A stretch of DNA of 64,000 nt from an uncultured Anaerolineae bacterium (GTDB lineage: Bacteria; Chloroflexota; Anaerolineae; Anaerolineales; Villigracilaceae). The translations under genes and the position numbers were made by a program. Positions 1-64,000 of this stretch are shown one piece after another; the stretch's first letter is position 1, and the number at the start of each line of letters is the position of its first letter. Under the pieces are notes generated by a model. That model saw only the letters and a list, made by a program, of their open reading frames with translations. It had not been told where the DNA came from and ran no database searches. The DNA lies in NCBI GenBank assembly GCA_903822545.1, contig CAIJPN010000183.1:1-64000 (forward strand). Reading direction: 5' to 3'.

Positions 1-235
1 TCAGGGTGTGCAGGTTGCCGGAGCCAATGTCCAGGGCGCGCAAGTTGCCGGAGCTAACATCCAGGGCGCCAGCGTTTCTGGCGTTGATGCTTATGGAGCA
101 AACGTTCAGGGCGCGCAAGTTGCCGGAGCCAATGTCCAGGGCGCGCAAGTTGCCGGAGCTAATGTTCAAGGTGCCAGCGTTTCTGGCGCATACGTTTCTG
201 GCGCAAGCGTGCAGGGTGCCGAGGCTGGTATCCAG
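1..235 (+). repeat. Tandem 15/30-bp coding repeats
   Basis: The DNA encoding the A-x-V-x-G units is itself repetitive. A roughly 30-bp unit (two pentapeptides, beginning GGCGCGCAAGTTGCCGGAGC) recurs three or four times nearly unchanged, with diverged 15-bp units toward the 3' end. Near-identity at the DNA level suggests recent expansion by slippage or recombination. Confidence 0.8.
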
Positions 236-328
236 GGTGAATCCCAAACTGGCATGAACTGGTTGGATCGCCTGGCTTCTGCGTTAGGCCTTTCGGGTGG
301 TGATTCTTCCAATTCCAACCCGTACTAA
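2..328 (+). CDS. C-terminal part of a pentapeptide-like repeat protein (5' truncated by the window)
   Basis: The frame is open from the first bases, so this is the 3' end of a longer gene; any internal GTG is not the real start. About 75 visible residues follow a strict five-residue period, A-x-V-x-G, with x alternating between N/Q/S/Y and Q/A/S (for example ANVQG, AQVAG, ASVSG). A short non-repetitive tail (NWLDRLASALGL, then Ser/Asn/Pro) ends at TAA 326-328. The period resembles pentapeptide-repeat proteins, which form a right-handed quadrilateral beta helix, but the usual central Leu/Phe is Val and every fifth residue is Gly, so fold and function are uncertain. No membrane segment is visible in this portion. 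A strong hairpin lies 38 bp downstream. Confidence 0.75.
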   Translation, partial: QGVQVAGANVQGAQVAGANIQGASVSGVDAYGANVQGAQVAGANVQGAQVAGANVQGASVSGAYVSGASVQGAEAGIQGESQTGMNWLDRLASALGLSGGDSSNSNPY

Positions 329-366
329 CCCAAAAAGAATAACACATTGTAATCCTTAGTGCGCTC

Positions 367-406
367 ATCTATAACGGACTGCCTAAATGGGCAGTCCGTT
401 ATAGAT
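367..406. terminator. Perfect 17-bp hairpin between convergent genes
   Basis: Arms 367-383 and 390-406 are exact inverse complements (left arm ATCTATAACGGACTGCC) around a 6-nt loop. It lies between the repeat-protein stop (328) and the regulator stop (431), which converge. There is no long T-run, but position and stability fit a bidirectional terminator. Confidence 0.75.
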
Positions 407-430
407 TCCCACAGAATTACGGCGATGGCC

Positions 431-1009
431 CTACAACGCCACCAGCCCGCTCCTGGCCCCGAGCCGGATGGCTTCGGTGCGGCTGGTGACTCCCAGCTTG
501 GTATAGATGGACGAAAGATGGAACTTCACGGTATGTTCGCTGATACCCAACGACAGTGCTATTTGTTTATTGGATAGGCCTTCGGCGGCAAGCTGGAGGA
601 TTTCCAACTCCCGCCCTGTCAGCGGTTGGGGCGTTAAATCAGCAGAATCCACCTTTGGGCGCAGCAGTCTACCCAGGAGTGCAGGCGCGCCAACGCACAG
701 GCCTTCGCCCAGGGCGCGGAGAGCGGCTTCCAATTCGCCCGGGCCCGCTTCGAGCGGCAGGATGCCCCACAGATGGTAATTTGCCAGCCGCGAGGCATCT
801 GCCGGTTGGTCAGAGAGCAGCAACAGGGCAGGATGGTTCGAGTCACGGGGCAGCAAATCTGCCGAGGCCAGCACCCAGATATCCACCGGGGGCAAGTTTT
901 CGGGGCGGGAGGCTTCCGCCACAACTTCCACCTCGGGCAGGCTGCCCATCATCTGGCGCAAACCAATCCGCAGGGCCATTCCGCTCGCAAAGATTGCTAC
1001 TCGGATCAC
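431..1009 (-). CDS. NarL/LuxR-type regulator with a degenerate receiver domain
   Basis: A 192-residue protein with the NarL/FixJ layout: an N-terminal receiver-like half (about 1-110) and a C-terminal LuxR helix-turn-helix (about 125-190) with the family signature LTGRELEILQLAAEGLSNKQ and the recognition helix SEHTVKFHLSSIYTKL. The receiver half has lost its chemistry: the acidic pair expected after the first strand reads AS (IFASGM), the phospho-acceptor Asp position reads Ala in IWVLAS, and the lysine strand reads ILPLEA. This indicates a phosphorylation-independent regulator, or one switched by a ligand or partner. The start is GTG with GAGG upstream. It begins 12 bp after the HtrA-type protease stop on the same strand, so the two are probably co-transcribed. 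Confidence 0.85.
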   Translation of the reverse strand: MIRVAIFASGMALRIGLRQMMGSLPEVEVVAEASRPENLPPVDIWVLASADLLPRDSNHPALLLLSDQPADASRLANYHLWGILPLEAGPGELEAALRALGEGLCVGAPALLGRLLRPKVDSADLTPQPLTGRELEILQLAAEGLSNKQIALSLGISEHTVKFHLSSIYTKLGVTSRTEAIRLGARSGLVAL

Positions 1010-1021
1010 GTTTTGCCTCGT

Positions 1022-1975
1022 TTAGCGATGCCGCCGCGGGCCGTGACCATGATGATGGTGGTGATGTTCATCATGGTGTTCTGCCGGGCGGGCTTCGATG
1101 GTGACATTCACTTGTTTTGGTTGTCCGCCGCGCAACACTTCCACCGGAGTGGATTTGCCGACCACCTCGCCAGTCAGGACGGCGAACAGGATATCGTGGT
1201 CAGTTACAGGGATGCCAGCAATGCCCACTAATATGTCACCCACCAGCAGTTCGGATTTCGCGGCAGGGGTTTCTGCTTCAACGCCCACGATCAGCAGTCC
1301 GCTGGCCTGCTCACGTTGGAGAGCCTGCTGCCCGGCTGTCGGGATTTCAACTTCCTGGCTGCGGATGCCAAGATAGCCACGCTGGATGCTGCCATGCAGG
1401 GCAAGTTGCTCGGCGCTTTTCCAGGCGATTGCGGCGGGGATGCTGACAAACATTCCTGGCCCAAAGCCGGATGTGTTCATGCCCAAGACTTTGCCTTCGG
1501 CATCCACCAGTGGCCCGCCCGAAAAGCCAGGGTAGGGGATGGCGTCCACGCGATAGTAGCGCTCCAGCAAGCCGAAGGGTGTGCGCGCCGGCCCGCTGAT
1601 GGCGCTAATGATGCCCAGGCTGGCCTCGATTCCGCCCGGGGAGGGGCGCCCAAGCGCCAGGGCCAGTTGCCCGACCCGGGCCTGGGGTGCCGCTTGGGCG
1701 GGGGCGGCGGCGGCTTTTTCCAGTTTCAGCAGCGCCAGGTCGGAGGCGGGGTCGCGCCCGGCCAGGCTGGCAGCCAGGGCAGTGCCATCGGGCAGGACAA
1801 CCCGCAGGTCGTCCTCACGCTCCACGACATGGTTGGCGGTGAGGACAAGGTCGGGGGTAAAGGCCAGGCCGCTGGCGGGCATCCGGTTGCGGGCATCCAC
1901 CAGCAGGGTAGATTGGGCGGTTTTTTCAGCCGCGTTGGCCAGGGCGTTCGATAAATCTAAAATTGAAGTAGTCAT
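1022..1975 (-). CDS. HtrA/DegP-like S1C serine protease with PDZ domain and His-rich tail
   Basis: A 317-residue trypsin-fold protease. The triad is visible: His49 in TANHVV, Asp79 in ASDLALL and Ser152 in GFSGGP. A PDZ domain follows at roughly 195-290 (GYLGIRSQEVEI, then LLVGDILVGIAGIPV). The C-terminus is a striking histidine-rich tail (HHDEHHHHHHGHG), a likely metal-binding segment. There is no signal peptide or N-terminal membrane helix, unlike classic DegP/DegS, so it is probably cytoplasmic or exported without a Sec signal. The start ATG has a strong AAAGGAG site 7 bp upstream. It is followed at once by the degenerate LuxR-type regulator, suggesting a shared operon and perhaps a proteolysis-linked stress output, which is inference. 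Confidence 0.88.
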   Translation of the reverse strand: MTTSILDLSNALANAAEKTAQSTLLVDARNRMPASGLAFTPDLVLTANHVVEREDDLRVVLPDGTALAASLAGRDPASDLALLKLEKAAAAPAQAAPQARVGQLALALGRPSPGGIEASLGIISAISGPARTPFGLLERYYRVDAIPYPGFSGGPLVDAEGKVLGMNTSGFGPGMFVSIPAAIAWKSAEQLALHGSIQRGYLGIRSQEVEIPTAGQQALQREQASGLLIVGVEAETPAAKSELLVGDILVGIAGIPVTDHDILFAVLTGEVVGKSTPVEVLRGGQPKQVNVTIEARPAEHHDEHHHHHHGHGPRRHR

Positions 1976-2104
1976 AGGTTCTCCTTTGTTTTACAAAGGA
2001 TACTGCTATTTGGGCGGGATGGCATCGCCGAAAAGAATGGTTTCGATCTGGAAAAATGGGCAGGTGCGGGTTCAGGCCTTTTCACAGATCAACTCCCAAT
2101 GGTC

Positions 2105-2217
2105 TGCACAGCCGCTCTGCGCTGCGCGCCCTGCGAGAAAAGGTTCTCATTTTGCTTTTGGCTGGGGTCAAGTATGTCAATGCAGAACCTTTTCCAGGCG
2201 CCTGGCCTGGCTGTGCA
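2105..2217. repeat. Nested inverted-repeat element in a 302-bp gap
   Basis: The gap 1976-2277 has no gene. It holds two nested inverted repeats: TGCACAGCC (2105-2113) with GGCTGTGCA (2209-2217), and GAAAAGGTTCT (2137-2147) with AGAACCTTTTC (2184-2194). GC-rich segments between them partly pair as well. It could be a small non-autonomous element or a structured RNA. No flanking target duplication was recognised. Confidence 0.5.
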
Positions 2218-2277
2218 AACCGCATGTTTTGACGATCTTTTTTTGTTCTCCCTGCCATAAGCATCTAACTTGGGTTA

Positions 2278-4287
2278 TTATGGCCGGCTAAATGTGTTTT
2301 CCATCTTGCTCTCAATATAAAAATTATCAGGCTTTACCCATTCCATATGTTTGCCACAGAAATAGGTTGGATGGTAAGGTTCTTGCACAAGGCTCGTGGG
2401 AGCAATCATCCAAATAAACCCTGAATCGCGATTTTGATTGGCAAAATTTAAGCCCAGCATGATGGTATTCTCCGCGCCAACTTTGCGCAATGCGCCCCAG
2501 ATGGCGTTGTTCGGAAAATTGGAAAGATTCATAAGCAATTCTGTCCGTCGTATATTTGGGCTGTATGAGGAGGTCGCTTGCGAATTCTTTAACACGTTGA
2601 CATATGAATTTGGGGTTATGACCATTGTTATTGGGGACTCTCCCGGGTCGCAATTCAATACCTTCTCAGGAATAAACCAAGTTCCTCTAACTAAGAGCCA
2701 ACCTGCTAGCGTCAGAAATAAAATGGCTGATGTAAAATAAGATAACAATGGGGTAACTGTTTTTAATGGTGCATTCCCATCCATGATTTGGAATGATTTG
2801 CTATTTATAAATGCACAGGCCGCTAACAGGGCTAAAAAACACGTGGTGGCCGTCATGACTCGTATGGTATCGTCAGCTGGGGGAGCAAATGGCACAGATA
2901 AAACAATCCCAAGGAATACAAACAATATCATGCGGGCAAACAAAAATTGTCTATTCTGGAAGAGACGCCATAGCCCGATCAGAGTCATTGGCCCTAATAT
3001 ATAGGTGACTGGTGTTGTTTGAGCAGTGGGCATGTATAGAAAAGAGAAGAAATAACTGGGTTTTAAAAATTCTACGTAGGCTTTCAAGATAGCAGTTAAA
3101 AAGAGAATTGGGGATTTAAGTATGATTTGAGCGGAAATCTTAAATGCCTCTGCCTCAGATACTTTTGGATATTCGATATAAAAAGCCCGCCAACCCTTAT
3201 AACCGGTAGCCATGCCATAGAGTGTAGCGCCAAAATTCCCAAATGGAATACTTCCTGGGCTTGCCAACAATTTGAAGATGGCGAAGTTAAGGAAGAAGCC
3301 CAAGCCAACCACGCCACAAAGAATAATAAAGTTGCGAGGTGAAAATTTCTGATTCTTCGGGAACCAAGCTCCCCAGAGAATGAGCAGCGGCAGCACGAAT
3401 AAAGCTCCGGCTCTAGCGTTTAGCGCCAGGGTCAAAGTGAAGATTCCAACCCCAATATATCTGAAACTTTGTAAACGTAGGCCGCGCAGCAGTAACGCCA
3501 ATGCCAGAATTCCAAGCGGAATGCCCAGTTGTTCAGTGAGGAATTTACCCGCGAATTTTCCTGTATAGCAATAGACCATGATTACAGTCACTATGGCTGA
3601 AGGTAAAACACCCAAATGTTCCCGCACTTCTAGAGCCAGTATCAGCAGGGCAACCACGACAACGATGGACAGGATAACTAGCGAAAAAACCAGATCCTGA
3701 CTGGTTATGAACAATAGTGTAGATAAGAATGTTGAAAATAAAGGACGCCTGGCAGCGAAGGGAGAAATGTGCTCTCCATACAGTATTTTAACAGCCCCGG
3801 TAAAATAACCCTCTGCGTCTGAACTGGGTAGGATACCTAGAAGCGAAAATCCATCTGTGTCATAACCCTGCAAACGCCAGTATAACGGCGAAAGATTCAG
3901 TAACGAAATCACCGTCAGTGTAGCGAAGAAGCCCCAGGCATTGCGTGGGCGCAGAAGCAGAATAAACGTTAGCGTGATAAACAAAAATCCGCTGAAAGTA
4001 TGCCAAGAGTCATGAATATCCAACACCGATTTGTTGACTATGTAAATGATCGCACCCAGGAAGATGATGGTACGGGCAACGAAAGAATCCAAAAATCTCA
4101 GGATGGGCGCAGCATAATCGAGCAACCTTGTTTGCAGGGATTCAAGTTTGGATACTATTTCAGTGCTGAATATCATTGGGAGACGCTCCAACGCTCTGGT
4201 GTTATTCGAAGGTTCTTGTCTGGAGCGCAGCAAAGGCATATCACCTGGGGTGATACCATCGCCGGGGGCTTCTTTGAGGCGCACCAT
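2278..4287 (-). CDS. Polytopic membrane protein, possibly GT-C-fold glycosyltransferase-like
   Basis: A 669-residue protein with a dozen or so hydrophobic segments between about residues 60 and 530, followed by a soluble C-terminal portion. An acidic stretch (QGYDTDGFS, SSDAEGYFTGA) after the first membrane helices and the general layout resemble GT-C glycosyltransferases or O-antigen/EPS membrane proteins, but I recognise no decisive motif, so function is open. The start at 4287 has AAAGGA at good spacing. A second possible start (residue 38, position 4176) lies just before the first hydrophobic region, and the 37 residues between are not typical membrane-protein sequence. Base composition is visibly more AT-rich than the flanking genes, which may reflect horizontal transfer. 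No operon partner is visible. Confidence 0.65.
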   Translation of the reverse strand: MVRLKEAPGDGITPGDMPLLRSRQEPSNNTRALERLPMIFSTEIVSKLESLQTRLLDYAAPILRFLDSFVARTIIFLGAIIYIVNKSVLDIHDSWHTFSGFLFITLTFILLLRPRNAWGFFATLTVISLLNLSPLYWRLQGYDTDGFSLLGILPSSDAEGYFTGAVKILYGEHISPFAARRPLFSTFLSTLLFITSQDLVFSLVILSIVVVVALLILALEVREHLGVLPSAIVTVIMVYCYTGKFAGKFLTEQLGIPLGILALALLLRGLRLQSFRYIGVGIFTLTLALNARAGALFVLPLLILWGAWFPKNQKFSPRNFIILCGVVGLGFFLNFAIFKLLASPGSIPFGNFGATLYGMATGYKGWRAFYIEYPKVSEAEAFKISAQIILKSPILFLTAILKAYVEFLKPSYFFSFLYMPTAQTTPVTYILGPMTLIGLWRLFQNRQFLFARMILFVFLGIVLSVPFAPPADDTIRVMTATTCFLALLAACAFINSKSFQIMDGNAPLKTVTPLLSYFTSAILFLTLAGWLLVRGTWFIPEKVLNCDPGESPITMVITPNSYVNVLKNSQATSSYSPNIRRTELLMNLSNFPNNAIWGALRKVGAENTIMLGLNFANQNRDSGFIWMIAPTSLVQEPYHPTYFCGKHMEWVKPDNFYIESKMENTFSRP

Positions 4288-4526
4288 CCCGATGTCCTTT
4301 GGGAGGAACGTCAGGGTTGGCCGAATGCCGTTATGGGATGAGATTCTCTCACCAGAAGCTCAAGCCCGTTGTGTTACCCCGTGCCTGCGGTGTGGGCGGG
4401 TTCCTGGCTATCCGGCGGATACTCTAATATTGAACGACGTTAAAACGCCTGAGCCCGAATCGGTAGTTGCAACTCCTAACCCACAAATCTGCGCCCCAGA
4501 CAATTTCATACAGGTAGGAGTTTAGC

Positions 4527-4664
4527 ATGAATTCAAAAGACATTCAACACTGGCTCTATGAGAACTTCCATGATGATCATAGCCATAGGTGCAGAAGACC
4601 GGCGCAATTTGCAGCCATTCGGCTGATTGCAATTTCGCCTGATAAGCTGCTCGGCCCGATGTAA
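4527..4664 (+). CDS. Possible 45-residue small ORF or gene remnant
   Basis: ATG at 4527 is preceded by TAGGAG at 6-nt spacing, and the frame runs 45 codons (starting MNSKDIQHWLYENF) to TAA. I do not recognise it. It sits in a 617-bp gap (4288-4904) without convincing genes and may be the truncated 5' end of a decayed gene. The rest of the gap shows only a TATAAT box at 4828-4833 that could serve the next gene. Confidence 0.3.
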   Translation: MNSKDIQHWLYENFHDDHSHRCRRPAQFAAIRLIAISPDKLLGPM

Positions 4665-4827
4665 GGCATTCTTTTACTACGTGTTCCACTGCAAAAGTGC
4701 CTTCCAATGTGTGAACCGTTTTGCACCGCTGTAATAAGCCACCTTAAGTAAAATTCTCTGTGGATACTTATGGCTCACTCCTCGCAGAGAAGGTGTTATG
4801 AAAAGACTGGTGATAACTTTCCTCCCT

Positions 4828-4833
4828 TATAAT
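4828..4833 (+). promoter_or_regulatory. Candidate -10 box for the 4905 gene
   Basis: A perfect TATAAT lies about 70 bp before the start at 4905. The -35 region is weak (ACTGGT region). If used, the leader would be about 65 nt. Confidence 0.35.
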
Positions 4834-4904
4834 GACAAATGGCAGTTTATTCACTCAACCCAAATCGCTAAGATAGAACCATATCCCTTTTTGGAGAAAA
4901 TTTT

Positions 4905-5570
4905 ATGAAACGCATCCCAGCCGGTATTTGGGCTTACCTGATTGTGTTGTTCAATTTTGGGTTTTCGCATGCCTGGATGAGCGCCATCAATCGCGCTAAC
5001 CTGCAAGCAGTTTTCTACTGGATTTTCATTGTTGTGGCGATTGGGCTGATCCTGTTTGCACGCAAACGCCACCCGTCTCAGGATGCCGCGCTGGGGGGGC
5101 TGGCCGGGCTGTTTTGCTGGGCTGCCTTTGGCGAAGCGGGCCAGGCCGGGGAACTTTATACCCAGCCCGCCATCTGGGGCGTGGTACTGATGTTGACGAT
5201 TTTCCTGGCTTTACGGCCCGGCTCGCGCTGTGACTTTCACCTGCTCATCCACAAAGCCCTCGGCCTGTACAAAAAGCCGACTGGCGACCACTGGTACGCG
5301 CCTGGCACTGCACTGGCCTTCTTCTGGACGGTCTGGCTGGGGCACATGGCCGAACTGACGGCTTATTATGACCCACGTTTTGGCGTTCACTCCTGGTTGA
5401 CCACTGCCATTTTGATCGCCAGCCTGTTTGCAACGCCCTTCCTGCTGATCTATCTGTGGAAAACCGAAAAGTGGGCTCTGGCCTGGGGCCGCGCCATCCC
5501 CTCAGTTTTGATTTCGTGGATGTGGGTAGAGATTTTCATGAAGTGGGGGGTTATCCCCAAACCCTGGTAG
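4905..5570 (+). CDS. Integral membrane protein of unknown function
   Basis: A 221-residue protein with about six hydrophobic segments (roughly 8-25, 35-50, 60-75, 85-103, 133-155, 165-185). Polar landmarks include GEAGQAGELYTQPAIWG, a central HLLIHKALGLY and GDHWYAPGTALAFFW. Its start is supported by TTGGAG 8-11 bp upstream. No family is recognised. It appears monocistronic, since the downstream gene is on the other strand. A 9-bp hairpin follows at 5599-5622. Confidence 0.6.
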   Translation: MKRIPAGIWAYLIVLFNFGFSHAWMSAINRANLQAVFYWIFIVVAIGLILFARKRHPSQDAALGGLAGLFCWAAFGEAGQAGELYTQPAIWGVVLMLTIFLALRPGSRCDFHLLIHKALGLYKKPTGDHWYAPGTALAFFWTVWLGHMAELTAYYDPRFGVHSWLTTAILIASLFATPFLLIYLWKTEKWALAWGRAIPSVLISWMWVEIFMKWGVIPKPW

Positions 5571-5598
5571 GCAGGGATTTTTAGCCCAGAGATGCAGG

Positions 5599-5622
5599 GA
5601 GCACGGGGAAAATCCCGTGCTC
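5599..5622. terminator. Terminator-like hairpin between convergent genes
   Basis: GAGCACGGG (5599-5607) pairs with CCCGTGCTC (5614-5622) around GAAAAT. It has no T-run, but it lies between two convergent genes. Confidence 0.45.
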
Positions 5623-5642
5623 GCTGTGTTATCCAAGCATTT

Positions 5643-6344
5643 TTAGTCAGGTTTACTCGCTGGCGCATCTTTGCTTTCCCATTCGATCATGAAACGCTGG
5701 ATAAATTCTTGCATGAAAGCGTGACGCTCAGCGGCAATACGTTTGGCGGCGGGGGTATTCATGCGGTCTTTTAACAGCAGCAGTTTTTCATAAAAATGGT
5801 TGATGGTGGCGCTGCGGCTGGCTTTGTATTGTTCAAAGCTCTGGTGCATCTGCGGCGGCTCGGCGGGGTCGTAGAGGGGGCGGCCAGCATGTCCACCATA
5901 GGCAAAGGCGCGGGCAATGCCTATCGCGCCGATGGCATCCAGACGGTCGGCGTCTTGTACGATCATGCCTTCGAGCGTGGATATTTTGTTTTCGACAGCC
6001 GCGCCTTTGAATGACAGGTGGGTGATGATCTGGCAAACGTGTTCTGTTACAGCCGGGGAAACTTCCATTTGACGGAGCCAGGCTAAGGCGCGGACTGGCG
6101 TTCCATCAGCTATCATCCCAGGCCCATCTCCCGCTGGGGGAGGGGGAATAAGCTTCCAGTCATCGAGATCGTGCAGCAGCGCGGCCAATTCCACAGTGTA
6201 GACATCTGCATTTTCATGCTGGCAGAGCGCCAGGGCGTTTTTCCACACGCGGTAGATGTGCCACCAATCGTGGCCAGATGAATCGCGCGCGAATTCGGCT
6301 TTGACGTATTCGGCGGTTTTTTGGATGATTTCGGCGTGGTTCAT
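5643..6344 (-). CDS. HD-domain phosphohydrolase (YedJ-like)
   Basis: A 233-residue protein of the HD superfamily. The metal-binding set is visible: His25 and His29 in GHDWWHIYRV, the His58-Asp59 pair in LLHDLDD, and a distal Asp in the conserved VQDADRLDAIGAIGIARAF helix, which is typical of the YedJ-like subfamily of predicted metal-dependent phosphohydrolases. Substrate is unknown. No signal peptide or membrane segment is visible, so it should be cytosolic. The start codon overlaps the stop of the upstream nitroreductase by 4 bp (ATGA), so the two are translationally coupled. Confidence 0.85.
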   Translation of the reverse strand: MNHAEIIQKTAEYVKAEFARDSSGHDWWHIYRVWKNALALCQHENADVYTVELAALLHDLDDWKLIPPPPAGDGPGMIADGTPVRALAWLRQMEVSPAVTEHVCQIITHLSFKGAAVENKISTLEGMIVQDADRLDAIGAIGIARAFAYGGHAGRPLYDPAEPPQMHQSFEQYKASRSATINHFYEKLLLLKDRMNTPAAKRIAAERHAFMQEFIQRFMIEWESKDAPASKPD

Positions 6345-7105
6345 TCTTTGGGTTGCAGATCAAAGCCCTGGCTTTTGAGCACTTCGAGCATGTCGTTGGG
6401 GGATGGGAACCACTGGCCCCATTTGCGCGAGATGTGTTCAGTCCAGGAGTAGTTGTCGTGAGTGAAGGTGTCGGGGCGACCGCTCTCGATGGGGATTTTG
6501 ATTTTTTGCCTGGAGTAGTAGCCCTGGGCCATGTAGCCATCGTCCATAACCTGCATGGCGGCGCGGACTTCGTCATCACTCAGGATGGGGTAGCGCTCTT
6601 CATGCAGGGTGAAGGGCATGGGGTAGCGCGGGCGCGGCGGGAAGGTTTCAGCGGGGTAGCCCATCACCAGTTCGACCAGCGGGAAGACGCGCTTGGGCAG
6701 TTTGTACTGTTTGATAATCTGCGTGGCGCGTTTGGACATGATGCCGAGATAGCAGGAGCCCAGGCCCAGGCTTTCGGCGGCGACGACCATGTTTTCGGCG
6801 GCATAGGCGGCATCTTGCAGGCCAAAAAGCAGCATGACAATGTCATTGGTGACGACTTCCCAGCCGCGAATCTGCATGAACCGTTCCAGTTTGTAGAGAT
6901 CGATACAGATGATGAACCACAGCGGCGCACCGAAGGGGGCTTTTTTCTTGCGGGTGAGCAGGATGCTGTAAAGCTGCGAGGCAAACGGGGCCTGCTGCCC
7001 GGCGCGGACTATGGTTTCGATGACTTCATCGCTGGGCTTTTGGTCGGTATACTTGCGCACAGATTTGCGCTGGAGCATTAAATCGATGGTGGGGTTGTGG
7101 ATCAT
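6341..7105 (-). CDS. Nitroreductase-family FMN oxidoreductase
   Basis: A 254-residue flavoenzyme of the nitroreductase family. The N-terminal LMLQRKSVRKYTDQKPS is the classic FMN-binding start (Arg-x-Ser-x-Arg), followed by AGQQAPFASQ and the conserved AAYAAENMVVAAESLGLGSC helix with the glycine-rich phosphate region. The family reduces nitro compounds, quinones or other acceptors with NAD(P)H; the physiological substrate cannot be read here. I chose the ATG at 7105 because TTGGAG lies 6 bp before it, rather than the longer frame from 7132. The C-terminal extension (about 190-254) is longer than in small family members. It is coupled to the HD hydrolase by a 4-bp overlap. Confidence 0.88.
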   Translation of the reverse strand: MIHNPTIDLMLQRKSVRKYTDQKPSDEVIETIVRAGQQAPFASQLYSILLTRKKKAPFGAPLWFIICIDLYKLERFMQIRGWEVVTNDIVMLLFGLQDAAYAAENMVVAAESLGLGSCYLGIMSKRATQIIKQYKLPKRVFPLVELVMGYPAETFPPRPRYPMPFTLHEERYPILSDDEVRAAMQVMDDGYMAQGYYSRQKIKIPIESGRPDTFTHDNYSWTEHISRKWGQWFPSPNDMLEVLKSQGFDLQPKE

Positions 7106-7160
7106 GGTTTCTCCAAAAGGGGGTGATAGCAATAGCTTATCAGCGAATTCTTTGGCGCTA

Positions 7161-7381
7161 GCGTTTTACCCAGTAATTCCAAATTCAAAATTGAGTTGCA
7201 GGCATAAGGGCCAAAATCCTAACGCCAGGGCGCAGAATCGCAAAGGTTTTTTAGAAAATTTGGCCTGACCGTTGCGCTAATCGGTCTTTTACCGGTTTGC
7301 GCGGATAAGCCAAAAAACTTGGCGTCTTTGCGACTTTGCGTTAAGTCCCTGGTTTCAAATTTGGAATTGCTGCGTTTTACC
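7161..7381. mobile_element. MITE-like element with 10-bp direct repeats
   Basis: The gap 7106-7496 contains a non-coding element bounded by identical 10-bp direct repeats GCGTTTTACC (7161-7170 and 7372-7381). Just inside are inverted ends AATTCCAAATT (7175-7185 and complement at 7358-7368). The interior is an imperfect palindrome: a left segment with ACGCCAGGGCGCAGAATCGC (about 7220) and a right segment with the complementary GCGACTTTGCGTTAA (about 7330), each beside a TTTTTT or AAAAAA run. This layout matches a non-autonomous miniature inverted-repeat element with target duplication. Confidence 0.6.
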
Positions 7382-7496
7382 TGTGAAACTTGTCTAAAGA
7401 ACAAAAACAGAGGCGCCGAGAACACAGCGTTCTAACACCATGTGAAAGTTATTCAGGAGTGGGAAAGCCATCTTTTTAGGGTATGCAGCCACCGGC

Positions 7497-9950
7497 TCAA
7501 GTCTGCTGCGGAACCCAGACTGAAACGCGGTTGCGCCCGCTGTTTTTGGCGTGATAAAGGGCTTTGTCGGCGCTGGTAATGGCTTCTCTGCCGGTTTCGC
7601 CATCCTGTGGGAAGAGCGCCACCCCGCACGAGATGCTGGCGCGGATGGAATGCCCATCAAAGGGAGTGATGATGTTCTCAAAAGCTATGCGCCAGCGTTC
7701 GGCGATCTGGTAAGCTTCGGCCACATTCGTGTTTGATAAAACTGCCAGGAACTCCTCGCCGCCATAGCGGCAGACGATATCGCTGGCGCGCGCCAGTTCG
7801 ATCAGCAGGTTAGAAAGGTTTTGCAAAATGATATCGCCCGCATCGTGGCCGTATGTGTCGTTGACCTGTTTAAAGTGGTCGATGTCGATCATTACAAAGC
7901 CAACTTCGTACTCTTCGCGTTGGGCGCGGGCGATTTCGTGCGGCAGCATCTCGTTCAGGAACCGTCGGTTGTGCAGGTTGGTGAGCGGGTCACGAATGGC
8001 CTGTTCGCGCAAGATGGCCTGCAACCCACGGATCTGCCCCAACTGGGTATTGAGTTGATCGTTGGCCTGGCGTAAGTCGTTGACGAGGCGGGCATTTTCA
8101 ACGGCAATGGCAGCCTGGTCGGCAAACAATGTAGCCAGGCGGATTTCGTTCGGGTCGAAGTCACCCACAACCTGATCCATGAGGATGATGACGCCGATAA
8201 CTTCTCCACGGACTTTTAGTGGCACGCCCAGCGTGCGACGAGCCGGGTTATCTTTGAGCAATGTCAGACGATGTTCCCAAGAAAGATAATCTTGAACAAC
8301 TAGCGGTTTTTTGGTAAGCAAAATCCGGCCCGCCATACCCTCGTTGGCGCGAACCTGGATGCCAATCCATTGATAGGGGATTTGGTAGCCAATCACCAGG
8401 TCGAGCAGGTCTTCATCGGGGCGGTACATGAACAACAGCCCACCCCACATTTTCAGCAGTTCGCAAGCCCGGCGCACGGTGGCGCGCAGAAGCGTTGGCA
8501 GGTCGGTGAATGAGTTCATCTCCAACGACATCTCGTAGAGGGTTGCCATCTCGCGCTCGCGGCGGATGAGGGCATCCTCCACATGTTTCTGGCTGGTGAT
8601 ATCCTGACTGGATGAGATGTAGTGGGTAATGGTGCCCTTGGCATCTACGATTGGGGCGATGGTGGCCGATTCATAATAGATATCGCCATTTTTTTTGCGG
8701 TTGACAAATTCGCCGTGCCACTCGTGCCCGGTGCGTAGCGATTCCCAAAGCTGTTTGTAGATTCCTGCATTGTTATGGTCGGTTTTCAGGATGCGCGGAT
8801 TTTTGCCCAGCACTTCTTGTTGTTTGTAGCCGGTAATCTGTTCAAATCGCGGATTAACGTATTCAATCTTCCCGACCAGATCGGTGATGATGATGGATAC
8901 GGGGCTTTGTTCCACTGCCCGCGAGAGCTGGCGGTTTTTGGCTTCGTTCAGTTTTTGCTCTGTGATGTTGTGGAAGATAAATAGTTTCCCGACAATGTGT
9001 TTGCGCCGGTTGACAATGGGGGAAATTGTCAGGGCGTAGGTGTCACTCTCCACCTGAACTTCATCCTGGTGATGAACGCTTTTTTCGTGGCTGCGGAAAA
9101 TGATCGCCCAGGGAGATGGCAGGGTTTCTGGGGATTTTCCAAAGGATTGTGGCAGTGACAGGCAAGCGTTCTGAGCTGCCTGGTTGAAATCGACAATATG
9201 ACCGTGGGTATCCAGGGCAAATACCAGATCGTCGATGCTGTCTATGATGGTATTGCGGGCAATTGGAACAATGGCGAACAGGCGCATACGCACCAGTGCC
9301 CACAAGTAGAGCAGGCCAGTGATGGATAGGCTGGATGGCATGGGATTAAACCCCTGGATCGGCCATATTCCCAGATTAAAGACAAGGTCTGCCAATAGCG
9401 GTACTGCCAACCCGCAAACGACCAGTATGGTATCCCAGAAGTAGATTTTGCGGACACCGAAGGATGTGAGTAAAACTGCGAATGCGATCAGGTAGATGGC
9501 GTAGGTGTAAAAAATATTCAGCCAAAAAGCTGGCTGTCGCTCCCAGGTTAGCAGGCCGGTGGGTGAGACCGAATACTCGGTGCGGTAGAGGCTGTGGTTT
9601 TTGCTGGTCAGCGCCAGGGCGGTGAATATGATGAATCCAAATCCCAGGAGTGCCAGCAGCCGGGGCGTGATCCACATGCTTTTGCCAGTATATTCCAGAG
9701 AGAAAATCAATACGACCGAAGAGATGAGTGCCAGGATAGGAATGCGCAGGTTGAGGAAAAGGATTTTCAGGTCACGCGAAGCCGCGGCAAGCTCTGCGGC
9801 TTGCAGGGCAATCAGCACAACGCCCAGCCAGATCAGGCTGCTGAATAAGCGTATGGCCCGTTCATCATGGTAGCGGCGCAAAAAGAAGGCCACGTTCATT
9901 AAGATAATGGCGGAAAGAAATAGTGGCCAGTGGTAAAGGGTGAGGTTCAT
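7497..9950 (-). CDS. Membrane-bound diguanylate cyclase (7TM-PAS-PAS-GAF-GGDEF)
   Basis: An 817-residue c-di-GMP-producing enzyme. Residues about 5-225 hold seven hydrophobic helices like the N-terminal 7TM sensor region of bacterial histidine kinases. A first PAS (about 230-330) begins SIDDLVFALDTHGHIVDFN; a second (about 340-460) contains EYVNPRFEQITGYKQQEVLG and ends SSQDITSQK. A GAF domain (about 475-630) follows, then a GGDEF domain with DPLTNLHNRRF, the metal-binding MIDIDHFKQVNDTYGHDAGD and an intact GGEEF active site at about 730-734. An RASD sequence five residues before GGEEF is a consensus RxxD inhibitory I-site, so product feedback is likely. It is divergent from the receiver gene at 10187. 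Confidence 0.92.
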   Translation of the reverse strand: MNLTLYHWPLFLSAIILMNVAFFLRRYHDERAIRLFSSLIWLGVVLIALQAAELAAASRDLKILFLNLRIPILALISSVVLIFSLEYTGKSMWITPRLLALLGFGFIIFTALALTSKNHSLYRTEYSVSPTGLLTWERQPAFWLNIFYTYAIYLIAFAVLLTSFGVRKIYFWDTILVVCGLAVPLLADLVFNLGIWPIQGFNPMPSSLSITGLLYLWALVRMRLFAIVPIARNTIIDSIDDLVFALDTHGHIVDFNQAAQNACLSLPQSFGKSPETLPSPWAIIFRSHEKSVHHQDEVQVESDTYALTISPIVNRRKHIVGKLFIFHNITEQKLNEAKNRQLSRAVEQSPVSIIITDLVGKIEYVNPRFEQITGYKQQEVLGKNPRILKTDHNNAGIYKQLWESLRTGHEWHGEFVNRKKNGDIYYESATIAPIVDAKGTITHYISSSQDITSQKHVEDALIRREREMATLYEMSLEMNSFTDLPTLLRATVRRACELLKMWGGLLFMYRPDEDLLDLVIGYQIPYQWIGIQVRANEGMAGRILLTKKPLVVQDYLSWEHRLTLLKDNPARRTLGVPLKVRGEVIGVIILMDQVVGDFDPNEIRLATLFADQAAIAVENARLVNDLRQANDQLNTQLGQIRGLQAILREQAIRDPLTNLHNRRFLNEMLPHEIARAQREEYEVGFVMIDIDHFKQVNDTYGHDAGDIILQNLSNLLIELARASDIVCRYGGEEFLAVLSNTNVAEAYQIAERWRIAFENIITPFDGHSIRASISCGVALFPQDGETGREAITSADKALYHAKNSGRNRVSVWVPQQT

Positions 9951-10155
9951 AGCCGTTTATTTTTTGGGAAGCAGAACAGCAGTTCCCCCGGTAGTGCTTT
10001 TTCCTTGGCAGTATCGATTTATAAGTGATGTATGGGGGCTATAATGTTTATCGATGGAAATATTATAGCATTTACAAAGAAAAAAAAAACTGCTACAGAG
10101 ATAGATATATGCCTATGTGTTTCCAGATTAACCTGTTTTTAGGATATGCCAGACA

Positions 10156-10164
10156 TGCTATAAT
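10156..10164 (+). promoter_or_regulatory. Extended -10 promoter for the receiver gene
   Basis: TGCTATAAT (TG at 10156, TATAAT at 10159-10164) is a perfect extended -10. The -35 region is weak (TTTTTA), as allowed for this class. The transcript would start about 15-20 nt before ATG 10187. Confidence 0.6.
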
Positions 10165-10186
10165 CGAGTGGGAAAGGTAGTGGACT

Positions 10187-10624
10187 ATGGGATTCTCTGA
10201 AACTGCGACTACAGTTTTGATGGTCGAGGATAATTCGGCAGATGCAGATATGATTAAACGCATCCTGCGGAAAAGTGACCCCGGTATCAATATTGAAATG
10301 GCGAAAGATGGCGAAGAAGCCCTGGGCTTTATCAAAAAGTGGGAAGAAGGAATGCCCGTCCCGCTGGTTGTCTTGCTCGATTTGAAATTGCCAAAAGTCG
10401 ATGGTCTGGAAGTGCTGGCTGCGCTCAAAAAACACGAGCGTTTTCGTGTGCTGCCTGTGGTTGTTCTGACATCATCCAACGAGTTACGCGACATCCAGCA
10501 CGCCTATGAAATTGGGGCAAATTCCTATATCCTGAAAGCCATCGATTTCGATCAGTTCTCACAGGCTGTAACGATGATCTATCGCTACTGGTGCGCGCTT
10601 AATATTTACCCGGAACAATACTGA
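10187..10624 (+). CDS. Single-domain response regulator (CheY/Rcp1-like)
   Basis: A 145-residue stand-alone receiver. Catalytic residues are all present: acidic pair Glu14-Asp15, phospho-acceptor Asp65 in LLDLKLP, Thr95 in LTSS and Lys117 in YILKAID. The LKLPKVDGLEVL segment and C-terminal FDQFSQAVTMIYRYWCALN match the Rcp1 group that partners with PAS/GAF or phytochrome-like kinases. There is no output domain, so it acts through a protein partner. No cognate kinase is adjacent; the GAF histidine kinase near 58-61 kb is one candidate, by inference only. Confidence 0.9.
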   Translation: MGFSETATTVLMVEDNSADADMIKRILRKSDPGINIEMAKDGEEALGFIKKWEEGMPVPLVVLLDLKLPKVDGLEVLAALKKHERFRVLPVVVLTSSNELRDIQHAYEIGANSYILKAIDFDQFSQAVTMIYRYWCALNIYPEQY

Positions 10625-10680
10625 TCTGGCGTTCAGAAGCTCTGCTTTTGAACATCTGCAAACAGAGCTTGCAAACCCCA

Positions 10681-10727
10681 CAAAAGGAGACATCTATCAT
10701 CGAAAAGATGGCGGCCGTCTCCTTTTG
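10681..10727. terminator. Bidirectional terminator hairpin
   Basis: CAAAAGGAGAC (10681-10691) pairs exactly with GTCTCCTTTTG (10717-10727); a small inner CATC/GATG stem shortens the loop. It lies between the convergent receiver gene and tyrS, and A- and T-rich flanks serve both directions. Confidence 0.7.
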
Positions 10728-10777
10728 CATAAAATTTCAAACGTTCTGTGCGTGCTCAGCGATGAAACCGAACAACG

Positions 10778-11995
10778 CTACTTCAAATTGATCCGCGCAA
10801 AGCGCCGCTTGCCAACCTGCAACACGCCCGCATGCGGGAAGGCCGCATCGGCCTTTTCCAGCGTCTCGCCATCCAGCTTGACACCCTTCTGGTCGATCAT
10901 GCGGCGGCCCTCGCTTTTGCTGGCCACCAGGCTGGCAGCAACCATCACATCCAGCACTGTCTGCCCCGGCTGGATGTCAAACTCCGGCATCTCAGTCGGG
11001 ATTTGTCCCTGCTGGAACTGGCGCACAAACGCCTCCTGGGCGGCATCGGCCTGGGCCGCGCTGTAATACGTGGATGTAACCTCGTGCGCCAGCTTCATCT
11101 TGGCGTCGCGCGGATGCAGCGTTTCAGATTTCAGTCCGTTCTCAAAGGCGATTACGTCAGCGGGCAGCCAGCGCGTCACCAGTTTGGCATACTGCATCAT
11201 GGCCGCATCGGGAATCGACATGACCTTGCCGTACATATCTTCCGGCGTCGAATTCAGTGGGATGTGGTTGCCGAGCGATTTGCTCATCTTCACCACGCCA
11301 TCGGTGCCCGGCAAGATCGACATGATCACACCAATGTTCGGTTTGGCGTTTAGCGAGGTCATCACCTTGCGCGCAGCAGTGACGATGTTGAACATCTGGT
11401 CGGTGCCGCCCACCTGCACATCGGTTTCCAGCGCAAAGGCGTCGTAGCCCTGCATAATGGCATAAAAATATTCGTGCAGGTAAATCGCGTCGCCGCTGTC
11501 CCAGCGTTTGCGGAAGGCCTCGCGCGTCAGGAACTGCTGGATGGTGAAATTCGAAGCCAGCTTGATCAGGTCGGCAAAATTCAACTGCGCCAGCCACTCA
11601 TGGTTATAGCGCACAATCGTCTTCTCGCGGTCGAGCACGCGGAAAGCCTGCTCGGCGTACGACCGCGCATTTTCCAGCACCTGTTCCTGTGTCAAGATCG
11701 GGCGCAGCTTGTCCTTGTCAGACGGGTCGCCAATCAGCGACGTATATGTGCCGATCAAGAAAACCACCTCGTGGCCCAAATCCTGGAACTGGCGCAGCTT
11801 GCGCATCGTCACGGTATGTCCAATATGCAGGTCAGCCGTGCGCGGGTCGTAACCGCAGTAAATTTTCAGCTTGCGGCCAGCCTTCTCGCACTCGGTCAGG
11901 CGCTGGCGCAGCTCCGTTTCCATCGTCTGGGCCAGGCTTTCATCGCCATATTCGGTGCCCTGCATCAAAATTTCAACTTGCTCGTTGACGTTCAT
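10778..11995 (-). CDS. tyrS: Tyrosyl-tRNA synthetase
   Basis: A class Ic synthetase that charges tRNA-Tyr. From the ATG at 11995 (GGAGG 6 bp upstream) it has 405 residues. The HIGH signature is at 57-60 (DLHIGH), the KMSKS loop is intact in VVKMSKSLGN, and a C-terminal S4-like RNA-binding domain is visible (TVLDVMVAASLVASKSEGRR, then QKGVKLDG). The acceptor-side motifs (YCGYDPRTADLHIGH) and length suggest the TyrZ-like rather than the TyrS1 subgroup. The longer frame to 12067 would run into the leader hairpin and is rejected. A terminator-like hairpin 40-70 nt upstream probably ends the preceding gene. I found no T-box sequence. Confidence 0.95.
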   Translation of the reverse strand: MNVNEQVEILMQGTEYGDESLAQTMETELRQRLTECEKAGRKLKIYCGYDPRTADLHIGHTVTMRKLRQFQDLGHEVVFLIGTYTSLIGDPSDKDKLRPILTQEQVLENARSYAEQAFRVLDREKTIVRYNHEWLAQLNFADLIKLASNFTIQQFLTREAFRKRWDSGDAIYLHEYFYAIMQGYDAFALETDVQVGGTDQMFNIVTAARKVMTSLNAKPNIGVIMSILPGTDGVVKMSKSLGNHIPLNSTPEDMYGKVMSIPDAAMMQYAKLVTRWLPADVIAFENGLKSETLHPRDAKMKLAHEVTSTYYSAAQADAAQEAFVRQFQQGQIPTEMPEFDIQPGQTVLDVMVAASLVASKSEGRRMIDQKGVKLDGETLEKADAAFPHAGVLQVGKRRFARINLK

Positions 11996-12033
11996 GGTGT
12001 CCTCCACAAAAAGGGTTACCCATCGTGGGCTAC

Positions 12034-12064
12034 AAAAAAACGCGCCTGCTGTGGAGCAGGCGCG
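12034..12064 (-). terminator. Rho-independent terminator upstream of tyrS
   Basis: On the minus strand CGCGCCTGCT and AGCAGGCGCG form a 10-bp GC-rich stem with a 4-nt loop, followed directly by seven T. It lies between the PH-like membrane gene (12140-12640) and tyrS and most simply ends the former. An attenuator role for tyrS is possible, but the canonical T-box element is not visible. Confidence 0.8.
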
Positions 12065-12139
12065 CATAAATCTCCACAGGTTTGGCTAGGGAATTTCAGG
12101 ATAATAAGCGTACAGGCGGGAAATCATGGCGCGATTATA

Positions 12140-12640
12140 TCACGAGCGCGAATAGGTGGTGAGAAAATCTTCCTTCGTCATCGCCAGCAGCCCGGCGGCA
12201 CGCAGGATTTCATCCAGGATGGCCTGACCCTCGGCAAAACCCGTCCGCCCGCGCACTTCGCCGCGATATTGGACTTCTCCAAGCGTATTGAACTCGAAGT
12301 GGGCAGATTCGGCCAACACCTGCACTTTTTGCCCCCACCTGGCCGGAGCCACCCGCACCGCCCTGACCTGTGCCCACGTTAAATTAACACGGCGCAACCC
12401 GTTTTCAAATCCCAACCCGTCAGCCGATACCGTTAAACGGGTGTGGCGATCCATCCAGTTCCCCAGCGAAATGCTCAGCGCCGAAAAATACAGGAACGCG
12501 ATGAAAAACCATGTCCAGGTGGGTGTCATGCCGCGCAGTTGCAACGCCGCCAGCCCCACGCTGGCGAGGATTGCCAAAATCCAGGCATTGATCTCACCCC
12601 GGCGCGGCAAGAGCTCAGGTTTGTAAGTTTTTCCATTCAT
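12140..12640 (-). CDS. Small membrane protein with a PH-like domain
   Basis: A 166-residue protein. Two hydrophobic helices (about 19-37 and 42-60) are followed by a soluble beta-rich part (RLTVSADGLGFENGLRRVNLTWAQVRAVRV) of the kind annotated as bacterial PH-like domains, where a strand pair is followed by a W-x-x-V turn. Function is unknown; family members are usually membrane-associated. It is followed by a strong terminator and preceded by the tandem palindromes at 12661-12833, so it is probably transcribed separately from RNase J or by readthrough. Confidence 0.65.
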   Translation of the reverse strand: MNGKTYKPELLPRRGEINAWILAILASVGLAALQLRGMTPTWTWFFIAFLYFSALSISLGNWMDRHTRLTVSADGLGFENGLRRVNLTWAQVRAVRVAPARWGQKVQVLAESAHFEFNTLGEVQYRGEVRGRTGFAEGQAILDEILRAAGLLAMTKEDFLTTYSRS

Positions 12641-12660
12641 TGATGCACCTTTGAGTTATT

Positions 12661-12833
12661 CCCTCATCCCCGGCCCTTCCCTCCTCGGGGGAAGGGAGCG
12701 TTCTCCCCTCTCCCCCTGGGAGAGGGGTTGGGGGTGAGGGCGTTTTTCCCCTCTCCCCCCGGGAGAGGGGTTGGGGGTGAGGGCGTCTTTCCCCTCTCCC
12801 CCCGGGAGAGGGGTTGGGGGTGAGGGCGTTTTT
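12661..12833. repeat. REP-like palindromes with three 43-bp tandem units
   Basis: Three tandem 43-bp units (12705-12747, 12748-12790, 12791-12833) each contain CCCCTCTCC paired with GGGAGAGGGG, followed by TTGGGGGTGAGGGCGT and a T-rich end. A related palindrome (12661-12700, with CCCTCATCCCCGGCCCTTCC) precedes them. The last unit overlaps the RNase J stop codon by 2 bp. The same family appears at 25940-26025 and, as a coding fragment, near 38455. The array may also act as terminator or mRNA-stabilising structure for RNase J. Confidence 0.85.
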
Positions 12834-14469
12834 ACACCTTCGTCATCGTCACAAACACCATTGGCTTGCGGCGGGTTTCATTGAACAAGAAAGTTTTCAC
12901 CACGCTGACAATATCCTTCTCCAGTGTCAGCCCGCCGCCATGGATGACATCCACCACGCGCTGTTTAACCGCCGGGAGCAGCTTTTCGGCATCTTCTGCC
13001 GAGACAAAGCCGCGGGTGATGATTTCCGGGTCGTCCAGCAGGCGGTTGGAGTATTTGTCGATGCTCAAGTTAACCAGGAAAATGCCCGAGCGGGCCAGCT
13101 GCTCACGTTCCTTCATCACATCCGGGTCGACATCCCCAATGCTTTCGCCCTCGACAAAGACATATTCACCCGGAATCCGCTCGCCGATGGTGAGTCTGCC
13201 ATCTTCCAGTTCCACCACCTGGCCGTTTTCCACCACGATGATGTTCTCTTTGGGCAGGCCCATCTGATGGGCCATTTGGGCGTGGCGCAAAAGCTGGCGC
13301 AGTTCACCGTGCATGGGCATGAAATGTTTAGGACGCACCAGGTTGAGCATCAGTTTTTGCTCTTCCTGGCTGGCATGCCCGGAGACATGCACCGGCGCAA
13401 TACCATCGTGGATGACATTTGCGCCGCGCCGAAACAGGCGATTGATGGTCTTACTGACAGATTCTTCGTTACCGGGGATGGGATGCGACGACAGGATGAT
13501 GGTGTCACCGGCCTGGATGTCAAACTGGCGGTTGCTTCCGGTGGAAAGCCTGCCAATAATGGAGGACGGTTCGCCCTGTGAGCCGGTACACATGAGAACC
13601 ACCTGGGAGGCAGGCAGGTTGAGCGCCGCATCCACCGGGACGAGGGTTTCGTCGGGCACGATCAGGTAGCCAAGTTTGCGTGCCATTTTGGCATTATCCA
13701 CCATGCTGGTGCCGACAAAGGCCAGCTTGCGGCGATGTTTGACGGCCATATCGGCCACCTGCTGCATGCGCGAGATGAGTGACGCAAAGGATGCTACGAT
13801 GACGCGGCCTTCTGCTTCTTTGAAGACGGCATCCAGCGCCGGGCCGATAACTTTTTCGGAGGGAGTCCAGCCCTGGCGTTCGGCATTGGTTGAGTCTGAG
13901 AGCAGCAGATCGACACCGCGCGAGGAGAGTTCGGCCAGTTTGGCGTAATCGGTAGGCCAGTTATCAACCGGGGTATGGTCGAATTTGAAATCGCCAGTGT
14001 GGACGACCAGCCCGGCCCCTGTGGTAATCCCCAACCCGACCGCGTCGGGGATGGAGTGGCAGACGTGGAAAAATTCCACCTTGAATGGGCCAATTTGAAC
14101 GCTTTCACCGGCTTTGACCGGGCGTAAATCGGCTTTGCTGGCCATGCCATGGCGCGCCAGTTTGACTTCGATCAAGCCGGTGGTCAGGCGTGTGGCAAAA
14201 ATAGGTGCAGGAACCTGTGCAAGCAAATGCTGGATGGCTCCAATGTGATCTTCATGCCCGTGTGTGATGATGATGCCAACAACTTTGTGGCTTTTGTCAT
14301 AGAGATACTCAAAATCGGGGATGATGTAATCGACACCGATCATGTCGTTTTCGGGGAACATTAAACCAGCATCGACGACCAGGATTTGGTCGTCATATTC
14401 GTAGGCCATCATATTCTTGCCTACCTCGCCCAGCCCCCCCAGGGGGATGATTTTTAATTTATTGGTCAT
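12832..14469 (-). CDS. rnj: Ribonuclease J
   Basis: A 545-residue metallo-beta-lactamase/beta-CASP nuclease acting in mRNA decay and rRNA maturation with endonuclease and 5'-to-3' exonuclease activity. The zinc motif THGHEDHIGA is at about 73-82; further ligands are in FHVCHSIPDAVG and HTGDFKFDH. The beta-CASP part includes GSQGEPSS and SSHPIPGNE, and the late His motif is in HVSGHASQEE, followed by the C-terminal domain. Length and order match bacterial RNase J. It has a near-consensus promoter at 14655-14683 and a terminator-like hairpin inside its roughly 180-nt leader, pointing to premature termination as control. Confidence 0.95.
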   Translation of the reverse strand: MTNKLKIIPLGGLGEVGKNMMAYEYDDQILVVDAGLMFPENDMIGVDYIIPDFEYLYDKSHKVVGIIITHGHEDHIGAIQHLLAQVPAPIFATRLTTGLIEVKLARHGMASKADLRPVKAGESVQIGPFKVEFFHVCHSIPDAVGLGITTGAGLVVHTGDFKFDHTPVDNWPTDYAKLAELSSRGVDLLLSDSTNAERQGWTPSEKVIGPALDAVFKEAEGRVIVASFASLISRMQQVADMAVKHRRKLAFVGTSMVDNAKMARKLGYLIVPDETLVPVDAALNLPASQVVLMCTGSQGEPSSIIGRLSTGSNRQFDIQAGDTIILSSHPIPGNEESVSKTINRLFRRGANVIHDGIAPVHVSGHASQEEQKLMLNLVRPKHFMPMHGELRQLLRHAQMAHQMGLPKENIIVVENGQVVELEDGRLTIGERIPGEYVFVEGESIGDVDPDVMKEREQLARSGIFLVNLSIDKYSNRLLDDPEIITRGFVSAEDAEKLLPAVKQRVVDVIHGGGLTLEKDIVSVVKTFLFNETRRKPMVFVTMTKV

Positions 14470-14548
14470 GTAAAATTTCCTTGTTTCTTTATGGTAAATG
14501 TTTGAGATACAAAATTATCCGCTTTTGCGGTTAAAGTCAGGTGGTAAA

Positions 14549-14574
14549 ACACAAAAACGCCCCGCTAACGGGGC
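14549..14574 (-). terminator. Intrinsic terminator inside the RNase J leader (putative attenuator)
   Basis: On the minus strand GCCCCG, loop TTAG, CGGGGC is followed by GTTTTTGTGTTTT. No minus-strand gene lies upstream (the next gene is divergent at 14758), so the terminator sits between the rnj promoter and the rnj start. A smaller CTGCC/GGCAG hairpin (14618-14631) precedes it. This implies an attenuated RNA of about 95 nt or regulated readthrough. Confidence 0.65.
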
Positions 14575-14654
14575 CGGCGACCAAAATCGATTGTGCTTCT
14601 GATACACCAATACAAAACTGCCTAATGGCAGATAAGTTCGTTAGTAATAAAAGC

Positions 14655-14683
14655 AGTATAGCAAGGGAGATGTGATTTGTCAA
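14655..14683 (-). promoter_or_regulatory. Near-consensus sigma-70 promoter for RNase J
   Basis: On the minus strand, TTGACA (14683-14678), a 17-bp spacer and TATACT (14660-14655). This is one of the best promoter matches in the window. Predicted transcription start is near 14648. Confidence 0.85.
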
Positions 14684-14757
14684 ATTGGGCTGGGCGGTTT
14701 TGCAGCTTCATTATGAAATCAAAATAATTCGCTGTAAAATTAACTCGGAGGTTTTTT

Positions 14758-15399
14758 ATGGAAAAACTCGACCTGCGCAAACAACTCTCTCATCTCTACC
14801 AACCATCCACCAAACAAGTTTCGCTGGTAGATGTGCCCGCCATGCAATTTATCATGGCAGATGGCGCCATCGAGCCGGGACAGTCTCCGGGCAGTTCGCC
14901 ATCCTTCCAGGAAGCCACCCAGGCGCTCTACAGCCTGGCCTACACTCTCAAATTTATGGTTAAACAGCGCAAAACTGAGCCCATCGACTTTGGCGTGATG
15001 GCCTTGGAAGGCCTGTGGTGGATCGAAAGTGGTGAGTTCAACATTCGCAACCCCGGCAACTGGCTGTGGACGCTGATGATCATGCAGCCCGATTTTATCA
15101 GCGAGGGCAACTTCCAGGATGCGCTGGCGCAAATCCGCAAGAAAAAGCCCCAGCCGGGGCTGGAAAAGCTGCGGTTCGGAACCTTCCACGAGGGGCTGTC
15201 GGCCCAGTTGATGCACATCGGCCCCTATGCCACCGAACCTGCCAGCGTAGATCGCCTGCACACCTTCATGGCTGAAAACGGCCTGCGCGACCGCATCGGC
15301 CTGGGGGGCAAACATCACGAAATCTACCTGGGCGACCCACGCCGCGGCGACCCGGAAAAGCTCAAAACCGTGCTGCGCCACCCGGTTGAGCGCATCTGA
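14758..15399 (+). CDS. GyrI-like small-molecule-binding domain protein
   Basis: A 213-residue protein resembling the stand-alone GyrI-like/SRPBCC-type ligand-binding family. It has the N-terminal VSLVDVPAMQFIMADGAIEPG segment, the FQEATQALYSLAYTLKFMVK helix, a tryptophan-rich EGLWWIESG, and a late LMHIGPYATEPASVDRLHTF that matches the conserved H-x-G-x-Y helix of these proteins. Family members bind hydrophobic compounds, but the ligand here is unknown. There is no DNA-binding domain. ATG follows GGAGG at 6-bp spacing. It is divergent from RNase J and may share the 288-bp control region. Confidence 0.75.
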   Translation: MEKLDLRKQLSHLYQPSTKQVSLVDVPAMQFIMADGAIEPGQSPGSSPSFQEATQALYSLAYTLKFMVKQRKTEPIDFGVMALEGLWWIESGEFNIRNPGNWLWTLMIMQPDFISEGNFQDALAQIRKKKPQPGLEKLRFGTFHEGLSAQLMHIGPYATEPASVDRLHTFMAENGLRDRIGLGGKHHEIYLGDPRRGDPEKLKTVLRHPVERI

Positions 15400-15448
15400 C
15401 CCATCAATGCGGTAAAATGATAGAAACTTTTCTCATCCCGGAGGCCCC

Positions 15449-15766
15449 ATGTACTTTTTTGTCCGTCTCGCCGCAATAACGCTGATGATTTTCGGCGTCC
15501 TATTCATGTTCGGCGGCATCGGGGTCGCCATCTACGGCCTGGTTCAAAATGACGCCGTCACTGCCGCCGCCAACGCCATGCTCGAAGGCTCGAACCTGCG
15601 CATGGTCAACGCCGGGGTGGCCGCCGCACTTGTTGGGGTAATCCTGTTCTTCAAAGGTATGCTCGTGGCGGCCATCGGGCAAATGATGATGGCTTTCATC
15701 GACATTGCCAACAACACCCGCGAAACCAATCTCATCCTGCGAGCCTTCCGTCGCCAGGAAGAATAA
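15449..15766 (+). CDS. Small two-helix membrane protein
   Basis: A 105-residue protein with hydrophobic helices at about 6-32 and 53-76 and a polar C-terminus (NTRETNLILRAFRRQEE). Start supported by GGAGG 7 bp upstream. No family recognised. It ends 13 bp before the first ABC permease gene and probably shares its transcript. Confidence 0.6.
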   Translation: MYFFVRLAAITLMIFGVLFMFGGIGVAIYGLVQNDAVTAAANAMLEGSNLRMVNAGVAAALVGVILFFKGMLVAAIGQMMMAFIDIANNTRETNLILRAFRRQEE

Positions 15767-15779
15767 AAACGCGCATCCT

Positions 15780-16841
15780 ATGCCACCATTTATTCAATTT
15801 GTCATCCGACGCCTGCTCATCATTCCATTTTCCCTGCTCATTATTACCATGCTGCTCTATGCCGGGGTCATGCTCACCCCGCCCGAGGGGCGCGCCACGC
15901 TCTACCTCTCCAAAGGGAACGGGCGTTTCTCGAAAAATATCATCCCCGTTATCATCCGGGAACATCACCTGGATGCTCCCTACTTTGTCCAATACGGATA
16001 CTGGCTCGAATCATTGGCACAAGGCGATTGGGGCTACAGCCCATCCCTGGCTGATGACGTGCTCCCAGCCATGCTGCAACGCACGCCTGCCACCGCTGAA
16101 CTGGCCTTTTTCTCGCTGATACTTTTCATCCCACTCGGGTTATTAAGCGGTGTATTCTCTGGCTGGCATCAACGCGGACGATTCGACAATGCCTTTCGCT
16201 TAATCGCCTTTGCAGCGACATCCCTGCCGGCCTTCATCCTGGCGCTTGTCCTGATTTCAATTTTCTACATTTCCCTGGGCTGGTTTGCCCCAGAGCGTCT
16301 TTCCACGGCCTTATCATACCAACTTCCCGCCCAAAACTTCCAATTTTATACCGGCTTCTACACGCTCGATGGCCTGCTTAATCGCCGCTTCGATGTCACC
16401 CTGGATGCGCTGCGTCACCTGATCATGCCAGTTGTCACCCTCAGCCTATACCACTGGGCCACACTGGGGCGCATCACCCGTGCCATGATGATTTCTGAGC
16501 ATGGCAAAGATTACATCCTGGCCGCCCGAGCTCGCGGCGTGAAAGAATCCAAAGTCATGTGGAAACACGCCTTCCGCAACGTGCTGGCCCCTTCCATCAC
16601 CAGCCTGACGCTCTCGGCAGCATCCCTGCTGACAGGCGTCTTCCTGGTCGAGATGATTTACAACTACAATGGCATTTCCATCGTAATCGCCGGAGCAATG
16701 AAGGGCGGCATCCCCGACGCCCCCGCCGCGATGGGATTTGCCATTTACAGCGTGCTCATCGTCCTATTGATGATGTTCCTGCTCGACCTAGCCCAGGCCG
16801 CCATTGACCCGCGCGTCCGCAGCGAGGTACTGGACATATGA
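15780..16841 (+). CDS. ABC transporter permease, DppB/OppB type
   Basis: A 353-residue inner-membrane permease of the peptide/nickel family. It starts MPPFIQFVIRRLLIIPFSLL, a typical DppB N-terminal helix, has the periplasmic segment with YWLESLAQGDWGYS, and the cytoplasmic coupling helix AARARGVKESKVMWKHAFRN (the EAA loop that contacts the ATPase). The ATG at 15780 is preferred over the longer frame from 15705 because the N-terminus then matches the family. It overlaps the next permease by 4 bp. No substrate-binding protein or ATPase gene is in the window, so this half-transporter must use components coded elsewhere. The substrate is unknown. Confidence 0.9.
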   Translation: MPPFIQFVIRRLLIIPFSLLIITMLLYAGVMLTPPEGRATLYLSKGNGRFSKNIIPVIIREHHLDAPYFVQYGYWLESLAQGDWGYSPSLADDVLPAMLQRTPATAELAFFSLILFIPLGLLSGVFSGWHQRGRFDNAFRLIAFAATSLPAFILALVLISIFYISLGWFAPERLSTALSYQLPAQNFQFYTGFYTLDGLLNRRFDVTLDALRHLIMPVVTLSLYHWATLGRITRAMMISEHGKDYILAARARGVKESKVMWKHAFRNVLAPSITSLTLSAASLLTGVFLVEMIYNYNGISIVIAGAMKGGIPDAPAAMGFAIYSVLIVLLMMFLLDLAQAAIDPRVRSEVLDI

Positions 16842-17794
16842 GAACCCTTCGGCGCTTCTTCATTCACTGGCAAAACTGGTTCGGGCTAACGCTGGTGCTG
16901 TTTTTTATAGTAGTGGCATTCGCCGCCCCGCAGATTTCGCCCAATGACCCAATCAATCCCGGCCCGTTCCAGCAAGTCAAAGGCTTCCGCGCCAGTGACC
17001 TGTCACCAAAAAACCCTGAGCAGGCTCCACCGCTGGGAACACTGCCGGGGCGCATCAGCGTTTTCCATGCCCTGATATGGGGTTCACGCGATGCCCTGCT
17101 TTTTGGCCTGGAAGTAGCCCTCTCTGCGGCGATTTTTGGTATTTTCTATGGCGCAGTCGCCGGGTATGCCGGGGGCTGGCTCAACGGCCTGCTCATGCGC
17201 ATCTCCGACGCCTTCCTGACCTTCCCGGTAATTGCCGGGGTGGTGTTGCTCCGCCAGCTCTGGCAGCTCAGCTTCGAGGCGGCCGGAGGAGCAATTTACA
17301 ACGGGATTATCGCCTTCGAACCCACCGGGGAAATTTCCCCCTTACTACGTTTGCTCGAATGGATCAACCCCCTGACCCTGACGCTGATCTTGTTTTCGTG
17401 GATGCCATATGCCCGCCTGACCAACAGCATGGTAGCCACCATCAAACAAGCAGAATTTATCCAGGCCGGGCGCGCCCTGGGAGCCAGCCCCATGCATATC
17501 ATCCTGCGCCACATCATCCCCAACTCGATTTCGCCATCGGTGGTTCTGGCCGCGCGCGATGTAGGCAGCATGGTAATATTACAGGCCACGTTCACATTCG
17601 TGGGGCTGGCGGGCGGCTCAGTGTGGGGCCAAATGCTGGTCATGGGCCGCAACTGGATCATCGGCCCCGGCGGCAACATCCTTCACTTCTGGTGGACTTT
17701 CCTCCCCGCCACCCTGGCATTGGTTTTCTTTGGCATTGGCTGGAATCTACTCGGTGATGGCATTAACGATTTGCTCGATCCGCACGGCCATTAA
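16838..17794 (+). CDS. ABC transporter permease, DppC/OppC type
   Basis: A 318-residue partner of the preceding permease. It has an N-terminal membrane helix (FGLTLVLFFIVVAFAAPQIS), the family position PPLGTLPGRISVF where the usual motif reads HPLGTDxxGRD, and the coupling EAA loop GRALGASPMHIILRHIIPNS. The altered GTDxxGRD motif is unusual. The ATGA overlap with the upstream gene shows translational coupling. A terminator follows at 17873-17904. Family membership is clear; substrate is not. Confidence 0.9.
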   Translation: MRTLRRFFIHWQNWFGLTLVLFFIVVAFAAPQISPNDPINPGPFQQVKGFRASDLSPKNPEQAPPLGTLPGRISVFHALIWGSRDALLFGLEVALSAAIFGIFYGAVAGYAGGWLNGLLMRISDAFLTFPVIAGVVLLRQLWQLSFEAAGGAIYNGIIAFEPTGEISPLLRLLEWINPLTLTLILFSWMPYARLTNSMVATIKQAEFIQAGRALGASPMHIILRHIIPNSISPSVVLAARDVGSMVILQATFTFVGLAGGSVWGQMLVMGRNWIIGPGGNILHFWWTFLPATLALVFFGIGWNLLGDGINDLLDPHGH

Positions 17795-17872
17795 GCTTGC
17801 AAGCTGCCCTGCTGATCGAGGAAACACATCAACTGCCAGCCATAGCAAAAAAAGCATACCTAACAGACCCGG

Positions 17873-17904
17873 TACCGCCCCTTAACAAAGGGCGGTATTT
17901 TTTT
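17873..17904 (+). terminator. Rho-independent terminator after the permeases
   Basis: TACCGCCC (17873-17880) pairs with GGGCGGTA (17890-17897), 9-nt loop, followed by a run of seven T. Confidence 0.85.
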
Positions 17905-17970
17905 GCGATAACAGCCCCCCCATAACCTGCGCCACTGACAAGCCAGGATGATTAGGAATGACATCAAAGG

Positions 17971-18201
17971 CTATTTTTTCTTCAGCAAAATCCAGACCAT
18001 ACGCAAAACCATACCAACTCCAATCGCCACAAGCACCCAGCCAACCAGGATCGCCAGCGGGCCATCCGTTAAGAAAACAAAGACCTGCTTATTCCGCGAA
18101 TGGCCCACGATTTGACCCTTCAAAATTGCATCCACCCCCAGCGCGAACAAAAACAGGGCCATCAGGAACAAACCAGAGACCGAAGGCCGCCCAGTACGCA
18201 T
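17971..18201 (-). CDS. Small two-helix membrane protein downstream of the M24 peptidase
   Basis: A 76-residue protein with hydrophobic helices at about 8-27 and 46-70 and a short loop (NKQVFVFLTDGP). It ends in RMVWILLKKK. It starts 1 bp after the peptidase stop, so it is almost certainly in the same operon. No family recognised. Confidence 0.55.
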   Translation of the reverse strand: MRTGRPSVSGLFLMALFLFALGVDAILKGQIVGHSRNKQVFVFLTDGPLAILVGWVLVAIGVGMVLRMVWILLKKK

Positions 18202-18202
18202 A

Positions 18203-19390
18203 TTATCGCAGCAAAACCAGCTCGCGCTGCGGGCCGCCCAGGTATTCCGCGCCGTTTTCAGTCACAAACACATCTTCCTCCAATCCCACATACCCATAAC
18301 CCGGCACCGCCAGCCCCGGTTCAATGGTATAAACGTTGCCCATTTCAACCAACTGGTTGGGCTGGTCGCCGTATTTTTCCCATAACGGGCCTAGCAACGC
18401 GCCGCCATCGTGCGCCACACGCCCAAGCTGGTGACCGGTGCCATACATATATTCAGGATACCCGCCCGCCGTAACCGTATCCCGGGCAGCAGCATCAGCA
18501 GCTTTGCCGGGGATGCCCGGTTTAAGCACCGCACGGCAATTCTCGATGGCCGCGCGCACCGTTTCGAAGCCGTGTTTAACTTCGGCGGGCGCATCCGTTT
18601 CACCAGGGCGCAAAATATAGGCCATACGCTGGATATCAGAACAATAATCCTCGTATTTCACGCCAAAATCGAAGTGCAGCAAATGTCCCGGCTGGATTTG
18701 GATGTCCGTTGGGCCGCTATGGCCGACCGGTGAATCCGGGCCTGAGTTGACCGCCGGATTTGACTCCTCCGGCCAGGCAAAGCCGACGCCGTGCTCCACC
18801 ATCAGGTGGTGCATCCTGGCCCCAACCTGTTTTTCCGTCATTCCCACGCGGATGTGTTCAAACGTTTTCTGGTAGATTTCCTCGGTAATACGCACCGCCT
18901 CACGGATGCGCTGGATCTCGGAAGCCGTTTTCCTTCCACGCAGGGCATTGATGATCGGTTCCGCGCTGGTGAGCCGGTCGCGGAAAGGCGTGCCATTCAG
19001 GTAGGTTTGCAGCTTGAGATACATGGCATGAGTCAGCCCATCAGCGTGGACGTTGTTGGCGCTGTAGTTGACAGCGATCTGCCGGGGCGCAAGCTTTTGC
19101 AGCATCTCGCGCAGCACACCGCTCAGGGCTGTGTCATAAAGCACAACATCATCGAAAATCCCCAGGCGTTGAATGGCTTCGGCCTCGAATCGTCCCACAA
19201 TGGCAATACGCTGCCCGCTGCGGGTGAACATCAGCGCCGATTCCCAGGTCAGGTCGTTGGGGCCGATGATAAAGTCGAGGGCCGGGTCGCGCACCCCGGA
19301 TGTTTCGCGGACAAACGTCAACCACAGATCGGTTTCCTGTTCTTTGAGAATTTCGACAGCCTGGGCAGATTTTTCCTGGATGATAGACAT
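18203..19390 (-). CDS. M24-family aminopeptidase (Xaa-Pro type)
   Basis: A 395-residue protein with a creatinase-like N-terminal domain (about 1-160) and an M24 pita-bread catalytic domain. The dinuclear metal ligands are visible: Asp in LHFDFGVKYED, Asp in CSDIQRM, His in GTGHQLGRVAHDGG, Glu in YTIEPGL and Glu in GLEEDVFV. Such enzymes remove an N-terminal residue before proline, or hydrolyse related dipeptides. It is cytosolic with no signal peptide. ATG is preceded by GGAG. It is followed without a gap by a small membrane protein gene. Confidence 0.9.
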   Translation of the reverse strand: MSIIQEKSAQAVEILKEQETDLWLTFVRETSGVRDPALDFIIGPNDLTWESALMFTRSGQRIAIVGRFEAEAIQRLGIFDDVVLYDTALSGVLREMLQKLAPRQIAVNYSANNVHADGLTHAMYLKLQTYLNGTPFRDRLTSAEPIINALRGRKTASEIQRIREAVRITEEIYQKTFEHIRVGMTEKQVGARMHHLMVEHGVGFAWPEESNPAVNSGPDSPVGHSGPTDIQIQPGHLLHFDFGVKYEDYCSDIQRMAYILRPGETDAPAEVKHGFETVRAAIENCRAVLKPGIPGKAADAAARDTVTAGGYPEYMYGTGHQLGRVAHDGGALLGPLWEKYGDQPNQLVEMGNVYTIEPGLAVPGYGYVGLEEDVFVTENGAEYLGGPQRELVLLR

Positions 19391-19559
19391 GGGAGACTCC
19401 TGGTAAGGGGATTTTGTAAGAGCATACGCCTTTTTGGATGGCCCTGCAAACGAAATTCATCCCCCATTGATATGATAAGTCTACTGCAAAAAGGCATTTA
19501 CACCACAGGCGCACAGAGTACGCCGGGATTTTTTAAGGACTGGGACTTGCCCGAGCAGG

Positions 19560-20138
19560 TTACTTTAGCAGCAGCCGGTAAAGAACCAGTTGTAAAGCAG
19601 CAAAACTGACACCAACCACAATCGGCCAGAGCCAGCTTTGTTGGCCAATAATTTGCAAACCAAATAAAACCGCGGCCCCGGCGGCAAACCCCGCCAGGAC
19701 AGCCACTTCCACGATCATGATGAAGGCCACCGAGTTGACTTTAAAGGCCTTGGGCATGGCCTTATCGGTGAATCGGAAAGCGCGTGAGAGTTTGATCACT
19801 TCCATACGCGAACAGTAATACTCTTTGATCTGGTTCAGCGCCCGGACGCTTTCCAGCCAGGCCATGCGCAGCCGCGCCAACTGGATGATGGTTAACAGAC
19901 CAAGCAGCGCCAGGACGATGAAAAGCCCGGTAAAACTCCCCTGGATCAAGGCAACAGGATATTGGGAATCGCCCAATTGGGTGGTGAGCAGTGCCGCGAT
20001 GAACGACCCAAAAGATACCAGGTAAAACGAAGCCACTTTGGAGCGGTCTTCATTGGCCTGGGTGGCTGTTGCGGCGATGTATTCAAACTCGGCGATCAGG
20101 ATGTCGTCGGGGTTAAGGGTGGGCTTTTCTTCGGGCAT
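19560..20138 (-). CDS. Membrane protein of unknown function downstream of ftsZ
   Basis: A 192-residue protein with a soluble N-terminus (about 1-38) and four hydrophobic segments (about 41-56, 65-88, 135-160, 166-190). The amphipathic RLRMAWLESVRALNQIKEYY segment separates the two pairs. No family recognised. Its ATG lies only 7 nt after a strong 12-bp hairpin with T-rich tail (20146-20172) and lacks a Shine-Dalgarno site. Expression from the ftsZ transcript would therefore need readthrough, or a separate start. Confidence 0.55.
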   Translation of the reverse strand: MPEEKPTLNPDDILIAEFEYIAATATQANEDRSKVASFYLVSFGSFIAALLTTQLGDSQYPVALIQGSFTGLFIVLALLGLLTIIQLARLRMAWLESVRALNQIKEYYCSRMEVIKLSRAFRFTDKAMPKAFKVNSVAFIMIVEVAVLAGFAAGAAVLFGLQIIGQQSWLWPIVVGVSFAALQLVLYRLLLK

Positions 20139-20145
20139 AAAAAGA

Positions 20146-20172
20146 GTAGGGGCGGGGTTGCCCCGCCCCTAC
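20146..20172. terminator. 12-bp GC-rich palindrome after ftsZ
   Basis: GTAGGGGCGGGG (20146-20157), loop TTG, CCCCGCCCCTAC (20161-20172). On the minus strand it is followed by TCTTTTT, which makes it a terminator for ftsZ and the dcw cluster. Its sequence resembles dispersed REP-type palindromes. Confidence 0.8.
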
Positions 20173-20180
20173 AATAAAAT

Positions 20181-21368
20181 TTACCGGCGATTGCGCAGGA
20201 AGGTCGGGATGTCGAGATCTTCCTGGTAGGATGTCTGGGGTTTCATGTCGGGCGAGGGTGTGGCCGGGATATGCGCGGGCGGGGGTGTGATGGGGGCGCT
20301 GACGCTGACCGTTTCGGCCGGGCGTTCAACCGGGATGGATGCCACGGGGCGCATCGGTTCGGAGCGCGGGTTGCCAGCTACAGGGCGAGAATTTTCGATG
20401 CGGCGTGTCGGCATGGAGGCGCGCTCAAAGCCAGTCGCGATCACCGTAATGCGGATTTCGTCGCCCATGTTCGGGTCGATGACAGCGCCGAAGATCATGT
20501 TGACATCGGGGTGCGCCGTCTCACGGATGATGGCAGCAGCCTGGTTGACTTCGAACAGGGTCATGTTCGGGCCGCCGGTGACGTTGAAGAGTACGCCACG
20601 CGCGCCATCGATGGTGATGTCGAGCAGTTGGCTGGAGATGGCCATTTCAGCGGCCACGCGGGCGCGATCTTCGCCGTTGGCTTTGCCAACCGCCATGAGC
20701 GCCGCTCCGCCTTCAGACATGATGGCTTTGACATCGGCGAAGTCGAGGTTGATCAGGCCGGGCACGGTGATAAGTTCGGAGATGCCCTGGATGCCCTGGC
20801 GCAGCACGTCATCGGCCATGCGGAAGGCGTCGTTCAGGCTGGCCTTTTTATCTACGATCTGGAGCAGGCGGTCGTTGGGGATAACGATCAGGGTGTCGGC
20901 ATGTTCTTTCAGGTTGTCCATGCCGGTTTCGGCGGCCTGCATACGGCGCGCGCCTTCAAAAGTGAAGGGGCGGGTGACAACACCGATAGTCAGCGAGCCG
21001 ACTTCTTTGGCGATTTGCGCCACAATCGGGGCCGCGCCGGTGCCCGTGCCACCGCCCAGGCCAGCGGTCACGAAGACCATGTCTGAGCCTTTGAGTACGT
21101 TGTAGAGTTCCTCGGCGGTTTCTTCGGCAGATTTGCGCCCGACTTCGGGGTTGCCGCCAGCACCCAGGCCGCGCGTCAGCTTTTCGCCGATGCGCACTTT
21201 GATGGGGGCTTTTGCCAGTGCCAGGGCCTGTGCGTCCGTATTAACGGCCACGAAATCGACGCCCTGAATGCCTTCTTCGATCATGCGGTTGACAGCATTT
21301 GTGCCGCCGCCGCCGACTCCGACGACTTTGATGCGGGCAAAAGATTCAGCGTTCATTTTAGTTTCCAT
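20181..21368 (-). CDS. ftsZ: Cell-division GTPase FtsZ
   Basis: The tubulin-like Z-ring protein. From the ATG at 21368 (AGGAGAAGGA upstream) it has 395 residues. Signatures: [11 protein letters not shown] near the N-terminus, the tubulin GTP-binding loop [10 protein letters not shown], and the T7 synergy region [12 protein letters not shown] Pro-rich variable linker (about 320-375) leads to a conserved C-terminal peptide, [11 protein letters not shown], which binds FtsA and other partners. It is the last core gene of the dcw cluster, separated from ftsA by a 251-bp gap with palindromes, so it may have its own promoter. Confidence 0.97.
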
Positions 21369-21458
21369 TTTCCTTCTCCTGAACAATGCCTTCTTAATCG
21401 TCTTGTGCGCCCGGCTATGGCCTGCGCAACAGGTTTCCTAAGATGTAAATTCTGGTGT

Positions 21459-21505
21459 CCGCAAGTTCTACTTGCGGGAAACCCAAAACAGAGCTTCGGG
21501 TTTCC
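21459..21505. repeat. Palindromes in the ftsA-ftsZ gap
   Basis: CCGCAAGT/ACTTGCGG (21459-21477) and GGAAACCC/GGGTTTCC (21477-21505, enclosing ACAGAGCTTC) form adjacent hairpins, with a T-run just after on the plus strand. The AGAGCTT core is shared with palindromes at 10628, 25918 and 31795. Confidence 0.6.
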
Positions 21506-21619
21506 AGTTTTTTTACTTGTAAAAAGTTCTGCTGGGTGGCTAATTCTATCAGCCTTCCCGGCTTTTACACGATGATAAATGGGTGATTGCCTTGGGGTGC
21601 AGTTGCGTTCCCAAGCACT

Positions 21620-22852
21620 TTACGGCAGCAAACGGCGGAGTATGTTCTTGATCGTATCCCAATTCTGGCTTTCTCCTTTTTGTTTACGGCCTTTCCCGGC
21701 GCTGCCGTAAGGCAGGGCCTGGAGCGCGGCGGCCCAATGCAACAGCCCCACACTGGTGGAATATGCCGGGGAGTGGAGTTTATCTGCCAGCCCAATCAGC
21801 TTTTCGGGCTGCGCAGTGCGGACCGGCATCCCCAGCACCCGGCTAGCGAGCTGCTTCATACCGGTTAACTGGCTGCTGCCACCCGTCAGGATCATCCCGG
21901 CTGGGAGCAGGCCATCGTACCCAGAGCGTTTAATCTCTTGCAGCGTCAGGTCAAAAATTTCTTCCACCCGCGCTTCGATGATGTGACACAGGTCGCGGCG
22001 GCTCAGGCGCACCGGCTGGTCTTCTCCAAACGGTTGAACGGCAAAGGTTTCATCCAATCCAATATCGGCTTTGATGGCATTGCCGTGCTGTTTTTTGATT
22101 TCTTCGGCCACTGGCAGCGGCAGGCGCAGCCCGTGGGCAATATCCTGGGTGATATGATTGCCGCCGACCGCCAGCACCATCGTGTGCCACACATCGCCGT
22201 TGACGTAAATCGCCAGGTCGGTTGTGCCGCCGCCGATATCGCAGACAATCGCACCCATATTGCGCTCGGTATCAGAGAGCACCACTTCGGCAGAAGCCAG
22301 CGGATTGAGCACAAATTGGGCTGCATTCACACCAGCTGTGGCGACTGCTTTTCGCAGGTTTTCCACGGTAGCCGAAGCGGCGGTAATGACATGCGCTTCC
22401 ACTTCCAGTCGGAAACCGTGCATCCCGATGGGTTGGTGGATGCCATCTTCGCCATCCAGCGAAAATCCGCGCTGGATGACATGGATGATCTCGCGGCTGC
22501 TGGGAATGGCAACCGTGCGAGCGGCTTCCATCGCACGCTCGATGTCGATCTCATCCACAGTATCGCCCGCCACACCAATTACGCCCCGGCTATTGATCGA
22601 CGAAACATGCGCGCCAGCCAGGCTGACCAGCGCCGAATCAATCTTCAGCCCTGAAGTCTGCTCGGCTTTCTGCACCGAACGCGAAATGGCCCCGGCGGCT
22701 GCGCCCAGGTCAACGATAACACCCTTGCGGATGCCTTCAGAAGGTTCAATGCCCACGCCCATGATGCGCAGATCCATATTTTCTTCCACGCGTGCCACAA
22801 GCGTGCAAACTTTTGTCGTGCCGATGTCTATGCCAACAACGATATCGTCCAT
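21620..22852 (-). CDS. ftsA: Cell-division protein FtsA
   Basis: A 410-residue actin-fold ATPase that tethers FtsZ to the membrane. The phosphate-1 motif GIDIGTTKVCTLVAR is at 8-22; phosphate-2 is in VCDIGGGTTDLAIY, and the adenosine motif in GMILTGGSSQLTGMKQ. The subdomain 1C region (HVSSINSRGVIGV) is present. The C-terminal DTIKNILRRLLP is a typical amphipathic membrane-targeting helix. It starts 6 bp after the ftsQ stop with GGAG nearby, within the dcw operon. Confidence 0.96.
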   Translation of the reverse strand: MDDIVVGIDIGTTKVCTLVARVEENMDLRIMGVGIEPSEGIRKGVIVDLGAAAGAISRSVQKAEQTSGLKIDSALVSLAGAHVSSINSRGVIGVAGDTVDEIDIERAMEAARTVAIPSSREIIHVIQRGFSLDGEDGIHQPIGMHGFRLEVEAHVITAASATVENLRKAVATAGVNAAQFVLNPLASAEVVLSDTERNMGAIVCDIGGGTTDLAIYVNGDVWHTMVLAVGGNHITQDIAHGLRLPLPVAEEIKKQHGNAIKADIGLDETFAVQPFGEDQPVRLSRRDLCHIIEARVEEIFDLTLQEIKRSGYDGLLPAGMILTGGSSQLTGMKQLASRVLGMPVRTAQPEKLIGLADKLHSPAYSTSVGLLHWAAALQALPYGSAGKGRKQKGESQNWDTIKNILRRLLP

Positions 22853-22858
22853 AATAAC

Positions 22859-23869
22859 CTATTGCTCCACGCGGTAGAACGGAGCATTTGGGAATTCTAC
22901 GCTGATAAGTTGGGGCTGGATGTTATTCTCTGACAGGTAATTGACCAGGTTTTTATACACCAGCAGTTTTGTGTTCATATCGCCAGGGGCGCTGCCAAAA
23001 AAGGCCCGCCAGCCGCCAGGGTCTTCCCAACCCATGCCATATTTGGGGTCGTAGACCAGGCTGGCGCCATCGGGCAGGACAGCCGAAAGACCAGTGATGG
23101 CTGTTGCCAGCTCACTGGAAAGGAACGGGCGCGCGCCAACCGTCTGGCTGACATCGGTGCCGTCGCCAAGCGCGGGGGGCGACCCGGCAGCAGTGATGGT
23201 AACAAGCGTGTCGATTTCACCCCGTGGCGGGAAAGCAAAGCCCTGGGCGTCCAACCACACGGTTTTGCCGTCCTGGTTCCAGGCCACAATGGGCTGGCGT
23301 TCAACGATGGTAACGATCAGACCGGCGGGCAGGAATGTCTCAATTTGCACGGCCGAAATATCCGGGAAGGAATACTGTAAATTGTATACGATTTGGTCAG
23401 GATTGAGGAGAGCCGCCGGGTGGTTAATCACACCCAGGGCCGCCACAATCTCGGGGGTGCCGATGCGAACGTTGCCATGGATTTCGGCGCTGCGCACGAT
23501 GAACGGATCCATCGTCCACATGTTGACCAGGGCTGCGGCGCATACGATCAAGATCAAGAAGGAGATCCAACGCGGGCCAAATTCCACTTTAGGGATGGAA
23601 ATGGCAATATCGGGGGCCTGGAAGCTGCCACGTGAACTGGCACGTCCATAGTAGGGGGATGGCTGACTCATGGCGGCATCGTATCGGCGGCGCAGGCGGC
23701 CCGGGGTAACGGTGGGGCTGCTGCGGGGCGCAGATTTTTTGGCGCGCGTGGTGGCTGCCGCAGGTTGGCGAGTCAACTTTTGCGTCAGCGTTTCTCGCCG
23801 CTTGTGTTCTTCCTCACGGCGTTTGCGCAGGGTTTCGGCGCGCGATTGGGTTTGTCGGTCTTGGCTCAT
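22859..23869 (-). CDS. ftsQ: Cell-division protein FtsQ/DivIB
   Basis: A 336-residue bitopic protein. A long basic and charged cytoplasmic part (about 1-125, rich in Arg/Lys/Glu: RKRREEEHKRRE) precedes one membrane helix (WISFLILIVCAAALVNMW), then a POTRA domain (FIVRSAEIHGNVRIGTPEIVAALG) and the FtsQ beta domain (IVTIVERQPIVAWNQDG). It stabilises the FtsLB division complex. The ATG at 23869 with GGAGG is preferred over an upstream GC-rich frame; it overlaps ddl by 4 bp (ATGA). Confidence 0.92.
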   Translation of the reverse strand: MSQDRQTQSRAETLRKRREEEHKRRETLTQKLTRQPAAATTRAKKSAPRSSPTVTPGRLRRRYDAAMSQPSPYYGRASSRGSFQAPDIAISIPKVEFGPRWISFLILIVCAAALVNMWTMDPFIVRSAEIHGNVRIGTPEIVAALGVINHPAALLNPDQIVYNLQYSFPDISAVQIETFLPAGLIVTIVERQPIVAWNQDGKTVWLDAQGFAFPPRGEIDTLVTITAAGSPPALGDGTDVSQTVGARPFLSSELATAITGLSAVLPDGASLVYDPKYGMGWEDPGGWRAFFGSAPGDMNTKLLVYKNLVNYLSENNIQPQLISVEFPNAPFYRVEQ

Positions 23870-25005
23870 GCGTTCCTCCGATACTGACGCACGGTTGCGT
23901 CTCGTTCGGCTTTGCGTTCGAGTGCCAGTTCTATCAGGCGGTTGACGAGGGAAGCATAAGGCAGGCCGGAGGCTTCCCACAGCTTGGGGTACATGCTGAT
24001 TTTGGTAAAACCGGGGATGGTATTGATCTCGTTTAGGAAGATTTCACCGGTTTTGGGGTCGAGCAAGAAATCCACCCGCGCCATGCCACAACAATCGACA
24101 GCTTTGAAGGCGCGAATGGCGATTTCTTTAATTTTGGCGGCCTGGGCTGCATCCAGCGCGGCCGGGATGATCAGTTTGGAATTATCCAGAATATATTTGG
24201 CATCGTAGCTATAAAAATCAGCACCAGGGACGATTTCGCCGGGCACGGATGCTGCCGGGTCATCGTTGCCGAGCACCGAGATTTCGATCTCACGCGGATG
24301 ATGCACCCCGCGTTCGATCAGCACGCGCCGGTCATACTGGCTGGCTTCCATCAACCCTTCGGCCAGGTCGGAGCGACCCCGGCATTTGGTCACACCCACT
24401 GAAGAGCCCAGGTTGGCAGGTTTGACAAACAGCGGGTACGCACCCACCGTTTCGGCGCGTTGCACCACATTTTCCAGATCGCGCTGGATTTCGGAGCGCA
24501 ACACCAGGATCGACTCGACTGTGGGCAAGTTGTGAGCGCGCATCACATCTTTAAAGATGCCCTTATCCATGCCAACCGAGGAGCCGACCACGTTTGCGCC
24601 TACATAAGCCACATCAGCCATCTCAAACAGGCCCTGGAGCGTGCCATCTTCACCATAAGTGCCGTGCAGCACCGGGAAGTAGACATCCACATCGGCCAGT
24701 TTTTCCAACGTTTCGGTTGCGCCGCCAGCGCGAATGGCGTACAGGCCGGGTTTGGAAGGATCGGGGTGCAGCGTAACCGGAAAAAGACCATCCAGCCGGT
24801 CACTTTCAAAGGCTGCCAGCACATTTTCGCCGCCCAACCACGCACCCTGATGGGTAATACCGACTTCAATGACGGTAAAGCGCGCGCGATCAAGCACGGC
24901 CAGCACCGAGCGTGCAGACATTAGCGAGACTTCATGTTCGCCAGAGCGTCCGCCAAACAGCACGGCCACCGTCAGGGGTTGGGGTTGCGCAGGGGTCATC
25001 ACCAT
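23866..25005 (-). CDS. ddl: D-alanine-D-alanine ligase
   Basis: A 379-residue ATP-grasp ligase making D-Ala-D-Ala for the muropeptide. The N-terminal VAVLFGGRSGEHEVSLMSA is the Ddl signature (Glu in GEHE binds the first D-Ala). ATP-grasp residues are in KPANLGSSVGV, the catalytic loop in SYDAKYILDNSK, and the magnesium site in FLNEINTIPGFT. The Tyr of the YDAKY loop and the NTIPGFT ending indicate the D-Ala-D-Ala rather than D-Lac form. Two starts are possible (25005 or 24999); both overlap the end of murB. Confidence 0.95.
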   Translation of the reverse strand: MVMTPAQPQPLTVAVLFGGRSGEHEVSLMSARSVLAVLDRARFTVIEVGITHQGAWLGGENVLAAFESDRLDGLFPVTLHPDPSKPGLYAIRAGGATETLEKLADVDVYFPVLHGTYGEDGTLQGLFEMADVAYVGANVVGSSVGMDKGIFKDVMRAHNLPTVESILVLRSEIQRDLENVVQRAETVGAYPLFVKPANLGSSVGVTKCRGRSDLAEGLMEASQYDRRVLIERGVHHPREIEISVLGNDDPAASVPGEIVPGADFYSYDAKYILDNSKLIIPAALDAAQAAKIKEIAIRAFKAVDCCGMARVDFLLDPKTGEIFLNEINTIPGFTKISMYPKLWEASGLPYASLVNRLIELALERKAERDATVRQYRRNA

Positions 25006-25904
25006 TCACCGATCAATTCAACTTCAAGTTCCAGGTCAACGCCAGAATGTTCTTTGACCGTCGTCTTTGCCAGTTCAATCAGCGCCTTGACATCTTCGGC
25101 GCGAGTTTCACCATTATTGATGAAAAAATTTCCATGAATCGTGCTGATTTCCGCGCTGCCGATGCGCTTGCCCTTCAGCCCGGCAGCTTCGATCAGTCTC
25201 CCGGCATAATCCCCGGGCGGGTTTTTAAACATCGAGCCCATGCTGGCCCCGGGTGGTTGGGTTGCTTTGCGGCGGGCGCTAAACTGTTCAATTGTAGCTT
25301 GTATCTCAGACGGCTCACCATTTTTTAACTTAAATTCAGCCGCCAGGATGATTGCATTTTCCTTGCCACGCTTGAGCGCACTGGAACGGTAGCCATAATC
25401 CATTTTTTCGGTAGGCCACCACTCGCGCCCACGCTCCGACAGCAGTTCGGCGCGCAGCAGGTCATGGGCCACATCGCCGCCAAAAGCCCCGGCGTTCCCG
25501 TAGACTGCCCCACCCACCGTGCCGGGGATGGTTGCAGCCCACTCCAGGCCAGAAAAACCCTTCGCAGCAGCGCGATGCGCCAGGTTGGAGAAAATGGTGC
25601 CGGATTCAGCCCAGAGAACCGGTTCCGGCCCCTCGCGGAATTCCACCGCCCGGGCTTTATTCAAGATCACCACACCCCGAATGCCTTTGTCGCTGACCAG
25701 CAGGTTGGAACCTCCCCCGATCAGCGCAAAACCCAACCCGAGCGATTTGCACAACAAAACGGCCTTTTCCAACGCTGCCGCATCGCGCACCGTCACCAGC
25801 ACATCTGCCGGGCCGCCAATCCGCGCGGAGGTATACGGCGCAAGGATGACATTCTCCTGCACCTGTGTACCAAATTGCTCGCGGAAAAGCTCGAAGGCGG
25901 TCAT
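24999..25904 (-). CDS. murB: UDP-N-acetylenolpyruvoylglucosamine reductase MurB
   Basis: A 301-residue FAD/NADPH enzyme reducing the enolpyruvyl group to UDP-MurNAc. Signatures: the FAD motif YTSARIGGPADVLVTV, GGGSNLLVSDKGIRGVV, the IPGTVGGAVYGNAGAFG segment, YRSSALKR (catalytic Tyr/Arg) and the Ser-containing PPGASMGSMFKNPPGDYAG with the acid-base Ser. It is of the shorter type II form. It overlaps ddl by a few bases. Upstream of its ATG lie REP-like palindromes that separate it from a 58-residue ORF. Confidence 0.95.
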   Translation of the reverse strand: MTAFELFREQFGTQVQENVILAPYTSARIGGPADVLVTVRDAAALEKAVLLCKSLGLGFALIGGGSNLLVSDKGIRGVVILNKARAVEFREGPEPVLWAESGTIFSNLAHRAAAKGFSGLEWAATIPGTVGGAVYGNAGAFGGDVAHDLLRAELLSERGREWWPTEKMDYGYRSSALKRGKENAIILAAEFKLKNGEPSEIQATIEQFSARRKATQPPGASMGSMFKNPPGDYAGRLIEAAGLKGKRIGSAEISTIHGNFFINNGETRAEDVKALIELAKTTVKEHSGVDLELEVELIGEW

Positions 25905-25913
25905 CGGTATCTT

Positions 25914-26025
25914 TTTGGAGTGCGGAAGCAGAGCTTCCGCATTTCCCTCACCCTCCGCCCTCTCCCGAAGGGAGAGGGGACTTCGCTCCCTTCCCCATCG
26001 GGGGAAGGGCCGGGGATGAGGGCCA
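25914..26025. repeat. REP-like palindromes upstream of murB
   Basis: A short palindrome TGCGGAAGC/GCTTCCGCA (25919-25939) with core AAGCAGAGCTT is followed by a GC-rich compound palindrome (25950-26025: CCCTCTCCC/GGGAGAGGG, then CCCTTCCCC/GGGGAAGGG and CCGGGGATGAGGG). The latter matches the family at 12661-12700. Confidence 0.75.
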
Positions 26026-26029
26026 GTTC

Positions 26030-26206
26030 TTACTGGCTCTTCACCTTCCCGATCAACTTCTCCAGCGCCATTTTGGCTTCTTCGGGTTTGTCAGTGCCAA
26101 AGCGGCGGATGGGGTGATTGGGTTCGGGGTTGGGCACTTCGCCGAGAACCATTCGCAGGGGTGGCAACCCCAGCGGGGTGCGTTCGGTAGTATTGTTATT
26201 TTCCAT
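26030..26206 (-). CDS. 58-residue small protein between murC and murB
   Basis: A short ORF starting at ATG 26206, with AGAAGG at 5-nt spacing, and ending at TAA 26030. It overlaps the murC 3' end by 11 bp, a coupling typical of operon genes. The protein is Pro-rich at first (TPLGLPPLRMVLGEVPNPEP) with a Lys-rich helical end (KPEEAKMALEKLIGKVKSQ). No membrane segment. I do not recognise it. Good ribosome site, coupling and codon-like composition favour it being real. Confidence 0.55.
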   Translation of the reverse strand: MENNNTTERTPLGLPPLRMVLGEVPNPEPNHPIRRFGTDKPEEAKMALEKLIGKVKSQ

Positions 26207-27608
26207 GATGACCTTCTCTTTCTTTCAGCCCGGCCAGCACTTCGGCGCTGACGCGGTCGGCGTCCCCGGCAGAGAGCACCAGCAAAACATCACCGGGGCG
26301 GAGGTTTTGCAGCAGGTGATCGCGGATTCCATCCAGCGTAGGGATGAAATGCGCGGAACGATGCGACATGGCTTTGACGATTCCTGCGCCTGAAAAATCC
26401 TGTTTGGGCTCACGCGCCGCATAAATTTCGCTGACGATGACTTCATCGGCATCAGGGAAGGACAGGACGAACTCGTCAAACAGGGTTTGCGCGCGCGAGT
26501 AAGTGTGCGGCTGCCAGGCGGCCCAGATGCGGCTGTGCGGGTAGCGTGCGCGCGCCGCGGCCAGCGTTGCACGGATTTCGGTGGGGTGATGAGCGTAATC
26601 ATCGATAATCGTGACACCATCGGCCTGGCCGCACAATTCAAAGCGCCGCCCAGTGCCAGTGAAATCGCCCAAAGCGTGAGCCGCGTCTTTGAGATTAAGG
26701 CCCATCAGCCCGATCACTGTCAGCGCCGCCAGCGCATTGCGGACGTTGTGCAGCCCCGGCACCTGGAGCTGGATGCCCGAAAGGTGGTGGTGCACATCAT
26801 CAAGATAAACTGCGGTATTGAAGCTGAACCCGCCCAGGGTGTTGCGCGCCACGTTGTAAGCCAGGGTTTCTTCTTCCTGACCGGAGCGCCCATCATCTGT
26901 GATGCGATAGCCAATGGTGCGGATGTGGTTCAGGCGCGCTTCTTCCATCAACTCGATGGCACCCATATCATCGCCGCAGGCCACCAGCGCGCCATTTGCG
27001 GGGATCAGGTGTGAAAAATCGATGAAGGCCGCGCGGAATTCTGCCGGGGTGGGGTAGCAGTCGGGGTGGTCATGCTCAATGTTAGTAACCACACCAAATT
27101 TGGGTTTCAATCCCAGGAACATGCGGTCATATTCATCGGCTTCGATGACAAAAGCATTACCTTTGCCTGCGTGGGCGTTGACGTGCAGGTTGCTGAGCAC
27201 GCCGCCAACGATAAAGGTAGGGTCCTGGCCGAGCGCATGCAGCAGCCAGGTGATCATGGCGGTGGTGGTGGTTTTGCCGTGCGTCCCAGCGATGGCGATG
27301 CCGGTTTTGCCTTCCATCATCTGCCCGATGAAGTCAGCCCGTTTGTAGACCGGGATGCCGGCCGCCAGGGCGGCCCGCACTTCGGGGTTGTCATCTGGCA
27401 CAGCGGAAGAGCGCACCACCCAGTCGGCCCCGGCCACGTTTTCGGCTGCATGACCGATATGGACGGTTGCGCCCGCCTTCTGGATCTCAGCCGCCAGCAG
27501 CGAAAGCGCGCGGTCAGAACCCGTCACCTGGAAACCGCTCTCTAACAGGACGCGCGCAATGGCCGAAAGGCCGGTGCCACCAATGCCGATGAAATGAACT
27601 TTTGTCAT
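26196..27608 (-). CDS. murC: UDP-N-acetylmuramate-L-alanine ligase MurC
   Basis: A 470-residue Mur ligase that adds L-Ala to UDP-MurNAc. The Rossmann start HFIGIGGTGLSAIARVLL is at 5-22; the P-loop AGTHGKTTTTAMI binds ATP; central motifs include EADEYDRMFL and NIEHDHPDCYP, and the C-terminal domain has DDYAHHPTEIRATLAAAR, all diagnostic of MurC. It starts 2 bp after the CvpA-like gene stop. A 58-codon ORF overlaps its end. Confidence 0.97.
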   Translation of the reverse strand: MTKVHFIGIGGTGLSAIARVLLESGFQVTGSDRALSLLAAEIQKAGATVHIGHAAENVAGADWVVRSSAVPDDNPEVRAALAAGIPVYKRADFIGQMMEGKTGIAIAGTHGKTTTTAMITWLLHALGQDPTFIVGGVLSNLHVNAHAGKGNAFVIEADEYDRMFLGLKPKFGVVTNIEHDHPDCYPTPAEFRAAFIDFSHLIPANGALVACGDDMGAIELMEEARLNHIRTIGYRITDDGRSGQEEETLAYNVARNTLGGFSFNTAVYLDDVHHHLSGIQLQVPGLHNVRNALAALTVIGLMGLNLKDAAHALGDFTGTGRRFELCGQADGVTIIDDYAHHPTEIRATLAAARARYPHSRIWAAWQPHTYSRAQTLFDEFVLSFPDADEVIVSEIYAAREPKQDFSGAGIVKAMSHRSAHFIPTLDGIRDHLLQNLRPGDVLLVLSAGDADRVSAEVLAGLKEREGHHGK

Positions 27609-27610
27609 AT

Positions 27611-28138
27611 TTAGATAAACACAACCATCACAAACACAAACGCCAGGATGACCGCGAAGTAAATCCCTGGCTCACCTAACAGGTGCGGCCCCAGGAACGG
27701 GATTAGCGCCAGGGCGGCATCTCCCAACTCCGTGCCTTTGACGGGCGGCTGGATGTACGCAAACGGGTAGCTGGCCTCGTGCAGGTAGAACCAGATCGAT
27801 CCAATCACCAGGTAACCATTGACCGAGCCCAGGATGAAGCCCAGCAGGATGTCTTGCAGCTTCTCGCGAGCGGCTTTGGATGCAAAACGAGGCAGCGCCA
27901 CCGTCTGGTAACCAAAGAAGACCAGCACAATCAAGATGATGGATCGGATCCAGAAGCGCGCCGAGCTGGTGGCATCCAGCGTACTGATGATGGGCACGTA
28001 CTTGGCCAGCAGGGTGTTGAGCGCCATCGTCAGGATAACGCTGAACAGCACCAACAGCTCCTTGGCCCAGCCGCGCATCCCGCCTATGATGCCGAACAAG
28101 ATGATAAACAACCAGAACATGAAGGTGAGACTAACCAT
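27611..28138 (-). CDS. CvpA-family membrane protein inside the dcw cluster
   Basis: A 175-residue protein with four to five hydrophobic segments (about 3-20, 26-44, 62-78, 100-118, 155-175). The N-terminal layout GIIGGMRGWAKELLVLFSV matches the CvpA family, known from colicin V production and from envelope stress or purF-linked loci; the biochemical role is unsettled. It overlaps the murG end by 8 bp with GGAG before ATG, so it is co-translated with cell-wall genes. A CvpA-like gene is not a usual member of dcw clusters. Confidence 0.7.
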   Translation of the reverse strand: MVSLTFMFWLFIILFGIIGGMRGWAKELLVLFSVILTMALNTLLAKYVPIISTLDATSSARFWIRSIILIVLVFFGYQTVALPRFASKAAREKLQDILLGFILGSVNGYLVIGSIWFYLHEASYPFAYIQPPVKGTELGDAALALIPFLGPHLLGEPGIYFAVILAFVFVMVVFI

Positions 28139-29228
28139 AGTTTACTCCAGCAAGTTCCTGAAGCTGCCGGGCCACCCGCGCGGCGGCGTCGGGGATGCGC
28201 AGCGCCAGCATAGCCTGGCGCATGGCTTCCAGTTTTTCGGGTGTTTCCAGCAGTTTTTCAACGGTAAGATAAAGACCGGCTTGCAGCCGTTCATCTTCCA
28301 TCATAATCGCCGCGCCGGCCTGGGCCAGCATTTCAGCGTTGACTTTTTGATAGCGCCAGGCGTGCGGATACGGGACGAGAATGGCCGGCAGCCCAAAGAG
28401 TGGGAACTCACCGAGGGTGGACGCCCCGGCGCGTGCTACCACTAAATCGGCAGCAGCCAACGCTGCGCCCATTTCTGCGTGCAGGTAAGGGTACGCGTGG
28501 TAGCGGGCGGCTTTGGGGGCACGGAGGGCTTTTTGAGCCTTCTCCACGGTTGGCCAATCCAACTCACCGCTAATGTGGATGATTTCAACCCGCTCGAGCA
28601 GCGCATCCAGCGCGTCCAGCGTGGCGCGATTGATGGAGCGCGCGCCTTTGCTGCCTCCAAAAACGAGCAGCACAGGCATTTCACCTGTCAGTGCAAACGC
28701 AGCCCGGGCTTTTTCCTTCGTCCACTCGGCCAGGTCGGCGCGGACGGGGTAGCCGGTGACGACTATCGGGGCATTTTTGCCAAAAAACGGGCGAGAGTCT
28801 GGGCTGGTGACAGCGATGCGGGTGGCAAACAGCCCCAGGAATTTGAGCGCCAGCCCCGGTTCAATATCGGGGACATAGACGAGGGAGGGCAATCCACGCG
28901 CGGCAACGGCAACCGGCCCGGCCACGTATCCGCCAGTGTAGAAGACCGCCTGGGGCTTGAATCCATCTACAATCTGGCGGGCAGCAGAAATCCCGCGCAT
29001 CATCGCCATGATATTGCCAGGCAGGCGCTGTAAGCCCACGCCGTGCAGACCGGCGGCAGGGATGGCCTTAAACGGGATATTGGCCCGCTCAACGAGCGCG
29101 GCCTCCATTCCACCTTCACCGCCAACCCACAGCAGTTCAGCGTTTTTATCGTTCAGTGCCTGGGTTACGGCCAACGCGGGATAAACGCCGCCGCCCGTTC
29201 CCCCGGCGCAGATCAAATATCGCGCCAA
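28131..29228 (-). CDS. murG: Divergent MurG-type GlcNAc transferase
   Basis: A 365-residue GT28 glycosyltransferase that would add GlcNAc to lipid I to form lipid II. The start is taken as TTG at 29228 (GGAG 5 bp before, giving ARYLICAGGTGGGVYPALAV), since the longer frame lacks a ribosome site. The C-terminal donor side is normal: GGSKGARSINRA, RAGASTLGEF and the H-x-x-x-Q-x-x-NA region (HAWRYQKVNAEML). The N-terminal acceptor side is unusual: GGTGGH reads GGTGGG, and the HEQN motif reads VPDI (LVYVPDIEPGLALKF). Position between ftsW and murC supports MurG despite this. The gene overlaps ftsW by 83 bp. Confidence 0.88.
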   Translation of the reverse strand: MARYLICAGGTGGGVYPALAVTQALNDKNAELLWVGGEGGMEAALVERANIPFKAIPAAGLHGVGLQRLPGNIMAMMRGISAARQIVDGFKPQAVFYTGGYVAGPVAVAARGLPSLVYVPDIEPGLALKFLGLFATRIAVTSPDSRPFFGKNAPIVVTGYPVRADLAEWTKEKARAAFALTGEMPVLLVFGGSKGARSINRATLDALDALLERVEIIHISGELDWPTVEKAQKALRAPKAARYHAYPYLHAEMGAALAAADLVVARAGASTLGEFPLFGLPAILVPYPHAWRYQKVNAEMLAQAGAAIMMEDERLQAGLYLTVEKLLETPEKLEAMRQAMLALRIPDAAARVARQLQELAGVNYG

Positions 29229-30399
29229 AGCTTCTCCATTCTTCTTCGATACTTTCGCCCGCAGCGCCTTGCCGCGAGATGTTGAACAAAATTCCCATGG
29301 CAAACAGGGATGTTACCATGCTGGAGCCGCCCGCGCTGATGAAGGGCAGTGCGTTTCCGGCAAATGGCATCAGGCCGACCATCACGAGCATGTTAATGAC
29401 AGCCTCGGTGGCGATCCAGTAAGTGAGACCGGCCGCCAGCAAGCTGCCGAGCAGGTCGGGAGCTTTATTGGCGATGCGCAGGCCGCGCCAGATGATGAAG
29501 CCAAACATTGCCACGGTGGCGGCGGCGCCAATCAGCCCCAATTCTTCGGCGATGACGGCGAAGATGCTATCGGTAGGGGGCACAGGCAGGCCGATCAGTT
29601 TGGTGTTCGAGCGTCCAATTCCCACGCCAAACCAGCCGCCTTTGACGATGGCTTCGAGTGAGCGGCGCACGTGATAGGAGGCCTGCAACGGGTCGCGGAT
29701 GCCTTCGAGATATGTGCCAATGCGTTCGCGCCCGGTGGGGCTGACCTGCACAATCATTGCGCCGAAGATGATTGCCACAATGAGCAGGAAGGCGATCTGT
29801 TTCAGGTCACCGCCCGCCAGGAAGAACAGCAGGCCGCCCAAAACGAAGACGGTGGCGGTGGCTGAAAGGTCGGGCTGGAGGTAGATGAGGCCGCCGATAA
29901 TACCGAGGATCGCTGCCAGGGGGATGAGTCCCCACTGGATGTCGTGCAATTGCTCGCGTTTGGAGTGCATCCAAACAGCCAGGTAGATGACGGTAACGAC
30001 TTTCGCCAGTTCCGATGGCTGGATCGAGCCGTTCAGGATGGTGCGGACGGCTCCCAGGCGTGGATCATTCAGGAAGAGCACCAGGCCGAGCAGGATGATG
30101 GTGCCGATCATGGCCGGGACAACCAGTTTGCGCCAGAGATGGTAGTCAATGCGTGAGACGATGTAGGCCAGGATGCTGCCAATGACAACCCACAGCACCT
30201 GGCGGTTAAACATCTGGGTGGGGTTTTGGTAGACAGCCAGGGAGAAATCCCAGGATGCAGAAAAAACCATGATCAGGCCGAAAACCAGAATGCCGACCAT
30301 CGCCAGCAACAGGGCCAGGTCGGCTGAACCGCTGGATTTGCGGGCCGCAGCCGGGATTCCAACGCCTACCGCAGTGTCTCGGAAAAATCGAGTACCCAT
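29146..30399 (-). CDS. ftsW: Lipid II polymerase FtsW (SEDS family)
   Basis: A 417-residue protein with about ten membrane helices. SEDS motifs are visible: FSASWDFSLAVYQNPTQMF, the QPSELAKV segment around the first conserved loop, YLQPDLSATATVFVLGGLL, GWFGVGIGRSNTKLIGLPVPPTDSIFAV and the closing PFISAGGSSMV. FtsW polymerises septal glycan with its partner class B PBP, coded a few genes upstream. It starts within murD (34-bp overlap) with GGAGAAAGG upstream and extends 83 bp into murG. Confidence 0.95.
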   Translation of the reverse strand: MGTRFFRDTAVGVGIPAAARKSSGSADLALLLAMVGILVFGLIMVFSASWDFSLAVYQNPTQMFNRQVLWVVIGSILAYIVSRIDYHLWRKLVVPAMIGTIILLGLVLFLNDPRLGAVRTILNGSIQPSELAKVVTVIYLAVWMHSKREQLHDIQWGLIPLAAILGIIGGLIYLQPDLSATATVFVLGGLLFFLAGGDLKQIAFLLIVAIIFGAMIVQVSPTGRERIGTYLEGIRDPLQASYHVRRSLEAIVKGGWFGVGIGRSNTKLIGLPVPPTDSIFAVIAEELGLIGAAATVAMFGFIIWRGLRIANKAPDLLGSLLAAGLTYWIATEAVINMLVMVGLMPFAGNALPFISAGGSSMVTSLFAMGILFNISRQGAAGESIEEEWRSFGAIFDLRRGNGRRRLSRVGRNPGTER

Positions 30400-31769
30400 T
30401 GTTTGAACCTTTCTCCGCGTTCTTCAAAATCTTTGAACTCATCGTAGCTGGTGCCGCCGGGGGAAAAGAGCACCACGAAACCGGGCTGGGCCAGCCGCGA
30501 GGCGGCTTTGACCGCTTCCTCACATTTTGCCACGCGTGTGACACTGTACGGCTTCGAGCCGGGGATTCTCTGCCCCAGCGCTGCCTGGATTTTTTCGGCG
30601 GCGTCACCGAACAAGATCACGTGATCAACACGCTGACGCACCAGTTTTGCCAGGTCTTCCCAGGGCAGGTTTTTATCGCGCCCGCCCAGCATCAGGATCA
30701 GCGGCCCACTGAAGGATTTGACGGCAGCCATCGTTCGTTCGGGGGCGGTGGCAATCGAGTCGTTGTACCAGTGTGCGCCACGCCACGTCCGCACGAATTC
30801 GATGCGATGCGGCACACCCTTAAAATCCTGGATGCCTGCCAGCATGGCTTCTGGGCTGAACCCCGCTGCGTGGGCGATGGTGCAGGCCGCCAGCACGTTC
30901 AGGCGGTTGTGTTCGCCGCGCAGGTCGATGGCATCGGCCACCGGCAGGGCGATGACTTTGCCTTCAGCACGAATGAAGAACTGGCCATCCTGTTCGTAGC
31001 CGCCGTTTTGCCCATCGGGCAGGGGGCTGAAGCCAAAGGAGAGCAGTTTGGCACGGCGTCCAACGGCCAGGCTCCAGGCGCCAGGGTCGTCGCGACCCAG
31101 GATGGCGCAATCGCTCTCCGATTGGAAATCCAACACGCGCGCTTTGGCGGCGCTGTAGGCTTCCATGGTGCCGTGGCGGTCGAGGTGGTTGGGTGTGATG
31201 TTCAGGATGGCAGCCACGTTCGGGGAGGTGGTCATCAGCTCAGATTGGAAGCTGGAAATCTCCAAAATCGCCAGATCGGTGGGCTGCATCTCATCCACAT
31301 AGTTGATCAGCGGGTCGCCGATGTTGCCACCGATCCAAATGCGGGTGTATTTTTCGCTTTTCCCGGCGTTGGCGATGCGCCCAATCAGCGTGGTAGTGGT
31401 GGTTTTTCCGGCAGAACCGGTGATGCCCAGGGTTTTGCAAGGAACCGCTTCCATAAAAACCTGGGTGTCGTTGGAGAGCGGGATGTTGCTCTGGAGTGCG
31501 GCTTCCACCAGCGGGTTATTAAGCGGCACACCCCCTGAGACACACAGCAGGTCGGGGCGCGGCTCCAAAATCGAGAGCGGGTGGCCGCCCAGCCACCATT
31601 CCACACCGGTGCTGGCCATCATGCTGATTTCGTTCTGCATCTGGTCAGGCGCGCGTTTATCGTTGAGCATCACCCGCGCACCGTGACGGGCCAGGTAGCG
31701 CGCCAGCGCCAGCCCCTGCCGGGCTGCGCCGATGACGATGATGCGTTTTCCGTTCCAGTTTGTGGTCAT
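30366..31769 (-). CDS. murD: UDP-N-acetylmuramoylalanine-D-glutamate ligase MurD
   Basis: A 467-residue Mur ligase adding D-Glu. N-terminal RIIVIGAARQGLALARYL binds the UDP-sugar; the P-loop GITGSAGKTTTTTLI, the LEISSFQSE motif, NITPNHLDRH and the C-terminal NDSIATAPERTMAA and LGGRDKN are MurD-specific. It is followed by overlapping ftsW. Upstream lies a 56-bp gap with a palindrome before mraY is reached. Confidence 0.96.
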   Translation of the reverse strand: MTTNWNGKRIIVIGAARQGLALARYLARHGARVMLNDKRAPDQMQNEISMMASTGVEWWLGGHPLSILEPRPDLLCVSGGVPLNNPLVEAALQSNIPLSNDTQVFMEAVPCKTLGITGSAGKTTTTTLIGRIANAGKSEKYTRIWIGGNIGDPLINYVDEMQPTDLAILEISSFQSELMTTSPNVAAILNITPNHLDRHGTMEAYSAAKARVLDFQSESDCAILGRDDPGAWSLAVGRRAKLLSFGFSPLPDGQNGGYEQDGQFFIRAEGKVIALPVADAIDLRGEHNRLNVLAACTIAHAAGFSPEAMLAGIQDFKGVPHRIEFVRTWRGAHWYNDSIATAPERTMAAVKSFSGPLILMLGGRDKNLPWEDLAKLVRQRVDHVILFGDAAEKIQAALGQRIPGSKPYSVTRVAKCEEAVKAASRLAQPGFVVLFSPGGTSYDEFKDFEERGERFKQWVLDFSETLR

Positions 31770-31789
31770 ATTCTCTCGTTTTTTGGGAG

Positions 31790-31825
31790 TCTAGAAGCTC
31801 CGCTTCCGGCGCCTTACACTCCAAA
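31790..31825. repeat. Short palindrome between mraY and murD
   Basis: On the minus strand GGAGTG, then CGGAAGCGGAGCTTC and a closing ACTCC. It shares GGAGTG-n-CGGAAGC[A/G]GAGCTTC with the palindrome before murB (25918). Confidence 0.6.
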
Positions 31826-32818
31826 CTAAGCCAGCGCCAGCCCAACGCCGATCAGGGCGGCCAGCAGGCCGATCAGCCAGAAACGCTGCACGATCTGGGT
31901 TTCGCTCCAGCCAAGCAGCTCAAAATGCAGGTGGATGGGTGCCATTTTGAAGAAGCGGCGACCCTTGGTGGCTTTAAAGTACAAAATCTGGATGGTGCTG
32001 GACATGGCCTCGCTGACAGGGATGACCGCTATCAACGGCAAGATCGCCCACTGACCGGTCATCAGCGCCACCACGGCGATGGTTGCTCCTAAAGACAAGG
32101 AGCCGCAATCACCCATAAAGAGTTGCGCCGGGTGGGCATTGAACCACAAAAACCCAAAGAGCGTGCCCACCAGGGTGAACGAGAACTGCGCCAGGAAATT
32201 CTGTCCCTGGATCAGGGCGATTGCGCCATAAGCGGCGAAGATGGTGGCCGAGATCATCCCGGCCAGGCCATCCAGGCCATCGGTGAAGTTGATGGCGTTG
32301 GTCATCGAGACGATGATGAAAGCCGCCACCGGGATATACATCCAGCCCAGGTCAATTTCCAGTTCCACGCCGGGGATGTAAAGGCCGGGCGCGTGCAGCA
32401 GGTATTTCAGCGCCCAACCGGTACCGCCCGCCAGCAGCCACTGGGCCAGGAATTTGGTGCGGATGCGCAGCCCATCGCCTTTGCGTTTGCCACGTATACC
32501 TTCCCAGTCGTCAATGCCGCCCAGGATGCCGAACCCGATCATGCACAGCAGCGGGATTAAAACCGACTGCCCGGCCAGTTTCAACCCGATCAGCGCGGCA
32601 GCATTCAGCAGCCCAGTCAACAGCACGGCGGGCAGGATGATCATGATGCCGCCCATGGTTGGCGTGCCCATCTTAACCAGGTGCTTGCCAGGTTCTTCTA
32701 CGCGGATGATTTTGCCGATTTTGAAGTGACGCAAAACCCGCAGCATCGGCCCACCCCAAATGACGGTCAACATAAAACTAAGCGCCGCCAAGGCAACAGA
32801 GAAGGTGGCATCTTTCAC
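31826..32818 (-). CDS. mraY: Phospho-MurNAc-pentapeptide transferase MraY
   Basis: A 330-residue enzyme with ten membrane helices that makes lipid I from UDP-MurNAc-pentapeptide and undecaprenyl phosphate. Key parts: GTPTMGGI, the Asp-rich GGIDDWEG magnesium site, NAINFTDGLDGLAG and FMGDCGSLSLG. The C-terminal motif normally reading HHHFE is HLHFE here, so the middle His is Leu. It overlaps the murF end by 4 bp (ATGA). Confidence 0.96.
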   Translation of the reverse strand: MKDATFSVALAALSFMLTVIWGGPMLRVLRHFKIGKIIRVEEPGKHLVKMGTPTMGGIMIILPAVLLTGLLNAAALIGLKLAGQSVLIPLLCMIGFGILGGIDDWEGIRGKRKGDGLRIRTKFLAQWLLAGGTGWALKYLLHAPGLYIPGVELEIDLGWMYIPVAAFIIVSMTNAINFTDGLDGLAGMISATIFAAYGAIALIQGQNFLAQFSFTLVGTLFGFLWFNAHPAQLFMGDCGSLSLGATIAVVALMTGQWAILPLIAVIPVSEAMSSTIQILYFKATKGRRFFKMAPIHLHFELLGWSETQIVQRFWLIGLLAALIGVGLALA

Positions 32819-34239
32819 CGGGTCACCTCCAGCGCCGCCACAATACGATCCATGCGCAGACCGTGCGAGCCTTTGATCAGGACAGCATCGTTTTCAGTCA
32901 GGTTTTGGCGCAGCCAGTTAACCACCGCTTCAGTTTTTTCATATTCATGGATGGATGATTTCTTCATGCCGGAACCTCGCGCTGATTCGGCGATCATGTG
33001 AGCGCGTTCGCCTAACGTCAACAGGATATCAGCCACTTCGGCGGCGCGCACGCCCACCAGGTTGTGCCCCTGGCGTTCATAGGGGCCAAGCTCCAACATG
33101 TCACCCAGCACGGCGATGCGGCGGCCTTTGAGTTCACTCAGCAGGTTGAGCGCAGCCAGTGTGGATTCCGGCGAAGCGTTGTAGGTATCATCCAGCAACA
33201 ACGCGCCGCTTTCAGTGCGGACGGCGACCAGCCGCAATTGCGCCTGGCTCTCCTGTAATCCGGCCACGATCTCATCCCAGGTCAGGCCCTCAGCCAGTCC
33301 AACGGCAGCAGCCCGCAGGGCAGTTTCCACCGAGTGGCGGCCAATCATCGGGATGTGGATGTGCAGGGATTCACGTCCATAGTGCAGGCGGAAGCGAATA
33401 CCATCCAGCCCCATGCCATCGACATCGTCGGCCCACAAATCGGCATTGGAATCCAATCCGTAGTAAAAGATGCGGGCTTTGGTGCGAGCATTCATTGGGC
33501 GGATGAAGGGGTCATCATAATTCAGGATGGCGATGCCGGTGGGGGCAGGGGGCAGAGCTTCCACCAGTTCGCCTTTGCCCTGGGCAATAACTTCCTGTGA
33601 CCCGGCGCGTTCAGCATGAACCGTGCCGATGTTGTTCAGCACACCCACCTGCGGCAGGGCGATCTCGCAGAGCTGGGTGATCTCACCGGGGACGTAGAAT
33701 CCCATCTCCAAAACAGCATACTGGTGACCGGGGGTCAGCTTGAGCACGTTCAGCGGCAGGCCGATTTCGTTGTTAAGGTTCGCGGCGCTTTTCAGGGTAC
33801 GATAGCGCTGGCTGAGCACCTGGGCAATGGCTTCCTTGGTGGTGGATTTTCCCACGCTGCCAGTGATGCCGATCACCCGCAGGTCTTTTAGCTGTTTTCT
33901 CCAAAAGGTTGCAATCTCTTGCAAGGCGGTAATGGTGTTTTTCACCAGCAGGCACACCGGCTGGTGGATGCGCTGGAAGTTAGTTTCGGGCAGACCCTGG
34001 CGCAGATCCAACAACGCGAAAGGCTCTTCAATCTCGTGGTCGATCAGCGCCACCACTGCGCCGCGCTGGAAGGCCTGCGTGACAAAGCTGTGGCCATCCG
34101 AACGCTCGCCTTTGATGGCGATGAACATCCCACCAGGAATAACCTGTCGCGAATCAATCGCCGCCTCGGTGATGACGATGTTCGGCATCTCGGGGCGGGA
34201 CTGAGTCAAGGCTTCAATAACGTCTGCGAGACTTAGCAT
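32815..34239 (-). CDS. murF: UDP-MurNAc-tripeptide D-alanyl-D-alanine ligase MurF
   Basis: A 474-residue Mur ligase adding the D-Ala-D-Ala dipeptide. P-loop GITGSVGKSTTKEAIAQVL; NNEIGLPLNVLKL and EMGFYVPGEI are MurF hallmarks, as are NYDDPFI and the C-terminal DDTYNASPESTLAALNLL. It lies directly after ftsI with no murE between them, although murE usually occupies this slot. Confidence 0.96.
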   Translation of the reverse strand: MLSLADVIEALTQSRPEMPNIVITEAAIDSRQVIPGGMFIAIKGERSDGHSFVTQAFQRGAVVALIDHEIEEPFALLDLRQGLPETNFQRIHQPVCLLVKNTITALQEIATFWRKQLKDLRVIGITGSVGKSTTKEAIAQVLSQRYRTLKSAANLNNEIGLPLNVLKLTPGHQYAVLEMGFYVPGEITQLCEIALPQVGVLNNIGTVHAERAGSQEVIAQGKGELVEALPPAPTGIAILNYDDPFIRPMNARTKARIFYYGLDSNADLWADDVDGMGLDGIRFRLHYGRESLHIHIPMIGRHSVETALRAAAVGLAEGLTWDEIVAGLQESQAQLRLVAVRTESGALLLDDTYNASPESTLAALNLLSELKGRRIAVLGDMLELGPYERQGHNLVGVRAAEVADILLTLGERAHMIAESARGSGMKKSSIHEYEKTEAVVNWLRQNLTENDAVLIKGSHGLRMDRIVAALEVTR

Positions 34240-35991
34240 TTACTGTCCTGCGATCAATCGGCGCATATTGTCTGGGGGAATATCTAGCAGCACCACCAGT
34301 TTTTCCACAATATCGTGGAAAGCCGGGGCGGCGACGTAGGAAGCCCACTCAGACGTGTTTGGCTTTTCCAGCCAAACGTAAACCATAAACTGCGGATCAT
34401 CCACCGGACCCCAGCCAATAAACGAGGCATTGGTCAATTTGGGATCATACTCACCATCCGGGCCGGGGATTTGAGCGGTGCCGGTTTTCCCGGCGATACG
34501 GTAGCCATCCACACTCGCCACTGATTCGCCCTGCTCCAGGGCGACTGCCAGCATCTCGCTGACGGTGCGTGCCGACTGTGGCGAAATGGGCGTCCCGATA
34601 ACCTGGGTGGGGGTGTTGTACTGGTGCCCGTTGCTGACCATGCCATACAGGATATGCGGATACACCATCTTGCCATCATTTGCCAGCGCAGAAGCAGCCG
34701 CCATCATCTGAATGGGGGTAACGGCTACGCCCTGGCCAAAAGAATTGGTGCCCAGGTCGATATCGTACCAATCAACATCACCTGGAACCTTCAAGCGGCC
34801 AGCCGCTTCTCCGGCCAGGTCAATGCCAGTGGGGTGACCGATACCGAAGCGTTTCATGTAAGTATAGAAGCGATCCTGGCCCATAATACTGGCAAGCCGC
34901 GCCATGCACACATTCAACGAATGTTGCATACAGCCAACCATATCTTGCACACCCCAGGCACCTTTATCCCAGTTATAAATATACCCGCCGCCGATTTCAA
35001 AATAGCCGACATCCAGGTAGCTGGTGCCAGGGGCAACCGTCCCGGCGTCGATAGCCGCCGCCATCGTCAAGACTTTGAAAACCGAGCCAGGTTCGTACTG
35101 CATATTCGTGGAGCGGTTGAATTCGCTGGCATACTTATACGTTTCACCGTACTTCCAGAACTCGTTCAGGTTCATCTGCGGCGTGGAAACCATCGCAATA
35201 ATCTCGCCATTACGCGGATTCATCACGATCACAGTGCCAGCTTCAGAACCAGTATCTTCGATAGCCTTATACAGGATTTCCTCAACCGCCGCCTGCGCCT
35301 CGCGGTCAATAGTCAAGATCAAATCTGCGCCTTTGGGGATTTGCGGCAATTCCTCGGCACGATTTGGATCTTCAGGAACCCAAACCGTCACCGGCACACC
35401 CGCCAGCAGATCGTTATACTTCTCTTCCACACCAAAATAACCCTTGTCTTCCATCGTCACAAACCCAATCACGTTAGAAGCCAGCGAATTTTCAGGGTAA
35501 CTGCGCTGGAGCAAGGCCTTAAAATCCAGCCCATCCAGGCTGGCATCACCCTTTTGCTGGTACTTATCAGAGAGTTGTTCGCGCAAATCGCGCAATTCCT
35601 TCACATTATCAGAAGAAACATAATTCGCCAGCACCACATATAGCAACCCTTCCGGCGGGTTCGTGATAGTGTCATAGATTTTGTTGTAATCCAGCCCCAG
35701 CACCACACTCAAAGTCAGCGCAACCGTGTGCGGGTTCTTAACACTGCTCAGGTTCACACCAACTTCATAAACGGTTTTATTCCCGGCCAGCAAGTAACCA
35801 TGACGGTCATAAATCTGGCCGCGCTCTGGGAAAAGCGTGCGAAACTCCCCCGCATAACGGTCGCCCTGCTTAATAAATGCAGTAGCCTGCGGACTGAACT
35901 GGATGCGCAGCATCTGGACGACGATAGCCATACCCATCAGGCTGAAAATCGCCGAAAGGATAAATAAACGGGCCTGGAATTGCTTTTTCAT
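34240..35991 (-). CDS. ftsI: Division transpeptidase FtsI/PBP2-type (class B PBP)
   Basis: A 583-residue protein. N-terminal membrane helix (LFILSAIFSLMGMAIVVQML), a PBP dimerisation domain with the EFRTLFPERGQIYDRHGY entry, and a transpeptidase domain. Active-site motifs: Ser-x-x-Lys in GSVFKVLT, SxN in HSLNVCM and KTG in AGKTGTAQIPG. It crosslinks septal peptidoglycan with FtsW. No PASTA repeats follow. It overlaps the FtsL-like gene by 4 bp and is followed directly by murF. Confidence 0.94.
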   Translation of the reverse strand: MKKQFQARLFILSAIFSLMGMAIVVQMLRIQFSPQATAFIKQGDRYAGEFRTLFPERGQIYDRHGYLLAGNKTVYEVGVNLSSVKNPHTVALTLSVVLGLDYNKIYDTITNPPEGLLYVVLANYVSSDNVKELRDLREQLSDKYQQKGDASLDGLDFKALLQRSYPENSLASNVIGFVTMEDKGYFGVEEKYNDLLAGVPVTVWVPEDPNRAEELPQIPKGADLILTIDREAQAAVEEILYKAIEDTGSEAGTVIVMNPRNGEIIAMVSTPQMNLNEFWKYGETYKYASEFNRSTNMQYEPGSVFKVLTMAAAIDAGTVAPGTSYLDVGYFEIGGGYIYNWDKGAWGVQDMVGCMQHSLNVCMARLASIMGQDRFYTYMKRFGIGHPTGIDLAGEAAGRLKVPGDVDWYDIDLGTNSFGQGVAVTPIQMMAAASALANDGKMVYPHILYGMVSNGHQYNTPTQVIGTPISPQSARTVSEMLAVALEQGESVASVDGYRIAGKTGTAQIPGPDGEYDPKLTNASFIGWGPVDDPQFMVYVWLEKPNTSEWASYVAAPAFHDIVEKLVVLLDIPPDNMRRLIAGQ

Positions 35992-36563
35992 GGCTGAACA
36001 TCCGTTAAAGGCGTGGCGGCAGCTCTCATTTGCTCACCGACCCACTCAAATAAAGATTGCTTGAACTCTGGCGAAGCAGCGATCAGGTCGCCTTCGGGCT
36101 GCGGGCTGATAAAGCGGATGCCCGTCTCTGGGAAATAACCGGGGATAACCAGATACTGCACCTCCCCAATTTTTAACTCCTCGAAACCCATCGCCCTGGC
36201 GCGTTGTTCCATTACCTGGTTTGAAAGCAGGCTGGCAATTTGCGTCTGCAAATCAGCATTGATGCGCTCATTGGCTGTGATCTGCAACTCAAGGCTTTGC
36301 ACTTCGCGCCCGGCAATGGCCGCGCGGGCAGTCACATCCAGGTAAAGCCCGGCCAGCATCGAAACAAAAACCACTCCGGCCAGGAAAACCGTAATCCACT
36401 GCCCCTGCAAGCGCAATTTGTTCTCGCGCACCGCCCGCAATGTCCCGGCCATGCTGGCAATCGACTGGTAAGCATGCGGCGTGTGCGTATCCTGCTGCGT
36501 GTGAGCGGCAGGCTGGCGAGGGGTTCTGGCAGGGCGGTTGAAGATTTTCTTCAGGATGTTCAT
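35988..36563 (-). CDS. ftsL: FtsL-like division protein
   Basis: A 191-residue bitopic protein. A basic, Gln/His-rich cytoplasmic region (1-65) precedes one membrane helix (WITVFLAGVVFVSMLAGLYL) and an extracytoplasmic coiled coil (VQSLELQITANERINADLQTQIASL) ending in the ARAMGFEELK motif common in FtsL/DivIC proteins. Position between rsmH and ftsI supports FtsL. The start at 36563 has AGAAG nearby; a longer TTG start at 36593 is less likely. Confidence 0.78.
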   Translation of the reverse strand: MNILKKIFNRPARTPRQPAAHTQQDTHTPHAYQSIASMAGTLRAVRENKLRLQGQWITVFLAGVVFVSMLAGLYLDVTARAAIAGREVQSLELQITANERINADLQTQIASLLSNQVMEQRARAMGFEELKIGEVQYLVIPGYFPETGIRFISPQPEGDLIAASPEFKQSLFEWVGEQMRAAATPLTDVQP

Positions 36564-36588
36564 AGTGAACTTCTTTTGGATGCTGGTC

Positions 36589-36610
36589 TCCAAAGTCTCC
36601 AGACTTTGGA
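36589..36610. repeat. Short palindrome before the FtsL-like gene
   Basis: TCCAAAGTC (36589-36597) pairs with GACTTTGGA (36602-36610) around TCCA. Same arm-TCC/TCT-arm build as the other small palindromes in the cluster. Confidence 0.6.
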
Positions 36611-36635
36611 AAATAATGCCTTGAATTCCATTTTG

Positions 36636-37556
36636 CTACAGTAGTTTTTCTACAACCCGCAATTTGGCACTGCGAGCGCGGGAATTTTCTTCAGTTTCGG
36701 CTTCGGTGGCTTCGATCGGCTTGCGGTTCAGCTCTTTCAGGCTGGCCTTGTGCCCGCATGTGCAAATGGGCTGGCGCGGCGGGCACAGGCAGTCTGTGCT
36801 TTCGCGCCGGAAATATTCTTTGACAAGGCGGTCTTCCAGCGAGTGAAAGCTGATGACTGCCAGCCGCCCACCCGTTTTTAGCAATCCACAAGCCAGCGGC
36901 AAGACGCTTTCCACGGCGCTCAACTCTTCGTTGACGGCGATGCGCAGGGCCTGGAAGGTGCGGGTGGCCGGGTGGATGCGCTCTTTTTTGCCAATGGTGT
37001 GTAAGATCAGGTCTGCCAGCTGCCGGGTAGTGCTGAGCGGCCGGTTGGCGATGATGGCCCGGGCAATCCTGCGGCTGAGACGTTCTTCTCCATAACGGAA
37101 GAAAATATCGGCCAGGTCTGCTTCTGCCCAGGTGTTGAGGATGTCTGCGGCGGAGTGAGCGGCGCGGGGGCCGAAACGCATATCCAGCGGGCCATCCAGT
37201 AAAAACGAGAAGCCGCGTTCGGCGTTATCAAGCTGCATGGATGAAACGCCAAAATCCAGCAAGATGCCATCTACAGAGAGCCAGCCAAGTTTTTGGGCTT
37301 CGGTTTTCATTTCAAGGTACGAATTTCGCACAATATGGGCGCGCCCGCCAAAGGGAGTGAGCCGCTGGCTGGCGATTGCGATGGCCTGCGGGTCGAGATC
37401 AAGCCCCAGCAGCTGCCCGTCCGGGGCGCTTTCTTCCAGGATGCCCACCGAATGCCCACCTGCGCCAAGCGTGCCATCGATGTAAAGGCCGCCGGGTTTG
37501 GGCTGCAAAACGTGTATAATTTCTTTATAAAGTACTGGCAGGTGTGGGGCAGGCAT
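36636..37556 (-). CDS. rsmH: 16S rRNA m4C1402 methyltransferase RsmH
   Basis: A 306-residue SAM-dependent methyltransferase (MraW) that modifies C1402 in the ribosomal P site. N-terminal HLPVLYKEIIHVLQPKPGG, the SAM motif IDGTLGAGGHSVGIL, LDFGVSSMQLDNAERGFSF and the C-terminal ISFHSLEDRLVKEYF are diagnostic. It follows mraZ by 8 bp, as in most bacteria. Confidence 0.97.
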   Translation of the reverse strand: MPAPHLPVLYKEIIHVLQPKPGGLYIDGTLGAGGHSVGILEESAPDGQLLGLDLDPQAIAIASQRLTPFGGRAHIVRNSYLEMKTEAQKLGWLSVDGILLDFGVSSMQLDNAERGFSFLLDGPLDMRFGPRAAHSAADILNTWAEADLADIFFRYGEERLSRRIARAIIANRPLSTTRQLADLILHTIGKKERIHPATRTFQALRIAVNEELSAVESVLPLACGLLKTGGRLAVISFHSLEDRLVKEYFRRESTDCLCPPRQPICTCGHKASLKELNRKPIEATEAETEENSRARSAKLRVVEKLL

Positions 37557-37564
37557 GGCGGTGT

Positions 37565-37999
37565 TTACCCGCCCAGGTTGAGCGCAGAGAAACGTTGGGC
37601 ATTGGCTTCGGCGTCATCGATGGCGGCCATTTGGGTGGCCCACTCAGTTGGCGTCCAGATTTCAAAGTATTCGCCCTGACCCACCAGCACAGCATCGTTT
37701 TCCAGGTTAAGATACTGTCGCAGGTTTTGCGGGAGCAGCACACGCCCGGCCTTGTCCACATCCACCTGGAAGGCGCTTGCCAGCAACAGGCGGCGCAGTT
37801 GGCGCGCATTTTGTTCAGTGATGCTCATGGCAGTGAGACGTTCATAGACTTGCTGGAAGTAGGCAGCGGTCATGACCATGATGTTGCGGTCGAACCCCCT
37901 GGAGATGAAGGCGCCTTCACCCAACGCATCACGGAACGCTGACGGGATTGTCAGTCGCCCTTTATCATCGAGTGAGTGCTGGTACTGCCCTAAGAACAT
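37565..37999 (-). CDS. mraZ: Transcriptional regulator MraZ
   Basis: A 144-residue protein with two AbrB-like swapped-hairpin halves: DKGRLTIPSAFRDAL near residue 12 and DKAGRVLLPQNLRQYL near 85. It forms ring oligomers and represses its own dcw operon by binding repeated TGGG boxes. The start at 37999 (AAGGAGAAG about 12 bp upstream) gives the canonical MFLGQYQHSLDDKGR N-terminus. Matching boxes lie at 38051-38084. Confidence 0.95.
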   Translation of the reverse strand: MFLGQYQHSLDDKGRLTIPSAFRDALGEGAFISRGFDRNIMVMTAAYFQQVYERLTAMSITEQNARQLRRLLLASAFQVDVDKAGRVLLPQNLRQYLNLENDAVLVGQGEYFEIWTPTEWATQMAAIDDAEANAQRFSALNLGG

Positions 38000-38050
38000 A
38001 CGTTCTAACTTCTCCTTTAATGCGCGGAACGCCGGACTAACGCCCGGCGC

Positions 38051-38084
38051 TCCACTTCGTCCCACTTTCTCCCACTTGCTCCCA
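38051..38084 (-). promoter_or_regulatory. MraZ-box operator of the dcw cluster
   Basis: On the minus strand three TGGG boxes at exact 10-bp period (TGGGAGCAAG, TGGGAGAAAG, TGGGACGAAG), followed by a weaker TGGAGCGCC. This matches the known MraZ recognition pattern of TGGGN repeats with 5-nt spacers. It lies right at and after the predicted transcription start. Confidence 0.88.
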
Positions 38085-38085
38085 T

Positions 38086-38114
38086 ATTTTACAACCTTTT
38101 TGGGTGGATTTCAA
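38086..38114 (-). promoter_or_regulatory. Sigma-70 promoter of mraZ/dcw
   Basis: On the minus strand TTGAAA (38114-38109), 17-bp spacer, TAAAAT (38091-38086). Start predicted near 38079, inside the MraZ boxes, so bound MraZ would block initiation. Confidence 0.82.
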
Positions 38115-38205
38115 GTGGGGATGAGCTTTTGCTCCCCTGGAAATGAGTTTGCAAGGTTTTTCGGGGGTTTTCCCCCATCTTTTGCTTATTTCGATTGGAT
38201 TCCTG

Positions 38206-39117
38206 ATGAATATCACCCTGTTGGAAGCGTTGCACTGGAAAGATTATGAACTTTTGGATTCTGGCGATGGCTTGAAGCTGGAACGTTTTGGCCCGTACCG
38301 TTTTGTGCGCCCGGAAGTGCAGGCCATGTGGCAGCGTGGGCTGCCCGAATCGGCCTGGCGCGAAGCCCATGCGGTTTTCCAGCCGACGAATGAGGAGAGC
38401 GGCGGGCACTGGGATTTGAAAAAGAAAGTGGATGCCAGGTGGATCATGGAGTATGCCCTCACCCCCGGCCCATCGCCCATTACAAAAGGCAACATCCGCT
38501 TTTGGACGATGACAACGCCTGGGCGGCATTTGGGGGTTTTCCCCGAGGTGGCGGCGCACTGGGACTGGATGGCCGGGTTGATTGCCAGGGCAGGACGCCC
38601 GCTGAAGGTGTTGAACCTGTTCGGGTATACGGGGCTGGCATCTTTAGCCGCGGCGGCGGCTGGGGCGGCGGTAACGCATGTGGATGCCTCCAAAAAGTCG
38701 GTGGAGTGGGCACGCGAGAACCAGGCGCTCTCGAAGCTGGAGGAGAAACCCATCCGCTGGATTGTGGATGATGCGCTTAAGTTTGTGGAACGCGAAGGCC
38801 GGCGCGGCGCAAACTATGATGGCATTATCCTCGACCCGCCCAAGTTTGGGCGCGGGCCAAAAGGTGAAATCTGGGAGGTTTATAAGTCGCTGCCGGAACT
38901 TTTGGCGGCCTGTAAGGGCGTTTTGAGCGCATCCCCGCTGTTTGTGGCGCTGACTGTGTATGCGGTCAAGGCCTCGGCCCTGCATGTAGGCCAGGCCCTG
39001 GATGAGTTGATGAGTCCATTTAACGGGAAAACTGATGCGGGTGAGCTGGTGACCCGTGAAAAAAGCCGGGGACGGTTGGTTTCCCAGGCGGTATATTCCC
39101 GATGGGAGCAAGGTTAA
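38206..39117 (+). CDS. Class I SAM-dependent rRNA methyltransferase (RlmI-like)
   Basis: A 303-residue methyltransferase. SAM motif I is LNLFGYTGLASLAAAAAG (about 145-160), motif IV is the catalytic DPPKFGRGP, and HVDASKKSVEWARENQALS binds the cofactor ribose. This set matches the RlmI/RlmK large-subunit methyltransferase group, though it lacks the N-terminal PUA domain of RlmI. ATG 38206 matches the conserved core better than the frame from 38143. Residues about 84-95 (ALTPGPSPITKG) look like the translation of a dispersed REP-type repeat. Confidence 0.85.
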   Translation: MNITLLEALHWKDYELLDSGDGLKLERFGPYRFVRPEVQAMWQRGLPESAWREAHAVFQPTNEESGGHWDLKKKVDARWIMEYALTPGPSPITKGNIRFWTMTTPGRHLGVFPEVAAHWDWMAGLIARAGRPLKVLNLFGYTGLASLAAAAAGAAVTHVDASKKSVEWARENQALSKLEEKPIRWIVDDALKFVEREGRRGANYDGIILDPPKFGRGPKGEIWEVYKSLPELLAACKGVLSASPLFVALTVYAVKASALHVGQALDELMSPFNGKTDAGELVTREKSRGRLVSQAVYSRWEQG

Positions 39118-39200
39118 AATCCTGATTGATTTTCTGCTGTTATCGCGTAAACTTAAGTTGTTTTTTGACTGTATTGAGATGATATTCTGCGGAGATTCTT

Positions 39201-42200
39201 GTGCCTCGAAAAGTGCCTGATGCTCAGAAAACGAACGATAGCAGCATGGACAGCTATCGATTTTTGTTTGAGAATTCCCTGGATGGGATTGCCCTGGCGG
39301 ATGCTGAAACGGGCCTGATTGTAGATTGCAATCGCACTTTTGAGCGCCTGGTTGGCTGGAAGAAGAGTCAGATGGTGGGGAAACACCAGCGGATGTTGCA
39401 TCCGCCTGATGCGCTGGATGATGGGTACAGCCGGACGTTTAGACAGCATACATCCAAAAAAAGAGGGAAGCTTTTATCGGACCGGTTGTTAACCCGCAAC
39501 GGCGAGATTAAGCATGTAGAAATCTTGGGCAGTGAAGTGGAAATGAATGGCCGCAAGTTGATTTGCGGCATCTTCCGCGATGTGACTGAGCGCGAGAAGG
39601 CTGATGCGCAGCTGCATGAAAGTGAAGCACGGTTGCAGACGGTTTTGGAGAATATCCCGTTCGACTTTTGGGTATGCGATGAGAATGGGAAATATGTGCT
39701 CCAAAATCGGGTTTCGTACCAGAATTGGGGCTTGCAGATTGGCCGGCGGCCCGAAGATATGAATCTGCCACCCGAAACACTGCACACCTGGCAGGAAAAC
39801 AACGAGCGCGCATTAGATGGCGAAGTGGTGCGGGGCGAAGCGAGTTACCTGATCCGTGGCAAACGCAGGACGATGGAAAATGTGCTGGCACCCATTTATA
39901 TTGGCGGGCAGGTCAGCGGTTTTTTGGGTATCAATATCGATATTACTGACCGTAAACGCGCTGAGGAAGAACGCAACCTGCTTTTCAACAACTCCATCGA
40001 TTTGCAATCAGTGACCGGGCCAGATGGCTGTTTTAAGCAGCTCAACCCGGCCTGGGAGCATGTACTGGGCTGGAGTCGGGCAGAGTTGATGAGCAAACCG
40101 CACATCGAGTTTGTGCATCCAGACGACCAGGAGATAACCCGTGTTGCCGAAGCAACCCTCAGGATGGAGAAGGTTCTGACCGGCTTTGAGAATCGCTACC
40201 TGACTAAATCGGGCGTTTATAAGTGGCTTTCGTGGAATGCCAGCGTGCTGGGGGATGACCTGGGCATATTCTTTGCTGTTGCACGTGATATTACCGAGCA
40301 AAAAAGGCTGCAAAAAGCCATCGATGATATCGAGAGTGGCCTGGCAACCAAGTTTGGTGAGAATTTCTTCGATTCGATGGTGCTGGAAATTTCTGAAACA
40401 CTGGGCAGCGACCGCACTTTCATTGGCCGGGTGCTGGAAGATGAGAACAGCGTTCAAACGTTGTCGGTCTGCCTCGATGGGCAGATTATTGACAATTTTG
40501 AATACCAGCTCGAAGGCACACCCAGCCTGGCAGTGATCGGCAAATCCACCTGCTCTTTTGCGCAAGGGGTTTCAGGCCTGTTTCCTCATGACCCTGATTT
40601 GAAAGGCTTCGAAGGCTATACCGGTGTGCCCCTGTTCGACATGAATGGTATCCCACTGGGGTTGATGGTGGCAGTATTCCGCAAGGTCATCCCCGACCCG
40701 GCTTTTGTGCGTTCGGTCATGCAGATTTTCGCGGTGCGCGTCTCGGCAGAAATTGGCCGCCAGCAAGCCCAGGAAGAGCTGCGCATCAGCGAGGCGCGCT
40801 ACCGCAGCCTGTTCGATAACTCACCCGTCTCATTATGGGAAGAAGATTTCTCGGAAGTCAAACGCGAGGTTGACCAACTCCGGCGCCAGGGCATCACCGA
40901 CCTCCGCACTTATTTTGCCGAACACCCAGAGGATGCCCGACACTGCGCCGGGCTGGTTAAAGTGGTGGATATTAACAAAACCGGCATCACCCTGTTTGAA
41001 ATGGGCAACTACGTACCCTCAGACTTTGAGATTGAGCAATATTTCTCTGAAAGCACCCTGCCGACATTTATTGACGAAGTTGTGGCCCTGGCAGATGGGC
41101 AACCAACCTACCAGTGTGAAATCGAATCGTTCAACATGAATCACGAAAAAATTTACAGCATCATGAAGATGACCGTGATGCCAGGGCACGAACAAGACTG
41201 GGGCCGGGTGCAAATTTCATTTGTCGATCTCACCTTGCGCAAACGCGCCGAAGACAACCTGCGCCAATCTGAAGCCAAATTGCGCCTGTTGTTCGATACC
41301 ATGCTCACTGCTTTTGCCGTGCACGAAGTTATTTGTGATGAACACGGTGAACCAGTGGATTATCGCTATCTGGAAGTGAATCCCGCGTTTGAAAAAGTGA
41401 CCGACCTGAAAGCTGGCAACCTGATTGGTTATACCGTTAAAGAAAAATTACCCGGCACAGAAGACTACTGGATCAAAACCTTCGGCAGGGTGGCCCTCAC
41501 CGGCGAACCGGTCCCTTTCAGCCAATATTTGCACGAATTCGGCAAATATTACGAGGGCATTGCCTACAGCCCCACCCAGGGACAGTTCGCCGTCATGTTC
41601 AACGATGTCACCGAACGTGTCAAGGCAGAACAAAATGTGCGGCGCGCCTTTGAGCAGCAGAGCGCCCTGCGCGAAATCGACCAGGCCATCCTGGGCGGGC
41701 AGGAAATTTCACTGGTAGGCGATATTGTTCTCAAGCAGATCGTCCGTCAGCTTGGCATAGATGGCGCTGAGCTACTGCGCTTCGAACCAGAGACCATCAC
41801 CCTGCAAATAGTGGCGCGGCTGGGTGTGCATGCCTACCACGAACACGCCAGCTTCCCGCTCAAAGGCGATATCAGCGCCCAGGCTGTTATGGAGCGCCAA
41901 ACCATCTTCATCCAGGATTTCCAGAACCACCTAAAGACCCACCCAAGCTGCAAAGAACTGGCGTCCGAAGGATTCCAAACCTATGTGGCCCTGCCGCTGA
42001 TTGCTAAAGGTAGCGTCATCGGTGTGCTGGAAGTTTTCCATCGCAGCCGCCTCGACCCAGATGCTGAATGGTGGAACTGGGCTGAAGCCTTCGCTGGACA
42101 AACCGCCCTGGCCCTTGATAACCAGATGCTCTTCCAGGGCCTGCAACGCTCCAACTTTGAATTGACCATGGCCTACGACCTGACCCTCGAAGGCTGGGCC

Positions 42201-42746
42201 AAAGCCCTCGAACTGCGCGACCGCGAAACCGAAGGCCACTGCCAGCGCGTCACCGAACTCACAGTCCAGCTTGCCTTTGCCATGGGTGTACCTCGCAACC
42301 AACTCATCCATTACCGGCGCGGCGCACTACTCCACGACATCGGAAAAATGGGCGTGCCAGATAGCATTCTCAACAAGCCTGGCAAACTGGATGAAGAAGA
42401 ATGGGAAATCATTCGCCAGCACCCCACCCTGGCCTATGAAATGCTGGTCAACATCCCCTTCCTGCGCCCGGCACTGGATATTCCCCACTACCACCACGAA
42501 CGCTGGGACGGCTCTGGCTACCCGCGCGGTTTCAAAGGCGAAGAAATCCCGCTCGCCGCGCGCATTTTCGCCATCATCGATGTTTGGGATGCCCTCATCT
42601 TCGACCGGCCCTACCGCGCCGCCATGACACCCGAATGGACCAGCAACTACCTGCGCGAAAACAGCGGCATCCTCTTCGACCCCGCAGTCGTAGAAACCTT
42701 CCTAAAACTGGACCTCAACATCAACCGGCACGAACCATCATCATAA
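39201..42746 (+). CDS. Multi-PAS/GAF HD-GYP c-di-GMP phosphodiesterase
   Basis: A 1181-residue soluble sensor protein. PAS domains at about 18-135, 140-255 and 260-375, a GAF-like region at about 385-530, PAS-like domains at about 540-690 and 700-805, then a GAF domain (about 810-975). The C-terminal HD-GYP (about 985-1170) has REGxxH-type entry LRDRETEGHCQRVTEL, HDIGKMGVPDSIL (the HD pair), HHERWDGSGYPRG (the GYP motif) and DVWDAL. It should hydrolyse c-di-GMP. The start is GTG with GGAG at 6-nt spacing. No membrane helix. A homologous phosphodiesterase is coded at 51997. Confidence 0.92.
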   Translation: MPRKVPDAQKTNDSSMDSYRFLFENSLDGIALADAETGLIVDCNRTFERLVGWKKSQMVGKHQRMLHPPDALDDGYSRTFRQHTSKKRGKLLSDRLLTRNGEIKHVEILGSEVEMNGRKLICGIFRDVTEREKADAQLHESEARLQTVLENIPFDFWVCDENGKYVLQNRVSYQNWGLQIGRRPEDMNLPPETLHTWQENNERALDGEVVRGEASYLIRGKRRTMENVLAPIYIGGQVSGFLGINIDITDRKRAEEERNLLFNNSIDLQSVTGPDGCFKQLNPAWEHVLGWSRAELMSKPHIEFVHPDDQEITRVAEATLRMEKVLTGFENRYLTKSGVYKWLSWNASVLGDDLGIFFAVARDITEQKRLQKAIDDIESGLATKFGENFFDSMVLEISETLGSDRTFIGRVLEDENSVQTLSVCLDGQIIDNFEYQLEGTPSLAVIGKSTCSFAQGVSGLFPHDPDLKGFEGYTGVPLFDMNGIPLGLMVAVFRKVIPDPAFVRSVMQIFAVRVSAEIGRQQAQEELRISEARYRSLFDNSPVSLWEEDFSEVKREVDQLRRQGITDLRTYFAEHPEDARHCAGLVKVVDINKTGITLFEMGNYVPSDFEIEQYFSESTLPTFIDEVVALADGQPTYQCEIESFNMNHEKIYSIMKMTVMPGHEQDWGRVQISFVDLTLRKRAEDNLRQSEAKLRLLFDTMLTAFAVHEVICDEHGEPVDYRYLEVNPAFEKVTDLKAGNLIGYTVKEKLPGTEDYWIKTFGRVALTGEPVPFSQYLHEFGKYYEGIAYSPTQGQFAVMFNDVTERVKAEQNVRRAFEQQSALREIDQAILGGQEISLVGDIVLKQIVRQLGIDGAELLRFEPETITLQIVARLGVHAYHEHASFPLKGDISAQAVMERQTIFIQDFQNHLKTHPSCKELASEGFQTYVALPLIAKGSVIGVLEVFHRSRLDPDAEWWNWAEAFAGQTALALDNQMLFQGLQRSNFELTMAYDLTLEGWAKALELRDRETEGHCQRVTELTVQLAFAMGVPRNQLIHYRRGALLHDIGKMGVPDSILNKPGKLDEEEWEIIRQHPTLAYEMLVNIPFLRPALDIPHYHHERWDGSGYPRGFKGEEIPLAARIFAIIDVWDALIFDRPYRAAMTPEWTSNYLRENSGILFDPAVVETFLKLDLNINRHEPSS

Positions 42747-42767
42747 CCGGGAAAACAGGGGAAATCT

Positions 42768-44297
42768 ATGCTCGCACGCATCTACTCTTGTGCAGTGGTC
42801 GGCCTCGACGGTGTCATCGTCGAGGTCGAAGTTGATTATACAAACGGGCTTCCGGGCATGACCCTCGTCGGCCTGCCTGACGCAGCCGTACAGGAAAGCC
42901 GCGAACGCGTCCAAACCGCCATCAAAAACGCCGGGCTGCACTACCCGCGCCACCGCATCGTCGTCAACCTGGCCCCGGCCTCCGTGCGTAAAGAAGGCCC
43001 GGCCTACGACCTGCCCATCGCGCTGGGCGTCATCATCCTGGGCGGGCACCTGTCGCAGGAAAGCGTGCAAGAAACCATGGTAGTGGGCGAACTCTCACTG
43101 GATGGCCTCGTCCGCCACGCGCGCGGAATCCTGCCAATGGCCGCCGCAGCCCGTGCCAACGGCTTCAAGCAGATGTTCGTCCCGGATGTGGATGCCGCCG
43201 AAGCAGCCTTAATCCCCGACCTGGAAGTGATCCCCGTTAAAACGCTGGCCGATCTTTACGCCCACCTGTCTGGCCGCCATTTAATCGAACCATTCCACCC
43301 GTCAAGCGAACCCCCCGCGCCCCTGTTCATCCCCACCGATTTCGCCGAGGTCAAAGGCCAGGAACACGTCAAACGCGCCCTGGAAGTAGCCGCCAGCGGA
43401 AGTCACAACGTACTCATGAGCGGCAGCCCTGGCAGCGGGAAAACCCTGCTCGCCCGCGCCCTGCCCGGAATTTTGCCCGAAATGTCCATCGAAGAATCGC
43501 TCGAAGTGACAAAAATCTACTCGGTGGCCGACCAACTGCCAGCCGGAACTCCCCTCATCCGCCAGAGACCATTCCGGGCGCCGCATCACACCATCAGCCA
43601 CGCCGGGCTGGTCGGCGGCGGGAACATCCCCCACCCCGGAGAGATTTCCCTCGCCCATCGCGGAGTCCTGTTCCTCGATGAATTCCCCGAATTCAGCAGC
43701 CGCGCCATCGAAGTCATGCGCCAGCCGATGGAAGACAAGCTCGTCACCATCAGCCGCGCACACGGCTCACTCACCTTCTCCGCCAATTTCCAGCTAATTG
43801 CTGCCATGAATCCCTGTATGTGCGGCTGGTATGGCGACAGCCAAAAGCCCTGCACCTGCGCCCCCTCCGCCGTGACCAAATACCAAAAGCGCATCTCCGG
43901 CCCCATGCTCGACCGCATCGACATCCACATCGAAGTACCGCGCGTCGATTACGAAAAACTCTCCAGCAGCCGGCTGGGCGAGCCATCATCCGCCATCCGC
44001 GAGCGCGTGCAGGCCGCCCGCTTACGCCAGCAGGAACGCTTCAAACCGCTCAACAACCCCAACATCGTCTGCAACGCCGATATGCGCGTGGCCGAAGTGC
44101 GCCAGTTCTGCAAACTGGATGAATCTGGCGACCGCCTCGTGCGCGCCGCCATGAGCCAGCTCAACCTTTCGGCGCGCGCCTACCACCGCACACTCAAACT
44201 CTCGCGCACCATCGCAGATTTAGCTGGAAGCGACCAGATACTCGTGGCGCACGTAGCCGAAGCCCTGCAATATCGCCCCAAAAACACAGCTGGCTGA
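42768..44297 (+). CDS. comM: YifB/ComM-family AAA+ ATPase (Mg-chelatase-like)
   Basis: A 509-residue protein. The N-terminal Lon-like part has IVEVEVDYTNGLPGMTLVGL and SRERVQTAIKNAGLHYP; the AAA+ core has Walker A GSPGSGKTLLARALPG and Walker B GVLFLDEFPEF, followed by the Cys-rich NPCMCGWYGDSQKPCTC zinc-like loop typical of this family and a Mg-chelatase C-domain. ComM homologues promote branch migration in natural transformation; many are hypothetical YifB. Four bp upstream of the PPTase gene. Confidence 0.93.
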   Translation: MLARIYSCAVVGLDGVIVEVEVDYTNGLPGMTLVGLPDAAVQESRERVQTAIKNAGLHYPRHRIVVNLAPASVRKEGPAYDLPIALGVIILGGHLSQESVQETMVVGELSLDGLVRHARGILPMAAAARANGFKQMFVPDVDAAEAALIPDLEVIPVKTLADLYAHLSGRHLIEPFHPSSEPPAPLFIPTDFAEVKGQEHVKRALEVAASGSHNVLMSGSPGSGKTLLARALPGILPEMSIEESLEVTKIYSVADQLPAGTPLIRQRPFRAPHHTISHAGLVGGGNIPHPGEISLAHRGVLFLDEFPEFSSRAIEVMRQPMEDKLVTISRAHGSLTFSANFQLIAAMNPCMCGWYGDSQKPCTCAPSAVTKYQKRISGPMLDRIDIHIEVPRVDYEKLSSSRLGEPSSAIRERVQAARLRQQERFKPLNNPNIVCNADMRVAEVRQFCKLDESGDRLVRAAMSQLNLSARAYHRTLKLSRTIADLAGSDQILVAHVAEALQYRPKNTAG

Positions 44298-44301
44298 AGT
44301 T

Positions 44302-45042
44302 ATGACAGACCCGCTAGACCGCATCCTCATCCCATTCTCGCCAGAGAGCTTTTCGCTTTCTGGCGAGAATGTGCATATCTGGCAGGCATCACTCACCCAA
44401 CCGGAAGAAATCCGCGCTGCACTCTCAGCCCTGCTGGCCGCCGATGAGCAACAACGCGCCGCGCGCTTCTTCTTTGAACACCTGCGCGAGCGTTACAGCG
44501 TCGGCAGGGGCTTCCTGCGCCTGCTGCTGGCCGCCTACCTGGGCACTTCCCCGGCAGCTGTGAACTTCACCTATAACACCTACGGAAAGCCGCTGCTGGC
44601 CCCCTCCCACACAACGCCCCTCAACTTCAACCTGGCAAACTCACAAGACAGGGTAGTTTACATCTTCACCCCCGGCTGCCGCGCCGGGATCGACCTGGAA
44701 TACGTCCGCCCCATGCCTGATGAAGACCAGTTGGCCGCCATGTTCTTCTCAGAACGCGAATCGCGCCTGCTGCGCGCCCTGCCCGCCCCGCAAAAAACCG
44801 AGACCTTCTTCAGACTGTGGACGGGCAAAGAAGCCTACTTAAAAGCTGTCGGGGCCGGGCTGGCCGGGGATTTGAAACAGGTCGAAGTCGAAACCGGGGA
44901 AAACCCGCACTACATTTCCCTCGCCGGAGATGAAACCGCCGCCCGCCGCTGGCTGCTGCGGCGATTCACACCCTGGCCGGGCTGCCTGGCAGCCTGCGCC
45001 ATCGAAACCCCCGCCGCAAACATCAGCTTTCGCAATCTGTAA
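44302..45042 (+). CDS. 4'-phosphopantetheinyl transferase, Sfp type
   Basis: A 246-residue enzyme that activates carrier proteins by adding phosphopantetheine from CoA. Magnesium and substrate motifs: FNLANSQDRVVY (N-terminal half), GIDLEYVRP and FFRLWTGKEAYLKAVGAGL (the W-x-x-K-E-A motif). It could serve fatty-acid or secondary-metabolite carrier proteins; no such gene is nearby. A perfect 13-bp inverted repeat (44333-44345 with 44359-44371) lies inside its early coding region. Confidence 0.9.
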   Translation: MTDPLDRILIPFSPESFSLSGENVHIWQASLTQPEEIRAALSALLAADEQQRAARFFFEHLRERYSVGRGFLRLLLAAYLGTSPAAVNFTYNTYGKPLLAPSHTTPLNFNLANSQDRVVYIFTPGCRAGIDLEYVRPMPDEDQLAAMFFSERESRLLRALPAPQKTETFFRLWTGKEAYLKAVGAGLAGDLKQVEVETGENPHYISLAGDETAARRWLLRRFTPWPGCLAACAIETPAANISFRNL

Positions 45043-45066
45043 AACAAATCAATAGATTTGTTTTAC
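45039..45066. terminator. Perfect hairpin holding the stop codons of two convergent genes
   Basis: GTAAAACAAATC (45039-45050) pairs with GATTTGTTTTAC (45055-45066) around AATA. The plus-strand PPTase stop (45040-45042) and minus-strand methyltransferase stop (45063-45065) lie in opposite arms. Confidence 0.8.
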
Positions 45067-46478
45067 ACCATCCACCCGCGCGGGAAGTGATTTTTCACCA
45101 CCCCCTGCACACGCTTGCCCCAGCCCAGCGGCCAGCCATCCACCGTCACCAGCGCCCAACCCGGCTGGCCTTCACTTTCCAGCGTTTCGCCGCGCAAATA
45201 GGCCGCAGTTTCGCGGCTGCCCGCCGCGAAATCGACGCAATTTTTGGCCTGCCCCGGTTTCAAGAACAACGCCAGAGGGTGCGCCGGTTCAAAACGATCC
45301 TTTTTTAAGGAACCGAGCCAGATTCCAGGCGAGGGCACCCTCAGCCGCCCGAAATCGGCCATTTCATCTGGGACATAATACAGGCGCTCACCCATCGCCC
45401 TGAGGCGTGCTTCCGCCAAATTGACATGGAGCACCGCTGAAACAAAATCCCGCCAAAAACCGATTTGCGCCTTATTGGGGGCCAAAAACCTGTCCACTCT
45501 CCCAACTGGAAGATTCTCCCACGCCCCGGCCTTCCTCAACAAACAGGCAAAATGCCCCTCACCGCGCACGCGATGCGGGAACAGCCGCACCGCGCCATCC
45601 AACCCTCTTTCATCTTCCTTCATGCCTGCCAGCCATCCTGGCCTGCCAGGCATGAAACCATTCAACTGCGGCAGCTTCACCACTTCAAACTCCGGGAATT
45701 CATCCATCAGTTGCGCGATTGCGCCTTCGTCTTCCTCCGGCGCAAAAGTGCAGGTGGAATACAGCAGGTAACCGCCAGGACGCACCAACCGGGCTGCCAC
45801 GCGCAGGATGTTGCCCTGCCGCACCGCACAGCCCGCCACCATCTCCTCCGACCAGTCCAGGCGCGCACCCATATCCTTGCGGAACATGCCCTCACCAGAG
45901 CAGGGCGCATCCACCAGCACCCGGTCGAAGAATGGGCCGAAATGGTCGGCCAGGCGCTCAGGGGTTTCGTTGGTGATGACCACATTCTCCGCGCCCCAGC
46001 GCTCCACATTTTGGATAAGATGCCCCACACGTTTGTCTTTGATCTCATTGGCGACCAGCAACCCACGCCCGCGCATCAACGCAGCGAGATGGGTTGTTTT
46101 GCCGCCGGGGGCAGCAGCCAGGTCAAGAATACGTTCGTGGTCACGCAATGGCACCGAGAACAGCATCTCTGCCGGAGACATGGCGGAGGGGTCTTGCAGG
46201 TAGTAAAGCCCGGCCTGATGGTAGGGATGCGATCCGGGCGTGGGATTCCCGGATTCCAGGGCGGGGAGCGTAAAGGCGGCAGGACACCATGGGATTTTTT
46301 CGCCCAACTTCACGGTGGAGATGGCGCGGAACTGCTCGGGGGTTAGCTTAAGCGTGTTAACCCGCAAACCGCTGACGGGTGGATGGTTCATCCCTTCGAC
46401 AAAAGCCGGGAATTCATCACCAAGATAGTGCGACATGCGTTCAAGGAAAAGCGAGGGGATGGGGGGGGTATTGGGCAT
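45063..46478 (-). CDS. NOL1/NOP2/Sun-type rRNA m5C methyltransferase (RsmF-like)
   Basis: A 471-residue enzyme. N-terminal VSGLRVNTLKLTPEQF, SAM motif LDLAAAPGGKTTHLAAL, motif IV VDAPCSGEGMFRKD (catalytic Cys region) and motif VI YSTCTFAPEEDE (release Cys), then a C-terminal RsmF-like RNA-binding extension (about 300-471). It should methylate a cytosine in 16S rRNA. The start at 46478 has no Shine-Dalgarno site but a TATAAT box 6 nt upstream, suggesting a leaderless mRNA. Confidence 0.9.
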   Translation of the reverse strand: MPNTPPIPSLFLERMSHYLGDEFPAFVEGMNHPPVSGLRVNTLKLTPEQFRAISTVKLGEKIPWCPAAFTLPALESGNPTPGSHPYHQAGLYYLQDPSAMSPAEMLFSVPLRDHERILDLAAAPGGKTTHLAALMRGRGLLVANEIKDKRVGHLIQNVERWGAENVVITNETPERLADHFGPFFDRVLVDAPCSGEGMFRKDMGARLDWSEEMVAGCAVRQGNILRVAARLVRPGGYLLYSTCTFAPEEDEGAIAQLMDEFPEFEVVKLPQLNGFMPGRPGWLAGMKEDERGLDGAVRLFPHRVRGEGHFACLLRKAGAWENLPVGRVDRFLAPNKAQIGFWRDFVSAVLHVNLAEARLRAMGERLYYVPDEMADFGRLRVPSPGIWLGSLKKDRFEPAHPLALFLKPGQAKNCVDFAAGSRETAAYLRGETLESEGQPGWALVTVDGWPLGWGKRVQGVVKNHFPRGWMV

Positions 46479-46484
46479 GGGGTC

Positions 46485-46490
46485 ATTATA
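46485..46490 (-). promoter_or_regulatory. -10 box directly before a leaderless start
   Basis: TATAAT on the minus strand ends 6 nt before ATG 46478, so transcription would start at or next to the A of the ATG. No ribosome site is present. The -35 is weak. Confidence 0.6.
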
Positions 46491-46589
46491 CTGTGAGGCG
46501 CTGCCGGGCATTTGCAATTTGCTGGTCAGGGAATACAATACAACCAGCAAATCTCCCGATGTGGGAATTCTCTTTCAGGAAATAGGATT

Positions 46590-47012
46590 ATGACTGTTAA
46601 CCCCGTTTACGTTTACCAGTTCACCATTCCGTCCGATGCTATTGATGAAAACGGGCATGTGAACAATGTTCGCTATGTTCAGTGGATGCAGGATGTGGCA
46701 ACCCGCCATTATGAATCCCTGGGTGGCATTCCGATTGCCATGTCGGTGGGTGGAACCTGGGTGGTGCGTTCGCACCATATTGATTATCTGCGCCCGGCGT
46801 TTGCCGGGGAGGAGATTGAAGCTCGCACCTGGATCGTGGATGTTCACAGGGTGCGCTCGCTGCGCCGTTATGAGTTTGTGCGGAAAAGCGATGGTCAGGT
46901 GCTGGTGAAAGGCGCGACCGATTGGGTCTTTGTGGATGCCAAAACAGGCCGTCCAATGGCCCTGCCGCCTGAAATTGGCCAGCTCTTTCCGCTGCAGCCC
47001 GATGAAAAGTAG
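46590..47012 (+). CDS. Hotdog-fold acyl-CoA thioesterase (4HBT type)
   Basis: A 140-residue hotdog thioesterase with the catalytic signature IDENGHVNNVRYVQWMQD (Asp and surrounding residues) and the long central helix. The closing HIDYLRPAFAGEEIEARTWI strand pattern is typical of 4-hydroxybenzoyl-CoA-type or YbgC-like enzymes. It hydrolyses acyl-CoA thioesters; substrate unknown. ATG 46590 has AGGAAATAGGA before it. It is divergent from the RsmF-like gene and followed by a terminator. Confidence 0.85.
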   Translation: MTVNPVYVYQFTIPSDAIDENGHVNNVRYVQWMQDVATRHYESLGGIPIAMSVGGTWVVRSHHIDYLRPAFAGEEIEARTWIVDVHRVRSLRRYEFVRKSDGQVLVKGATDWVFVDAKTGRPMALPPEIGQLFPLQPDEK

Positions 47013-47036
47013 CCTGGGCTGTGCCAGGGTTCTCTT

Positions 47037-47063
47037 AACGGTGCAGCGCATCACACCGTTTTT
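47037..47063 (+). terminator. Terminator of the thioesterase gene
   Basis: AACGGTG (47037-47043) pairs with CACCGTT (47054-47060), followed by TTTG. Confidence 0.65.
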
Positions 47064-47320
47064 GATGGGATCGGGTCGAAGCTGGATTTTTAGGACTGTT
47101 CAGGCTGCGCAATATTGCGTTTTTTTGCATCATCCTGTCCTGCTCCGGGGGGAGAAGGACTGGATGATGCTATCCAGGATCCCCTCCCCAAAAGGGGATA
47201 GCGGAGCAGTTACAGGTTTTTTCTCGTTAAGTGGGGTGGATCAACCCGTTGGGCGCAACTCCCCTGCCCCGATTAGTTTTTAAAAAGCCCGGTGTGTGTG
47301 GCACCGGATTGTATCAAACA
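47064..47320. other. Non-coding stretch with consecutive hairpins
   Basis: The gap 47013-47390 has no ORF. Beyond the terminator it holds CGCAATATTGCG (47108-47119) followed by seven T, then a long stem 47127-47141/47156-47170 (GCATCATCC and its complement with one T-T mismatch), and a small CCGGTG/CACCGG stem near 47290-47306. It could hold a small RNA or a decayed element. Confidence 0.5.
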
Positions 47321-47350
47321 AAAAAACTGGCATAAGGCTCGCCAGTTTTT
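47321..47350. terminator. Bidirectional terminator after the ferritin-like gene
   Basis: AAAAACTGGC (47322-47331) pairs with GCCAGTTTTT (47341-47350); A and T runs on both flanks. Confidence 0.85.
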
Positions 47351-47390
47351 TTGTTTTGACAGGTACGAATGTTTGAACAATCTGAGGGGA

Positions 47391-47900
47391 TTAATTGGGC
47401 TGGATCTTTTGCATTTTGCGCCAGCTTTTATCACCAAAGAGATCGGTGAACTGTAAGAGTTTGCCTTCATGCTCGTCGATGCGCGAGGTGACAAATTCTT
47501 CGTATTTTTCAGGCGGCATCAGGTTGGTAATGATCAATTTCAGCACAGCGTTGACTTCAGAGAATTCCAACTGGTGGGCCAGTTCGTAGGCGTCATCCAA
47601 GGTCTGGATGTTATATTTGGTGATGATATCCAGCAATTTTTGGACGCTCGTAACGCTGGTGGTTAACTCTTTTATGGGCAGCGCTTCCAGTTTTTCTTTC
47701 GACAGGGAGTGTTGCACGGAGAGCACGAGTTTTTCGTGCATCAGCTCATCGCCGCTCAATTCATTCCAATAATTTGATACTTCTGGAAGGTGGGCAAATC
47801 GTTTTGCCAGCATCCCATAAAAATCTGCCGCAACCTTCTCGAAGTGGGCAGATGTCGAGAGGATATCATTTACAGTTTGGGGTGATGCCGTTTTTTTCAT
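47391..47900 (-). CDS. Ferritin-like/rubrerythrin-like protein
   Basis: A 169-residue four-helix protein. Glu/His residues are spaced as in ferritin-like iron sites: HFEKVAADFYGML (Glu21), GDELMHEKL (Glu, His), the QLEFSEVNAVLKLI helix and RIDEHEGKL (Glu, His). No rubredoxin domain. Could handle iron or oxidative stress, but the exact function is not clear. The start has AGGAG upstream. Terminators lie downstream. Confidence 0.7.
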   Translation of the reverse strand: MKKTASPQTVNDILSTSAHFEKVAADFYGMLAKRFAHLPEVSNYWNELSGDELMHEKLVLSVQHSLSKEKLEALPIKELTTSVTSVQKLLDIITKYNIQTLDDAYELAHQLEFSEVNAVLKLIITNLMPPEKYEEFVTSRIDEHEGKLLQFTDLFGDKSWRKMQKIQPN

Positions 47901-48113
47901 AATCTTCTCCTAACGGAAGAAAACAATGGTTTTTCAATTTCAATCTATTCGCCAACCTTGCGGCTTTATCAAAACACCCGGGCGAAGCCGCTGGTGCTGT
48001 GCCAGGCAAATCTATGGATTTATCCTGCACATAAATTCACTGTTGATATTATTGTATCTTGTTTCGAGGAAAATATGTAAATCATGACAAAGTTCAGGGG
48101 AATTATGTGCGCG

Positions 48114-48119
48114 TATAAT
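48114..48119 (+). promoter_or_regulatory. Candidate -10 box of nadA
   Basis: TATAAT about 44 bp before nadA ATG 48163. The -35 is weak (GTTCAG). A TGTATACA palindrome immediately follows and could be an operator. Confidence 0.45.
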
Positions 48120-48162
48120 GTAAGTGTGTATACAGCCAAGATTTATATTTTGAGGAGCCAGT

Positions 48163-49239
48163 ATGAATCCCGAAGCGCAAGCCCTGTACGAAGATATGAA
48201 AATCCATCTCGGCAAATTTGTGCCGGATTTTGAACTGTATTACAAAGCCGAAATTGCCGTGGAAATCAACGCGCTCAAAAAGGAGCGCAACGCCGTCATC
48301 CTCGGACACAACTACATGGAGCCGGTGCTGTTCTACTCCATCCCCGACTTTAAAGGCGATTCGCTCGACCTGAGCCGCAAGGCCGCCACGACCGACAAGG
48401 ATGTGATCGTTTTTTGCGGTGTCAAGTTCATGGCCGAGACCGCCAAAATCCTGAACCCATCCAAAACCGTGCTGCTGCCTGCCGAAAAAGCCGGCTGTTC
48501 ACTGGCCGAATCTATCACCGCTGAAGATGTGCGTGCGCTCAAACGCAAGTATCCCGGCGTTCCGGTGGTAACCTATGTAAACACCTACGCGGATGTCAAA
48601 GCCGAAAGTGACATCTGCTGCACATCGGGCAATGCCATCGCCGTGGTGGAATCGCTTAAGAGCGATACGGTTATTTTCCTGCCAGACAAGTACCTGGCGG
48701 GCAATGTGGCGCGGGAAACGGGGAAACACATTATCTTTCCGTCAATTTCTCCTTCTCCCATCATCGCATCATCTGGCGGAGAGATGAGAAAAGGAGATGA
48801 GGAGAATCTCCTCGATGTTCAACTCATTGGCTGGAATGGCCGCTGCGAGGTGCATGAGAAATTCACGGTTGAAGATATCCGCGCGGTGCGGAAGCAATTC
48901 CCGGATGTGGCCGTGCTAACCCATCCCGAGTGCCCGCCCGAAGTGGTGGCGGAAGCCGATTACTCGGGCAGCACCAATGCCATGATTAAATTCGTCCAGC
49001 AGAGCAACGCTCCGCACTTTTTGGTGCTGACCGAATGCTCGATGGGCGATAACATCGCCGCCGCCAACCCCGAGAAAGACCTGCTGCGCCTGTGCATGGT
49101 GCGCTGCCCGCACATGAACATGATCACCATGGAAAACGTGCGTGATTCCCTGCTCCACAACCGCCAGGTGATCGAAGTGCCGGAAGAGATTCGAGTAAGG
49201 GCGTTCCAGGCGGTGGACAGGATGATTAAGATTGGATAA
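48163..49239 (+). CDS. nadA: Quinolinate synthase A
   Basis: A 358-residue 4Fe-4S enzyme condensing iminoaspartate with dihydroxyacetone phosphate to quinolinate. Cluster cysteines: Cys112 (AGCSLAES), Cys228 (NGRCEVHEKF) and Cys315 (MVRCPHMN). Other parts: ILGHNYMEP, DICCTSGNA and LTECSMGDNIA. Residues about 193-220 (PSISPSPIIASSGGEMRKGD and on) form an extra, low-complexity segment just before the second cysteine. GAGGAG precedes ATG. It is followed by nadB 63 bp downstream; nadC is not in the window. Confidence 0.96.
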   Translation: MNPEAQALYEDMKIHLGKFVPDFELYYKAEIAVEINALKKERNAVILGHNYMEPVLFYSIPDFKGDSLDLSRKAATTDKDVIVFCGVKFMAETAKILNPSKTVLLPAEKAGCSLAESITAEDVRALKRKYPGVPVVTYVNTYADVKAESDICCTSGNAIAVVESLKSDTVIFLPDKYLAGNVARETGKHIIFPSISPSPIIASSGGEMRKGDEENLLDVQLIGWNGRCEVHEKFTVEDIRAVRKQFPDVAVLTHPECPPEVVAEADYSGSTNAMIKFVQQSNAPHFLVLTECSMGDNIAAANPEKDLLRLCMVRCPHMNMITMENVRDSLLHNRQVIEVPEEIRVRAFQAVDRMIKIG

Positions 49240-49302
49240 GGGAGAGGAGATATTTTCCCATTATCTCTTCGGCTCATACTCTCATCATCTCGTAACTAAC
49301 CC

Positions 49303-50898
49303 ATGAAAACAACCGACACCCTCATCATCGGCTCCGGGATTGCCGGGGCGGCGGCAGCACTGACGCTGGCAAAAGATCGCAACCGCCACATTATTCTTAT
49401 CACTCGCGATCCGGAACCACGCGAGTCGAATACGCGCTACGCCCAGGGTGGGATCATCCACCGCGGGCCAGACGACAGCGCGGAGTTGCTCGTTCACGAT
49501 ATTTTGGAGGCCGGGGCGGGGGCATCACTGCCTTTGGCGGCAGAAATTCTGGCTTCGGAAGGCCCTTCCAGGCTGGAGCGGCTTCTTATAACGGAAGCAG
49601 GCGTCGGCTTTGACAAGGGCTCGCGCGGGGAACTGGCTTACGGGCAGGAAGCAGCCCATTCGCGTCGTCGCATCTTGCATGTGGGTGATGGCACCGGCAA
49701 GGCCATCGCCGAGGCGCTGATCTCTAACCTGCGCCGCCAGCCGAATATCGAAATCATCTCTAATGCCACTGCCGTTGACCTGATCACCTACCCGCACCAC
49801 TCGCGTAACCCGCTGGATACTTATGGCCCGGTGGCCTGTTACGGGGCATATGTATTCGACCGTAACGGCAAGGCCATCCACCGCACACTGGCAAAATCGA
49901 CCATCCTGGCAACCGGCGGGTTGGGGCGCATCTATCGCAATACCACCAACCCACAGGGCGCGCGCGGCGATGGGCTGGCGATGGCTTCGCGAGCCGGGGC
50001 GCGGATTATCAACGCTGAGTATGTGCAATTCCACCCAACGGCACTGGCAGCGCCCGGCGCAGAGGGCTTCCTGATCAGCGAGGCGGTGCGCGGCGAGGGC
50101 GGCATGCTGCTGACCCCCGATGGTGAGCCATTTATGCACAAATATTCGCCCGAGTGGAAGGATTTGGCCCCGCGCGATGTGGTCGCCCGCGCCATTCACG
50201 CCGAAATGGAAGCACACGGGTATTCGTATGTCTTGCTGGATATTGGAACTCACATGGATGCGGATGCGCTGCGAAAACGTTTCCCCAATATCCACGCCGA
50301 GTGCCTGCGCGTGGGAATCGATATTACCCGTGAGCCGATTCCCGTTGTACCGGCAGCGCACTACTCTTGTGGTGGGATCGCCGTCAACGAGTGGGGCGAG
50401 ACCAGCATCTCCAACCTGTACGCGGTTGGGGAGGTGGCTTGCACCGGCCTGCACGGCGCGAACCGCCTGGCAAGCACATCGCTGCTGGAGGGGCTGGTAT
50501 TTGGCTGCCGGGCTGCTGAACATATCGTAGGGCAAGATAATATCTCGTCCCTACCTCAACCGAACGATATTCCCGCCTGGGACGAATCTGGCCTGACACA
50601 GGATTCTGACCCGGCGCTGATCCAGGGCGACATGCAGACCATCCAGAACATCATGTGGCACTACGTTGGGCTGATCCGCTCCGGTGACCGGCTCTCACGC
50701 GCCATCCGTGAACTGCGCCACCTGCAAAACGAGATCGAAACCTTTTACCGCACGGTCAAACTGTCTGATGGCTTGATCGGCCTGCGCAACGCAGTTGAAG
50801 TGGCGCTGATCATCGCACAGGCGGCACGGCACAACCGTCAGAGCCGGGGGTGTCACTACCGGGTGGATTCGGTGGATGGGGGAGATCGGTTGTTGTAA
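49303..50898 (+). CDS. nadB: L-aspartate oxidase NadB
   Basis: A 531-residue FAD enzyme oxidising aspartate to iminoaspartate, the substrate for NadA. The N-terminal TLIIGSGIAGAAAALTLA is the FAD dinucleotide motif; NTRYAQGGI is the conserved substrate segment, then HSRRRILHVGDGTGKA, ATGGLGRIYRNTTNP, and the active-site VPAAHYSCGGIAVNEWG and LHGANRLASTSLLEGLVFG. The C-terminal domain is the helical cap. It forms the NAD-precursor operon with nadA and ends in a long terminator hairpin. Confidence 0.95.
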   Translation: MKTTDTLIIGSGIAGAAAALTLAKDRNRHIILITRDPEPRESNTRYAQGGIIHRGPDDSAELLVHDILEAGAGASLPLAAEILASEGPSRLERLLITEAGVGFDKGSRGELAYGQEAAHSRRRILHVGDGTGKAIAEALISNLRRQPNIEIISNATAVDLITYPHHSRNPLDTYGPVACYGAYVFDRNGKAIHRTLAKSTILATGGLGRIYRNTTNPQGARGDGLAMASRAGARIINAEYVQFHPTALAAPGAEGFLISEAVRGEGGMLLTPDGEPFMHKYSPEWKDLAPRDVVARAIHAEMEAHGYSYVLLDIGTHMDADALRKRFPNIHAECLRVGIDITREPIPVVPAAHYSCGGIAVNEWGETSISNLYAVGEVACTGLHGANRLASTSLLEGLVFGCRAAEHIVGQDNISSLPQPNDIPAWDESGLTQDSDPALIQGDMQTIQNIMWHYVGLIRSGDRLSRAIRELRHLQNEIETFYRTVKLSDGLIGLRNAVEVALIIAQAARHNRQSRGCHYRVDSVDGGDRLL

Positions 50899-50901
50899 GT
50901 T

Positions 50902-50945
50902 CATAAGAAAACGGGCGACCTCGCAAGGTCGCCCGTTTTCTTATG
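50902..50945. terminator. 20-bp perfect hairpin between nadB and the XRE gene
   Basis: CATAAGAAAACGGGCGACCT (50902-50921) pairs exactly with 50926-50945 around CGCA. The right arm contains the stop codon of the minus-strand XRE gene. Confidence 0.85.
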
Positions 50946-51834
50946 GCAGCGGCTTTTTATCCGGCCAGGAAAGCAACTGAACGACTTCCGAACCACCTTT
51001 GTCAAAAATCTCGATCAAACTCTGATTGGTCTGGCGGTCATGGGGCATGTAATGGGTCAGGTAGAGTTCGCCGTAAGGGGTCAGTGTAACTGCCGAACAC
51101 AGGAAAAAGCGTAACTTGCCCAAAAACGGGTGCTGGAATTCGAGAAGTTCCCGCATAGCTTCTTTATCCATATCCAGGGTGGATGCTTTGCGCCAGTAAC
51201 GATCAAACAAGGGATATTTCTGCACATTACGGAATTCGTTCATCAACTCGCTATAGCGCGGATCGGAACGATAACGCAAACTCCCCTCACGAAAAGAACG
51301 GATGGCGCTGATGGCCGCTTCGTTAAATTCCTGGCCAAAAGTTTGCTGGCCCTGCAGCATGCCATAGACAAAGTGCAAGACGCTGAACCCCCCGGTAACC
51401 CTGGTCAAAGTTTTGAGCGAGGCCGGGTCAACCTGGATGACTTCCAGCATTGCCCGGTTTACCGCTATCGTTTCGCCAAAAGGATCTCCCAGGGTTAACG
51501 GCAGCTGGATTTTCCCCATCACCCCCAGCAAATTGCCCAAAACCAGCTCTGGATTAAAAACCTGGGTAGGCGTATTCGGCCCCGGCTGGCGAACAATTTT
51601 TTCCTGCGGAACGCCACTGGCCCCCAAGAAAAACTCACGGCGCTCGAGGCTGGTCAATTGCAAGGCATTTGCCAGGTTCACCAAGATTTCGGGATCAAGA
51701 TGCCGTTTGGCCCCACGTTCAATGTTGCTCAGGGTGGCGATATCGATTTCAGCGTACTCAGCCAGTAGGGATTGTGTCCAATTCAGATCGTTACGCAGGC
51801 TGGCGATTAGTTGTCCAAATTCTTTGCGGTTCAT
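50941..51834 (-). CDS. XRE-family regulator with MmyB-like ligand-binding domain
   Basis: A 297-residue protein. N-terminal XRE helix-turn-helix (about 6-60: LRNDLNWTQSLLAEYAEI with DIATLSNIERGAKR) and a MmyB-like PAS-related domain (about 105-290) that binds small molecules such as fatty acids in relatives. Family members are autoregulators with unknown ligands. A perfect 22-bp palindrome lies 12-33 bp upstream of its start. Confidence 0.85.
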   Translation of the reverse strand: MNRKEFGQLIASLRNDLNWTQSLLAEYAEIDIATLSNIERGAKRHLDPEILVNLANALQLTSLERREFFLGASGVPQEKIVRQPGPNTPTQVFNPELVLGNLLGVMGKIQLPLTLGDPFGETIAVNRAMLEVIQVDPASLKTLTRVTGGFSVLHFVYGMLQGQQTFGQEFNEAAISAIRSFREGSLRYRSDPRYSELMNEFRNVQKYPLFDRYWRKASTLDMDKEAMRELLEFQHPFLGKLRFFLCSAVTLTPYGELYLTHYMPHDRQTNQSLIEIFDKGGSEVVQLLSWPDKKPLP

Positions 51835-51845
51835 TTTTCATCCAT

Positions 51846-51894
51846 GACTCTTAAATTTTTAAGAGTCTACCATAGAATATTTTGCTTGACTCTT
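51846..51894 (-). promoter_or_regulatory. Palindromic operator of the XRE gene
   Basis: GACTCTTAAA (51846-51855), TT, TTTAAGAGTC (51858-51867), a perfect palindrome. A third half-site GACTCTT sits at 51888-51894. Spacing before the XRE start suits autorepression. Confidence 0.75.
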
Positions 51895-51944
51895 CGTTAT
51901 ATTTTTTACATAATAATTTGTGTTACGGGGTTAAAGAGGGGCGC

Positions 51945-51974
51945 AACAGGTGGATGGATAGCCATCCACCTGTT
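51945..51974. terminator. 13-bp hairpin between the HD-GYP and XRE genes
   Basis: AACAGGTGGATGG (51945-51957), loop ATAG, CCATCCACCTGTT (51962-51974). It lies just downstream of the HD-GYP gene at 51997-55173. The T-rich tail is only on the plus strand. Confidence 0.6.
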
Positions 51975-51996
51975 TCAATTTTAACCAGCCGTTTTT

Positions 51997-54900
51997 TTAT
52001 TTTCCCATCAGCTTCAAAAATTCCCTGACCACATGGGGGTCAAATTGTTTGCCAGATAAGGATTGGAGATAATCCAGGGTTTTTTCGCGAGACCAGGCGG
52101 TGCGATATGAGCGGTCGGCAGTCAGGGCATCCCATACATCCACGATGGCAAATATCCGCGCTGGCAAGGGAATTTCATCCCCCTTTAGCCCACGCGGGTA
52201 ACCAGAGCCATCCCAATATTCATGGTGGCAGTACGGAATATCGAGGGCTGGGCGCAGGTATTCGATAGATGAAATCATCTCGTAAGCAAATTCTGGATGC
52301 TTGCGCATGAGCACCCATTCTTCTGGGGTAAGTGTATCTGGTTTGAGCAGGATGGAATCTGGCACGCCAATTTTGCCAATATCATGCAGCAATGCCCCAC
52401 GCCGGATGTGGATCATCTCATCTGGCGAGAACCCGATGGCCTGGGCCAGGCGCACGGTCAGTTCGGTGACACGTTTGGTATGATTTTCGGTATCTTTGTC
52501 GCGCAAATCCATGGCCAGCGACCAGCCTTCGATGGTGGATTCGTAGGCCTGGTTCAGTTTCTCCAGTGATATCTGTATGTATTCAAACAGGCGGATGCGC
52601 TCAATGGCGCTTGCCATTTGCCCGGCAATGGTTGTCAACAAGCGCTCGTCGTCTTCGGTGAAGTAGCTGGGGTGGCGGCTTTCAGCGTTGATAACGCCCA
52701 GGGTCTTTTCCCCGATTTTGATGGGTACGCACAATTCGGACTGGATACCATCGACCAGTTTCAGGTGATAGGGATCTTTGGTCACATCCCCAACACGGTA
52801 TGGCAGCCCGGTGGTAATCACCCGCCCAGAAATGGACGAATTCACCGGGATCGTATCTGGATTTTTTTGCATATCGCCATGATACGAAGGATGCAGGTGC
52901 AGGTCATCGCCTTTTTCATCCAAGAACAGTACGCCAAAACTGTCGAGATGGAATGATGAACCAACCTGGTTGGTAACAAACCTGACCAGGTCATCCAAAG
53001 TATTCATGCGGATTTCTGCCAGGGCCAGGGTATGCAGCAGGGTCAACTCTTTTAGCTGGCGTTCAATGGCCTGCTCGGAGCGCTTGCGTTCTGTGATGTC
53101 GTTACACATCGCCAGGAAACCGATCACATTCCCATCGGGGTCGAGCAGTGGGGAGTTATGCCACTCGCAAGTGATGATGTGCCCATCTTTGGTGATGTTT
53201 TCATCGACCGAGTAACTTGAACGCTCTTCGCCGTTGGTCATGTTGTCCCATATGCTGGCAACATGGGGCCGGACTTCAGGCGGCACAATCAGGAAATCGT
53301 GCTGACCGATGGCTTCCTGGCTCTTCCAGCCAAAGATGGTTTCGGCAGCCGGGTTCCACTCGGTGATAATGCGGTCACGGTTCAGGACGATGAACCCCAG
53401 CGACATGCGGTTAACGTGAAATTGCAAACGCTGGTGTGCATCTTGTAGCTCCACCATGTTTTCGTGCAGGGCTTCTTCGGCGCGCTTGCGCTCGGTAATA
53501 TCATCTGCCACCGTCAACAGTTTGCTGATAGAACCATTCAGATCACGCTCAAAAACAAAATAACGGTAGTAGTACCAGCGCCACTGTTCTTTTTTGTTTT
53601 TACGCCGATATTCGATGCCGCGACTTTCCCCATCGCGTAATGAAATCAAGGTCTGGATAAATTCCCGGCGGCGCTGACGATCATCCGCGTGAACCATTTC
53701 CCAGAGCGTTTCTTGATCAGCTTCGTTAAACTGGTCAATCGTCATCCCGCTGAAGTTGGTATCCACCTCGTTGGCAAATTCCATTTTGCGGGTTTTGATG
53801 TTAAAGATGCTGATACCCAGTGGCACCGCTTCCAGGATGCGATCGAGAAATTGCTTGGTGGTGCGAAGTGACTCTTCGGCCTGTTTTCGCTCGCCTAATT
53901 CCTGCTGCAAGGCGCCCAGCAGGCGGGTGTTTTCCACTGCGATAGCGGCCTGATCCGCAAACAGGTTCAATAAGCGTACTTCTTCGGTTGAATATTCCCC
54001 CACCTGCACATCGTCTGATATGTTAATAACGCCAATCACCCGGTCTTTAACCGTCATCGGTACACCCAGCACCCGTTTGAAAGGTGTGGCTGCATAAACA
54101 GCCGCATGATTGTTCCATGAGCTGTAATCGGATACCATGAGCGGCTGGCGCGTCTCAGCCACTTTGCCAGATAGGCCCTCGCCCAATTTCAGGCTGACAC
54201 CCAGGTAGTTGCCGGGCAGGTTGTGGGCTACCACCAGCTTCAGCGATTGCCCATCTGGCTGCATCAGGTACAGGCCGCCCATGCACGCATTCAGCAGGCT
54301 GGCAGCCTCTTCCACCAGGGTTTGCAGCAGGGCCAGAAGATCGGTCTGGGCGTTGATTTTGAGCGAGGTGCGGTACAAGGCCTCCAGCTCTTGGGCGTGG
54401 CGTTTTAGCGCATCTTCGGCCTGTTTTTTTTCGGTGACATCATGGGCGATCCCAAAAACCAGCTGGTCATTAACCGGGATCGTACTCAATGTGGCGATCC
54501 GAAAACTTCCATCGGGGCGATAATAGGTCACTTCACCCAGACCGGCCACTTCAGGGGCGCTGTTTACCTGTTCCAGCCGTTTTTTTGCGCCGACTGGTGA
54601 GATATCAAAAATGGTCAGGGTTTTTATTTCAGCCAGGCTCCTGCCGGTAAGTTTTTCGGCGGCATGATTGGCATCCAGGTAGCGGCCGGTTTCCTTTTCC
54701 ACCAGGAAAATGGCATCGGTGGAACGCTCAAACAACAAGTGGAATTGTTCCTCGCTGGCCTTTAATGCTGCTTCGGCGCGGTGATGCTCCTGGCGAAGAT
54801 TTGCCTCGCGCATTTCACGCCGGATAACCTCTCCCAATCGATTCAGGTTATCTTTTCTCATGTAATCATGCGCACCTGCGCGCATCATTTTGACGGCTGT

Positions 54901-55173
54901 TTCTTCCCCGATCGTCCCCGAAACCACAATAAAAGGCAAATCTTTGCCACTCTGGTGAACAAGTTCCAGCGCTTCTTCGGCGCTGAAACTTGGCAGGTTG
55001 TAATCTGAAAGAACGGCATCCCATTCACTGTGCTTTAAAGCTGCTTCCAGTTCCGCCCGTTCCTGAACACGCTTAAAAACAACCTGGAGCCCGCTGAGTC
55101 GCAACTCGTGTACTGTCAGAATCGCATCAAATTCGCTGTCTTCCACAAATAACAAATTAATTTTCTCATCCAT
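51997..55173 (-). CDS. REC-PAS-GAF-PAS-PAS-GAF-HD-GYP phosphodiesterase
   Basis: A 1058-residue response-regulator-type phosphodiesterase. The N-terminal receiver (about 1-120) has LLFVEDSEFDA, the acceptor Asp in LSDYNLPSFSA and VSGT; the Lys is in YMRKDNL. Then PAS (about 135-250), GAF (about 255-415), PAS (about 425-540), PAS (about 555-670), GAF (about 690-840), and an HD-GYP domain with LRDKDTENHTKRVTEL, HDIGKIGVPDSIL and HHEYWDGSGYPRG. Start 55173 has GAGGAAGCCAGG before it. It probably degrades c-di-GMP in response to phosphorylation and ligands. Confidence 0.93.
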   Translation of the reverse strand: MDEKINLLFVEDSEFDAILTVHELRLSGLQVVFKRVQERAELEAALKHSEWDAVLSDYNLPSFSAEEALELVHQSGKDLPFIVVSGTIGEETAVKMMRAGAHDYMRKDNLNRLGEVIRREMREANLRQEHHRAEAALKASEEQFHLLFERSTDAIFLVEKETGRYLDANHAAEKLTGRSLAEIKTLTIFDISPVGAKKRLEQVNSAPEVAGLGEVTYYRPDGSFRIATLSTIPVNDQLVFGIAHDVTEKKQAEDALKRHAQELEALYRTSLKINAQTDLLALLQTLVEEAASLLNACMGGLYLMQPDGQSLKLVVAHNLPGNYLGVSLKLGEGLSGKVAETRQPLMVSDYSSWNNHAAVYAATPFKRVLGVPMTVKDRVIGVINISDDVQVGEYSTEEVRLLNLFADQAAIAVENTRLLGALQQELGERKQAEESLRTTKQFLDRILEAVPLGISIFNIKTRKMEFANEVDTNFSGMTIDQFNEADQETLWEMVHADDRQRRREFIQTLISLRDGESRGIEYRRKNKKEQWRWYYYRYFVFERDLNGSISKLLTVADDITERKRAEEALHENMVELQDAHQRLQFHVNRMSLGFIVLNRDRIITEWNPAAETIFGWKSQEAIGQHDFLIVPPEVRPHVASIWDNMTNGEERSSYSVDENITKDGHIITCEWHNSPLLDPDGNVIGFLAMCNDITERKRSEQAIERQLKELTLLHTLALAEIRMNTLDDLVRFVTNQVGSSFHLDSFGVLFLDEKGDDLHLHPSYHGDMQKNPDTIPVNSSISGRVITTGLPYRVGDVTKDPYHLKLVDGIQSELCVPIKIGEKTLGVINAESRHPSYFTEDDERLLTTIAGQMASAIERIRLFEYIQISLEKLNQAYESTIEGWSLAMDLRDKDTENHTKRVTELTVRLAQAIGFSPDEMIHIRRGALLHDIGKIGVPDSILLKPDTLTPEEWVLMRKHPEFAYEMISSIEYLRPALDIPYCHHEYWDGSGYPRGLKGDEIPLPARIFAIVDVWDALTADRSYRTAWSREKTLDYLQSLSGKQFDPHVVREFLKLMGK

Positions 55174-55504
55174 CCTGGCTTCCTCTATGCTGACACTTTG
55201 CAAGGATCGATTCCCCGGCCCCATCCCTCAAGAAAACAAACATGGAATAGAGACTATATCCGCGCAACATTCCTGTGCATACCGATAAAGCAACATCAAC
55301 CACTGACTGTAGGAATGGTTATACGGATTGATGTGATTATATAATATCCACGTTTACAAATTGCGTTTTCGCGCTAATTATTCTGGAGATTAATTCAGTT
55401 GTAAGTAGCGAAGAAACGTTCTTATTCACCCTCATAAAAAGATTAACGAAAATCTAACTTGCCCCAGGATGAACTTCGATATAATCAGACAAAAGGAGTC
55501 TGAT
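55174..55504. other. Divergent control region
   Basis: The 331-bp gap between the HD-GYP and sulfite-oxidase genes holds no ORF. AT-rich TATATAATATCC at about 55340 may hold a minus-strand promoter; the plus-strand promoter is at 55459-55485. Confidence 0.5.
55459..55485 (+). promoter_or_regulatory. Candidate promoter of the sulfite-oxidase-like gene
   Basis: TTGCCC (55459-55464), 15-bp spacer, TATAAT (55480-55485). The leader would be only about 13 nt and contains AGGAG. Confidence 0.6.
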
Positions 55505-56152
55505 ATGTTTCTCTTCCAGGAACCCGACCGCCGCAAAGAAGAAGCCCGCATCCGCAGCGAGGGCCGCCTGCCACCCGGGCAGGCACTCACCGTCAAATTT
55601 CCCGTTTTACATTACGGGCCAGTGCCGCCTTTCAACCCGGCAAGCTGGGATTTCCGCGTCTGGGGCGAAGTGGAGGAGACCAAACGTTGGTCTTGGGACG
55701 AGTTTAACCAACTCCCCCGCCGCAAACTGCTAATGGACATTCACTGTGTGACACGCTGGAGCAAATTTGATACCACCTGGGAAGGCGTTTCGGTGCGTAA
55801 TTTGGTGGACCAGGGTTTCATCAAGCTGAAACCGACTGCCAAATTTGTCATGCAGCACGCTGAATATGGGTTCACCGCCAACCTGCCACTGGATGTGGTG
55901 CTACAGGAAAATTTCCTGCTGGCCACGCACTTTGATGGCCAGCCGCTCAGCCCTGACCACGGATATCCACTGCGCGGGGTGGTGGGCGCTATTCCATCCA
56001 GCCAGGAAACGCTGGAGACACCCTATTTCTGGAAAGGCGCCAAATGGCTACGCGGGCTGGAATTCATGCCCGCCGACCGGCGAGGGTTCTGGGAACAGGC
56101 CGGATATCACAACCGGGCAGACGTTTGGAAAGAAGAACGTTTTGGACAATAA
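55505..56152 (+). CDS. Molybdopterin-dependent sulfite-oxidase-like oxidoreductase
   Basis: A 215-residue protein with only the oxidoreductase molybdopterin-binding fold. The conserved Cys that ligates molybdenum is in LLMDIHCVTRWSKFDTTWEG; other conserved parts are VMQHAEYGFTANLPLDVVL, HGYPLRGVVGAIPSSQE and the ending WLRGLEFMPADRRGFWEQAGYH with Lys/Trp residues (GAKWLRG). No signal peptide or Mo-Co dimerisation domain, so it is probably cytosolic. Substrate unknown. ATG 55505 follows AGGAG. Its stop lies within a 27-bp hairpin. Confidence 0.85.
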   Translation: MFLFQEPDRRKEEARIRSEGRLPPGQALTVKFPVLHYGPVPPFNPASWDFRVWGEVEETKRWSWDEFNQLPRRKLLMDIHCVTRWSKFDTTWEGVSVRNLVDQGFIKLKPTAKFVMQHAEYGFTANLPLDVVLQENFLLATHFDGQPLSPDHGYPLRGVVGAIPSSQETLETPYFWKGAKWLRGLEFMPADRRGFWEQAGYHNRADVWKEERFGQ

Positions 56153-56201
56153 AAAAACAGGCCAGCGGCAAAAACCGCTGGCCTGTTTTTTTATTGTCCA
56201 A
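56142..56201. terminator. Perfect 27-bp hairpin overlapping a stop codon
   Basis: Left arm 56142-56168 and right arm 56175-56201 are exact inverse complements around CAAAAA, with A7/T7 tracts in the arms. The sulfite-oxidase-like gene ends inside the left arm (TAA 56150-56152). Bidirectional terminator for it and for obg. Confidence 0.9.
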
Positions 56202-56222
56202 GAATGCAGCGCACTCACCCCA

Positions 56223-57488
56223 TTATTCCTGCCACTCCAACTCAAAATCGGCTACGTAAACAGTATCGCCATCCTTGATGCCGGCCTTGCGCAGGGCTGT
56301 TTCCACGCCCAACGCTTCCATCAGCTTTTGGAAACGGCGCACCGAGCCCTGGTGCTGCCAGTAAGTCATGGCGGCCGAGCGTTCAATGGCTGGGCCAGAG
56401 ACGCGCCACTCATCCGCGCCCTCGCGGCTGACGGTAAATTCCTTCGGGTCATCTTTGGGCTTGTAAACCGGCATGGGGGTTTCAGCATCATCTATCGATG
56501 GGGTTTCGGCCAGGCGGTTAAAAGCGGCAAACAACAGCTCGCGGATGTTCGTGCGCGCCAGGGCAGATACACTCAGCAGCTCGATTCCGCGCTTTTTAAG
56601 TTCTTTCTTCAGCCTGGGCAATTGTTCCTGCGCTTCAGCCTGATCCAGCTTGTTGACGGCCACAATCTGGGGCTTTTTCGCCAGGTTCGGGTCAAACAGC
56701 GCCAATTCCGAATTGATCTGGCTGAAATCGGCCAGCGGGTCTTCGCCCAGCCCGTCCAGCAGGTGGATAAGCACACGTGTGCGCTGGACATGCCGCAGGA
56801 AATCATGACCCAGCCCCACACCCTTGCTCGCCCCTTCAATCAGTCCCGGGATATCAGCCAGCACCACGCTGGTTTCATCATCCACCTCAGCAACGCCCAG
56901 GTTGGGAATCAGGGTGGTAAACGGGTACGGCGCAATCTCCGGTTTGGCATTGGTCAGCACCGAGAGCAGGGTGCTTTTACCAGCGTTGGGCACGCCGATG
57001 ATGCCAATATCCGCGATGAGCTTGAGTTCCAGACGCAGGCGCTTTTCTTCACCAGGTTCACCCTTTTCAGCTGTGCGCGGCGCCTGGTTACGGGCACTTT
57101 TGAAGTGTGTGTTGCCGCGTCCACCGCGTCCACCTTTGCATACCACCAGCCGTTGGCCGGGTTCGGTCAGGTCACCGAGCAAGTCACCGGTAACGGCATC
57201 GTAAACCACTGTGCCAGGCGGAACGGGGACAATACAATCATCTGCCGATTTACCGTATTTATTGTTCGAGCCGCCAGACCTGCCATCGTCGGCGGCGTAA
57301 CGGATGACATGCCGGAAAGCCGCCAGGGTATTGAGTGTGGGCTTGACCTCCAGAACGAGATCGCCGCCTTTGCCGCCATCGCCGCCATCCGGGCCGCCGC
57401 GCGGAACGTATTTCTCGCGGCGGAAGTGCATCATGCCATCGCCGCCTTTGCCTGATTTTACGAAAATTTCTGCCTGATCAATGAACAT
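56223..57488 (-). CDS. obgE: GTPase Obg/CgtA
   Basis: A 421-residue ribosome-assembly and stress GTPase. The glycine-rich Obg fold (1-160: FIDQAEIFVKSGKGGDGMMHFRR) is followed by a GTPase domain with the P-loop GVPNAGKSTLLSVL, FTTLIPNLGV, DIPGLIEGAS and NKLD, then a C-terminal OCT domain (about 340-421, RFQKLMEALGVETALRKAGI). The start has weak AAGGC upstream. Confidence 0.95.
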   Translation of the reverse strand: MFIDQAEIFVKSGKGGDGMMHFRREKYVPRGGPDGGDGGKGGDLVLEVKPTLNTLAAFRHVIRYAADDGRSGGSNNKYGKSADDCIVPVPPGTVVYDAVTGDLLGDLTEPGQRLVVCKGGRGGRGNTHFKSARNQAPRTAEKGEPGEEKRLRLELKLIADIGIIGVPNAGKSTLLSVLTNAKPEIAPYPFTTLIPNLGVAEVDDETSVVLADIPGLIEGASKGVGLGHDFLRHVQRTRVLIHLLDGLGEDPLADFSQINSELALFDPNLAKKPQIVAVNKLDQAEAQEQLPRLKKELKKRGIELLSVSALARTNIRELLFAAFNRLAETPSIDDAETPMPVYKPKDDPKEFTVSREGADEWRVSGPAIERSAAMTYWQHQGSVRRFQKLMEALGVETALRKAGIKDGDTVYVADFELEWQE

Positions 57489-57517
57489 AATGCTTGCCTT
57501 TTGCTACAACCGACTGC

Positions 57518-57633
57518 CGTTGCGAGGAACATTTTTTGCCACGAAACAAATCACGGTTAAGCGCTGAATGCTATTCGGGAGGGTTTCTCCGTTATAGCGA
57601 GAGATTGCTTCGCAGGATGCGCTCGCAATGACA
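57518..57633. repeat. Dispersed-repeat-like segment upstream of obg
   Basis: CGTTGCGAGGAAC (57518-57530) and AGATTGCTTCGC with GCGCTCGCAATGAC (57597-57633). These match the common dispersed palindromic repeat built on TTGCGAGGA...GAAGCAATCTC. No ORF in the gap 57489-57691. Confidence 0.6.
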
Positions 57634-57691
57634 TTAACTTGAAGAGTATCTCTGGTTAAGGGACACGGATTATACCAGAGCCGGGCGTGAA

Positions 57692-60600
57692 TCAGCCTGG
57701 CAGGGTGAAAAAGAACATTGCGCCTTTATCCACTTCAGCTTCAGCCCAGATACGGCCTCCGTGCCGGGTAATGATGCGCGCCACGGTTGCCAGCCCGATG
57801 CCGGTACCCTCGAATTGGGTTTCGCTGTGCAGGCGCTGGAAGACGCCGAAGAGTTTGCTGGCATACTTCATATTGAAACCAGCCCCGTTATCGCGCACAA
57901 AATAGATGGTTTCACCGTCCTGCTGCTTGCTGCCGACCTCGATGATGGCAGGGTTGCGCCCGCTGGAATATTTGACAGCGTTATCGAGCAGGTTGAACAT
58001 CACCTGGCGCAGCAACGATGGGTCGGCCTGGCAATCGGGCAGGTCACTCACCTGCCAGCGGATATCGCGGCCCTGGGTGGAATGCTGGGCTTCGGTAATA
58101 AACTGCTCGACAAGTTTTGTGATCGAAACCGGCTGGCAATTGAGCGGCTGGCGCGAAAGGCGCGAGAATTGCAGCAGGTCAGCGATCAACTCATCCATGC
58201 GGGCGGCAGATTGAAGCATTTTGTTGAGCAATCCGCGCCCGTCCTCGCCCAAGGATTCCTGAAAATCATCGTTCAGCATGTGTCCAAAGCCATTGATGGC
58301 ACGCAAGGGCGCGCGCAGATCGTGTGATACAGAGTAGGCGAAAGATTCTAGTTCACGGTTGGCCACTTCCAGGGCGGATGTCCGCTCGAGGACACGCCGT
58401 TCGAGGTCACTGTTTAACCGGCGCAGTTCCGCTTCCGCCCTCAGACGATCCAGCGCAATTGCCAGCTGCCCCGAAAGCGTTGAGAGGGTGCGTTCATCAG
58501 CTTCGCTGAAGGCGTTGAGTTTGCGCGATTCGAGGTTGATAATGCCCAGCAAGCGTTCACCGATCTGGATGGGAATGCACAGTTCAGAACGCATCCCCTT
58601 GGTCAGCTCAAGGTATTCGGGAACTTTGCTGACATCGGGGATACGCCAGGGCTGGCCGGTGCGCGCCACCTTGCCCACCACCCCTTCAGACAGGCTAATC
58701 GGGCGGCTGCTGGCCGGGGTGGGAATGGGGCGGCTGGCCAGGTGTGAGTGCAGGCTGTTGGTGGTTTCATCCAACACCAGGATATCGAACACATCGGGTG
58801 ACAGGCTGCCACGAATAATGCTGAAAATCTGCCGGATCAGCGTATCTTCGCTGATGGCCTGGGTTCCAGCCATGGCGGCTGCGTGCAGCACACGCAATTC
58901 GCTCAACTGACGCTGGGCAGCCCCAAAAAGCTGGGCATTCTGGATGGCAATGGCAGCCTGGACTGCGTAAGGGTTGATCAACTGGACATCATCAGGGCTG
59001 AACCGTTTTTGCGGATCGAAATAGCCCAGCGCCAGCACACCCAACAGGTGTTCCCCATAAAAAAGTGGCATGGCCAGCGCAGCATGGATGGCTGTACGGG
59101 CATAAGCCCGCGAGCGGCTTTCCCATGCGGGGTAATTGGGAACCACCACAGCCTGGCGAGTCAGCGCCGACATGCCCATCAACCCTTCGCCAAGGGTATG
59201 CCGTCGCCCGGTAAAATCATGATCCAGCCCATAACTGGCCGCAACTTGCACTGTTTTGGCAGCTTCATCATAAATCCCCAACTCACCCGCATCTGTGCCC
59301 GAAAGGCGCACCGCGCGCTGGAGCACCACATGCAGCAATTTGGACATTTCCAGTTCGCTGGAAAGATCGGCCAGGGTAGCACGCAAGGCTTCCTGGTGAT
59401 TGGCGCGCTTGCGTTCAGCATCAAACAGGCGCGCATTTTGGATGGCAATGGCAGATTGTGTGGCATACGGGGACAGGATTTGCACATCAGTGGTTGTAAA
59501 CTGCCTGCTAACATGCCCATAGCCCAGGGCCAGCACGCCCATCAGGTGATCGCCAAAGAAGAGCGGCATGGCAAGCGCGGCGTGGAACGTGGTCTGCTGG
59601 TACTGGGGCAAACGCTCATCCCAATCCTGGTAATCGTTAACCAAAACAGGCTGCCGGGTCTGGGCAGCTTTGCCCATGGTACCTTCGCCCAGCCTCAGGC
59701 GCGTACCCGAAAAATCCTTCTCCAGACCGTAACAGGCCATAACCACCAGATCGTGTGAGGCTTCATCATAAATGGCAAGCTCACCCAGGTCGGTGCCAGA
59801 GAGGCGCACGGCGCGTTCGAGCACCACCTGTAACAGGCGGGGCATATCCAACTCGCGCGAAAGATCAGCCAGGGTGGCACTCAGGGCCTCCTGGTGATTG
59901 GCGCGTTGTCGTTCAATTTCCAGCAAACGGGCATTTTGGATGGTGATTCCCACCTGCCTGCCAATTGAACCGGCCAATTCGAAATCCCGGCGGCTGAAAA
60001 TTTTCTCGGGCTGGAAACTGAACAGCCCCAAAACACCCAAGTTATTTTCCCCGGCAACCAGCGGCACATCAATAAAACCTGAGATGCCGGCATCTACCCA
60101 GCTTTTCAAAGCCGCAGGATGATTCTGATATTCTGACAGGATCACGCCCTGACCGCTCTCCACCACCTGCCAGCCCACCCCCATCCCGCGCGGAATGGGT
60201 TGATCCATCCCAAAACCCTGGGGCATGTTATACACCACCCGCTGTTCGATAAATCGCCCATCTGGTGAGATCAGCCCCAGCACGGCAGCTTCGGCACCCA
60301 CCTGCTCCACCGCCAGCCGGACAATTTTCTCCAGCCCGGTGGAAAGATCAAGCGTGCTGCTGATGGCGCGCGTGATTTCGTTAAGACTTTGTTCGCGTTT
60401 TATGGCGTTATCCACCTCGTGCCGGGTCATATCGATCAATAACACTACCAGCAGGATGACAAATGAAAAAGAGATCCAGTACAAATTATTGACCTGGTAA
60501 GACGGTTCAGGCAAAAGATGGTTGGTTTCAGCCCATGCCAGGATGAAAATCAGCAAGATATGCAGGATCGCAGATCCCAGGGCTGTGCGCCGCCCGATCA

Positions 60601-60961
60601 GCAGCGCCACCAGAACGCTGGATAAGAAATAATAGGTTACAGTAATCTGCCGGATCGTGCCGCCCTGGCCGAGCGAAATGGTCGTAATAACAGTCAGGGC
60701 GGTCACCACCAGAACACTGACCAGTAGCACATGGCCACGCAGCATCAGAAAGCGCAGGGCCACGGTCAGGATGCAAAAGCCCACAATCAGCCCCAGCATC
60801 AACGGGGTGGTGTTTTGCATCACCAGGCTGATGATCACATTTAAAACGGATGTTGCCATTAACATCAACAAGACAACATTCAATAAACGCGCCTGACGCG
60901 TTTTGGTTTCATCCATTTCAAAAATCGGAGCAGCCAACCAGGCCCGGATTTGTTTTAACAT
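57692..60961 (-). CDS. Membrane histidine kinase with four GAF domains
   Basis: A 1089-residue sensor kinase. Six membrane helices (about 30-195), then GAF domains at about 215-370, 385-545, 555-715 and 735-880, a coiled coil, HisKA (H-box FAYSVSHDLRAPLRAINGFG) and HATPase_c (NLLDNAVKYS, DNGAGFNMKYA, GTGIGLATVARI). GAF 2 and 3 are near-duplicates. ATG 60961 with GAAAG is preferred over the longer frame. No response regulator follows; the lone receiver at 10187 is one possible partner. Confidence 0.92.
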   Translation of the reverse strand: MLKQIRAWLAAPIFEMDETKTRQARLLNVVLLMLMATSVLNVIISLVMQNTTPLMLGLIVGFCILTVALRFLMLRGHVLLVSVLVVTALTVITTISLGQGGTIRQITVTYYFLSSVLVALLIGRRTALGSAILHILLIFILAWAETNHLLPEPSYQVNNLYWISFSFVILLVVLLIDMTRHEVDNAIKREQSLNEITRAISSTLDLSTGLEKIVRLAVEQVGAEAAVLGLISPDGRFIEQRVVYNMPQGFGMDQPIPRGMGVGWQVVESGQGVILSEYQNHPAALKSWVDAGISGFIDVPLVAGENNLGVLGLFSFQPEKIFSRRDFELAGSIGRQVGITIQNARLLEIERQRANHQEALSATLADLSRELDMPRLLQVVLERAVRLSGTDLGELAIYDEASHDLVVMACYGLEKDFSGTRLRLGEGTMGKAAQTRQPVLVNDYQDWDERLPQYQQTTFHAALAMPLFFGDHLMGVLALGYGHVSRQFTTTDVQILSPYATQSAIAIQNARLFDAERKRANHQEALRATLADLSSELEMSKLLHVVLQRAVRLSGTDAGELGIYDEAAKTVQVAASYGLDHDFTGRRHTLGEGLMGMSALTRQAVVVPNYPAWESRSRAYARTAIHAALAMPLFYGEHLLGVLALGYFDPQKRFSPDDVQLINPYAVQAAIAIQNAQLFGAAQRQLSELRVLHAAAMAGTQAISEDTLIRQIFSIIRGSLSPDVFDILVLDETTNSLHSHLASRPIPTPASSRPISLSEGVVGKVARTGQPWRIPDVSKVPEYLELTKGMRSELCIPIQIGERLLGIINLESRKLNAFSEADERTLSTLSGQLAIALDRLRAEAELRRLNSDLERRVLERTSALEVANRELESFAYSVSHDLRAPLRAINGFGHMLNDDFQESLGEDGRGLLNKMLQSAARMDELIADLLQFSRLSRQPLNCQPVSITKLVEQFITEAQHSTQGRDIRWQVSDLPDCQADPSLLRQVMFNLLDNAVKYSSGRNPAIIEVGSKQQDGETIYFVRDNGAGFNMKYASKLFGVFQRLHSETQFEGTGIGLATVARIITRHGGRIWAEAEVDKGAMFFFTLPG

Positions 60962-61094
60962 GATTTTCTTTCGCCAAGCGACAAAGTGACACAACTTCCA
61001 CCAGGGCATTTATCCCAACAGGGAATTATACCGAACAAACACCCCCAACCTGTACTGGCTCTTCTTTGGTTTTGCTGGACAAACGATGCAATCG

Positions 61095-61715
61095 CTATTT
61101 CCGGCCAAAATCTGCCGGGATCTCACCCCAGGCAGCCGTATCCCACTTTAGGACCGGGTTGGTGTACTCATTTTCAGCCAGCCACTTTTCGGCGCGAGCA
61201 ACCAGTTCGAACAACCCGGTATTTTGCCCGGTTCGAGTCATTTTTGTGCGGCAGGATTTTAACCCGACCCACAAAATGGCATTTTCTGAATCTGAATATA
61301 CCGGCCAGCCCAGGGATTTTTCTTTCATCCAGGCCAGGGCATGGACAATTGCCAGGAATTCGCCGATATTGTTGGTGCCATCGGGGAAAGGCCCCTGCCG
61401 GAAAATTGGCCTGCCGCTGTCAAATTCCACGCCGCGCCATTCCACCGGGCCGGGGACGCCTGCACAGGCAGCATCGACGCACAGGGCTGGAGAAACCGGC
61501 CTGGTTTTGGCGGTTTTCCAGTTCCCAGCACTGGATGGCTGGCCTTTGAATTCGGCATATTCGCTGCGAAAAGCCGCTTGGGCGGCTTCCCGGCTTTCGA
61601 ATGCTTTGAACTCTGCCCCGGCATAACCCGACACCTGGGCTGCGCAGGCATCCCAGGTGTTGAAAATCCCGGTTTTACGGCCTTTCCAGACCACATAAAA
61701 TTTTTGTTTCGCCAT
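61095..61715 (-). CDS. rnhA: Ribonuclease HI with N-terminal hybrid-binding domain
   Basis: A 206-residue nuclease that degrades RNA in RNA-DNA hybrids. N-terminal caulimovirus-type domain KFYVVWKGRKTGIFNTWDAC with FKAFESREAAQAAF binds hybrids; the RNase H core has Asp in LCVDAAC, Glu in NNIGEFLAI, Asp in YSDSENAI and the ending DTAAWGEIPADFGRK. No ribosome site is obvious; it starts 24 bp after the fmt stop and is likely co-transcribed. Confidence 0.88.
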   Translation of the reverse strand: MAKQKFYVVWKGRKTGIFNTWDACAAQVSGYAGAEFKAFESREAAQAAFRSEYAEFKGQPSSAGNWKTAKTRPVSPALCVDAACAGVPGPVEWRGVEFDSGRPIFRQGPFPDGTNNIGEFLAIVHALAWMKEKSLGWPVYSDSENAILWVGLKSCRTKMTRTGQNTGLFELVARAEKWLAENEYTNPVLKWDTAAWGEIPADFGRK

Positions 61716-61739
61716 TGGGAATACGCTCGCTGGAAAGTA

Positions 61740-62648
61740 TCAGGCCCAATCGCGCACGCCCGCCAGGAAGGCTTTGCCCGGCATCGGTTTTTTACCCGCC
61801 GGTTGAAGTTCATCCAGCACCAGCAAGCCATCTGCTGTCCCGATTGCTGGAAGGCCATCCACGATTGTGTGTGTCGCGGGTTCCCGCTTCCCGGCCTGGG
61901 TATGCGCTTTGTGGATTTTGAGCGGCGCATCTTTCCAGGTCATATATGCGCCAGGCCAGGGCGAGAATGCCCGCACGAGGCGTTCCAGTTCGCTGGCAGG
62001 GCGGGTGAAATCGAGCAGGCCATCTTCTTTTTTGAGCATGGGCGCATAGGTTGAGCCGTCAACAGGCTGGGGCTGGGGTTGCAGGCCGCCGCCCAGGTAG
62101 CGGGGTAGTGTTTCGAGCAGCAGTTCGCCACCCAGGGCAGAGAGTTTCTGGAAGAGTGAGCCGCCGGTATCGGATGGCAGGATGTCGATTGCTTTTTGGG
62201 AAAGCATGGGGCCGGTATCCAGCCCGGCATCCATTTTCATGATGGTGATGCCGGTTTCTTTATCCCCGGCCAGGATGGCGGCCTGGATGGGCGCGGCGCC
62301 CCTCCAGCGCGGCAGCAGCGAGGCGTGAACGTTGATGCAGCCGTATGGGGGCAGCTCGAGCACGTTGGGGCGCAGGATTTGCCCGAAGGCGGCCACCACG
62401 ATCAGGCCGGGATTCCAGGCCTGGAGTTGGGCAAAGGCCTCGGGTGTGCGCAGCTTTTCGGGCTGGAGGATTTCCATCCCCAATTCCTGTGCTACGATTT
62501 TGACTGGCGGCGGGGTAAGCTGGTTGCCACGCCCGGCGGGCCGGTCTGGCTGGGTAACGACGCCCACAACCGGGTAATGCGCAGCCAGGGCGCGCAGGGT
62601 GGGCACGGCAAAATCGGGTGATCCCATGAAGACGATGCGTGTGTTCAT
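61740..62648 (-). CDS. fmt: Methionyl-tRNA formyltransferase
   Basis: A 302-residue enzyme formylating initiator Met-tRNA. N-terminal RIVFMGSPDFAVPTLRAL, the catalytic NVHASLLPRWRGAAPIQAAI (Asn, His) and DAGLDTGPML (Asp); C-terminal domain LDELQPAGKKPM. ATG 62648 is preceded by TACAAT at 6-nt spacing and no Shine-Dalgarno, suggesting a leaderless mRNA. Confidence 0.95.
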   Translation of the reverse strand: MNTRIVFMGSPDFAVPTLRALAAHYPVVGVVTQPDRPAGRGNQLTPPPVKIVAQELGMEILQPEKLRTPEAFAQLQAWNPGLIVVAAFGQILRPNVLELPPYGCINVHASLLPRWRGAAPIQAAILAGDKETGITIMKMDAGLDTGPMLSQKAIDILPSDTGGSLFQKLSALGGELLLETLPRYLGGGLQPQPQPVDGSTYAPMLKKEDGLLDFTRPASELERLVRAFSPWPGAYMTWKDAPLKIHKAHTQAGKREPATHTIVDGLPAIGTADGLLVLDELQPAGKKPMPGKAFLAGVRDWA

Positions 62649-62654
62649 GCGGTA

Positions 62655-62660
62655 ATTGTA
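62655..62660 (-). promoter_or_regulatory. -10 box directly before leaderless fmt
   Basis: TACAAT on the minus strand, 6 nt before the ATG, the same geometry as at 46485. The -35 is weak (TTTCAA). Confidence 0.55.
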
Positions 62661-62676
62661 GCATGATAAAAAGTAG

Positions 62677-62704
62677 TTGAAATTTATATAAATAAGAGTA
62701 AAAT
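62677..62704 (+). promoter_or_regulatory. Promoter of the DUF4870-like gene
   Basis: TTGAAA (62677-62682), 16-bp spacer, TAAAAT (62699-62704), 32 bp before the ATG. Overlaps the divergent fmt promoter region. Confidence 0.65.
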
Positions 62705-62736
62705 GGTGACATACCAATTTCACAGGAGGCTTTTTT

Positions 62737-63039
62737 ATGTCTGACTTCAATTCTGAAATCACCAGTGACGATAAGCTGTGGGGCTTGCTGGCTTATGTTT
62801 TCTCCCCGCTGGTACCCATCATCCTGATGTTGATGGAAGATAAGAAAAATCGGCCTTTTATCAAGGCTCACACTGTTCAAGCGTTGATTTTGGGGGTTGT
62901 TGCAGTGTTGACATCTGGTTTTTGTATCGGTATCTTGGTCTGGTTCTACGCGCTTTATTGCGGTTACCAGGCTTACCAGGGCAAGACTGTTGAAATCCCG
63001 GTCATCACTGGTTTCTGCAAGAATCAAGGTTGGGCCTAG
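62737..63039 (+). CDS. DUF4870/Tic20-like small membrane protein
   Basis: A 100-residue protein starting DDKLWGLLAYVFSPLVPIIL, typical of DUF4870-like membrane proteins, with hydrophobic stretches at about 16-33 and 45-75. RPFIKAHTVQALILG is the conserved polar helix between them. AGGAGG 7 bp before ATG. Function unknown. A terminator follows. Confidence 0.7.
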   Translation: MSDFNSEITSDDKLWGLLAYVFSPLVPIILMLMEDKKNRPFIKAHTVQALILGVVAVLTSGFCIGILVWFYALYCGYQAYQGKTVEIPVITGFCKNQGWA

Positions 63040-63060
63040 TTTTTTTGCCCGGCGAAACGA

Positions 63061-63086
63061 GCCCGCGCGATGCGCGGGCTTTTTTG
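63061..63086 (+). terminator. Rho-independent terminator
   Basis: GCCCGCGC, loop GAT, GCGCGGGC (63061-63079) followed by six T. Confidence 0.88.
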
Positions 63087-63187
63087 TTGCCTGTTACCTG
63101 TCGCGTGCTCCGCAACCTTTTTGAACAGGGTCTCGTATATCTTTGCAGAACATTCCGCTGAAAAGCGTACAAGAAAACGAGGCTAAA

Positions 63188-63628
63188 ATGACAACTGAAA
63201 CTACTGCAACAACCCCCACTCCGCTGCCGCTCTCCCAATCTGAAGAGCGCACCTGGGCCATGCTGGCACACTTGAGCGTGCTGGTAAACCTGTTCACGGG
63301 CGTACTGGGGCCGGTGGTGGCGCTGGTAATTTACCTGATGTTTGCGTCACGTTCACGTTATGTGGCTTATCACGCCATGCAATCCTTCATCTTCCAGCTT
63401 GTGATGTGGTATGGGATTGGTGCGATGTGGGCGGTGGTGGGGATGTTGAGCGCGGTGGTGGTCGGCGTGGTGCTGATCCCGTTCGCGTGTGCCGTCACAC
63501 CTTTCCTGCTGGCGGGCATGGCAATTGCGCCCATTTACGGCGTGTGGGGAGCCATCCAGACCAGCCAGGGCCAGGATTTCAAGTACTGGCTGGTGGGTGA
63601 TTGGATGCGCCAGACGCTGGTAGGATAA
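63188..63628 (+). CDS. DUF4870-like membrane protein
   Basis: A 146-residue relative of the preceding gene: SEERTWAMLAHLSVLVNLFTGVLGP, then SRYVAYHAMQSFIFQLVMWYG and a third hydrophobic region. The start at 63188 has GAGG before it. Unknown function. Confidence 0.7.
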   Translation: MTTETTATTPTPLPLSQSEERTWAMLAHLSVLVNLFTGVLGPVVALVIYLMFASRSRYVAYHAMQSFIFQLVMWYGIGAMWAVVGMLSAVVVGVVLIPFACAVTPFLLAGMAIAPIYGVWGAIQTSQGQDFKYWLVGDWMRQTLVG

Positions 63629-63641
63629 CTTTTGGGGATGT

Positions 63642-63682
63642 AAAAGCCTCCACCCAGGATGCTCTGACGGGTGGAGGCTTTT
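63642..63682 (+). terminator. Terminator of the DUF4870-like gene
   Basis: AAAAGCCTCCACCC (63642-63655) pairs with GGGTGGAGGCTTTT (63669-63682). Confidence 0.88.
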
Positions 63683-63764
63683 GATTCTGCGCGGATTCTT
63701 TACAGTCCTGACAATACAGCGGGGATATAATTTCTGGGTACTTCGATGATGTCAGGTTACTCAT

Positions 63765-63816
63765 TCTGCTCTATTTTGAAGCCCGAAACTCCTGGTTTCG
63801 GGTGCCTGCCAGCAGA
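63765..63816. repeat. Compound palindrome before the lipoprotein gene
   Basis: CCCGAAAC (63782-63789) pairs with GTTTCGGG (63795-63802); an outer TCTGCT/AGCAGA pair (63765-63770, 63811-63816) extends it. Arm-TCC-arm build like the small palindromes in the dcw cluster. Confidence 0.55.
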
Positions 63817-63890
63817 ACACGCAGGCTCCAGAATAGCCCAAAGATGGGAAGTTGGCATTGTCAAGATACTCACTGGAAAAGGATGCTCCA

Positions 63891-64000
63891 ATGTCAAAGT
63901 TGTATAAGTTGTTTTATGTTTTGAGCCTGCTGGCGCTGCTCACAGCCTGCACAAACCCGTTTCGTGGGATGGTCGCCCCAAATTTGATCAGGGATACGCG
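63891..64000 (+). CDS. Putative lipoprotein (3' truncated by the window)
   Basis: ATG 63891 with AAAAGGA about 9 bp upstream opens a frame running off the window. Residues 1-20 form a lipoprotein signal: SKLYKLF, a hydrophobic core (YVLSLLALL) and the lipobox LTAC with Cys20. The mature protein begins CTNPFRGMVAPN. Too short to identify. Confidence 0.7.
   Translation, partial: MSKLYKLFYVLSLLALLTACTNPFRGMVAPNLIRDT

Follow-up and report, generated by a model that had tools for sequence, protein, structure and literature searches.

RNase J is a central 5'-to-3' decay enzyme in many bacteria, and to our knowledge control of its amount is known in few of them. RNase E autoregulates through stem-loops in the 5' untranslated region (UTR) of its own message, rne, by direct binding and at the level of mRNA stability. 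This autoregulation is mentioned in the available text of PMC7283877 and PMC5874925. In Bacillus subtilis, RNase Y sets the level of its own mRNA, partly via the 5' UTR, as described in the available sections of PMC10303841. For rnj itself, negative feedback via the 5' UTR is reported for Helicobacter pylori in the available text of PMC5874925, where an rnj lacZ fusion rose 1.3- to 1.4-fold upon RNase J depletion. A Rho-independent terminator in the 5' UTR of the Rhodobacter sphaeroides dcw cluster yields the small RNA UpsM, according to the available part of PMC5089854. Among the matches listed from the open-licence literature, no title or abstract opening concerns an rnj leader with a terminator or attenuator.

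By sequence comparison, the leader analyzed here is a conserved, uncatalogued element with a predicted intrinsic terminator, tied to rnj in one family of Anaerolineales, in the phylum Chloroflexota. It shares its gene with the H. pylori system, where feedback is reported and here only proposed; the available text on H. pylori mentions neither a terminator nor attenuation, and the likeness is one of description. The preliminary description of this locus, which knew feedback through a leader from RNase E, held that an analogous loop for rnj would be new, and the H. pylori 5' UTR is a partial precedent for it (PMC5874925, as far as its available text goes). Like rne, the rnj leader belongs to a decay enzyme and carries stem-loops, which in rne serve feedback; unlike rne, where the effect is on mRNA stability, its core holds an intrinsic terminator. 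RNase Y is likewise a decay enzyme that acts on its own mRNA level with a part played by the 5' UTR, but there the available account is of cleavage in the 5' UTR and open reading frame (ORF) with entry of RNase J1, not of premature termination (PMC10303841). UpsM resembles the rnj leader in its long 5' UTR, its Rho-independent terminator and its limitation to one family, and differs in the genes concerned and, in the available part of PMC5089854, in being thought to act in trans and in being cut by RNase E under stress.

The features of the locus, in the window (the whole 64,000-nucleotide stretch of DNA analyzed), are as follows.

14758-15399, plus strand: GyrI-like gene, the upstream neighbour, divergent from rnj
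14683-14655, minus strand: sigma-70-type promoter TTGACA-N17-TATACT, with the -35 TTGACA at 14683-14678 and the -10 TATACT at 14660-14655
About A14648, minus strand: probable transcription start, placed by spacing, 7 nt past the -10
14632-14640, minus strand: unpaired 5' flank of P1, CGAACUUAU in the window, family consensus UGACUUUUn (alignment A1)
14631-14618, minus strand: hairpin P1, CUGCC-AUUA-GGCAG, then UUUU (-6.8 kcal/mol)
14609-14575, minus strand: middle hairpin, predicted in the minimum free energy fold of the window genome
14574-14552, minus strand: predicted intrinsic terminator P2, GCCCCG-UUAG-CGGGGC, then G UUUUU G, with the stem-loop at 14574-14559 (-11.2 kcal/mol)
14538-14519, minus strand: flank GACUUUAA and hairpin P3, CCGC-AAAA-GCGG, with the hairpin at 14530-14519, in the read-through transcript only (alignment A2)
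14482-14478, minus strand: Shine-Dalgarno-like AAGGA, read from the sequence
14469-12832, minus strand: RNase J gene (rnj), 545 aa, with its ATG at 14469

The preliminary description had the promoter and two hairpins, the second with a T-tract, ahead of RNase J, and both its coordinates and its content were right; a third hairpin, P3, which it lacked, lies between the terminator and the RNase J start. The promoter matches the consensus at 11 of 12 positions, has a TG before the -10 within the 17-nt spacer (extended -10 type), and ranks first among eight promoter-like sites between 12000 and 17500, where shuffled sequences give 3.0. P2 has the GC-rich stem-loop with an immediate U-tract that defines an intrinsic (Rho-independent) terminator, and termination is predicted there; its stem-loop directly precedes GTTTTTGTGTTTT. 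The terminator scan by itself is weak evidence, with 10 terminators found against 6.2 expected. An RNA running from the start near 14648 to the end of the T-tract near 14552 would be about 97 nt long, near the 95 nt first proposed. This 97-nt stretch folds at -31.6 kcal/mol (z -2.77), a value equaled by none of 200 shuffles. The entire 179-nt leader stands out less from chance (z -1.69; 14 of 200 shuffles equal it), and folding of the 86 nt past the terminator is not above that of shuffles (z -0.57). Promoter, terminator and gene follow one another on one strand with no sigma-70-like signal above chance between terminator and gene, the layout of an attenuator.

The product of the downstream gene is RNase J by its matches to TIGR00649 (NCBIfam) and to the Pfam domains RNase_J_b_CASP and RNase_J_C, and it is the single RNase J match in the 5.5-Mb genome of the window (E<=1e-3). 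Because the upstream neighbour is divergent, P2 is not the end of another gene, and the preliminary claim that no other gene lies upstream on the leader's strand held. Downstream of rnj, at 12688-12832, a GC-rich 43-nt unit that has inverted symmetry is repeated in tandem, in 3.4 copies; by eye, repeats resembling it lie between the terminator and P3 in two other leaders (L028 and L073).

RNase J upstream regions were collected from 110 loci, 92 of them distinct and long enough. RNAalifold gave no result on the initial raw alignment, and a curated alignment (A1) was used instead, made of the 45 leaders in which both P1 and P2 gave an anchor; of 46 listed leaders only L057 was left out, because of an insertion. 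The 5' terminator arm of two leaders (L017 and L018) is misplaced in A1, which counts against P2. On a promoter scale with a maximum of 13, 34 of the 45 leaders score 12, nine score 11, one scores 10 and one scores 9. P1 is paired in 98.2% of cells with two-sided changes in all five pairs, and P2 in 80.4% with two-sided changes in three of five. The region of the middle hairpin (14575-14609) has no consensus pairs in the family alignment fold. The covariation score of A1 is 0.310 against 0.159 for shuffled alignments, none of 500 reaching it; of the five covariation measures used, the one for further pair types did not exceed shuffles (77 of 500). Since kinship inflates such counts, changes were also mapped on the RNase J protein tree. 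P1 underwent 21 changes there, comprising 12 double compensatory, 5 single pair-keeping and 4 pair-breaking ones, and control stems slid by -2, -1, +1 or +2 columns showed no double compensatory change at all. P2 shows 10 double changes over five pairs; for the four pairs usable in slid controls there are 6, against 1, 3, 0 and 2. However, 29 of the 53 changes in P2 break pairs, 16 of them in the outermost pair, and the tree support for P2 is therefore weaker than for P1. One genome (G016) has no P1.

A covariance model of P1 plus terminator, built from A1 and run on 100 genomes of the window's family (E<=0.01), matches 80 of them with 82 hits, 79 of which sit 34-275 nt (median 83) upstream of rnj. 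The model was trained on rnj leaders, so hits at those loci come as expected; what carries information is that it also scores additional rnj leaders and finds almost nothing besides. The own genome has one strong hit at 41.5 bits, followed by hits at 27.2, 22.9 and 21.3 bits. The 27.2-bit hit was considered as a second copy of the leader and rejected, as it reads as a terminator between convergent genes. From the other side, 8 of 88 rnj places (fragments and weak metallo-beta-lactamase hits having been dropped) lack a model hit. Four of these (G004, G041, G051 and G016) still have a near-consensus promoter and a terminator, one (G018) has a terminator and a less clear promoter, and one (G056) is cut by a contig end; in the remaining two, G021 and G026, no such leader was found by eye, G026 having a P3-like hairpin.

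A search with the P1 pattern alone gave 40 matches in the 100 genomes, at most one per genome, against 7 for a reversed-pattern control, and 39 of the 40 lie inside model hits (the other is G016:C52). P1 is therefore no widespread site serving many genes. In the window's own genome the P1 flank deviates from the pattern, and no match was obtained there. By crude ORF calls at 85 loci, the genes upstream of the leader form 46 protein clusters, and 48 of these genes are codirectional with rnj, the other 37 divergent. The leader is thus essentially unique in the genome and tied to rnj. This comparison lends good support to the first reading of the locus, attenuation or a small RNA. Absence of a conserved hairpin would have spoken against that reading, and among relatives the hairpins show both conservation and covariation and have remained with rnj as the upstream neighbours changed.

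The terminated RNA of about 97 nt could also be a small RNA acting in trans, as the available text of PMC5089854 proposes for UpsM from the Rhodobacter dcw leader, with its promoter shared only secondarily with rnj. The near-consensus promoter and terminator fit this, and the unpaired UGACUUU, being conserved, might serve as a seed. Yet among the 82 hits there is only one, in G057, whose leader stands apart from the rnj of its contig, an insertion of about 2 kb intervening; one of the two others (G078) is a leader at a contig end with rnj not in view, and G094:C20 (27.6 bits) was rejected as a leader, being unrelated and looking like an end-of-gene terminator. The sequence between P1 and P2 in A1 is, moreover, poorly conserved, and we regard a function in trans as quite unlikely. 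The G057 insertion (L145, G057:C1:2648900-2651700) carries an ORF read as a transposase, with the leader and P3 intact, apart from rnj.

The promoter-then-terminator arrangement is also enriched upstream of rnj. In its strict form the pattern occurs in 72 of 106 rnj upstream regions (409 nt, duplicates included) against 1 of 212 shuffles, in 61 of 90 distinct full-length ones, and in 10 of 24 below 66% protein identity. As controls we used 209 ORFs (188 distinct) from the same loci and the window. Five were flagged, including two that are rnj itself and two entries for the one displaced leader of G057; after removal of five RNase J-like ORFs and the two G057 entries, 1 of 202 remains. The sole non-rnj control flagged with a promoter and then a terminator upstream is the window ORF at 63142-63628 on the plus strand.

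Beyond the family the pattern thins out. Elsewhere in the class it occurs at 5 of 40 places from 38 families (6 with a looser promoter); the other classes of the phylum were sampled at 36 places from 32 families, and none has it. In a class-wide sample the covariance model matches 7 of 150 genomes, six of the window's family (own genome included) and one marginal (E 0.009). Leaders at loci named Longilinea and Leptolinea look different, and as some of them have a terminator, the arrangement may be older than the version found in the window's family.

Whether rnj could be transcribed from a start of its own bears on a further alternative, in which P2 would be the end of a separate small RNA gene, with rnj under another promoter of a type outside the scan, which detects sigma-70-like signals only. 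Several relatives tolerate roughly 30-130 extra nt between P2 and P3 (a by-eye estimate), as two separate units would allow. The best sigma-70-like score after P2, however, averages 7.98 over the 45 leaders against 8.00 in shuffled sequence, with 3 of 45 reaching 10, and the link to rnj persists while upstream neighbours change. We hold two units to be very unlikely; the lack of a sigma-70-like signal above chance after P2 and the steady linkage to rnj favour control in cis over an unrelated small RNA gene. A second promoter at P3 was considered as well and is not supported by the same scan.

Within the family the stem of P3 hardly varies (alignment A2, 44 regions), so there is little covariation support for it, and P3 was not found in 11 of the 45 aligned leaders. 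A P3 pattern with the loop fixed at 4 nt matched 1 of 100 genomes; a wider one matched 61 of 100 with many matches away from rnj, which does not support rnj specificity. What P3 shares with P1 is its flank. A motif chosen after inspecting the flanks, GA(A/C)?YYT, precedes 22 of 34 P1 stems, 18 of 34 P3 stems and 2 of 34 terminators; shuffled P3 flanks would be expected to contain it 1.6 times. In a motif-free comparison, P1 and P3 flanks agree at 5.9 of 12 positions, against 4.9 when shuffled and 4.1 against terminator flanks. In other Anaerolineales a similar flank stands before a different stem, for example UGACC(U/A)UAAA ahead of CACAGCC-UG-GGCUGUG-like hairpins in L105-L107. In three leaders (L016, L028 and L080) P3 is inverted (AUCCGCC..GGCGGUU) with the GACUUU-like flank still 5' of it. 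An element that recurs upstream and downstream of the terminator would fit a factor dedicated to the rnj message, and RNase J as that factor is an economical guess.

We looked for the switch mechanisms that such leaders could contain. Pairing of the 5' strand with the terminator loop has a mean shuffle rank of 0.35-0.38 (0.42 over 33 distinct loops), and pairing of the linker with that loop 0.52; these ranks give no general support for an antiterminator across the 45 leaders. Thirteen of the 45 reach a rank of at most 0.1 for the 5' strand and loop, mostly in one sub-clade, and the window has 0.08 (CUAAC with GUUAG); the candidate antiterminator pairing of the sub-clade, GUUGACUU with AAGUCAGC, is invariant within it. 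A helix between the linker and post-terminator sequence has a mean rank of 0.60 in 33 leaders kept as having P3. Six leaders without a CCGC-type P3 (L021, L026, L047, L048, L050 and L056) rank at 0.00-0.17 for it and could form a long-range helix across the terminator. Pairing of the P3 flank with the Shine-Dalgarno sequence has a mean rank of 0.41 over 53 and ranks at 0.05 in the window leader; it is not supported as a general feature. ATG ORFs of at least 6 codons occur in 10 of 45 leaders against 18.2 in shuffled ones, and frames with a Shine-Dalgarno sequence, whatever their start codon, in 5 of 45 against 15.7. A single TTG frame, of 16 codons, is present in the window leader. No conserved short ORF before the terminator was found, and a ribosome-mediated (leader-peptide) attenuator is not supported. 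Rfam release 15 had no match at gathering score in window positions 14400-14800, the single one scoring 22.2 bits against 50 and lying on the plus strand, and none at 20 rnj leader loci. With neither a general antiterminator nor a leader peptide, any switch is probably protein-dependent.

The same results would suit an arrangement that senses nothing, in which a strong promoter and a leaky terminator hold rnj output constantly low and P1 and P3 are passive, protecting the 5' end or stabilizing the mRNA. Neither a general antiterminator nor a conserved leader peptide appears in the 45 leaders, and P2 loops vary freely among those of A1, as fixed tuning would permit. On the other hand, 12 compensatory changes have preserved the pairing of P1, and the motif of its flank is found again ahead of P3, beyond what tuning would seem to need. 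We take this explanation to be a real contender, if an unlikely one.

Our preferred explanation, which we think somewhat more probable than the contrary, is that the leader is an uncatalogued cis-acting transcription attenuator of rnj, with rnj expressed by read-through. The strong promoter would start an RNA about 180 nt ahead of rnj, most polymerases would be expected to stop at P2 and release the RNA of about 97 nt, and rnj mRNA would come from the few that read through. The likely sites for a factor setting read-through or the fate of the mRNA would then be P1, together with its UGACUUU flank, and the look-alike P3. Judged from sequence and its conservation, P2 presumably terminates in vivo, rnj would depend on read-through, and that read-through would be regulated. 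The most economical candidate for the factor is RNase J or the decay machinery, which would give negative feedback, with RNase J as a speculative sensor. Such feedback on its own leader is plausible by analogy with H. pylori, and the torpedo role of B. subtilis RNase J1 is one way in which RNase J could raise termination. Taken furthest, this would make the leader a new Anaerolineales class of cis-regulatory RNA, in which RNase J or a decay complex recognizes the repeated UGACUUU and hairpin of P1 and P3 and controls its own premature termination, a proposal that we put forward tentatively and consider rather improbable as a whole.

The leader adds an RNA element without a threshold match in Rfam release 15 and, at about 180 nt, offers a small and direct system in which to ask if termination of its own transcription can be controlled by an exoribonuclease. 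The promoter and predicted terminator kept across the family suggest that the level of RNase J is set by letting only some polymerases through. If RNase J does recognize P1 and P3, an RNA-decay enzyme would here be governed by transcription attenuation.
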